Shown piece by piece: positions 1-28,886 of a stretch of 28,886 nt of DNA (position 1 is the stretch's first letter; each line of letters opens with the position of its first letter). The DNA is from a virus. The notes under the pieces are model-generated. The model worked only from the letters and a program-made list of their open reading frames with translations. It searched no databases and had not been told where the DNA came from. The DNA lies in IMG/VR virus record IMGVR_UViG_3300025156_000019, positions 1-28,886 of that record; one strand, given 5' to 3'. A program made the position numbers and the translations under genes.

Positions 1-99
1 ATGTCTCTCTCTGAGACATCTGTGGTCTCTCTGTGAGACATGTCTCTCTCTGAGACATCTGTGGTCTCTCTGTGAGACATGTCTCTCTCTGAGACATCT
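1..99. repeat. 39-bp tandem repeat made of five 15-bp dyad (iteron-like) sites
   Basis: The unit starting at 1, 40 and 79 is 39 bp long and identical between copies; the third copy diverges after 99. Each unit holds two near-identical dyads, GTCTC-TCTCT-GAGAC and GTCTC-TCTGT-GAGAC, so sites fall at 3-17, 25-39, 42-56, 64-78 and 81-95, with alternating 22/17-bp spacing. The sites at 3, 42 and 81 are extended to ATGTCTC/GAGACAT. 39 bp is 13 codons, so the repeat stays in frame in the overlapping gene. Dyad iterons inside an initiator gene are typical of lambda-type origins. The array may continue beyond the left edge. Confidence 0.85.
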
Positions 100-362
100 T
101 GTTCGGAGGAAATGCTTAGGTAATAGATGTTCCGATTGCGCGCGGTCTTCCCTCGCCGGATTAAGTTTGCTTTCTCAAGCTTAGCTAATGCACGCATGAT
201 GCTAGCTCGGCTAAGCCGTGTCCACTGCATCAACGTTTTGACGGATGGCCAACATTGGCCTTTACTGTCGGCGTGCAGAATCAACACAAGCGCCACAATT
301 CTCTCGTTCGTACCTAACTCATCCCGATCAATGAACTCCTTGATTTTCTCAGGGGACATCAT
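1..362 (-). CDS. Replication-initiator-like winged-HTH protein with 13-residue repeats (partial, runs off left edge)
   Basis: Reading the minus strand from ATG at 362 (a second ATG follows at 359) gives an open frame to the window edge. A ribosome binding site (AGGAAAGGGG) lies just upstream. The N-terminal ~95 residues (MMSPEKIKEFID..., then NERIVALVLILHAD and SRASIMRALAKLEKANLIRRG) look like the winged-HTH domain found at the start of many phage replication proteins (HTH_36 / lambda O type). After NIYYLSISSEQ the frame enters a 13-residue tandem repeat, DVSERDMSHRETT, present about 2.5 times and continuing off the edge. The same DNA forms five dyad sites. Inference: an initiator protein with the replication origin inside its gene, as in lambda O. 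Alternatives are a transcription regulator with a low-complexity tail. The fold is fairly secure; the role is inferred. It is the last gene of the leftward unit in this window. Confidence 0.75.
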   Translation of the reverse strand, partial: MMSPEKIKEFIDRDELGTNERIVALVLILHADSKGQCWPSVKTLMQWTRLSRASIMRALAKLEKANLIRRGKTARNRNIYYLSISSEQDVSERDMSHRETTDVSERDMSHRETTDVSERD

Positions 363-393
363 TTTACCCCTTTCCTTTTTTCAGAGTTCTCTT

Positions 394-627
394 CTAGCAA
401 GCAAATGAAAGGCAAGATCCATCATCTGCCTGCTTGGCAATCGCTATATTTAACAGATAGATATTGGTTGGGCCACCTTGCCGCCTGATTATTCTTTTCC
501 GTTCGAGGTTGTGGATTATCCGTATCACACTGCGCCTTGCGAGTCCTGATAACTTCGCGAGAGAAGAATAACTGATCTTGCACACGCCATTGATATCGCT
601 ATGCAGCATCAGCACGATTAGTACCAA
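394..627 (-). CDS. Winged-HTH protein, paralogue of the neighbouring initiator-like gene; start uncertain
   Basis: The product contains a winged helix-turn-helix: STEKLVLIVLMLHSD..., SYSSLAKLSGLARRSVIRI and IHNLERKRIIRRQG, ending with a beta-wing-like NIYLLNIA. It aligns over its length with the first ~90 residues of the gene just downstream (NERIVALVLILHAD / SRASIMRALAKLEKANLIRRG / NIYYLSIS), so the two are tandem paralogues; this one lacks the repeat tail. The TTG at 627 has no ribosome binding site and would cut off the domain start. The frame stays open upstream (PEINLDLSSTEK...) to about 728 without a standard start codon. An ATG at 667 lies where a start is expected but is one base out of frame, so a non-standard start, a frameshift or decay are all possible. 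Possible role: regulator or accessory origin-binding protein. Confidence 0.65.
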   Translation of the reverse strand: MVLIVLMLHSDINGVCKISYSSLAKLSGLARRSVIRIIHNLERKRIIRRQGGPTNIYLLNIAIAKQADDGSCLSFAC

Positions 628-639
628 CTTTTCTGTTGA

Positions 640-795
640 CGATAGGTCCAGATTTATTTCTGGACATTGCAGCGGGCAACCGCTAAATTTCCTCTCGCCG
701 CCGGATTCGCTGCCGGCGACTCCCTCCTAAGAGGTGAGCAGAAATGAAGGATCCTCTCCGCTGTCACCCCGTGAGACAACCCACTCACGGGGTTA
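640..795 (-). other. Intergenic stretch with a run of inverted repeats (possible structured leader or operators)
   Basis: Between the zinc-ribbon gene and the HTH gene there are several stem-loops on the minus strand. One is a perfect 9-bp stem CCCCGTGAG/CTCACGGGG (767-792, overlapping the upstream stop codon). Another is a GC-rich TCGCCGG/CCGGCGGCGA pair (695-719). A third is AGCGG-TTGC-CCGCT (671-684), and the last a perfect 7-bp dyad GTCCAGA-AATAAA-TCTGGAC (646-665). None is followed by a clear U-run, so a simple intrinsic terminator is unlikely. The stretch could be a translation-control leader for the HTH gene, or protein-binding operators. No known RNA family was recognised. Confidence 0.4.
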
Positions 796-1084
796 AGTTT
801 TTCCGGCATTTCCGACATAGGCAAAACACCGCCAAATTCGACGTGCCGCCCCTCAAAATCTTGTCGCATACCGGACAAACCACGAATACCTCAGGCGGAA
901 GTTTCCACCCACAATGAGAACACCGGAACCGCCTGAGCCAGTCTCGTCGCAAAATAAGCTTCTCCCCGCAGATCGGGCAAATACCCCGATCCAATTCGTC
1001 CGCCTCAAGCGGATCTAACCCAGGACAAGTGATCACTCCAAACGTCTCACGAATCAACTGGATGGTTTCTTTGATCCGTTTCAT
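785..1084 (-). CDS. Small double zinc-ribbon protein
   Basis: A 99-residue protein with two Cys4 zinc-ribbon-like knuckle sets: C36-x2-C39 with C55-x2-C58, and C70-x2-C73 with C88/C90 and C93. The N-terminal ~20 residues are a basic/amphipathic helix (MKRIKETIQLIRETFG). The ribosome binding site GGAGGATGAGAG lies directly before the ATG at 1084. The start is 38 nt inside the end of the preceding gene, so the two are probably translationally coupled. Rubredoxin-like ribbons of this kind usually bind nucleic acid or act in protein contacts, but no specific family is recognised. The two knuckle pairs and the small size fit a phage DNA-metabolism accessory factor; that role is inference from the neighbourhood. 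Confidence 0.75.
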   Translation of the reverse strand: MKRIKETIQLIRETFGVITCPGLDPLEADELDRGICPICGEKLILRRDWLRRFRCSHCGWKLPPEVFVVCPVCDKILRGGTSNLAVFCLCRKCRKNLTP

Positions 1085-1424
1085 CTCTCATCCTCCGTAT
1101 GTATTCTTCCACCGACAGTCCGCCTGTCGTGTCCGGTACCGCGCCAAGACCGGCGCGGTAAAGCTGTTCGTCGAAATCTTCTACTTTTTCCAAGTTCCAC
1201 ACCTCGACCTCGAGAATTCCCCCGGTCTTTGAGCATTGTGTGATCATCCCTCGGGCCCTAATTGTGTCACCCTCTCGGATATTCTGCGATGAAAGAGCTT
1301 GCCACGCTTTCGCGGTCAGCCAGCATCTGACCGTTTGTTTACTTATGACCTCGTGCAAAAACAGAAGGTCGAGCGGAACACTAACTAGCATAACCTCGCC
1401 TTGAACCTCACCGTAAAACCTCAT
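1047..1424 (-). CDS. Probable OB-fold-like protein (possible ssDNA-binding accessory)
   Basis: The start chosen is the ATG at 1424 (MRFYGEVQGEV...), preceded by AGGAGG at a 10-nt spacing. It overlaps the upstream stop in an ATGA junction, so longer upstream versions are rejected. The 125-residue product has alternating beta-rich stretches around residues 1-80, including REGDTIRARGMITQ and GGILEVEVWNLEKVE. These resemble the strands of an OB fold such as tRNA_anti/SSB-type domains. A polar C-terminal segment (SVEEYIRRMRDETDQRNH) follows. Its location among recombination and replication genes fits a single-strand DNA or primer-binding accessory. The fold assignment is by eye only, and an unrelated beta protein is possible. 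Confidence 0.55.
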   Translation of the reverse strand: MRFYGEVQGEVMLVSVPLDLLFLHEVISKQTVRCWLTAKAWQALSSQNIREGDTIRARGMITQCSKTGGILEVEVWNLEKVEDFDEQLYRAGLGAVPDTTGGLSVEEYIRRMRDETDQRNHPVDS

Positions 1425-1696
1425 TTGTTCGATACCTCCTTCTCTTTCCGCTTTGCTTGCCCTCTTAGGACGGCAAGCCGTAGAGATGCCGGAAGCCAGA
1501 AACCTAGATGTTCGCGAATCTTGGCTTCCCACTCCTCTGCCTGCTTCAGACATTCCTCAGCTTTCGCTAAATCGCCACGCCACAAATAGTCTTCTGCCTC
1601 AAAACCGACATTGATCGACTCGCGCGCGTAATCTACGACGTACATCATCTTAAGCCGCGCCTCTCGGATTCGTGCTGCTACCTCTCTCTTCGTCAT
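1421..1696 (-). CDS. Hypothetical helical protein
   Basis: The start at 1696 (MTKREVAARIREARLK) is preceded by GGAGATAAAGCC, which is better placed than the upstream alternative at 1729. The 91-residue product looks mainly helical, with a TPR-like stretch (DYLWRGDLAKAEECLKQAEEWEAKI) and a basic, charged C-terminus (GQAKRKEKEVSNK). It begins 4 nt after the preceding gene's stop and ends in an ATGA overlap with the next gene, so it is embedded in the operon and very likely translated. No family is recognised. The helix-rich, charged character would suit a small protein-binding or DNA-metabolism accessory, but nothing fixes its job. Confidence 0.65.
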   Translation of the reverse strand: MTKREVAARIREARLKMMYVVDYARESINVGFEAEDYLWRGDLAKAEECLKQAEEWEAKIREHLGFWLPASLRLAVLRGQAKRKEKEVSNK

Positions 1697-1700
1697 GGCT

Positions 1701-1973
1701 TTATCTCCGTGTTGTGCTATACTTTCCACTGCCGTCGGATCGGCTGCCGACGGTCTTCCGTCTGGGAGGAGGATCCCTGCGAGTCAGACAGCTCGCGAGG
1801 ATTTGCAATTCCTTCCGGAGCTGTTCCCTTGCCTCTCTACGAAACCGCTTATTCATGCGTCGCTTGGCAAACCGCACAGTTTTTGGGTGATTTGCCGACC
1901 AGCAGAGGATATGTCTCTCATAAGTCACCTCATACTCAATCGGCTTGCGAGGATATGGTTTTCTCTCACTCAT
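1701..1973 (-). CDS. Hypothetical small basic protein
   Basis: A 90-residue, strongly basic product (RFAKRRMNKRFRREAREQ; C-terminus RRDPPPRRKTVGSRSD...). No domain is recognised; the Arg/Lys content would allow nucleic-acid binding. The ATG at 1973 has only a weak upstream purine stretch. The frame is intact and lies between genes of the same orientation, with the next gene's ATG 4 nt beyond its stop. The + strand also has long open frames here, but they lack a ribosome binding site and sit against the operon direction. Confidence 0.55.
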   Translation of the reverse strand: MSERKPYPRKPIEYEVTYERHILCWSANHPKTVRFAKRRMNKRFRREAREQLRKELQILASCLTRRDPPPRRKTVGSRSDGSGKYSTTRR

Positions 1974-2016
1974 ATACCAGTCTCTGCGGGTTACAATTCT
2001 TCTTTTGTTATCGATT

Positions 2017-2229
2017 TCATTCCTTCTTCTTTTCTTTGTGATAATCTTCCCACCCCATATCCCAGTATCGGTGAAATGCGACGTTCCAGGTCACATTACC
2101 ACCAGGCGCAGTGTCTAATTCACTGTAGGGATTGGCGTTTTGAGGCTCACCACGCTTAGCAGCCTCATAACCTTTTCGGTAGGCACCCAGAAATGCACGA
2201 TGCTTTCGAATTCTCTCTGGCGGATTCAT
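2017..2229 (-). CDS. Rmf/CrpP-like small protein
   Basis: A 70-residue protein with the pattern AYRKGYEAAKRGEPQNANPY followed by a spacer and FHRYWDMGWEDYHKE. It resembles the ribosome-modulation-factor/CrpP-like fold, two short helices carrying G-x-x-A-x-x-G and a W-x-x-G-W/Y motif. Small proteins of this shape are common in phage accessory regions, mostly without known function. A strong GAGGAGATAATAAT precedes the ATG at 2229. It could in principle bind ribosomes, but the resemblance is short. The C-terminus is lysine-rich (HKEKKKE). Confidence 0.6.
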   Translation of the reverse strand: MNPPERIRKHRAFLGAYRKGYEAAKRGEPQNANPYSELDTAPGGNVTWNVAFHRYWDMGWEDYHKEKKKE

Positions 2230-2276
2230 ATTATTATCTCCTCCTCTTTGCCTTTTGATCTCGTCTACATCCCGAA

Positions 2277-2807
2277 TTATTCCAACTGTTGAATAAAGTC
2301 ATCCTTGTCTACGTTGGGCAACCTTTTAGGATGGCCGGTCATTGCGGCGATCACGGCCACCGGATCATCTATATCACTCACAACAAAACATGGCACGCTG
2401 CAATATGGTAAAAACTCATATTTCATTGACTTTTCGAAAACTTCCCAATATCTCAATTGCATCATCTTTACATATCTGCCGACGAGAAAAGCTTTGCCCA
2501 ACATGTCTGTGTATTGATAAAGCCATGGGGTGGGTTCCGCTTTGCGTTTCCGCTGTTTTGTGAGCTTTGAGAACATTTCATAAAGATTCCGTTTGGGGCT
2601 GCCGATGATTTCCCCGTCCATCAATTCTCTCCCAATGATGGTGTGGATCTGCTGGATAATTTTAGGATGTGATCCTGCAAAAATAAGGAACAAGCCTTTT
2701 CCGTCGGAAAAATAATATTTCCACTCTATTCTCTGAACCGCAAACCACGAATATTTTTTCGCCCTACGAATCAACCGACAAACCTTGTCTTCATTATATA
2801 TTTTCAT
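2277..2807 (-). CDS. Hypothetical protein with a KYYFSDGK segment shared with the next gene
   Basis: The start at 2807 (MKIYNEDKVCRLIRR) follows AAGGAGGTGTGCC at ideal spacing; the ORF upstream of it is discarded. The product is 176 residues, alpha/beta in appearance, basic in the middle (SKLTKQRKRKAEP), with no recognised catalytic motif. Residues ~30-45 (IEWKYYFSDGKGLFLIF) closely match IKIKYYFSDGKPEAII in the adjacent downstream gene, and the DNA is also similar. This suggests local duplication or recombination between the two. Function unknown; it is one of the cluster of small accessory genes around the RusA and nuclease genes. Confidence 0.65.
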   Translation of the reverse strand: MKIYNEDKVCRLIRRAKKYSWFAVQRIEWKYYFSDGKGLFLIFAGSHPKIIQQIHTIIGRELMDGEIIGSPKRNLYEMFSKLTKQRKRKAEPTPWLYQYTDMLGKAFLVGRYVKMMQLRYWEVFEKSMKYEFLPYCSVPCFVVSDIDDPVAVIAAMTGHPKRLPNVDKDDFIQQLE

Positions 2808-2820
2808 GGCACACCTCCTT

Positions 2821-3219
2821 TCAGCTAAACTGGATCTCAATTTCCTCGTCATCTGGGGTTGAATTCTTTTGGATCACACGCTTAAGAGTAGTGACAATTT
2901 CTTCGACTTTTTCATGTACTTTTTCTTTCAACTCCTCCCATGATTCACCCTCCAAAATGATCTCTTTTTGTCGTGCGTCTATAGGCGCCTTTTTGTGTGT
3001 TAACACAAATACACCCCATTGATAGTTTAGCTCTTCACCTAATAATGTGGTATAGGGGTCCACAAGAGCAGGATGTATATTAACTGCCTCTCGTTCAGCA
3101 GTTGGAAGAAATAATCTAATAATTGCCTCGGGCTTGCCGTCAGAAAAGTAATATTTGATCTTAATCAATGCGCTCGGAACACCTCGGCATAGTGCCAATT
3201 TTCGGACTTCTTTTTTCAT
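2821..3219 (-). CDS. Hypothetical protein, paralogue of the 8102-8515 gene
   Basis: A 132-residue protein with AGGAGGTACCT before ATG 3219. It aligns by eye with the 137-residue product of 8102-8515. Both begin with a GVP-x-x-x-IK strand and share a T/L-x-L/F-x-LP strand. LLGEELNYQWGV matches LLGESLAFNWGI, and a C-terminal helix ends VIQKN versus VVHRN. The predicted shape is a beta sheet with one long amphipathic helix (WEELKEKVHEKVEEIVTTLKR) and an acidic tail (DDEEIEIQFS). The two genes lie in different promoter units, so this is an expanded accessory family. No function is recognised. Confidence 0.7.
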   Translation of the reverse strand: MKKEVRKLALCRGVPSALIKIKYYFSDGKPEAIIRLFLPTAEREAVNIHPALVDPYTTLLGEELNYQWGVFVLTHKKAPIDARQKEIILEGESWEELKEKVHEKVEEIVTTLKRVIQKNSTPDDEEIEIQFS

Positions 3220-3231
3220 AGGTACCTCCTT

Positions 3232-3786
3232 TTAGTGAGTTGGTTTGACCATTCCAAGGAACCTATAGATCCGATACGCGAGATCTTTGTGTTTCTGGTT
3301 TTCGGAATGACTCAAAACTGCAGCCGCCTCACTCATCAGATTGAACCATTCGGGGGGCCCAGTCTCAATCTGCAGATCCAGGCCCGGGTTGCCTATGGTC
3401 CAGATTTTTGCTGCGAGACAGCACCAGACCCGCGCATCATCCCGCCAAATTCCCATGTGTGTCAGCGTGTCGAGGGCCTTATTGAGATTGTCGAGGTCCG
3501 GTTTCTGCGCATGCCGGACATCCTCAAACTTTGGCCGCAGCCCTTTGGCCCCGTAGTGGCTTTTGGGCCGCATAATCCGGTAGACGGCCGTAACCGCAAC
3601 CGGCTCGTCCAGCGGTTCCTCTGGCACATATTCCGCGAGCTGAGAATAGATAGCCCGCTCCCAGTGCTCGGCGGATTTGCCTGGATACCTGACTAGCGCC
3701 GGTCTCCCGTCCTTCCGTAGAACCGCACGGAAGCGCGGGGCCGGCTTACCTTGAGGGGTCCCAGCAATGTCAACTTTGATCCTCAT
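3232..3786 (-). CDS. rusA: RusA-family Holliday junction resolvase
   Basis: RusA-type endonucleases cut Holliday junctions formed during phage recombination and replication. The 184-residue product has the family layout. It has an N-terminal G-x-P-x-x-K-P-x-x-R motif (GTPQGKPAPRFR, residues 9-20). Next comes the signature KPDLDNLNKALD (95-106), with D97 and D99 as likely metal ligands, then IWRDDARV (113-120), supplying the third acidic residue. RusA of E. coli is about 120 residues; here a ~60-residue C-terminal extension is present. TGGAGGACTGAGCC precedes the ATG at 3786. It lies in the same operon as the RecB-like nuclease, consistent with a recombination module. Family assignment is secure. 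Confidence 0.92.
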   Translation of the reverse strand: MRIKVDIAGTPQGKPAPRFRAVLRKDGRPALVRYPGKSAEHWERAIYSQLAEYVPEEPLDEPVAVTAVYRIMRPKSHYGAKGLRPKFEDVRHAQKPDLDNLNKALDTLTHMGIWRDDARVWCCLAAKIWTIGNPGLDLQIETGPPEWFNLMSEAAAVLSHSENQKHKDLAYRIYRFLGMVKPTH

Positions 3787-3811
3787 GGCTCAGTCCTCCA
3801 GTACTCAACTT

Positions 3812-4201
3812 CTATGGCCAGACTTTTTGGGTCAGTTTGATTGCCTGACACAACAATGTACCGCGTGGAAGCTCAAATGGGGTGAGCGCTGTTTGCCTGC
3901 GATCCCATAGAGCTATGGGGACGGGACCACCGGAATCTAAACCAACTCTCGGAAGGCGCTCCTTCCACGGCATAACATCGGCCTCCCATATTTCACACAT
4001 TTCTATATCAGCTCGCAATTTTACCGCATATATTTTAGCATGTTTAAATGTTCGAAATGCGGCGAGTGGCCCACAGCCAGGTTTAGGTTTTACCCATTGC
4101 CCCGGCTTATAGGTGATATAGGAGCGCAGTATTAAATAAGCGTAGCTGCTCACGAGTCCGCATTCACGACCTGTATTAAGCACTACCTTATACGCTTTCA
4201 T
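3812..4201 (-). CDS. YKVV-family hypothetical protein (copy 1)
   Basis: A 129-residue protein starting MKAYKVV. It shares a patterned alignment with the products of 6295-6708 and 5341-5991. The common elements are an N-terminal Y-K-V/I-V, then Y-x-P-G-x-W-x-x-P, and G-P-L-x-A-F or a variant. The second half has E-x-W/F-E-A-x-x-x-PW, then P-I-A-x-W or similar, and LP-x-G-x-L-x-x-A-I-K-L near the end. The gene starts within the 4-nt ATGA overlap with the upstream nuclease gene (stop 4198-4200, ATG 4199-4201), so translation is coupled. No function is recognised; the three copies in one operon form a local paralogous family. Confidence 0.75.
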   Translation of the reverse strand: MKAYKVVLNTGRECGLVSSYAYLILRSYITYKPGQWVKPKPGCGPLAAFRTFKHAKIYAVKLRADIEMCEIWEADVMPWKERLPRVGLDSGGPVPIALWDRRQTALTPFELPRGTLLCQAIKLTQKVWP

Positions 4202-5307
4202 TTTTCCCTCCTCAAACTTGGACTCCGTTGTTTTTCCTCGACTGCACCCTCCAGTACCTGCTCCAGCAGATCCTTCAGTTCCGCTCGATCTTTCGCGATC
4301 GGCTTGAGTAGACGCTCGATGTCTTTAATACTCACACGAACCGTGTTGAGGAAATCAACCGGAGACACACCTGCCATTTTTAGCTTTCGCCAAACTGCGG
4401 CAACATCCTTGACTTCGCGAACTGTAGTGCCAGCAGAAAGGGTCCAGCCGGGGACTTCTTCACCGCGAGATAGGCGGAGTTTCGCTTCTTCCTCGAGTGC
4501 TTTGCCTACGATCTGGACCCAGTTCTTCCACTCGTTCAATAGGTCTGCGAGTTTCGCCGGAGGAAGTCCCTCAACATACTGTTTAAGCAGCTCTTTGGAC
4601 TTCTTTCCGCCAACGAACTCCGGGAGCTTCAACGTCTCAGGGCAAATTTGCAAGGCAGGGCAAAAACGGCAGTGGTCGCCACGACGCGTTCTGTCAGGCT
4701 TATGAATTGCCGCGTCGACCACATCTTTGAGTTGTCGACGCGCGATAGACAAGCCATGTTCGTCGTAAGTGTAATAATCCGGTCTGTATTGGCCTCGCCC
4801 AGTCTCAATAATCGCAACGTAAACCACCTCTGCCCCTAGTGCCTCTTGTGCTGCAAGCGCTCCGGCAGCAAGCTGCCAGTTTGTGCCGGGGTCCCACTCA
4901 TACCAGGCGGTGGTCTTCCAGTCATACAGGCAAGCCTGCTTCGTTTCCTGATCCCAAATCAGGATGTCGTAGCGGCCGACGATCTTTGCGCTATCCAAAT
5001 GGACCACCGCGCTCCATTCGCGTCGCACTTCTAGGTCAGAGTAATGTTTGCCGAGTAGCTGAGCGGTCAGCCAGTAGGCTGACTGCCAAGCATTCTCACG
5101 TTGTTCATTTTCCTCCGGAGAGAGATCCGGAGGCGGGTTGCCCGCAAGCGCAGCGTGAATCCGTTGGCCCCGGATTGAGGCCGGCGAATCCGGCCCAGGC
5201 AAGACCGTTCGGCTTAGCCTCCAGCTTGCCGGGCATTTCGCCACCCTGTCTAGTTCGCTCGCCCACAACTCGGGCTTTCCATTGTGTTTCGTCGTCTTGG
5301 TTTTCAT
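4198..5307 (-). CDS. PD-(D/E)XK nuclease, DUF2800/RecB-like with Cys cluster
   Basis: The 369-residue product fits the RecB/Cas4-like exonucleases often labelled DUF2800 in phages. Visible landmarks are a Cys near the N-terminus (C25, in AKCPASW) and RGQRIH (H51), followed by the core: D114 in GRYDILIWD, D129-x-K131 in YDWKT and Q145 in NWQLAAG. Three more Cys follow, C213, C216 and C222 (HCRFCPALQIC). C25 plus these three match the four-Cys iron-sulphur arrangement of AddB/Cas4-type nucleases. The C-terminal ~120 residues are helical. Expected role: 5'-3' degradation of DNA ends for single-strand annealing recombination, working with the putative annealing protein at 7144-8109 and the RusA-type resolvase. 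The catalytic core is clear; substrate direction is inferred. Confidence 0.85.
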   Translation of the reverse strand: MKTKTTKHNGKPELWASELDRVAKCPASWRLSRTVLPGPDSPASIRGQRIHAALAGNPPPDLSPEENEQRENAWQSAYWLTAQLLGKHYSDLEVRREWSAVVHLDSAKIVGRYDILIWDQETKQACLYDWKTTAWYEWDPGTNWQLAAGALAAQEALGAEVVYVAIIETGRGQYRPDYYTYDEHGLSIARRQLKDVVDAAIHKPDRTRRGDHCRFCPALQICPETLKLPEFVGGKKSKELLKQYVEGLPPAKLADLLNEWKNWVQIVGKALEEEAKLRLSRGEEVPGWTLSAGTTVREVKDVAAVWRKLKMAGVSPVDFLNTVRVSIKDIERLLKPIAKDRAELKDLLEQVLEGAVEEKQRSPSLRREK

Positions 5308-5340
5308 TTCGGCGCCTCCACTACGTCTTTAGTTTGGAGT

Positions 5341-5991
5341 TCATTTGACATGCACATATGAAATTAGCTTCACGGCCGACGCTAGAACAGCCCCTGTCGG
5401 AAGTTTTCGCATAGGGACATTGTTCGCCCCCCACCATGTAGCAATGGGCTCTCCTCCCTCAACCGGATCTCCATCTCCCCATTGCCCAAAGGTCTGGTCA
5501 TAGAGTGGAGCCCAAACCCACGGAATGTAACGGCATTCCCAGACCTCGAGTTCCGGAATGCGGAACATCCGGATATAGTTCGCTGCCTCAATTGGGTTTT
5601 GGAAGACCACAATCGGGCCTTCCCCCTCCCGGGGCAAAGTCCATTGGTCCACCCGAAACCAAATATCTCGTGCGATCTCAAAATAACAGCCTGAAGCGTA
5701 TTTCCCGCCTCCGGGGCCCGAATTGCCGCCCCAAACCACCTTATAACCAATTTGCGTTACCTGGTTTTCCCCAAATCCAACATACCGAAACCACTTCTCG
5801 GTTTTGTCGCCTGGATCCCCCAAAAACCATCCCCATGTTTCTCCCCTCAACGGTTGTTGAAGTCTCGGGATCCGTGGGCCCCAGGTTTTGTATGGGTTAA
5901 GTCGGTTGATGTGGATTCGGCACATTGGGGCCAGAGGCCAGCCGTTCCACAGATGAGCACCATCTTTCGTCACAGGGTATTTCAGCAACAT
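5341..5991 (-). CDS. YKVV-family hypothetical protein with N-terminal extension (copy 2)
   Basis: A 216-residue protein preceded by GGAGACGGAGTCA before ATG 5991. Residues from ~80 on (IGYKVVWGG...) align with the two shorter family members. The middle carries DQWTLP-x-x-G-x-GPIVVF and EAANYI; the end carries EVWECRYIPW, EPIATWW and LPTGAVLASAVKLISY. The first ~80 residues are an extra, Trp/Pro/Gly-rich segment (LWNGWPLAPMCRIHINRLN..., WGWFLGDPGD) not present in the others. The protein is unusually rich in tryptophan. No function is recognised. The architecture suggests gene duplication followed by acquisition of an N-terminal domain. Confidence 0.7.
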   Translation of the reverse strand: MLLKYPVTKDGAHLWNGWPLAPMCRIHINRLNPYKTWGPRIPRLQQPLRGETWGWFLGDPGDKTEKWFRYVGFGENQVTQIGYKVVWGGNSGPGGGKYASGCYFEIARDIWFRVDQWTLPREGEGPIVVFQNPIEAANYIRMFRIPELEVWECRYIPWVWAPLYDQTFGQWGDGDPVEGGEPIATWWGANNVPMRKLPTGAVLASAVKLISYVHVK

Positions 5992-6041
5992 TGACTCCGT
6001 CTCCTTCCCGGCCTTGCGCCACAGAGGCCGGATTTCTCGTC

Positions 6042-6272
6042 TTAGGCCGTGGCCGCCTCCACCTTACGGATTAACACCTCAAGCTCTGAATACATGGTTC
6101 CGGTTTCTCCAGCTTTCCATACGACCTTCCCGTTCACCTTGATCTCAGCCGGGAAACCTTCGCAATGGTCAAGGTGATGAATCGCGCTACGAGCCGCCCG
6201 AGCAATCGAGTCAAATTTGTGCTCACAGCGAACCCCGTAGCGCCAAACCACCAAGACTACATCACTCTTCAT
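6042..6272 (-). CDS. Hypothetical small protein
   Basis: A 76-residue product with a purine-rich ribosome binding site (GGGAGGGAGTGGGACG) before ATG 6272. A short beta strand (DVVLVVWRYG) and central helix (SIARAARSAIHHLDHC) are followed by a strand-turn-strand (AEIKVNGKVVWKAG) and an acidic helix (SELEVLIRKVEAATA). This is a plausible compact alpha/beta fold of a kind common among phage accessory proteins, without a named family that I recognise. It sits in tandem with the YKVV genes of unit 2. Confidence 0.6.
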   Translation of the reverse strand: MKSDVVLVVWRYGVRCEHKFDSIARAARSAIHHLDHCEGFPAEIKVNGKVVWKAGETGTMYSELEVLIRKVEAATA

Positions 6273-6294
6273 CGTCCCACTCCCTCCCTCATTT

Positions 6295-6708
6295 TCATCC
6301 GTTTACCGCAGTCGCCCACTGAAGGTTTATTTTGGTATCCCAAAGACACCGAAGGAGCTTGATCCTTCGGCACAACGCTAGGCTTCGCGAAGAGAATGGA
6401 GTGAGACAGGATTCATACCTCACCCCCCGATCCCAAACCCAGGCATAGATTACGCCGCCCGGGTTGCGCGGTAGTTTCTGGTCCCATGGTTCCGCCTCGG
6501 CCTCAAAGATACAGTAGTCGAACCAAGGCGGGAGAAGCTGAGTGATCTGGAACATTGCCTCGTCGAAATCTTTATACGCCGTCAGTGGACCGTTGTCCCT
6601 TCTAGGGGTGGCCCACCGTCCAGGGATATACTCAACCGCTCCTGCATATGGAGCCCACGCGCTCCATAGTTTTCCGTTGGCTTGTCGTACGATCTTATAG
6701 ACTTTCAT
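6295..6708 (-). CDS. YKVV-family hypothetical protein (copy 3), first gene after promoter P2
   Basis: A 137-residue protein preceded by GGGAGGTAGCC at ATG 6708. It starts MKVYKIVRQ and has the family landmarks: VEYIPGRWATP, GPLTAYKDFDEA, CIFEAEAEPW, KLPR, AWVWDRG, CLTPF and LCRRIKLL. It aligns best with the 3812-4201 product (KPGQWVKP, GPLAAFRTF, EIWEADVMPW, ERLPR, IALWDRR, ALTPF, LCQAIKLT). As the first gene of its transcription unit, about 55 nt from the predicted start site, it should be strongly expressed. No function is known to me; position and duplication suggest a host-interaction or defence-related early protein, which is inference only. Confidence 0.72.
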   Translation of the reverse strand: MKVYKIVRQANGKLWSAWAPYAGAVEYIPGRWATPRRDNGPLTAYKDFDEAMFQITQLLPPWFDYCIFEAEAEPWDQKLPRNPGGVIYAWVWDRGVRYESCLTPFSSRSLALCRRIKLLRCLWDTKINLQWATAVNG

Positions 6709-6770
6709 GGCTACCTCCCAGACTCCGTCCCCGTCACTTCGTGTCGCCTAATCTCATCCACGCACCACAC

Positions 6771-6798
6771 AACATAACACATTTTCTCGTAAAGTCAA
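6771..6798 (-). promoter_or_regulatory. Sigma70-type promoter P2 (leftward)
   Basis: On the minus strand TTGACT (6793-6798) is followed after 16 bp by TATGTT (6771-6776), with an extended TG one base before the -10. The predicted start near 6764 gives a ~55-nt leader to the gene at 6708. The surrounding ~66 bp closely match promoter P1 at 9348-9375, including AT-rich DNA upstream of the -35. It lies directly after an intrinsic terminator. Confidence 0.8.
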
Positions 6799-6816
6799 CA
6801 TGGGAAAATGAATTTT

Positions 6817-6848
6817 CTCAAAAAATTTCCCCGGGATTTCTCCCGGGG
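6817..6848 (-). terminator. Intrinsic terminator ending the unit that starts at P1
   Basis: On the minus strand a perfect 8-bp stem CCCCGGGA/TCCCGGGG with a GAAA tetraloop is followed by AAATTTTTT. This is a textbook Rho-independent terminator. It sits 24 bp after the stop codon of the HTH gene at 6873 and directly before promoter P2, so it separates the two leftward units. Confidence 0.9.
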
Positions 6849-6872
6849 CGGCCAAACGAAAGGAAAGGGAGG

Positions 6873-7199
6873 TCAACAATGCCTTTCGGCGTAGCGGTCT
6901 AAAATATGCGTCAAGTTATAGCGCTTGACAAGCGCGAAAAACCATTTAGGCGCTCGGCTTAAACGTTTCAACGCTCGCCAACGCCGCATTGCGACCGCAT
7001 GCATGCTTGATCCAACGGCGGTCGCGATTTCTGCGTCCGTATACCCCTTCAGCCAAGCCAGGGCATACGTGAACCCGATCTCCGGCGTATAACGCCGGTT
7101 ACGAGGCTCAATTTTCGCCTCGCGATAGACTTGGTTCAGGAAGCTATAGCAGGTCTTCTTGGACCGTTTCGTCTTGCTTTGGTTCTTCCGGTTCCTCAT
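6873..7199 (-). CDS. Helix-turn-helix protein, sigma-region-4-like
   Basis: A 108-residue basic protein starting at ATG 7199 after GAGGTGAAAG. Its 5' end overlaps the 3' end of the preceding gene by 56 nt. The middle, YTDAEIATAVGSSMHAVAMRRWRALKRL, is a clear helix-turn-helix of the sigma-70 region 4 / transposase-resolvase type. The N-terminus is very basic (MRNRKNQSKTKRSKK). Phage proteins of this size and design include late-gene activators of the ArpU/RinA type, so control of late transcription is a reasonable guess, but the sequence does not prove it. It is the last gene before the terminator at 6817-6848. Confidence 0.7.
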   Translation of the reverse strand: MRNRKNQSKTKRSKKTCYSFLNQVYREAKIEPRNRRYTPEIGFTYALAWLKGYTDAEIATAVGSSMHAVAMRRWRALKRLSRAPKWFFALVKRYNLTHILDRYAERHC

Positions 7200-8109
7200 C
7201 TTTCACCTCTTCAACCGGTTGTTCCTCCGGCTGTGGCTCTGGTTCTTGTACTGATTCCGGTCCCAGTTCCAGCTTTGTTTCCGGTTCCTTTTTCCTCCGC
7301 CCGCGTCGTTGTTTCGGCTTTTCAGGCGGAGGCGCAACGGTTAAGTCGAAGATGTCTTGCGCACGGACTAGCCCGTCTTTGATCGCTTGGTAAACCCGGC
7401 GGAGGCGGAAAATTTGCCGCGGAGTAGCCCTCCGCGCGGGAATTCCGAGGAATTTGTTCAGACTTGCCTCCGGAACCCCAATTTCCGCGAACGCTTTAAT
7501 CATAGCCTGTCGAGCCTGGTCAGTGTTCCCCTTGAGTTGTTCCAACATTGTCTTTTCACAAACCTCCATCGCCGCCTCCACGATGTCGGAGGGGAGCACC
7601 GACAAGAGACAGGCACGAATATACCGCGCTCCTTGCGCGGCGATTGCTTCGTAGATGTCGCGGGGATCCTCCAATCGAACCACGAGCTGGCCCCGCTTTC
7701 GTTCGTGTTTGACCCAGAACCTCCGGCTATCGTAGATGTTAGCCTCGAGGTCCCACGCATACGCCTCCACGAGCGAAGCCCCATTCTCGCGTTGGATTTC
7801 AACCAACCCGGAGCGAATGTTTTTCCAGTGCCGGGCGATCTCGCGAACCAAGTGGATGCTTGGTCCAGTGACCAAGTTCCCGCCTCGGGGGAATTCATAC
7901 ACCGCTCGCTCCGCGAGGGAGGGACGGCGACAATTTTGGATGATCTGTCGGTAGGCGGCTTCAGGATCCCGCGGGGTCTTCAGAGCAAGCACGACCCCAG
8001 CTTGAACCTCCGCAACCGCCCGAGCAACGGCCGGCTGGGCCTGAGAAACCTCCTGGACCGGCCGCGCGTCTTCCAACACCCTGATTAGGTCTTTTTGTGG
8101 TTCATTCAT
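7144..8109 (-). CDS. Putative single-strand DNA annealing/recombination protein with acidic tail
   Basis: The start at 8109 (MNEPQKDLIRV) has GGAGGTGAAGCC at correct spacing; the ORF can be read further upstream but without a site. The product is 321 residues. The conserved-looking core (~45-190) includes CRRPSLAERAVYEFPRGG, NLVTGPSIHLVREIARHW and IYEAIAAQGARYIRACLLSVLP. I associate this pattern with phage proteins thought to be annealing or ssDNA-binding recombination proteins; the link is from memory and not certain. A basic linker (KPKQRRGRRKKE) leads to a highly acidic Pro/Glu tail ending EDLL, as in SSB-like proteins that recruit partners. It overlaps the upstream gene by 8 nt. The DUF2800-type nuclease in the next unit would be its natural partner. 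Confidence 0.62.
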   Translation of the reverse strand: MNEPQKDLIRVLEDARPVQEVSQAQPAVARAVAEVQAGVVLALKTPRDPEAAYRQIIQNCRRPSLAERAVYEFPRGGNLVTGPSIHLVREIARHWKNIRSGLVEIQRENGASLVEAYAWDLEANIYDSRRFWVKHERKRGQLVVRLEDPRDIYEAIAAQGARYIRACLLSVLPSDIVEAAMEVCEKTMLEQLKGNTDQARQAMIKAFAEIGVPEASLNKFLGIPARRATPRQIFRLRRVYQAIKDGLVRAQDIFDLTVAPPPEKPKQRRGRRKKEPETKLELGPESVQEPEPQPEEQPVEEVKDEEPEEPKQDETVQEDLL

Positions 8110-8515
8110 TGGCTTCACCTCCCCACCTGAATAGAAATTCTTGGTTTTCCGGGACATCTCGTCGTAACCGAACGTTGCGGTGAACGACTTCGTTAAGTAT
8201 GTAACATATGGACCTAATAGCGCTCTCGACTGACTCTATTACTTCGTCCCACATGCCTCCGCGGTATGTTTTGCTTTTCATTCGCGCATAGCCAATTGGA
8301 GTACCACTCGCGGCGATCCCCCAATTGAAAGCTAGGCTTTCTCCCAATAGATCACGCGTTGGGCTTCGATAGAGTTCATGGAGCCTTGCGCCTTGACCCT
8401 CTGCAGGGAGATACAGAGTAACGGTGGCGTACGGACCTGTGCTGTCGATTTGGTGGTCCACCTTAATATAGAACCCCGGAACGCCGTCATAATTGCTTAA
8501 ACTGATCGTCTTCAT
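8102..8515 (-). CDS. Hypothetical protein, paralogue of the 2821-3219 gene
   Basis: A 137-residue product whose alignment with the 2821-3219 product is described there: GVPGFYIKV, TVTLYLPAEG, LLGESLAFNWGI and a long helix ending YILNEVVHRN. It ends 8 nt inside the start of the putative annealing-protein gene (ATGAATGA junction), indicating translational coupling and a possible functional link with it. The C-terminal ~20 residues (RRDVPENQEFLFRWGGEANE) are polar. No known family is recognised. Confidence 0.7.
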   Translation of the reverse strand: MKTISLSNYDGVPGFYIKVDHQIDSTGPYATVTLYLPAEGQGARLHELYRSPTRDLLGESLAFNWGIAASGTPIGYARMKSKTYRGGMWDEVIESVESAIRSICYILNEVVHRNVRLRRDVPENQEFLFRWGGEANE

Positions 8516-8587
8516 GCTTCATCTCTATTTGGTATTTGGCCGCCCGGGCACCGCAGACGGCCGTTCTCCATTCTAGGTCGGTGCCAC

Positions 8588-8950
8588 CTAAATTTGCTCA
8601 ATCTCCTCAATGGAGCTCTCGATTTTCTTTCGGAGTTCCATCGGAAGCCCGTCTAAGGCTAAGACCTTCCGAAACGCCTTTAGCCAATATTCTTTATTGA
8701 GCCGCCGAAACGGATCCTCGCGATCCGTACCCCCGTAAACTTCGATCTCTTCCATCATGTTGTTGTAAGCGCGAATTCGACTGCGCCTAAATTTGCGAAG
8801 CCCGACCAGCTTCCGCATCGCTGAGGAAAGCTGGTCTTTCGGAGTTTGCATCGCACGTGTTATTTCTTTACTCATCAATATATCTTGAACCACCAGATCA
8901 ACTCGCCTTTGCTTTTCCTTAGGTCCTTCTATTGGTATCACTTTGTTCAT
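8588..8950 (-). CDS. Hypothetical helical basic protein
   Basis: A 120-residue, mostly helical product with AAAGGAGGGTAACC before ATG 8950. It is rich in Arg/Lys (LVGLRKFRRSRIRAYNNMMEEIE) and ends with an acidic helix (LRKKIESSIEEIEQI). No motif identifies a family. It follows the large intercistronic hairpin at 8972-9023 and is separated by about 70 bp from the next gene downstream. It may be a DNA-binding accessory protein of unit 1, by composition only. Confidence 0.6.
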   Translation of the reverse strand: MNKVIPIEGPKEKQRRVDLVVQDILMSKEITRAMQTPKDQLSSAMRKLVGLRKFRRSRIRAYNNMMEEIEVYGGTDREDPFRRLNKEYWLKAFRKVLALDGLPMELRKKIESSIEEIEQI

Positions 8951-8971
8951 GGTTACCCTCCTTTCTGCTGG

Positions 8972-9023
8972 TTAACCCCAGCGTACCTCCCTCTCATGGA
9001 GAGGGAGGTGGCGCTAGGGTTAA
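8972..9023 (-). other. Large intercistronic hairpin
   Basis: A 52-bp inverted repeat. The core is a perfect 11-bp stem ACCTCCCTCTC/GAGAGGGAGGT with a 3-nt loop. It is extended by AGCG/CGCT and TTAACCC/GGGTTAA arms that take in the stop codon of the upstream gene (9020-9022). There is no U-run, so it is not a typical terminator. It could be a processing or stability element, or an attenuator; one arm is a long Shine-Dalgarno-like stretch paired to its complement. Confidence 0.75.
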
Positions 9024-9316
9024 TGAATCTTAGTTAACAGCTCATCAAGGCTGCTCGCCTCAACCCGTGTACAGAAATGTGACTGCCCTTGGTAGGGGCA
9101 ACCGCAGATAATTGTCTCATAATCGTCGTCGTAACTTTCAGGTAAACGGTGACCACGCATGAAATACCATTTGCCCTCCCGTGTTTTTCCGAACCGCGCG
9201 AACTGTCCCCGGTTAGGCCTAATTAACCAGCTCCCCATACCAGGTTTGGGCTCGCCGTACTTAGCCACCACTCGCTTGATTGCCGCCTTGATTTTTTCAA
9301 TTAATTGTGCCTGCAT
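9020..9316 (-). CDS. Hypothetical protein, first gene after promoter P1
   Basis: The start at 9316 (MQAQLIEKIKAAIKR) follows AAAGGAGGGAAACA. The upstream TTG/other starts are rejected because they lie in the promoter leader. The product is 98 residues: an N-terminal amphipathic helix, then a strand-rich middle (GSWLIRPNRGQFARFGKTREGKWYFMRG). A CGCPYQGQSHFC motif could bind metal, and it ends with a helix (SSLDELLTKIH). No family is recognised. The leader from the predicted start site to the ATG is only ~25 nt. Confidence 0.65.
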   Translation of the reverse strand: MQAQLIEKIKAAIKRVVAKYGEPKPGMGSWLIRPNRGQFARFGKTREGKWYFMRGHRLPESYDDDYETIICGCPYQGQSHFCTRVEASSLDELLTKIH

Positions 9317-9347
9317 TGTTTCCCTCCTTTCGTTTTCTACACCACAC

Positions 9348-9375
9348 AATATAACACATTTTCCCAGGCTGTCAA
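9348..9375 (-). promoter_or_regulatory. Sigma70-type promoter P1 (leftward)
   Basis: On the minus strand TTGACA (9370-9375) is followed after 16 bp by TATATT (9348-9353), with TG one base before the -10 hexamer. The predicted start is near 9341. Upstream is AT-rich DNA with the palindrome CGAAAAATTTTTCG (9395-9408), a candidate operator. The segment is a near-copy of P2. Confidence 0.82.
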
Positions 9376-9432
9376 CAAGGAAAAACGAATTTTTCGAAAA
9401 ATTTTTCGTACTACCTTGGTCACGGCAGACCT

Positions 9433-9654
9433 ATGGCAAGGGTTAACGCAAACAACTACACAGAGGTTGAGCGACTGAAGGCAGGTGGATACGAAATCTT
9501 GGTCACTCAGTCGCCTATTAGTGGGATGTGTCGAATCCTGCTGAAACCTCCCTGGTCTAAGACGTATATGCGGCTGGTCAGCGGAATCCCCTGCTATACG
9601 ATTGCGTCAATTTGGGCGGAGCGACTGAAAGAAAAGATCGAGAACCGCCTATGA
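9433..9654 (+). CDS. Small divergent orphan gene, the only + strand gene
   Basis: A 73-residue product, MARVNANNYTEVERLKAGGY..., with well-formed alternation of strands and helices (YEILVTQSP, CRILLKPPW, SIWAERLKEKIENRL) and no low-complexity artefact. It is divergent from the P1 unit, and its stop codon abuts the stop codon of the convergent gene at 9649. No clear Shine-Dalgarno precedes ATG 9433, and no strong + strand promoter is visible. On the minus strand this stretch has no listed long ORF, so it is otherwise empty. It could be a small regulator read opposite to the rest, but the call is modest. Confidence 0.45.
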   Translation: MARVNANNYTEVERLKAGGYEILVTQSPISGMCRILLKPPWSKTYMRLVSGIPCYTIASIWAERLKEKIENRL

Positions 9655-9942
9655 GATGATCCGTGCAAACGCCGCTAGCAATGAGATAGCGATTATCACC
9701 GCGAGGACCTTGATTTGAATGTTAATGACCTTTTTCTCGAGCGAATCCAGTTTCTCCGACATCTTGTCTACTCGCTCCATGAGAGCTCGATTTAAGACGA
9801 TCGCTTCCATCCACGGGGCCGGATTGCCTGCAGGAGCCAGACCATTAAGCCGTTTCTCGAGCGCTTCCGTCTTAGCGCTCAGCCTGCTCGTCGTCTCGCC
9901 TAGTTCTTGCACCTTTGCCTCTATTCGGTCGATCCGTTCCAT
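9649..9942 (-). CDS. Coiled-coil protein with C-terminal membrane anchor (XhlA-like)
   Basis: A 97-residue product whose first ~70 residues are heptad-like helices (RIDRIEAKVQELGE, DKMSEKLDSLEKKV). One transmembrane segment lies at ~75-94 (VLAVIIAISLLAAFARI). This resembles holin-associated XhlA/hemolysin-type proteins and other small phage membrane factors. The ATG follows 2 nt after the stop of the upstream lipoprotein gene, so the two are coupled. A role in lysis timing or as a small tail/membrane adaptor is possible. No endolysin is seen in the window, so the lysis assignment is tentative. Confidence 0.55.
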   Translation of the reverse strand: MERIDRIEAKVQELGETTSRLSAKTEALEKRLNGLAPAGNPAPWMEAIVLNRALMERVDKMSEKLDSLEKKVINIQIKVLAVIIAISLLAAFARIIS

Positions 9943-9944
9943 TG

Positions 9945-10682
9945 TTAGACCGCCAGGGCTTTGCGTCGTTTTTCAATAAACCGCTTAGTGCTTTGATCGG
10001 TGGTCTCTTTCAAATGGTCATCCAAGCGTTCGCGGACTGGAAGTTGATGATGTTCTCGCCGGAATCGACCGACGCCTTCCACAATCTGGTCCACGACGCG
10101 GAGAGTGGTGATCCCTAGCCAGCTTGCTAAAGACGGAATAGTCGTCGCTAGCCAACCGAGTAACCGGCCAATGAGGGGTAGAGTGATGGTCGGTGCCAAA
10201 ACAACCGCCGCAATCGCCCCACCGAGACCAAGCGTGCCGACCAGGCCGAACCAGAGGCGTTTGAGCCAGCTCTTACGCCGTTCGGCTTCATAGCGACGGC
10301 CTAGATCCATGAGTTGCATGGAAAGCTCGGCTACCCGGGTCCGGAGGGAGCGGATTTCCTGCAACTGTCGTTCAATCCGCCGGGCCAACTCAAGCCGAGC
10401 CTCTGGATCGCGCAAGGTCTCCGGATCAAGCCGGGCGGTCGGCATGCCTTCCACTGCCTGATCAAGCCGAGCCAAGTCGTAAGCCACCGCGCAGGTCCGG
10501 TTGGTCGGTGCTGCTGGTGCTAGAGTGTCGACGACAGCAGTGGTAAGCTGGCGACTGATTTCCTCGGCCTCAGCCTGTGCAGCCTGAAGACGTTGCTGCT
10601 CGCGGTCTAGCCGCTCAGATGTAGTCGAGCAGCCAACTGCAAGTAATAGACCGGTGATGACTATACATGCCACGCGCCTCAT
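9945..10682 (-). CDS. Lipoprotein with coiled coil and C-terminal membrane segments
   Basis: A 245-residue protein with a signal peptide (basic MRR, hydrophobic core) and lipobox LLAVGC, giving a lipidated C18 after cleavage. Residues ~22-50 and 85-138 are coiled-coil-like (RQLQEIRSLRTRVAELSMQL). Hydrophobic stretches at ~144-171 and ~172-190 look membrane-embedded. A charged tail (RFREHHQLPVRERLDDH..., approximate) follows. AGGAG precedes ATG 10682. It precedes the XhlA-like gene. A spanin-like or superinfection/lysis role is possible, but spanin lipoproteins are far smaller and lack extra membrane spans, so this is only a suggestion. Confidence 0.6.
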   Translation of the reverse strand: MRRVACIVITGLLLAVGCSTTSERLDREQQRLQAAQAEAEEISRQLTTAVVDTLAPAAPTNRTCAVAYDLARLDQAVEGMPTARLDPETLRDPEARLELARRIERQLQEIRSLRTRVAELSMQLMDLGRRYEAERRKSWLKRLWFGLVGTLGLGGAIAAVVLAPTITLPLIGRLLGWLATTIPSLASWLGITTLRVVDQIVEGVGRFRREHHQLPVRERLDDHLKETTDQSTKRFIEKRRKALAV

Positions 10683-10692
10683 TGCTCCTACT

Positions 10693-10893
10693 TTACCTCC
10701 ACTTACCGGCTGGGCAAAACCCGAATTTCCAGGGGGTGTCCCGAAGCCGCTCCCAGCTACACGGAATCAGCGGATAAATGCACCGCGCGCCATCCCACCA
10801 TCGACATCCGAGACAATTCTCCACACTCCGCTTTTTGCGCGGCATGTCAAGGTGGATGGTTCGGACGTTTTTAAATCTTAGCTCTGTTGCCAT
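10693..10893 (-). CDS. Small Cys-rich hypothetical protein
   Basis: A 66-residue product with four spaced cysteines plus one (NCLGCRWWDGARC, PLIPCSW, FGFCPAG), possibly a small metal-binding knot. The ATG at 10893 lies 16 nt inside the end of the large upstream gene, without a clear ribosome binding site; coupling to the upstream gene would explain translation. The N-terminus is basic. No family is recognised. It sits at the junction of the tail genes and the lipoprotein gene. Confidence 0.55.
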   Translation of the reverse strand: MATELRFKNVRTIHLDMPRKKRSVENCLGCRWWDGARCIYPLIPCSWERLRDTPWKFGFCPAGKWR

Positions 10894-12845
10894 ATCTTTT
10901 GCAAATCTAATATCAGATTAATTGGGTGCGGCTGCCAATAGACAAACCGCATATCCACATAATCTTTTCCGCTTTCCACATCATCAGGAATCCCATAGAC
11001 TACTGTAACTGGATCTGGTGCGTCGCCGAAAGGAATTTCAGCTTGTTGCGTGATTTTTATTTGCTCCCAGGTATCTGTCTCTGTTGGATCATATCGGCAT
11101 TTATTTGCATCGTAAGTTAAGGCTGGAATTTTTTTGTATATATTCACGCATGTCCAAAATTCGGCTTGTGTTTGCACGTAATTTCTAATTGTTTCTGGAA
11201 TTGCATTCCAGGCTTCGGAATTGGCTGGTACTATTTTCAGTTGTACCCGATTAACTGTATGAAAAATCCGCCATTGCCCGCCACCAAGGGGTTCCAGAGC
11301 GATGATTCTCCCGATTTGGATGGATGAAAGAATGTCTGGGTCAACCTCTTCCCAGTCATAGTACACAGTCGAGGTCGTAGTTTCTGGGGGTGTCCCAGAC
11401 CATGAGTAGTAATTCGTATAAGGCCACTGGTCGTCTGCGGCATTGCAATAAGAAAGATCTTGTTCGGTTAATAGTAATTCTCCCGTTTCTCGTACCCATC
11501 GGATCAAAATTCGCCAAGGAATCCAAATTGGAACATAGCGGAGCTTGTCAAGCGCGATCTCGAAAGCGTTGTACACTCCTGCTCTTGCGATTAGGTTCGG
11601 CCCAGGGGCGGTCAATCGAAAGTAATCATCACGGTCATTGGTGTCTACTCCAGGTAGGTGAACCTTTGAGGTCGCATATTTTGCGAGCTTGTCGTACCGG
11701 AGACAATATGGACCTCGTCCTTTCGTCGTACCGTCTTTTCGGCAAATCGGCGCGTTTTCGATGGAGTCCGGATCCAGAAACCCTTCGCAAATCGCGCGGA
11801 TGTAGAATTCCATCTGCTGCCAGACATCATGCCAGAGTGGAGTATCATGAGGGTCTTTCTTATCATTCGTGTCTTCGTACGGGACAGGAATCAATCGGGT
11901 GAAAAGGAAACGCGGAATTAAAGCGGCATCTGGAGCGCTTGAGGGGTCAGCGACCTGCAAAGCATGATCACCAGGCTGCGCGCTAGGCCATCCCTGCCCG
12001 GCTTGCCATAATAAGTAAAGCCGGAGCCCGTTTTCTATGGTTCGGTAACCCTCGTTGAGAATTATTCCTTGGTCCCATGTGCTAATATCCCGGTCGATAG
12101 AATCCGGGGCCGTTTCGGCGTGATGCAATCTGCCAGCTAAGGTGACTTTTACTTCTGAGCCGTCGAGGGTGATAGATTCTACCTCGACCGGCGGTTCATA
12201 GATCCGACATGATCTGTAGAATTGCGGAGCGTCAGCGGTATCTTCATCGTTGAGATTACCAGAGCTAAGCCATGATTGAGATAGGTCATCAAACTCGCCG
12301 CATGGCATATAGCGGTAGCCAGGGGGGAGTTCAACTACCATATTAGAGTTTAGCCCCCGGGTAGTAAGATTAGCATGTTCTTGGCCTGAAGGATAGCCGT
12401 AAGCAGAGATCGCGCATCGATCTGGTAATGCGAAGATATCTCCATATGCGGCTGGTTTCCAAAAGCTAGATTCAGAGTCAACGCCAGGAATCAAGAGAAC
12501 ATCGAGAACCCATCGGTTCGACCAACCTTTCGGCAGAGCGTCCGGCCGGATTTGGTTTAACATCCCGGCCCAAACATCGATATTGACACCGGAAACGGTT
12601 AGGTAGCGTCGAAACCAGAGAACACTCTTGCCGTTCTCGACGGCGTAGCCGGTAAACAGACTTCTGTCAATCCACCGGAGCCAATGGCTAGCGCGCCTGA
12701 TCGCTTCCCAGATTCCGGTCTGGTTGATTGCATTCCCCGGCCCTGGGAACCCATTCGTCGCTCGAGGAGTGGTCGCCACTCCGTAGCGGAACCAAGTTTG
12801 CTCTCCGCTTTTGTCGTAGCCGGTGATGTAGCCGTGGCCGTCCAT
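10878..12845 (-). CDS. Large tail/tip-region structural protein, unrecognised
   Basis: About 655 residues, read from ATG 12845 (MDGHGYITGY); a TTG at 12851, directly after the upstream stop, would add two residues. The sequence is rich in Trp, Tyr and Asp with many beta-like segments (RYGVATTP, RYLTVSGVNI, VEVESITLDGSEVKVTLAG), as in receptor-binding or distal tail proteins. It follows the 462-residue tail gene, to which it is similar in composition and in the arrangement of long unknown genes. No catalytic or carbohydrate-binding motif is recognised. Possible baseplate, tail spike or tip component by position after the tape measure. Confidence 0.65.
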   Translation of the reverse strand: MDGHGYITGYDKSGEQTWFRYGVATTPRATNGFPGPGNAINQTGIWEAIRRASHWLRWIDRSLFTGYAVENGKSVLWFRRYLTVSGVNIDVWAGMLNQIRPDALPKGWSNRWVLDVLLIPGVDSESSFWKPAAYGDIFALPDRCAISAYGYPSGQEHANLTTRGLNSNMVVELPPGYRYMPCGEFDDLSQSWLSSGNLNDEDTADAPQFYRSCRIYEPPVEVESITLDGSEVKVTLAGRLHHAETAPDSIDRDISTWDQGIILNEGYRTIENGLRLYLLWQAGQGWPSAQPGDHALQVADPSSAPDAALIPRFLFTRLIPVPYEDTNDKKDPHDTPLWHDVWQQMEFYIRAICEGFLDPDSIENAPICRKDGTTKGRGPYCLRYDKLAKYATSKVHLPGVDTNDRDDYFRLTAPGPNLIARAGVYNAFEIALDKLRYVPIWIPWRILIRWVRETGELLLTEQDLSYCNAADDQWPYTNYYSWSGTPPETTTSTVYYDWEEVDPDILSSIQIGRIIALEPLGGGQWRIFHTVNRVQLKIVPANSEAWNAIPETIRNYVQTQAEFWTCVNIYKKIPALTYDANKCRYDPTETDTWEQIKITQQAEIPFGDAPDPVTVVYGIPDDVESGKDYVDMRFVYWQPHPINLILDLQKIWQQS

Positions 12846-12851
12846 AGGCAA

Positions 12852-14240
12852 TCAGCTTTGATAGCTCAATAGTCGAAGCAAAGCGTACGCATCCCATGGT
12901 TGCGGTTTATAATACCAGAGCGGTGCAAATTCGACCTCGCAAAGGTAATAGTCTCCAGTTGCTCTGGTCTTTGCGACGCCGGTATACCCCTCATCGAAGT
13001 AGCGCAAATCAGATGGGTTCGATTCAGTCAGTTCAAACGTATCTACCACAACGTCGTTGATCAAAAGGTCCACCTTGACGGTTCCAACAATGTCCTCTGC
13101 TTTCGCGTACCAACCTGCGATCACAAAGCCGTCTGGTGTGACGTAATAATCGTCTTGGTTGTCAGGGAGTAGAATCTTCGGGTAAGTCACCACCACTTCA
13201 TCCGTTTCACTGTCGTAAGTACCCTTAGCGGGAGCGAGTGGAAATTGGCTCGTGAAAAAACGCTGAAAATCAAATGCACCGGAAAGCCAAGGTTTTAGCG
13301 GATCGCCATCCGGAAGCGTACCAGCGATGATCGAGCCAAGTTCGGAAGCTGTTCCGCGAAAGCTGCATGCATACCACTGGAGAGCATACAGGATCCCCCA
13401 TAGACTCGCCCCGCTCCAATGCCCCGGTCCGGAGCGGTCCAGAATGTAGTCCGCCATCGAAATGACTGATACTTGGCCGTTCCACCGAGTCACCTTGTAA
13501 TAGCCGGCGATCGGATCGATTGAAATGTCTGCAACATGGTCGTCATATTTATCAGGCGGATCAATACTAGGACCGGGTTGACAAGTGCCTGGAAATTCGA
13601 TGGTCGGCAAACCAGGTCTCAACGGGAGAAACCGCACGACGTAATTGACTGGTGGCGGATTAATGTCGGAAGTATCCGGGTCATCGCATGGGGTGTCATG
13701 GATCTCTAGACCTGGGAGCAGGCCACCGAAAGTCCGGTCACGTCGCACGTCAGCGCTCAATACTTGAGCGCATGCTGTTGCAAGATCCCACCATGGGGAG
13801 GCTAATTTTTTCGCGTCAGCGTCATATCCACCACGTTGGTGCTTTGCAATCGACCAGGCATCATCGGGCCCCGTGATAGATTGAACGCTAGGAAACAGAG
13901 TTAGCCGGTCTGCCTCATCCACCAAATCTTGCGCTTCCGAGCCAAAGATAAAAGCCGCGATTGGATTCGCGACATTTGCTCCTTCAGGATTGCCTGGTCC
14001 TGCGGTAGGCCACTCTGCCTGCGATGGATCAACCATCGCGTAAATTTGGAGTGCTTCATGTTCTGGAGGGTAGAGTAAGCCAGTTGCGTCTGGATTACGA
14101 ATTGCATGCACCAACGACTCAAAGGCGTAATGAATGCGCCAGGTCGGGTCGCCTGCACCAAGCAGCAGGATCCGGTTGAGCTTCTCTGCGAGGTTCGCCC
14201 ACTGAGCACTCGTAATCCTGTCGCTTTGGCTGACAGGCAT
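12852..14240 (-). CDS. Probable minor tail/baseplate protein, unrecognised
   Basis: A 462-residue product starting MPVSQSDRITSAQW at ATG 14240, only 3 nt after the previous gene's stop. The N-terminus looks helical (NLAEKLNRILLL). The rest is beta/loop-rich with many prolines and aspartates (HDTPCDDPDTSDINPPP, TYDSETDEVVVTY). A middle segment (YYKVTRWNGQVSVISM) looks immunoglobulin-like. It lies third after the tape measure, where distal-tail and adhesin proteins sit in long-tailed phages. Function is inferred from position only. Confidence 0.62.
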   Translation of the reverse strand: MPVSQSDRITSAQWANLAEKLNRILLLGAGDPTWRIHYAFESLVHAIRNPDATGLLYPPEHEALQIYAMVDPSQAEWPTAGPGNPEGANVANPIAAFIFGSEAQDLVDEADRLTLFPSVQSITGPDDAWSIAKHQRGGYDADAKKLASPWWDLATACAQVLSADVRRDRTFGGLLPGLEIHDTPCDDPDTSDINPPPVNYVVRFLPLRPGLPTIEFPGTCQPGPSIDPPDKYDDHVADISIDPIAGYYKVTRWNGQVSVISMADYILDRSGPGHWSGASLWGILYALQWYACSFRGTASELGSIIAGTLPDGDPLKPWLSGAFDFQRFFTSQFPLAPAKGTYDSETDEVVVTYPKILLPDNQDDYYVTPDGFVIAGWYAKAEDIVGTVKVDLLINDVVVDTFELTESNPSDLRYFDEGYTGVAKTRATGDYYLCEVEFAPLWYYKPQPWDAYALLRLLSYQS

Positions 14241-14243
14241 GAA

Positions 14244-14450
14244 TCAACCCCACCGCGGAACCATGTCAATGGTCGTTGTGGTCTCTTCTGTCGCCTTATG
14301 CCGGATCGCAACCCGAACGAATTCACCGCTAGGCCCGACCCGCCGGCGCGTACCTTTGGATCGCCGCGGAGTTCGCGCTTCAATCCGGTCCTGCATGTAG
14401 CGGAGAAAAGACGTAACCGGTCCCCTCGGGATGATTTTGTGCGGCAACAT
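14244..14450 (-). CDS. Small basic hypothetical protein in the tail operon
   Basis: A 68-residue product, very basic in the centre (RRSKGTRRRVGP), between two tail genes with only 7 and 3 nt of separation. Its fit in the operon is the main reason for the call, because the sequence has no recognised domain. The C-terminus is threonine-rich (ATEETTTTIDMVPRW). Overlapping + strand frames here are longer but antisense to every neighbour. Confidence 0.6.
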   Translation of the reverse strand: MLPHKIIPRGPVTSFLRYMQDRIEARTPRRSKGTRRRVGPSGEFVRVAIRHKATEETTTTIDMVPRWG

Positions 14451-14457
14451 AGGCGTA

Positions 14458-15369
14458 TCAAATCAGGTCGTACAAGTAGGGTTCGTAAGACTTATACCCC
14501 TTCCACCGCTGCGTAATCTGCCAAGTCCCTCCGGAAGCAGGGCGGACTTCCGGAGCGGTCTTTAGCCATACCCATTGGCTAAGATTGGACTTAGTCGCAT
14601 CATCAATCAGCGGTGCACGCATAAGCGAACATTCGTTGATGGATGTTCCCTCCGAAGCCGCAACTTCGTTTAGCAAGCTCGCCCAAGAGTAGAGCTTTCC
14701 AACATTCGCATAGCTTGCCGCGAGCGTGCTCTCATAGACCAATGTCTCGATCTTTTCGAGCACCGGCGCGTAAGTCAGCTTAGTGATGTCTGGATTGTGA
14801 GTGTACAAGCTGATCAGCTGGTTCGCGTAATTGATTTCTTCACTCGTCGCGCCGGGAGGTGGTTCAATATCCTCACCAGCTCCGCAAACCGGGATAGGCG
14901 GTATTTCTGAGCCTTCCTGGGCCGCCTTCTTCGCAGCCGCAAGCCAGGCCTCACAATGCGCCACGATTTGAGCTACCCAATTCGGGTCCCGAGAGCGTAA
15001 AATCTCAGTCTTCTCTGTCTCCAGCAGTCCAATCTCGACTTCCTCTAGATGAACAATCCAAACCGGCGGTTGGATCCGACCTTGATTCGGCGGTTCGCCT
15101 GGCTGGACAACTGGAGGGTCTTGGTTTTGTGAAGCATAAGTCAGCGTAACTCGAGCATATCCTTGTAGCTGCCCGGTTTCAGGGTCCAATCGCTCAATAT
15201 CTGTTTGGATATCAACACTGGTCACTCCTGGGGGTTGCTGAGCGAGCCAATTGTCAAGCCCCTCAGATGGTCCTTCGGCGACATAAACGTCTTCCCAGCC
15301 ACGGGAGCTCGACCAGCGCCGCCGAGTTTCAACAATCGTCCAAAGATTTGGATCACTCAAATCGCTCAT
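14458..15369 (-). CDS. Probable distal tail protein, unrecognised
   Basis: A 303-residue protein (MSDLSDPNLWTIVETRRRW) whose start lies 4 nt inside the end of the tape-measure gene. It has a beta-rich N-terminus (~1-110) and a helical middle (WVAQIVAHCEAWLAAAKKAA; YANQLISLYTHN). Two proline-rich linkers (VQPGEPPNQ; EPPPGATSEE) separate domains. It immediately follows the tape measure, the usual site of a distal tail (Dit-like) gene, but no Dit signature is seen. Function is inferred from position. Confidence 0.62.
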   Translation of the reverse strand: MSDLSDPNLWTIVETRRRWSSSRGWEDVYVAEGPSEGLDNWLAQQPPGVTSVDIQTDIERLDPETGQLQGYARVTLTYASQNQDPPVVQPGEPPNQGRIQPPVWIVHLEEVEIGLLETEKTEILRSRDPNWVAQIVAHCEAWLAAAKKAAQEGSEIPPIPVCGAGEDIEPPPGATSEEINYANQLISLYTHNPDITKLTYAPVLEKIETLVYESTLAASYANVGKLYSWASLLNEVAASEGTSINECSLMRAPLIDDATKSNLSQWVWLKTAPEVRPASGGTWQITQRWKGYKSYEPYLYDLI

Positions 15370-16763
15370 AGCTCAAGGCTGTCAAGCTTGATTTGGATTC
15401 CGGCCTGAAGTCGTGCGTAGATTTGCCGAAGCGACTCCAGAATGCTCCGCTGGATGTTCAAGGTCTCATACTCGAGTCGAATCGCTCCATAAGTGTAACC
15501 GAGCCCATGCTCAACACGGACGGTAGTCCGTTGTGTGAAAAGCCCAAGAATCGATCGCCACCAATTGTTCAGGTCCTGCAACTGTTGCGTCAGCACCCTT
15601 TGTATCTCGGCGCGTTGTTGGTCGGTCAGTTGTCGGCGCCGTTGAATGTCAGCCTGCAACCGCGTGGATTCCGTCTCGCTATCGCGCCGCAGTTGTTCCC
15701 GAAACTGCAAGACATGCGAAATTTGTTCGTCGTACGCTCGCGCGGCTTGCCGAATTGCCTCTCGCAGCCCACCGCCTCCGATTAGCGTCCCGACAAATGT
15801 CCCGATAAAATCCATTACACCGCGGAGAGAATAGTAGAGCAACTGGAAGCCGGAAATAAGCTTGTCGAGCAGCCAAGTGATTAACCGCAACACTGGGGCC
15901 AATGTCTGCCCTAGATCTAAACTGATTTGCGCAATCAGGTCAATCAGTCGCTGGAGTGTCGCTTGCTCAAGCAGACTGTGGAGCCACCGAATACCGTCTT
16001 TAATCACCGGCAGAAGCCGTTCCGTCACCCGCGCCATCTCAACCGTGAATAGGTCGCGGAGATTGGAAGTCATGACGGAGAGAGTTCGAGAAGCTCGCTC
16101 GGCGGCAGTATTGAACGCAGCAAGCCGGGTGACCAAGAATTCGTACATCCGGCCTTGCTCTTGCGCTCGAAGGACTTCTTGTCGAGTAATCCCGAGCATC
16201 CGCGCAACGTCGGCATGCTGGGTGATGTCTCCGGTCAACAAAGCCCGGGCCTCTTGTAAGATTTGCCAGCTTGGCGCTCCAGGCCGCGCGACAGAAACCG
16301 CGCGTGAAATGAGAGCTGTAACCTCAGCGATTCGCTCGACTGGAATTCCAGCTTGAATTGCCGGACCGATAATCCCCTGCGAGGCTTCGACCAGCTCTTC
16401 AAATGTCGCTTGAGTCCGCAAGGCTTCTCGCTGAAGCCCGCGGATGATTTCTCTCGCGCCGATTAGTGCTTCGTCAAATCCCCGGAAAAGTTCTGGGGAT
16501 GTCGAGCGCAAAACCGCAGCAATCGCAAGCTGCGCATCCTCGAGTGTCTGATTGAAGCGGATTCCGACGCGAACTGCCTCCTCGATGTTCCGCGTAATGT
16601 CAGCAAACAGGTCAGTGATCCGCCGTGCGACATCTATGCCGAAACCGAGACGCAAAGCTTCACCGAAACGAGAAAGAAAGCCTGCAAGCCGTCCGAGCTT
16701 TTGCTCGGCCTGCTCAGTATGCGCAGCAACATATAGGTCAAGTCTTTGCGTTCTTGGAGGCAT
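15366..16763 (-). CDS. Tail tape measure protein
   Basis: A 465-residue protein, mostly helical. An N-terminal coiled coil (AEQKLGRLAGFLSRFGEAL) leads to the typical segment VRVGIRFNQTLEDAQLAIAAVLR. Further features are a hydrophobic region (~300-350, with SGFQLLYYSLRGVMDFIGTFVGTLIGGGG) and long amphipathic repeats. The alanine/arginine-rich helix pattern fits tape measures, which set tail length. At roughly 0.15 nm per residue, about 70 nm of tail would be expected. It follows the chaperone genes, the usual order. The start ATG 16763 has only a weak ribosome binding site, consistent with coupling. Confidence 0.85.
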   Translation of the reverse strand: MPPRTQRLDLYVAAHTEQAEQKLGRLAGFLSRFGEALRLGFGIDVARRITDLFADITRNIEEAVRVGIRFNQTLEDAQLAIAAVLRSTSPELFRGFDEALIGAREIIRGLQREALRTQATFEELVEASQGIIGPAIQAGIPVERIAEVTALISRAVSVARPGAPSWQILQEARALLTGDITQHADVARMLGITRQEVLRAQEQGRMYEFLVTRLAAFNTAAERASRTLSVMTSNLRDLFTVEMARVTERLLPVIKDGIRWLHSLLEQATLQRLIDLIAQISLDLGQTLAPVLRLITWLLDKLISGFQLLYYSLRGVMDFIGTFVGTLIGGGGLREAIRQAARAYDEQISHVLQFREQLRRDSETESTRLQADIQRRRQLTDQQRAEIQRVLTQQLQDLNNWWRSILGLFTQRTTVRVEHGLGYTYGAIRLEYETLNIQRSILESLRQIYARLQAGIQIKLDSLEL

Positions 16764-16768
16764 GATGC

Positions 16769-16936
16769 TTAGTCAAGCATACTCATCAGTCTTTCAATTG
16801 CTCTTCGCACCTGCGGATCTCGTCCCACAAAAGCATTCGCAAGTGCTAGTAGCGTCGCATTGTATGTCGTGAGAACTCGTGAGGCTTCGACTTTTTCTTG
16901 CGCCTCAGCGAGTAGCTTGAGCTGTCGAATGCTCAT
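16769..16936 (-). CDS. T-like tail-assembly ORF (55 codons), probably reached by frameshift or coupled start
   Basis: An intact 55-codon frame, MSIRQLKLLAEAQEKVEASR... to TAA at 16769-16771. Its ATG lies 5 nt after the TGA of the upstream chaperone gene. The same frame is open upstream (back to ~17008 at least) and reads RDFFWLAAATGRPIEELRKM just before this ATG. TGRPIEELRKMS resembles the GRTVxELxxxMSxREL core of HK97/lambda T-type domains. The full T domain thus starts before the ATG, in the -1 frame relative to the chaperone. No classical X-XXY-YYZ slippery heptamer is visible in the overlap. It may be made as a frameshift fusion, or start by reinitiation. Confidence 0.65.
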   Translation of the reverse strand: MSIRQLKLLAEAQEKVEASRVLTTYNATLLALANAFVGRDPQVRRAIERLMSMLD

Positions 16937-16941
16937 CTTTC

Positions 16942-17382
16942 TCAGCTCTTCGATCGGTCTTCCGGTGGCTGCGGCGAGCCAGAAGAAGTCTCTTGCAAGA
17001 TTCTTTCTGATGCCTCGCGCATCACTCGTTCGGCGGCCTCCGCGATTGCCTGGCGCACCAAGTCTTGCTCTTCGCTCGGACCGAGCAGCATGGCCCTGTA
17101 CCGCTTCCTCCGTTGGAGCCAGCGCTCGAAAAAATCCCGGTTGAGTTTCTCCCCGACCTCAAGAATCTGCTCTTGGCTTTGTGGCGTCAGCTTTGCGGCC
17201 CACTCGGCGGTTTTGCCGGTGTAGAAAGCGATCAGCTTGGTCTCATCATCCTCAGCGAGAAGACGAAGCATGGTAGGGCATTCCTCAAGACCAAACTGCC
17301 GAACCCTAACCAACTCCCTATTTCCATCTCGATAGACAACCTCAATCTCTTCATAACCGACTATGTCTGAAAACTCCGTCAT
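16942..17382 (-). CDS. Tail assembly chaperone (gpG-like)
   Basis: A 146-residue acidic protein immediately upstream of the T-like frame and the tape measure, the place of gpG-type tail assembly chaperones. The N-terminus is beta-rich (IEVVYRDGNRELVRVRQFGLEE), followed by helices (RLLAEDDETKLIAFYTG; SQEQILEVGEKLNRDFF) and a charged C-terminal helix (EAAERVMREASERILQ). The family typically also makes a G-T fusion by -1 frameshifting. Chaperones of this kind coat the tape measure during tube assembly. Assignment rests on position and length. Confidence 0.68.
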   Translation of the reverse strand: MTEFSDIVGYEEIEVVYRDGNRELVRVRQFGLEECPTMLRLLAEDDETKLIAFYTGKTAEWAAKLTPQSQEQILEVGEKLNRDFFERWLQRRKRYRAMLLGPSEEQDLVRQAIAEAAERVMREASERILQETSSGSPQPPEDRSKS

Positions 17383-17385
17383 GTT

Positions 17386-17577
17386 TCACCTCTGCTCGTC
17401 TATGTACTGTTGAAGCTTGCGGTTTAACTCGCGCAATTCATCGAGTAAGGCCTTCTCAATGTATTCTCGCTCAGCTCGACGATTAAGCAAGGCCTGAAGG
17501 CAGACGATTCCCAAAAGCCCGCCTAGCATCCCAACCGACCAAATCAGCAAATCGCAGATTGTGATGTAGGTTTCCAT
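17386..17577 (-). CDS. Small membrane protein with C-terminal coiled coil
   Basis: A 63-residue product with one N-terminal transmembrane helix (ICDLLIWSVGMLGGLLGIVCL, first 20 of these quoted to ~residue 27), then a charged coiled-coil-like helix (REYIEKALLDELRELNRKLQ). Its ATG overlaps the stop of the upstream gene by 1 nt (TAATG), so it is translationally coupled. A membrane protein inside a tail operon is unusual and suggests a moron-type gene, for example one acting on the host envelope, but nothing more specific is visible. Confidence 0.6.
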   Translation of the reverse strand: METYITICDLLIWSVGMLGGLLGIVCLQALLNRRAEREYIEKALLDELRELNRKLQQYIDEQR

Positions 17578-18341
17578 TAGCTTGACGAGGACTTACTTCG
17601 GTCCCGGTTAGCCTTTTGGTGTTTCTTAGTATTCCTTAAGCCAGAGATAGAATCGCCAGCATTAATAACGCCGTCAGAATTGCCTTCGGAAGCCCCCTCG
17701 TCATTCCTGATCGTAATTGCGTCCTCTAAAGCCGCGACTCGTTCAGCAAGTTTTCGAACTTCGGCAACAAGATCAGAAAGCTTCGGTTGCGATTCCAATG
17801 CCTTAATGCGATCAACCAAATCCTCAGGTTTCTCAGATTTCAAAACCTCAAGCCGTTTCGCTTTTGCTTTTCGGATTTTCTCAATTTTTTCTTTCGGATA
17901 CCGTGGAGACCCGGAAGCCGGCAAAACAGTCAAAACCCCATCCACAATCTTAATCATTACCTCCCGGTTCTGGCTCGGGTCCCAGGCGACAAATCCGCCC
18001 TCAGGATCCAGCGACCGGAACGATCCGTCTGTTTCCAGATCGTGATTTACCTTTGCGGATTCAATCCGCTCGATAATGTTCCCCTCTTCGTCTTGACCTC
18101 GCCGCAGTATTACCTCCGCCTGCAAAGGCCGTATCGCCTTCGGCGGCGGTCGGCTCGCCTTCCATTGCTCGATCACGTCTTTGTATTGATCGAGCAAGGC
18201 TTGGTATTCCCCGTCAGTTACCGCTTGTTCGCCAGGGCGAAGCTCAGATTCGTCCTGAATTTCCCTGGCAATCACCGGATAACCCGGTGCAACAGAAGCA
18301 AGCGGATGGTGATATTGTTGTGCTGTTTTAATGGCTTTCAT
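17577..18341 (-). CDS. Hypothetical coiled-coil protein following the tail fibre
   Basis: A 254-residue protein starting 1 nt after the fibre gene's stop. The N-terminus is extended and Pro-rich (HHPLASVAPGYPVIAREIQDE), then a helix (GEYQALLDQYKDVIEQWKAS). A beta-rich middle (AEVILRRGQDEEGNIIERI; REVMIKIVDGVLTVLPASG) precedes a coiled coil (LSDLVAEVRKLAERVAALED) and a Ser/Lys-rich tail. Being next to the fibre gene suggests a fibre-assembly or adaptor protein, but no known chaperone family is recognised. Confidence 0.62.
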   Translation of the reverse strand: MKAIKTAQQYHHPLASVAPGYPVIAREIQDESELRPGEQAVTDGEYQALLDQYKDVIEQWKASRPPPKAIRPLQAEVILRRGQDEEGNIIERIESAKVNHDLETDGSFRSLDPEGGFVAWDPSQNREVMIKIVDGVLTVLPASGSPRYPKEKIEKIRKAKAKRLEVLKSEKPEDLVDRIKALESQPKLSDLVAEVRKLAERVAALEDAITIRNDEGASEGNSDGVINAGDSISGLRNTKKHQKANRDRSKSSSS

Positions 18342-18342
18342 G

Positions 18343-20271
18343 TTAGTATTTCGCCATTACAATTGTACTAATTACTTCGTTCCAATACATCTGATTAGCA
18401 CTGTCGCCAGTGTTCTTTATATAGCCTACGCAGACAGGGGTACGATTTGACAGGGATGCGCTAATATTACTATAATCAATGTAATATGTTTCTCCATTAT
18501 ATTCTATTCGTACGTGATTCGAATAGGTAGCATCAGTATATGGGCATAAGAAGAAATCCGCCTCAATGTAATATATAGGAATATCAGCTGGGTCTACGAT
18601 TTCTTCTTCTATCATTGTACCATCAATTTGCATCAAGTCATAATCCAGAATTCCAATATATGTTCTATGATACCAATTAGAATCCTCATCATATTCTATA
18701 GTATGAATGACTCCGCCGAGTTTTAGACTACCACTTGATTTGATTCCGCATAAAAACAAAGAATAAATAGAGATTTCGGGGGAGGTTATGTTGTCAAAAG
18801 AATAGTTCACGTACATACCTCGATATCGGCGAGCAATCGAGTACCTAATTTCGCCTCTATAATTAGGCGCGGGAACAACAAGTGCCATTGCTTTTGATTC
18901 TTGGGCCCCATATGGCTCTGGATCTCCATATAGTTGTACGGCATAAACGGTCTCTTTCCCTATAGATGAACCGTCATATAATGGCATTCTATCAGTTACA
19001 TACCCACTACTAGCGTATAAATTTCCCCACCCAGGAACAATTACATGTCGCTTGTATCTTCCGTAAGGAGCATCTAAGGCGGCCCTATAGACATCTAATA
19101 AAGAGGTTGTAGCAGGAATCCTGAAATGAATATCCACCCAACCGTTGTTTTTATCATAAACATATAATCCTCCTTCACCATCTAAATTCAACGCATCCGT
19201 CACCCAGGCGGAGTCGCCTGGCTTTACCCCATCCTCTTCGGTGGGGAGCTCGGCGACGGTGAGTTCACCCCAGTATTTACCGCGGGCTAATAGTTCGGCT
19301 TGGAGGCCGGTGACGGCGGTGATGGCGTGGACGTTGTTGGAATTTTCGTGAGTCTGAATGAATGATTGGGCGGTTCCAGCTGGGTCCGCACCAACTTGTT
19401 CGGCGGTGACTTGATGAGGGTTAGAATAATTAGATTTGTGAGCATCTAAATCTTCCTGGACCGCTGCTACGTCATTGTCGGTGGCATATTGAGGGTGTGG
19501 ATCGGTTTTAGCTTCATGTTCGGCGACTTTCGCTTCGGCGGTGCCGACGGGATCTGCGCCGACCTGTTCAGCAGTGACCTGATGGGGGTTGTTGTAATTC
19601 GATTTATGAGTATCGAGGTCGGATTGAACGGCGGCAGCGGCGCCGGCCGGGTCCGCACCGACTTGGTCGTAGGTTACATTATGCGGATTGTCAGTGCGGG
19701 AGGTATGGGCCGCCAAATCGGAATCGGTGGCGTATTGAGGATGAGGGTCGGCCTTTGCTTCATGTTCGGTGACTTTCGCTTCGGCGGTACCGGCTGGGTC
19801 AGCTCCGACCTGAGAGTAGGTTACTTGATGGGGATTATTGGTGTCGCTTACATGAGCATCGAGACCTGTTTGGTCTGCCTTGGAATCTAATGCCGATTGT
19901 AGCCCGGTAATCGCGGAAATAGGATGTTGATCGGCATCGTCTCTGCGAAGCAAATCATCGTGGAAAATTATTCCGGTAATTGTGACGCTCGTCCCTGTTA
20001 CGATTGTATTAAAATCTACAGGTTCAACTGCGTCATTTGGTAGAAAGATTGCTGTCGGCTTAGTAGCGCCATCACCAAAAACCACAAAATAACGCCCCGG
20101 CTCAAGTTGAACGTCGAGCTCCCCGTCTGTGACCTCCACCTCAACCGCCTTAGAGTGCATGGTTACCCCGTAAGCCAGCTGAAGCCGGCGGTCAGGGATA
20201 AATTTGATTTTCCCGGTGAACGGGTTGCCGTAGGCGTTATAAACTGTACCGGTTACTCGGAGGGTAGCCAT
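18343..20271 (-). CDS. Tail fibre with NPH/QVGA repeats and AT-rich tip
   Basis: A 642-residue protein. Residues 1-110 form a beta-sandwich-like domain (MATLRVTGTVYNAYGNPFTG). Residues ~138-315 hold four repeats of the type H-x-x-x-x-x-x-NPH-x-VT-x-x-QVGADP, typical of phage tail-fibre shafts. The repeats are flanked by two near-identical HPISAITGLQSAL / VHAITAVTGLQAEL motifs. Residues ~330-642 form a separate tip (GYVTDRMPLYDGSSIGKE, MYVNYSFDNITSPE), probably receptor-binding. DNA of the tip is AT-rich: positions 18481-18540 are 19/60 G+C, against 35/60 at 22441-22500 in the capsid gene. The position, between tail tube and chaperones, is unusual. A weak ribosome binding site precedes ATG 20271. 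Confidence 0.85.
   Translation of the reverse strand: MATLRVTGTVYNAYGNPFTGKIKFIPDRRLQLAYGVTMHSKAVEVEVTDGELDVQLEPGRYFVVFGDGATKPTAIFLPNDAVEPVDFNTIVTGTSVTITGIIFHDDLLRRDDADQHPISAITGLQSALDSKADQTGLDAHVSDTNNPHQVTYSQVGADPAGTAEAKVTEHEAKADPHPQYATDSDLAAHTSRTDNPHNVTYDQVGADPAGAAAAVQSDLDTHKSNYNNPHQVTAEQVGADPVGTAEAKVAEHEAKTDPHPQYATDNDVAAVQEDLDAHKSNYSNPHQVTAEQVGADPAGTAQSFIQTHENSNNVHAITAVTGLQAELLARGKYWGELTVAELPTEEDGVKPGDSAWVTDALNLDGEGGLYVYDKNNGWVDIHFRIPATTSLLDVYRAALDAPYGRYKRHVIVPGWGNLYASSGYVTDRMPLYDGSSIGKETVYAVQLYGDPEPYGAQESKAMALVVPAPNYRGEIRYSIARRYRGMYVNYSFDNITSPEISIYSLFLCGIKSSGSLKLGGVIHTIEYDEDSNWYHRTYIGILDYDLMQIDGTMIEEEIVDPADIPIYYIEADFFLCPYTDATYSNHVRIEYNGETYYIDYSNISASLSNRTPVCVGYIKNTGDSANQMYWNEVISTIVMAKY
19327..19860. 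repeat. In-frame shaft repeats of the tail fibre
   Basis: Four imperfect in-frame modules encode the NPHQVT/QVGADP unit (residues about 138-315), with two longer inserts TEHEAKADPHPQYATDSD and AEHEAKTDPHPQYATDND. The repeats are similar in DNA too, for example cggcggtgacttgatg versus cagcagtgacctgatg. They could mediate fibre-length changes or recombination with related phages. Confidence 0.75.
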
Positions 20272-20288
20272 CGCTCAACTATTCAGCA

Positions 20289-20807
20289 TTAAACTTCCAC
20301 AATCGTCCCACCGTTTAATGAACTGTAAAGCACATCGGCATGAATCACATACTGGATCTCTTGGTCCTCTATCGGGACCTCTTCGATTCGAATACTACAC
20401 CACCGATCAGCTTCATACTTAGTCGCGTCATTCGCGTCATGGTATTCCAGCTTAAGCCAGCCCTTTACCTCGCCAGTCGTAGCCCCAGCCGTATATGCCA
20501 CGTCTGTTCCTTCGTCTAATTCGCCCGAGCCCGTCATTAATTCCCAAAAAATCGGCGTAATATTGCGCATCGTGATTTCAATGCGCTCGATCATTCCAAT
20601 GCTGATAATATCCACCAGGCGCCTCCGGCCCGGATATGGCTTGATGATTTCTCGACGCTGATGGTCTAACCGAACGCGAATTCGGTCAGCGATTCCTATT
20701 TCACCAGAGGAAAAATCAAGCGGTTTATTGTTTGCGTCAGAGACTCCAGACGCTTCCCTGACGAAGTAAACTTTCGCTCCTAAATATAGCGCTTCTTTGT
20801 TGGCCAT
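20289..20807 (-). CDS. Major tail (tube) protein
   Basis: A 172-residue beta-rich protein, MANKEALYLGAKVYFVREASGV..., with strands such as DRIRVRLDHQRREIIKPYP, IERIEITMRNITPIFWELMTG and QYVIHADVLYSSL. AGGTGAAAGAAA precedes ATG 20807. It follows the connector genes, and its size and all-beta nature match tail tube proteins of long-tailed phages. In most phages it is followed by the chaperone genes; here a fibre cassette intervenes. Confidence 0.75.
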   Translation of the reverse strand: MANKEALYLGAKVYFVREASGVSDANNKPLDFSSGEIGIADRIRVRLDHQRREIIKPYPGRRRLVDIISIGMIERIEITMRNITPIFWELMTGSGELDEGTDVAYTAGATTGEVKGWLKLEYHDANDATKYEADRWCSIRIEEVPIEDQEIQYVIHADVLYSSLNGGTIVEV

Positions 20808-20824
20808 TTTCTTTCACCTCAGAT

Positions 20825-21283
20825 TTATTGTCTGGGTTCTCCAATCAAGGCTCGGATTTCAACCTCCATAGTAACCCGAGCCAAATCTTCTTCGGCATCA
20901 TTGCCGCGGTCAATTCGGCGGACCGAAAAACGTAAGCCTTTCGTCATTTCTGTGTTGGGTTGTTGATAGTGGATCCGGCTCGCTACCTCTTTTGCTACAT
21001 CATATCCATCAACATCAAGGTTTTTCCGCCAGTAGATTCCGACTCGATATTCGTAGGTGTAGAAAAGTTTTCGGCTGTCCTCGACTAGTGTAAGTTCCGG
21101 CTTCTCTATCAATGCGACAACTTTTCCATCATCGATCGCCGCAAGGAAATCCGCCTGCAAAGTCGAATCCCATTCAGTCAACACAATACCGCCCTCAGCG
21201 ACGAAAGGCTCAGCCTTCTCAATCATCCGCCGCAAAGCATCGGCCAGCTGGTAAGCTTTCGTTTGGATCTCGGTCACTGCCAT
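20825..21283 (-). CDS. Tail terminator/connector-type protein
   Basis: A 152-residue protein just upstream of the tail tube gene. An N-terminal helix (YQLADALRRMIEKAEPF) is followed by a beta-rich body (TLVEDSRKLFYTYEYRVGIYW; RVTMEVEIRALIG). This alpha-then-beta plan is common to tail-terminator (gpU-like) and neck proteins. Its start is within the end of the preceding gene (overlap of 10 nt). The specific assignment is tentative. Confidence 0.6.
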   Translation of the reverse strand: MAVTEIQTKAYQLADALRRMIEKAEPFVAEGGIVLTEWDSTLQADFLAAIDDGKVVALIEKPELTLVEDSRKLFYTYEYRVGIYWRKNLDVDGYDVAKEVASRIHYQQPNTEMTKGLRFSVRRIDRGNDAEEDLARVTMEVEIRALIGEPRQ

Positions 21284-21696
21284 GTGACGTCTCGCGCAAG
21301 CGTATCAAGGTACTCGAACCGGTAGGTCATGGTCATGACGTGCAAATCTGGATCGACGATCTCCCACCGGATCTCTTGCTCAGTCTGGTCAAGGGTCAAA
21401 GCCTGAACGGATTGCGATCGAGCAAGACGGTTGATTTCGATGGAAACATTCTCGAATTGCTGGAATTGCCCGAGCCGCTCGAAATAAGCAACGGAAACCT
21501 GGAGAAACCGGATTTCGCCAAATTTCTCGCGCCGAACAAAGCTGTCTTGAACTGGGTAAACAATGATCCCTCGATCTTGATTGGATGGGATCGCAAAAGC
21601 GCTTTGCTCGGCGAAATAGACACCCAGGCCGTCCGCGTATCTTTCAATCGCGTCCGCAAAAGCCTTGTAAATTCGTCGTCTCCGTGTGCTTAACAT
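21274..21696 (-). CDS. Head-tail connector/neck-type protein
   Basis: A 140-residue product with an N-terminal helix (YKAFADAIERYADGL) and beta strands (IIVYPVQDSFVRREKFGEI; LQVSVAYFERLG; HVMTMTYRFEYLD). Positioned between a gpFII-like protein and the next connector gene, in the usual place of neck proteins. No particular family is certain; fold resemblance to its downstream neighbour suggests related neck/terminator subunits. Confidence 0.58.
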   Translation of the reverse strand: MLSTRRRRIYKAFADAIERYADGLGVYFAEQSAFAIPSNQDRGIIVYPVQDSFVRREKFGEIRFLQVSVAYFERLGQFQQFENVSIEINRLARSQSVQALTLDQTEQEIRWEIVDPDLHVMTMTYRFEYLDTLARDVTWQ

Positions 21697-21697
21697 C

Positions 21698-21979
21698 TTA
21701 CGCCAAGACCAATATAGTCACGCCGGCCGCCCCATCTTGTCGCTCTAGGACATGATAAGAGCGGCCGGCTACCTGGACGGCAACGCCTGCGGCGGCGGAG
21801 ACGGAGTCGGCGTCGGCGGTGCGAAGCAACAAGGAAGGAGACTGAGCCTCAATGGTCTGACCATCGAGGTTCACCCCTTCGTAACGGTCAGAGAAAATAG
21901 CCTTGATGTTTTGACCGTTAATCATCACGTCTTCAGCGAAGTCAGAGAAGAAAGCATCAAGGTCGTCATCGTAAAACAT
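21698..21979 (-). CDS. Head-tail joining protein, gpFII-like
   Basis: A 93-residue protein starting FYDDDLDAFFSDFAEDV, with strands MINGQNIKAIFSDRY, SLLLRTADADSV, GVAVQVAGRSYHVL and GVTILVLA. This pattern matches the small beta-barrel connector family of lambda gpFII/YqbH type that closes the portal end for tail attachment. It overlaps the next gene's stop by 1 nt. The family call is by pattern and position. Confidence 0.72.
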   Translation of the reverse strand: MFYDDDLDAFFSDFAEDVMINGQNIKAIFSDRYEGVNLDGQTIEAQSPSLLLRTADADSVSAAAGVAVQVAGRSYHVLERQDGAAGVTILVLA

Positions 21980-22173
21980 TACTTCTTAGGCTTTTTGTTG
22001 GCTTCACCTTTCTTCTCGTTTTTCTCTTCATCAACCGGCTTCGCATATCCCATTTGGATCAGAAGCCGTGCGTCGTCTGGAACAACATCGTAAATCTCAC
22101 CGGCAAGGACTGCCATTGGTACCCCCTTGCCTGCATCTCTTGCGACGGTGTTTCGGAGCAGCTTAACCTTCAT
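21979..22173 (-). CDS. Small head-module hypothetical protein
   Basis: A 64-residue product (MKVKLLRNTVARDAGKG...) with a beta-hairpin-like core (PMAVLAGEIYDVVPDDARLLIQMGY) and a highly charged Lys/Glu tail (EEKNEKKGEANKKPKK). It lies between the capsid gene and the gpFII-like gene. Proteins of this size at this spot can be head decoration or connector accessories, but the assignment is open. Confidence 0.65.
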   Translation of the reverse strand: MKVKLLRNTVARDAGKGVPMAVLAGEIYDVVPDDARLLIQMGYAKPVDEEKNEKKGEANKKPKK

Positions 22174-22196
22174 ACCTCACCTTTCGGAGTTAAAGA

Positions 22197-23552
22197 TCAA
22201 ACATCTCGAGCATCCAAGATTGCAGCAAAACTTTCGACATGCCGGATGCCAATGTCAACGTCCTGGAGCACCCGAACCCGAACCGTTCCGGCAGTGCCCC
22301 CAGTATACGGATCAACTAGCAGGTCCAGTGCGCCCCATTCGGCGATCACCAAATCGCGCCAGTTGCCGAAGATGATTGCAGAGCAGTCGTTGCTCGACCC
22401 CTTGGTCAGGTTGCTCGGGACCTGGTTGCTCATAGCGCAAGGCACACCAAGCATCGTGGTCATGCCGTCCGGGCCTGGTAAGTCCTCGATTACCGTCTTA
22501 CCGGTTCCCGAGAATTTTTCGGTGCTCGCAAGCTTCGCGATCATGATGGCATTGGTCAACCAACCAAGCCGACCGGTAGCGGCATTGTTTTGCGCGACCG
22601 TTTTCCAGAGGTTGAGGATGTGAGTATAAGTCGGGGCACCACCATCGGATCCGATCGCAACAACGCCGATCCCAGAAGTGTTGATTACTCCAGTCGGCTG
22701 GCCACCGGAGCCGGTTCCAGCAATCGTGGCATAGTCGATCGCCAGAGCTAAGACAGTCGCGAGATCTTCACGGACAAGTTGCTCCACATCCATGCTGGAC
22801 TGGAGCAAGAGTTTGCGAGAGATGTCGGTGAAGGCTCCGACAGTCTTCGGAGTCAGTGCAAGTTGCGCGAAGGTCTGCTGAGACTCGGACGGAGCGTTCC
22901 CTTCGGTCACCCAGTAGGCGGTAGCTCCACCGGTCTGTTTCGGAATTGCAACGTCGCCGACAAGCCCGCTCAGCACTCGCGCGCCGAGCTTGCGAACCAT
23001 CATCGCGTTCCGGAGCAACTCGATGAATTCCCCGGTCACCAGCTCGGTCGCGACCAGATTGCCTCCATCTCCGCTCTTGGTTAGATCGCGCCGAGTTCCG
23101 ACGTCAATGGTCAGGACGTCGTATGGAACGAAAATCCCTCGAGGTTCTCGCTTAATCTTCTCTGCGGTGGCCCGAGAAACCTCGCGTTCGAATTCCGCCT
23201 GAGACCAATCTCCGGTCGCCATAGCTCGGATAGCCCGAACAAAGGAGAATTGCCGGGCCTCCTTCTTGCTCAAACCGATAGTCGGGTCAATCGGTTCGAT
23301 CTTCCGCGCACCATAGACTTTCTCCAGTACGACAGCACGGAACTCATCGACAGACGTTCCGTCGGCGATGGCCTTTTGCGCCAGTTCCACGCATTTGTGT
23401 TGCTGACCAATCGCCATGATCTCACTGATCCGCTTACGCTCGGTCTCAAGGGCCTGCTTACGGATCTCCGACTCGTCCACCTGGACGCGGGGTTTTTCTT
23501 CGCGGATTTCAGGTTGAGGTTCCTGAACCGGATTTACTTGCTCGCTCATCAT
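22197..23552 (-). CDS. Internal in-frame start for free capsid protein (nested)
   Basis: Inside the fusion, the sequence GGAGGTAAAAGTA (SD with 8-nt spacing) precedes in-frame ATGs at 23552 and 23549 (residues M264/M265 of the fusion). Starting there gives a 451-residue scaffold-plus-capsid product without the protease. This resembles the lambda C/Nu3 nesting, where an internal start makes a second head protein. It would explain production of excess capsid over protease. The site is directly visible; use in vivo is inferred. Confidence 0.65.
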   Translation of the reverse strand: MMSEQVNPVQEPQPEIREEKPRVQVDESEIRKQALETERKRISEIMAIGQQHKCVELAQKAIADGTSVDEFRAVVLEKVYGARKIEPIDPTIGLSKKEARQFSFVRAIRAMATGDWSQAEFEREVSRATAEKIKREPRGIFVPYDVLTIDVGTRRDLTKSGDGGNLVATELVTGEFIELLRNAMMVRKLGARVLSGLVGDVAIPKQTGGATAYWVTEGNAPSESQQTFAQLALTPKTVGAFTDISRKLLLQSSMDVEQLVREDLATVLALAIDYATIAGTGSGGQPTGVINTSGIGVVAIGSDGGAPTYTHILNLWKTVAQNNAATGRLGWLTNAIMIAKLASTEKFSGTGKTVIEDLPGPDGMTTMLGVPCAMSNQVPSNLTKGSSNDCSAIIFGNWRDLVIAEWGALDLLVDPYTGGTAGTVRVRVLQDVDIGIRHVESFAAILDARDV

Positions 23553-24341
23553 TACTTTTACCTCCGTTTTGGTTTCTGCTCTTCCGACTCCGACGGTATG
23601 ATCCGCCGGAACCGCTACTATGGAAACCTCCAAGGGTTCCCAATTGGTTACTCTGTAAAATTGCTCCTCTCCTTCCTCCTTTTCAAGTACCATCTCATGA
23701 ATCATGTAGCCGACACTGACATTCCTCCAAACTCCTTCTTGGACATCTTTCCAGACCTCTTCAGCCAAGCTCGACTTTCCAAAGCGGACAACTGCGACAC
23801 CACGCTTTCGCTTTTTGTCGACCCAAACGTCTTCAATAACTCCGATGACCTTGTCCGGATCGTGATTCAGGAGAAGGTTCCCGGCCTCTTTTAATCGACT
23901 CAGAGAAACCGAACTCTCTTTGTGGTCAAGAACCTCATACCCGAACCACCGCTTAACCGGTTGCTCACTTGAGAAAGTCAACGTAATTCGACGGGCGTCG
24001 GAATCAACCGCAGAAGGATCTACTCGTTCCGACCTGTACAGCATTCCGACCTCGATAGACTTCTGTGCCGATTTCTCCTTCGGAGCAGCCGGCTCAAAAG
24101 AACCGCCATGCTTTCTGCAATGCTGCCGTGCCTCAGCAGCAGTCCATTTATCTCGCGGGTACCTCATGCTCTGCATATAGGCTTTCCGCTCGCCGTCTTC
24201 GACTTTGATCCCCCAGATTACGTCGATCGGTTTTCCATCGACCTTCAAGGCTCCGTTCTCTCTGCGGAACTCTTTGAATTCGCTAGGATCCCGCAGCCTA
24301 CAAGCATGCTCATTCGGATATGGTCTGGACTCGCTTCCCAT
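22197..24341 (-). CDS. Fused prohead protease and HK97-fold major capsid protein
   Basis: A 714-residue fusion. Residues 1-85 are the common ACRLRDP-type leader domain (CRLRDPSEF, RYPRDKWTAAEA, HCRKHGG). Residues ~90-255 are a U35/HK97-type prohead protease, with likely catalytic H160 (LLNHDPDKVIG) and S209 (RNVSVGY) and the WEPLEVSIVAVP end motif. Residues 264-714 are a scaffold-like delta region (charged helices, KQALETERKRISEI) and the capsid (ATELVTGEFIELLRN, VGDVAIPKQTGG, TVGAFTDISRKLL, ALAIDYATIAGTGSGGQPTG). GGAGGGAACGGAA precedes ATG 24341, which is 32 nt inside the portal gene. An internal start is annotated separately. Confidence 0.9.
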   Translation of the reverse strand: MGSESRPYPNEHACRLRDPSEFKEFRRENGALKVDGKPIDVIWGIKVEDGERKAYMQSMRYPRDKWTAAEARQHCRKHGGSFEPAAPKEKSAQKSIEVGMLYRSERVDPSAVDSDARRITLTFSSEQPVKRWFGYEVLDHKESSVSLSRLKEAGNLLLNHDPDKVIGVIEDVWVDKKRKRGVAVVRFGKSSLAEEVWKDVQEGVWRNVSVGYMIHEMVLEKEEGEEQFYRVTNWEPLEVSIVAVPADHTVGVGRAETKTEVKVMMSEQVNPVQEPQPEIREEKPRVQVDESEIRKQALETERKRISEIMAIGQQHKCVELAQKAIADGTSVDEFRAVVLEKVYGARKIEPIDPTIGLSKKEARQFSFVRAIRAMATGDWSQAEFEREVSRATAEKIKREPRGIFVPYDVLTIDVGTRRDLTKSGDGGNLVATELVTGEFIELLRNAMMVRKLGARVLSGLVGDVAIPKQTGGATAYWVTEGNAPSESQQTFAQLALTPKTVGAFTDISRKLLLQSSMDVEQLVREDLATVLALAIDYATIAGTGSGGQPTGVINTSGIGVVAIGSDGGAPTYTHILNLWKTVAQNNAATGRLGWLTNAIMIAKLASTEKFSGTGKTVIEDLPGPDGMTTMLGVPCAMSNQVPSNLTKGSSNDCSAIIFGNWRDLVIAEWGALDLLVDPYTGGTAGTVRVRVLQDVDIGIRHVESFAAILDARDV

Positions 24342-25872
24342 TTCCGTTCCCTCCGGCTTTCAGGCTCTCCTTAATCTTCCGCAAGTTCTCCCCCACGTCA
24401 AAGATTATCCGTCCCGATGGTTCCTCTTCACCCTCACTCTCGACCGTGATGATTGGCTTTTCTCCGGCTTGGATGATCTGGACCCCGTATTTGTCCATCA
24501 ATTCTTTCTCACGGCGCAACTCTTCCAGCACGTCTTCGAAGTCAATCCCTCGTTCCGCGCAAACCCGGGTCCGTGAGGTCAACCCATGCTGGATTTCCAG
24601 AATCTTCGCCTGTACGTCTTTCAACGGATCCACCCAGTCCCATCGCCGCGGCTGCCAACGAACATTAGCAAGACGCGGAACATCAGAAGCGGAAAATGGA
24701 AGCTGCTTGGTCAGGATCGCGAAGTTAAGCCACTCTTCGAAGATTCGCTCCAACACTTTATCGATCAGCCACTGCTGGAGTGCCATCCAAACATCCCGCT
24801 CTGACAATTTTGCGGCCCTCAGACTGCTATAATTCACGCCTTCGTAGTCGTTCGCTAAGATGTTGTACGAGCAACCGAGCCCGGAAGCGACAGAACGAAG
24901 GATCGCTTTGCAGAAATCTCCAAACTCGGCGTTGGGTTTGCCAGGATCAAAAGGCTTGAAGTCGACGCCAGGTGGAAGTTTCTCGAGGATTCCCGGTTCG
25001 ACCTCTGAGATCAATGTCTCCTCTTCATCCCCACCTTGATATGGCGCGTCTAATGTCTCGACATAGAACCCCATCTTGGCAGCGGAGACTCGAGCCGCCA
25101 CTACTTCCGCCTCTTGGTAGGCGCCGAGCATTCTAAGCTTCAGAATCGCCGAATGCGCCCAAGGGATCCCGCGAGTTTGTGAAACGTAGTCCCGAACGAA
25201 GAGATGGATGATGTCTTCAGCCGGGACGCGAACCTGTTTTGCGGTTGTGATTCCGCCGTTCTCCCCGGGATGTTGATCGTAGAACCAGTAAGCGAGCGGC
25301 CGCCCCCACTCGCCTTTTTCCACCCCCATGACGATCTTTCGCCCGTCTGGGCGCACCTCAGAAAACCGCTCGTCCAAGAAGTCCGCTTCAATCAACTGGA
25401 GCGTGAAACCGAACGGATTGTCCGCCCCACGAATGATCCGGATGAAGATTTCCCCGTCCCGCGCGACGCTGATCAGTGCAAGGCGGAGAATCTCGCGGAG
25501 CGTCATGTCTCCGTTGACCGAAGCAAAGCGCTTCCCCCACCGTATCCATGCCTCCTCTACCAACCGAGAGGCTCGGACGTCCAAAGAGTCATCCTTGGCT
25601 CGAACCTTAGCCTGCAGTTTGATTCCATGCGGCCCGACCACATTGGCTTCGAGCATCCGAAGGAACTGCCGCATGTAGTCATCATTGCGCGCTAGGTCGC
25701 GAGACCGCTCGCGAATCTTCGAAAGACTCCACTTGAGGAGCTGGTCAACCCCCAGGCGGCCCGGGAGGATCCAGTCGGCGGTCAAGCGGTCTTGCTTCGC
25801 GGCTGCGAAGCCTGAAACGTACCGCTTGCGTGACGGTTTGCTTCGTTTGAATAGCCAACCAAATAAGCCCAT
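24310..25872 (-). CDS. Portal protein, lambda GpB type
   Basis: A 520-residue protein close in length to lambda gpB. The N-terminus is basic (KRSKPSRKRYVSGF). The core has RERSRDLARNDDYMRQFLRM, GPHGIKLQAKVR and GIPWAHSAILKLRML, followed by GLGCSYNILANDYEGVNYSS and the charged C-terminus EELRREKELMD. The portal ring is the DNA gate at the head vertex. It starts 2 nt after the upstream gene's stop with no clear ribosome binding site (coupled), and overlaps the downstream protease-capsid gene by 32 nt. Assignment is secure. Confidence 0.92.
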   Translation of the reverse strand: MGLFGWLFKRSKPSRKRYVSGFAAAKQDRLTADWILPGRLGVDQLLKWSLSKIRERSRDLARNDDYMRQFLRMLEANVVGPHGIKLQAKVRAKDDSLDVRASRLVEEAWIRWGKRFASVNGDMTLREILRLALISVARDGEIFIRIIRGADNPFGFTLQLIEADFLDERFSEVRPDGRKIVMGVEKGEWGRPLAYWFYDQHPGENGGITTAKQVRVPAEDIIHLFVRDYVSQTRGIPWAHSAILKLRMLGAYQEAEVVAARVSAAKMGFYVETLDAPYQGGDEEETLISEVEPGILEKLPPGVDFKPFDPGKPNAEFGDFCKAILRSVASGLGCSYNILANDYEGVNYSSLRAAKLSERDVWMALQQWLIDKVLERIFEEWLNFAILTKQLPFSASDVPRLANVRWQPRRWDWVDPLKDVQAKILEIQHGLTSRTRVCAERGIDFEDVLEELRREKELMDKYGVQIIQAGEKPIITVESEGEEEPSGRIIFDVGENLRKIKESLKAGGNGNGKRVQTISE

Positions 25873-25874
25873 TG

Positions 25875-26417
25875 CTATTTGAATCTCACTGCCACTTTTG
25901 CCCCCGGCCCGATCTGCTCGCCTAAATTAGCAGCCTTCCGCTCTCGCTCATACATCATTTTGTACACCTTCCAAAGCCGGTAAAGCTGCGCAGGGGACAT
26001 GTGCTTGATCTTCCGATTCCCGATCTGGTATTCAAGGTCCGTCCGGGAAGCTCGACCCTCTAAAGCCGCCTCCAGTGCGTCGAGGACTTTTTTGACGTGA
26101 GACTGGAAAGCTGAAACGTCAGAGGCAGTCGGATCCGGAAGAATAGTGACGGTCCCGCTATCGACCTGGTAGACGTCGGCCCCATCAGTCACTAGCGCAA
26201 CGTAAGACCAAGGGCCAGGCGTGAATTCCCTCGAAGTCGTAGGATCAATCTTTATCGTCCAGCCACCATTGTCAGCAGTTCCAGGGATAGAAACCTTTTT
26301 CGACCCGTCGTCAGCGATAAAGTTATAGGTGAGGTTCCAGGTGTCCGGGGAATAATCCGGATGAGAAAAAGACCATTCGGTTGTTGTTCCAATGCGAATC
26401 TCGTTTGGTACGCTCAT
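25875..26417 (-). CDS. gpW-like head-tail joining protein with N-terminal beta domain
   Basis: A 180-residue product. The C-terminal ~70 residues (KKVLDALEAALEGRASRTD, YQIGNRKIKHMSPAQLYRL, WKVYKMMYERERKAAN) have the gpW pattern: helix, hairpin around G-R-x-I, helix. The N-terminal ~100 residues are beta-rich (TTEWSFSHPDYSPDTWNLTY; GPWSYVALVTDGADVYQVD) and are absent from lambda gpW. It lies between terminase and portal, as gpW does in lambda. The gpW call is good; the extra domain may decorate the head or contact DNA. Confidence 0.72.
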   Translation of the reverse strand: MSVPNEIRIGTTTEWSFSHPDYSPDTWNLTYNFIADDGSKKVSIPGTADNGGWTIKIDPTTSREFTPGPWSYVALVTDGADVYQVDSGTVTILPDPTASDVSAFQSHVKKVLDALEAALEGRASRTDLEYQIGNRKIKHMSPAQLYRLWKVYKMMYERERKAANLGEQIGPGAKVAVRFK

Positions 26418-26427
26418 CTTTGGTTTC

Positions 26428-28269
26428 CTACCAGCGCTTTACCCATCCGCCCCGGATTGCCCTCTTAGCCTTCGGTCTCTTAATTTCGGCCTTCTGTTGT
26501 TCCGGCGCAAGCACCAATTTTTTGATCTGTTTAAAGTCTGGATTCAAGATTGCCAGAGCAGCCAAATTGTACACCCAAAGATCCAAGACCTCGTTCCGCT
26601 CCCGAATCTTTTGCCAAACCCGAGTTGCTACCCCGCGCGTCACTTTAACGACAGGCCGTTCGGCAGTCAACTGGTCGAAATAATCCTCGTCGCATTGTTG
26701 GTTGAAATGAATATATCCGGGGCCGGGCTTCTCGATCTGCAGCCGTGCGAAGATAATATCCTTCGCCGCGGAAACTGCTACTGGGTAGAGACGAACTCCT
26801 GACCTACCGGCCCGCATTGGCCGACCGACTAACGGAGCTCCAGGGGTTGAGATCCCCTTGATCGCGTAGATTCTCTGACGTTGCCGGTGTCGGACAAAGT
26901 CATAGACACGTTTCGACAGAAAGCCTGAATCAATGCAAGTCACCTCTACCTTCAGCCTTGCACCGCTAGGATGCGGCCATGTTGTCTCGCTTAGATAGCG
27001 GTCAAGTTGCTCCCAGACGTCTTCACCGACTGGAGGTCCAAATAAAAACTGCCTGTCGATATGCCAGGCTTCTTCACCTTCTCCCCAACCGGCCACCAGG
27101 ATCTCCAGGCGGTCCTCTTGCACATCTACCGCCGCGGTCAAAACACAAACCTGTTCTGGCAGCTCTGGCCCGTATTGCTCGATCCGCTTGCGAAGCGGAG
27201 GCAAGTCGTCCTCGAAATGGATTTCCGACCAAGTCTGTCCGAGCACGGTGTTGTAGAAAACCCGAAGCTCTTCTTGGCTCTGCTTTGCGTCAAGATAAGC
27301 CTTCGCGATTGAGGCCCAGGTTGCCCAAGGAGAGTAAAGCTCGCTTAAGTGGAACCCCGCGGTAAGAATGATTTCTGGGTTCGTCTTTCTCCACTCGCCC
27401 TTTCGAACCGCGGCGATTTTCTGTTTGTCTGTCCATGGTTGCCGGCAAAACGCACAAACATAGTGTGCCGTGTTCGGATTGCCTTCGCTCCAGCGGAGGT
27501 TTTCGAAGAGAAGCTCTTGATATTCGCCACAATGCGGACATGGGACGAAGAACCTTCGTTGGTCACTCTGTTGATAGGTCCGCTCAATCCGACTCACGCC
27601 CTGAATTGTAGGCGTGCTGATCAAGATAATCTTCCGGTTCCAGTAAGCCTGAGTTCGTTTTTTGGCCAAGGCGACCGGATCCCCTTCCGAGCCGACGCAA
27701 GCTGGGAATCGATCCACTTCATCCAGGACAAGCAACCGGATCGGCCGTGTAGCTAAAGAAGCAGGAGAATTCGCTCCGGCAATTGTGATGTGGCCTCCAT
27801 GAAACGTGAAGTGGAAAGTATGTTGGCCCCGCCTTCTCATTCCCTTTCCTCGAAGCCTTTGCCCTAGAGTCGGGCAATCACGGAACATCGGGTAAATCCG
27901 ATCTTGAGCATAGTGTTTCGCGATTTCAAGGGTAGGGACTACGATCAGGATCGGACAAGGATCCATCTGCACATGGTAGCCTAAGATGTTTAGCGCAATC
28001 TCAGTTTTCCCGACCTGCGCGCTACTCATGATTACGATTTGTTGAACCCCTGGTTCGTGAACCGCGTCCATGATTCCCCGCTGGTAAGGAGCTCTGTCGT
28101 TCGACCAGCGGCCAGGCTCGGCCGCGGTTTCCGGACTCAAAACCCGAAACCGTTCCGCCCACTCGCTCACCGTCAAAGGTGGAGGCGGTTTCAGAATGGA
28201 AAGCGTCTCTGCGATAAGATCATCAACGATTGCGCTTGGATTTCTTCGACTTTGTCTTCCGCTTTCCAT
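26428..28269 (-). CDS. Terminase large subunit, GpA family
   Basis: A 613-residue ATPase/nuclease that packages DNA. Landmarks are VSEWAERFRVLSPETAAEPG (34-53) and APYQRGIMDA (60-69). The Walker-A-like SSAQVGKT lies at 82-89 with the catalytic Lys at 88, and Walker B LLVLDE at 179-184. A Cys4 knuckle (CPHC ... CAFC) precedes the nuclease domain, which has acidic residues (AAVDVQEDRLEILVAGWG; TCIDSGFLSKR). The C-terminus is basic (KRPKAKRAIRGGWVKRW). Family length for lambda gpA is ~640. Its 5' end overlaps the small terminase by 47 nt. Assignment is secure. Confidence 0.95.
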   Translation of the reverse strand: MESGRQSRRNPSAIVDDLIAETLSILKPPPPLTVSEWAERFRVLSPETAAEPGRWSNDRAPYQRGIMDAVHEPGVQQIVIMSSAQVGKTEIALNILGYHVQMDPCPILIVVPTLEIAKHYAQDRIYPMFRDCPTLGQRLRGKGMRRRGQHTFHFTFHGGHITIAGANSPASLATRPIRLLVLDEVDRFPACVGSEGDPVALAKKRTQAYWNRKIILISTPTIQGVSRIERTYQQSDQRRFFVPCPHCGEYQELLFENLRWSEGNPNTAHYVCAFCRQPWTDKQKIAAVRKGEWRKTNPEIILTAGFHLSELYSPWATWASIAKAYLDAKQSQEELRVFYNTVLGQTWSEIHFEDDLPPLRKRIEQYGPELPEQVCVLTAAVDVQEDRLEILVAGWGEGEEAWHIDRQFLFGPPVGEDVWEQLDRYLSETTWPHPSGARLKVEVTCIDSGFLSKRVYDFVRHRQRQRIYAIKGISTPGAPLVGRPMRAGRSGVRLYPVAVSAAKDIIFARLQIEKPGPGYIHFNQQCDEDYFDQLTAERPVVKVTRGVATRVWQKIRERNEVLDLWVYNLAALAILNPDFKQIKKLVLAPEQQKAEIKRPKAKRAIRGGWVKRW

Positions 28270-28756
28270 CTTTTGCCACTAGGTCCGGATTCGACAGATC
28301 CTCCATGACTTCCGCAATGATTCGCTCTGTAATCTGTTTAACTTCTTCCGGAGTTTCGCATCCTAAGACAACTGGTGCAAGGCGCCCCGGAATCTGAAGC
28401 AGTTTGTTCCGGATGGACTGGAGCACTTGCGCCCACTTTTCACGTGCAACGTCAGCGTCAACCAGCTTTCCTAGTTTCTCCTGGATTTCGATTTGCCGTT
28501 TGTCCGCAAGCAGCTTCGTCAGCCGCGCTCGCTCCTCCATCAAGCTCAAAGATCCGGGAGAAGCCGCAAGGTCATGATAGTAGCGGATCACGGCTTGGAC
28601 TGCCGGGAGAAAATCAATCATTCCCCGAACGACCGGAGGAAACCCCCGCTCTTTCACAAGCTGACGGTACCGCCGCGGCGACATAAGGAAGAGGCGATCA
28701 GCAACCTCTTCAAGCCGTACAGGATTCTTAAACTCCGGTTTGTTCGGTATAGGCAT
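28223..28756 (-). CDS. Terminase small subunit, Nu1-like
   Basis: A 177-residue protein with an N-terminal winged-HTH of the Nu1 type (VRLEEVADRLFLMSPRRY, RQLVKERGFPPVVRG) for cos/pac recognition. A helical middle (ARLTKLLADKRQIEIQEKLG) follows. The segment VREKWAQVLQSIRNKLLQIP is approximate near residue 110. A basic tail (KRKTKSKKSKRNR) ends the protein. GGAAGGGATC precedes ATG 28756. It is directly followed by the large subunit, the classic lambda arrangement. The cos/pac site is probably near here but is not identified. Confidence 0.85.
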   Translation of the reverse strand: MPIPNKPEFKNPVRLEEVADRLFLMSPRRYRQLVKERGFPPVVRGMIDFLPAVQAVIRYYHDLAASPGSLSLMEERARLTKLLADKRQIEIQEKLGKLVDADVAREKWAQVLQSIRNKLLQIPGRLAPVVLGCETPEEVKQITERIIAEVMEDLSNPDLVAKDGKRKTKSKKSKRNR

Positions 28757-28778
28757 TGATCCCTTCCGGCATTTTAAG

Positions 28779-28886
28779 CTATCGCGCGACTCGCTTTAAG
28801 CCTCCCTGAAGCGGTTTTAGCCTTCGGTAGTCAACTCTTGGTAAGTCTTCCAGGTTGGGGTGATCTTCATCTCCATGGTAATGAAA
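28779..28886 (-). CDS. C-terminal end of an upstream gene (partial)
   Basis: A minus-strand frame open from the window edge to TAG at 28779-28781 gives 35 codons. It is rich in charged residues and ends LPRVDYRRLKPLQGGLKRVAR. Its 3' end stops 22 nt before the small terminase ATG, a normal operon spacing. The identity cannot be read from this little sequence. Another short frame (ATG at about 28876, 19 codons) overlaps it and is less convincing. Confidence 0.3.
   Translation of the reverse strand, partial: FHYHGDEDHPNLEDLPRVDYRRLKPLQGGLKRVAR

Follow-up and report, generated by a model that had tools for sequence, protein, structure and literature searches.

The left end of a 28,886-bp viral contig (IMG/VR record IMGVR_UViG_3300025156_000019, complete and referred to here as the window) carries five tandem dyads of the form GTCTC-N5-GAGAC, and these very probably serve as iterons of a lambda-type replication origin embedded in the gene for its own initiator. 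This reading, put forward in an earlier note on the same DNA, is supported by the position of the dyads, the AT-rich flank found in relatives, a dyad geometry shared with lambda, and a covariation between the repeated site and the recognition helix of the encoded protein, with origin function still inferred from these features.

The dyads are exact, occur on the plus strand, and number five against 0.04 expected by chance from dinucleotide shuffles, with no sixth exact copy elsewhere in the 28,886-bp window; the positions reported previously are therefore confirmed. Counted from the DNA-binding domain outward, they comprise iteron 1 (81-95, GTCTCTCTCTGAGAC), which is nearest to the wing and lies 21 bp past it, iteron 2 (64-78, GTCTCTCTGTGAGAC), iteron 3 (42-56, GTCTCTCTCTGAGAC), iteron 4 (25-39, GTCTCTCTGTGAGAC), and iteron 5 (3-17, GTCTCTCTCTGAGAC), where the contig end cuts the array. 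The contig thus starts within the array, five being the number visible in the window, and none of the viral contigs containing GTCTCTCTCTGAGAC extends this array leftward. Together the dyads form a perfect 39-bp direct repeat (positions 1-39 are identical to 40-78, and a third copy reaches 99) that translates in frame on the minus strand as DVSERDMSHRETT, within an open reading frame running from 362 to 3. The two dyads within each unit fall in different frames and are spaced by 22 and 17 bp, and since these spacings sum to 39, the 13-residue repeat can be regarded as a by-product. The in-frame repeat pointed out in the earlier note is thus perfect here, but does not hold as a general constraint, as relatives use all frames.

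The gene that contains the array (3-362, minus strand), assigned from its open reading frame and from Pfam and PHROG matches, encodes the N-terminal 120 residues of an HTH_36 winged-helix replication initiator, and is open at the contig edge, so that the C-terminus lies off the contig. Its N-terminus matches Pfam HTH_36 (PF13730) with an E-value of 9.7e-15 and 54.6 bits, against a curated cut-off of 25, as well as PHROG families annotated as 'replication initiation / O-like' (1e-14 to 1e-10; phrog_270, 1.1e-14), which places it among the HTH_36-type phage replication initiators and bears out its initial description as a phage-initiator-like winged HTH. The winged-helix DNA-binding domain spans residues 20-82 (117-305, minus strand), as delimited by HMM boundaries, an AlphaFold2 model, and fold matches, the latter being to winged-helix proteins. 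The model (pLDDT 91.5) places helices at residues 18-29, 41-48, and 52-64, and wing strands at 68-72 and 78-82. The third helix, α3 (residues 52-64, RASIMRALAKLEK; 171-209, minus strand), is the recognition helix according to the model and to a motif conserved beside GTCTC arrays, and it includes Ala53 (codon at 204-206, minus strand), the residue singled out by mutual information as tracking the iteron type. A search of IMG/VR with the single protein found no relatives of the initiator, and tblastn against phage and plasmid records returned distant HTH_36 proteins only, with GTCTC arrays absent from those retrieved.

The association between such dyads and initiator genes recurs widely among viruses. 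A scan of IMG/VR viral contigs for any two GTCTC-N5-GAGAC dyads within 30 bp, in which protein information was not used, returned at least 117 loci, and in 83 of the 117 listed the array shares an open reading frame with a winged-HTH domain, mostly at a position 0-115 bp past the wing. Inspection of the remaining 34 listed loci showed that approximately 14 resemble initiators with a diverged HTH or located at a contig edge, and these are probably further initiators. A control motif of equal composition, CTCTG-N5-CAGAG, gave eight viral loci, none of them in a winged-HTH gene. Phrog_270 is matched by 23 of 27 array-bearing initiators, and DnaC-like loaders are found downstream of a few. In cellular genomes, paired GTCTC-N5-GAGAC dyads occur in a winged-HTH gene at just 9 of 117 loci, indicating that the link between dyad and initiator is mainly a phage feature and that the motif alone is not origin-specific. 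Repeated pairs outside winged-HTH genes were observed on several contigs of a Candidatus Wallbacteria MAG (L183, L196, L203, and L228) and of the Bacillota MAG CF.Solf.bin.4 (L184, L197, L221, L226, and L238), with a fixed spacing of 20 or 31 bp within one genome.

The arrangement in the window resembles that of phage lambda, where, as in the Stx phages, iterons and an AT tract in the O gene form a documented origin (PMC7466680). Annotated lambda iterons begin directly past the DNA-binding domain of O and follow one another in tandem at 20-24 bp, as the tandem dyads of the window lie inside the initiator gene past its DNA-binding domain, and lambda iteron 1 (CCCTC-AAAAC-GAGGG) has the same 5-N5-5 geometry as the window dyads with an identical inner CTC/GAG. 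Two additional iterons in the Stx phages lengthen the protein by 13 residues (PMC7466680), and the corresponding 39 bp equal the repeat unit of the window. The likeness extends to architecture and not to family: lambda O matches PF04492 (Phage_rep_O) at 5.7e-36, whereas the window protein, with its half-site GTCTC, matches HTH_36 and gives no PF04492 match. The lambda-O-type label thus stands for an array of 5-N5-5 dyads inside an initiator gene past the wing, and the comparison of the N-terminus with lambda O and HTH_36, which the note had called for, comes out in favor of the latter by Pfam. Also comparable are the HTH_36 / DnaD-like phage initiators (phrog_270, 391, 678, and 1032), several families of which are matched by the window gene, and sb42 of Salmonella phage ST64B (L297) carries GTGCA dyads past its wing. 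Iteron-containing plasmid replicons of the RepA type likewise combine a winged-helix initiator with tandem sites, and the plasmid Rep-DNA complex 5kbj is among the weak winged-helix fold matches of the window domain, but no sequence kinship between RepA-type initiators and the window protein was detected. In some RepA_N systems, too, the origin is situated within the rep gene.

In lambda, a tract of 72% AT adjoins the array on its 3' side; the corresponding side of the window's array is off the contig, and relatives indicate what may be expected there. Across 63 clusters with GTCTC or GTGAC arrays among the matches listed, the first 50 bp past the array are richer in AT than the gene by 9 percentage points on average (SE 1), and 42 of the 63 have the most AT-rich 40-mer of the gene 0-150 bp past the array. 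In a mechanism consistent with these features, each dyad would be read by two winged-helix domains of the initiator acting as a dimer, its GTCTC half-sites being 10 bp apart center to center, or about one helical turn. Several such dimers, at a spacing of 17-24 bp, could form an O-some-like complex with the DNA wrapped around it, strain or melt the AT-rich stretch predicted beyond the array, and recruit a helicase loader and helicase.

The sequence of the repeated site appears to follow the recognition helix of the protein that is encoded beside it. Next to GTCTC arrays this helix reads S-[RKN]-A-[ST]-[VI]-x-R, in domains that are otherwise divergent. The related phage L028, an Arsenophonus plasmid, and L446 carry Arg at helix position 3, all with GTG-type dyads, an observation that led to a scan for GTGAC-N5-GTCAC pairs. 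At least 120 viral loci were found, 41 of the 120 listed being in winged-HTH genes by HMM (31 clusters). Among the matches listed, helix position 3 (Ala53 in the window) is Ala in 30 of 33 GTCTC clusters versus Arg in 30 of 31 GTGAC clusters, and its mutual information with the site is 0.97 bit, out of a maximum of about 1, compared to 0.78 for the next column. Visual inspection of loci that the HMM had not picked up revealed Arg in the GTGAC loci L495, L500, L504, L521, and L543, Ala in the GTCTC loci L089, L103, L107, and L151, and Pro, Asp, and Thr in the GTCTC loci L080, L084/L122, and L134, none of which has Arg. In the reverse direction, a search for an SRA[STA] helix found GTCTC dyads at 15 of 15 viral loci among the matches listed, which include several near-copies and were found with a seed derived from GTCTC loci. 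GTGAC-N5-GTCAC pairs were also observed at L491, L493, L502, L519, and L531 in a conserved gene distinct from the winged-HTH initiators, encoding a peptide like SDATSRDYVIESDVTSQ.

An unbiased sample was obtained by drawing HTH_36 loci by HMM from Pseudomonadota and Bacillota genomes, regardless of the presence of dyads. GTCTC pairs were present at three of eight loci with Ala3 and Arg7 versus none of 71 others, and GTGAC pairs at two of 18 loci with Arg3 and Arg7 and at no others, with no crossed case. Residue 3 thus looks necessary but not sufficient, an example being L322, where an SRATVKR helix accompanies GGTTC. The combination of Arg3 and Arg7 accordingly fails as a sole predictor of GTGAC (2/18 in this cellular sample). 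Additional pairings, namely SKRSVMNH with GTGCA, TRRSVMQH with GTGAA, and SER[AT]V with CGGCA or GGTGC, hint from few pairs at a wider helix-site code beyond Ala and Arg. On these sequence comparisons, the balance tilts modestly toward a model in which HTH_36 phage initiators share a common iteron scaffold (5-N5-5 dyads past the wing) and a small number of residues in the recognition helix determine the half-site, with Ala or Arg at residue 3 corresponding to GTCTC or GTGAC, and Arg at residue 7 to an inner C, or in few cases Asn or Gln to an inner A (GTGCA, GTGAA). As sites and reader reside in one gene, they would travel together. Repeated switching between helix-site types is not proven by a tree of the 60-residue domain, which lacks the necessary resolution: the best tree requires 15 label changes compared to 21 in shuffles, and its strongly supported branches force one change only. 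A broad HTH_36 alignment was also tried for the locus search and proved too diverse. The relation between helix residue and iteron seems to be the new part of these results, as nothing similar was found in the open-access texts searched, which yielded no account of HTH_36 / DnaD-like initiator iterons or of a helix-iteron link, and no binding or replication experiment on these HTH_36 initiators.

Because the 39-bp unit is in frame and relatives show similar peptides (SHxET, VSxRD), the repeated DVSERDMSHRETT linker might itself be selected as protein, leaving the dyads as a by-product of codon usage, an explanation that carries scarcely any weight once the reading frames of relatives are considered. 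When GTCTC array loci among the matches listed were clustered at 70% identity, the dyads of the resulting 38 clusters used all three frames (62/37/23), giving unlike peptides such as SHRET, VSERD, and LRERP; spacings, which peak at 17 and 21-24 bp, were spread over the three remainders modulo 3 (29/32/23) with no bias to zero, and 20 of the 38 loci used more than one frame. A single array, that of L012, encodes SHCET, VSERD, and LRERP successively with a period of 22 bp. Selection thus appears to act on the DNA sites and not on the peptide, and an altered helix is accompanied by an altered DNA site, hence by an altered peptide. It is also very unlikely, if slightly less so, that the array is an assembly artefact or the result of CT-microsatellite slippage at the contig end. 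The contig does begin in a CT-rich perfect tandem repeat, and the viral contigs L127 (1-40), L513 (9023-9161), and L567 (4-63) likewise end in or beside dyad arrays, which suggests that short-read assemblies break at them. However, the copy adjoining unique sequence is independent of the contig end, and other phages share the identical dyad arms with widely varying N5 spacers, limiting the doubt to copy number.

The most substantial of the competing explanations, though still improbable, is that the array is an autoregulatory operator through which the winged-helix protein blocks or tunes transcription of its own gene, with the origin located elsewhere. Winged-HTH proteins are usually regulators, and most cellular GTCTC-N5-GAGAC pairs lie outside initiators. 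Some viral pairs are near Cro/YdaS-like genes, as at L163 (9200-9250) and L166 (6363-6413), where they adjoin such a gene and are probably repressor operators that share the GTCTC half-site. In the window itself, a one-mismatch dyad (GTCACCCCGTGAGAC, 763-777) just upstream of the pair of HTH genes could be an operator, though its occurrence is within chance. An operator would not account well for arrays of two to nine copies at roughly helical spacing, placed inside the open reading frame just past the DNA-binding domain and followed by an AT-rich 3' flank, and the equal layout in lambda belongs to a documented origin (PMC7466680). An in-gene origin thus remains the preferred reading, and origin and operator functions may coexist.

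If this interpretation is correct, many uncultivated phages appear to have a lambda-like origin within the initiator gene that is recognizable from DNA alone, and the predicted origin specificity would follow one initiator residue, providing a testable rule that would allow a phage's origin type to be deduced from its initiator sequence. Such a rule could be used to locate phage origins in metagenomes, to predict which phages or satellites are able to share or compete for initiators, and to study the coevolution of a protein and its binding sites encoded by one stretch of DNA.

All nameable genes of the window are located on the minus strand. The terminase small (28223-28756) and large (26428-28269) subunit genes occupy the right end, followed leftward by portal, head protein, and tail genes and then by an exonuclease (4198-5307), RusA (3232-3786), and two HTH_36 genes. 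Cumulative GC skew drifts with no extremum at the array, and as the nameable genes share one direction it is uninformative on the origin. The second HTH_36 gene (394-627, minus strand, in a frame open to approximately 730-735; Pfam HTH_36 2.5e-9 and frame translation) lies directly upstream of the initiator gene without a clear start codon and is possibly regulatory in role. It encodes an Arg-type helix, ARRSVIR, but the GTGAC site predicted for this gene was not found within the window.

What the window contig misses can probably be seen in L028, the related phage noted above, whose terminase is 82% identical and whose genes are ordered exonuclease, RusA, methyltransferase, small HTH, a 459-residue HTH_36 initiator, small genes, terS, and terL, an order that would leave approximately 3 kb of the window's phage between its two contig ends. 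The L028 initiator is syntenic and full-length, matches no Pfam domain in its C-terminal part, and has its own tandem dyad past the wing, which differs from that of the window in being of the GTGMC type and present in two copies only; the 50 bp past this array are 64% AT. The small HTH gene of L028 (5817-6218) occupies the place of the window's second HTH_36 gene, but the two are unlike. Among the structural genes of the window, a 714-aa head protein (22197-24341, minus strand) matches PHROG families for both the major head protein and the head maturation protease, and is apparently a protease-capsid fusion.
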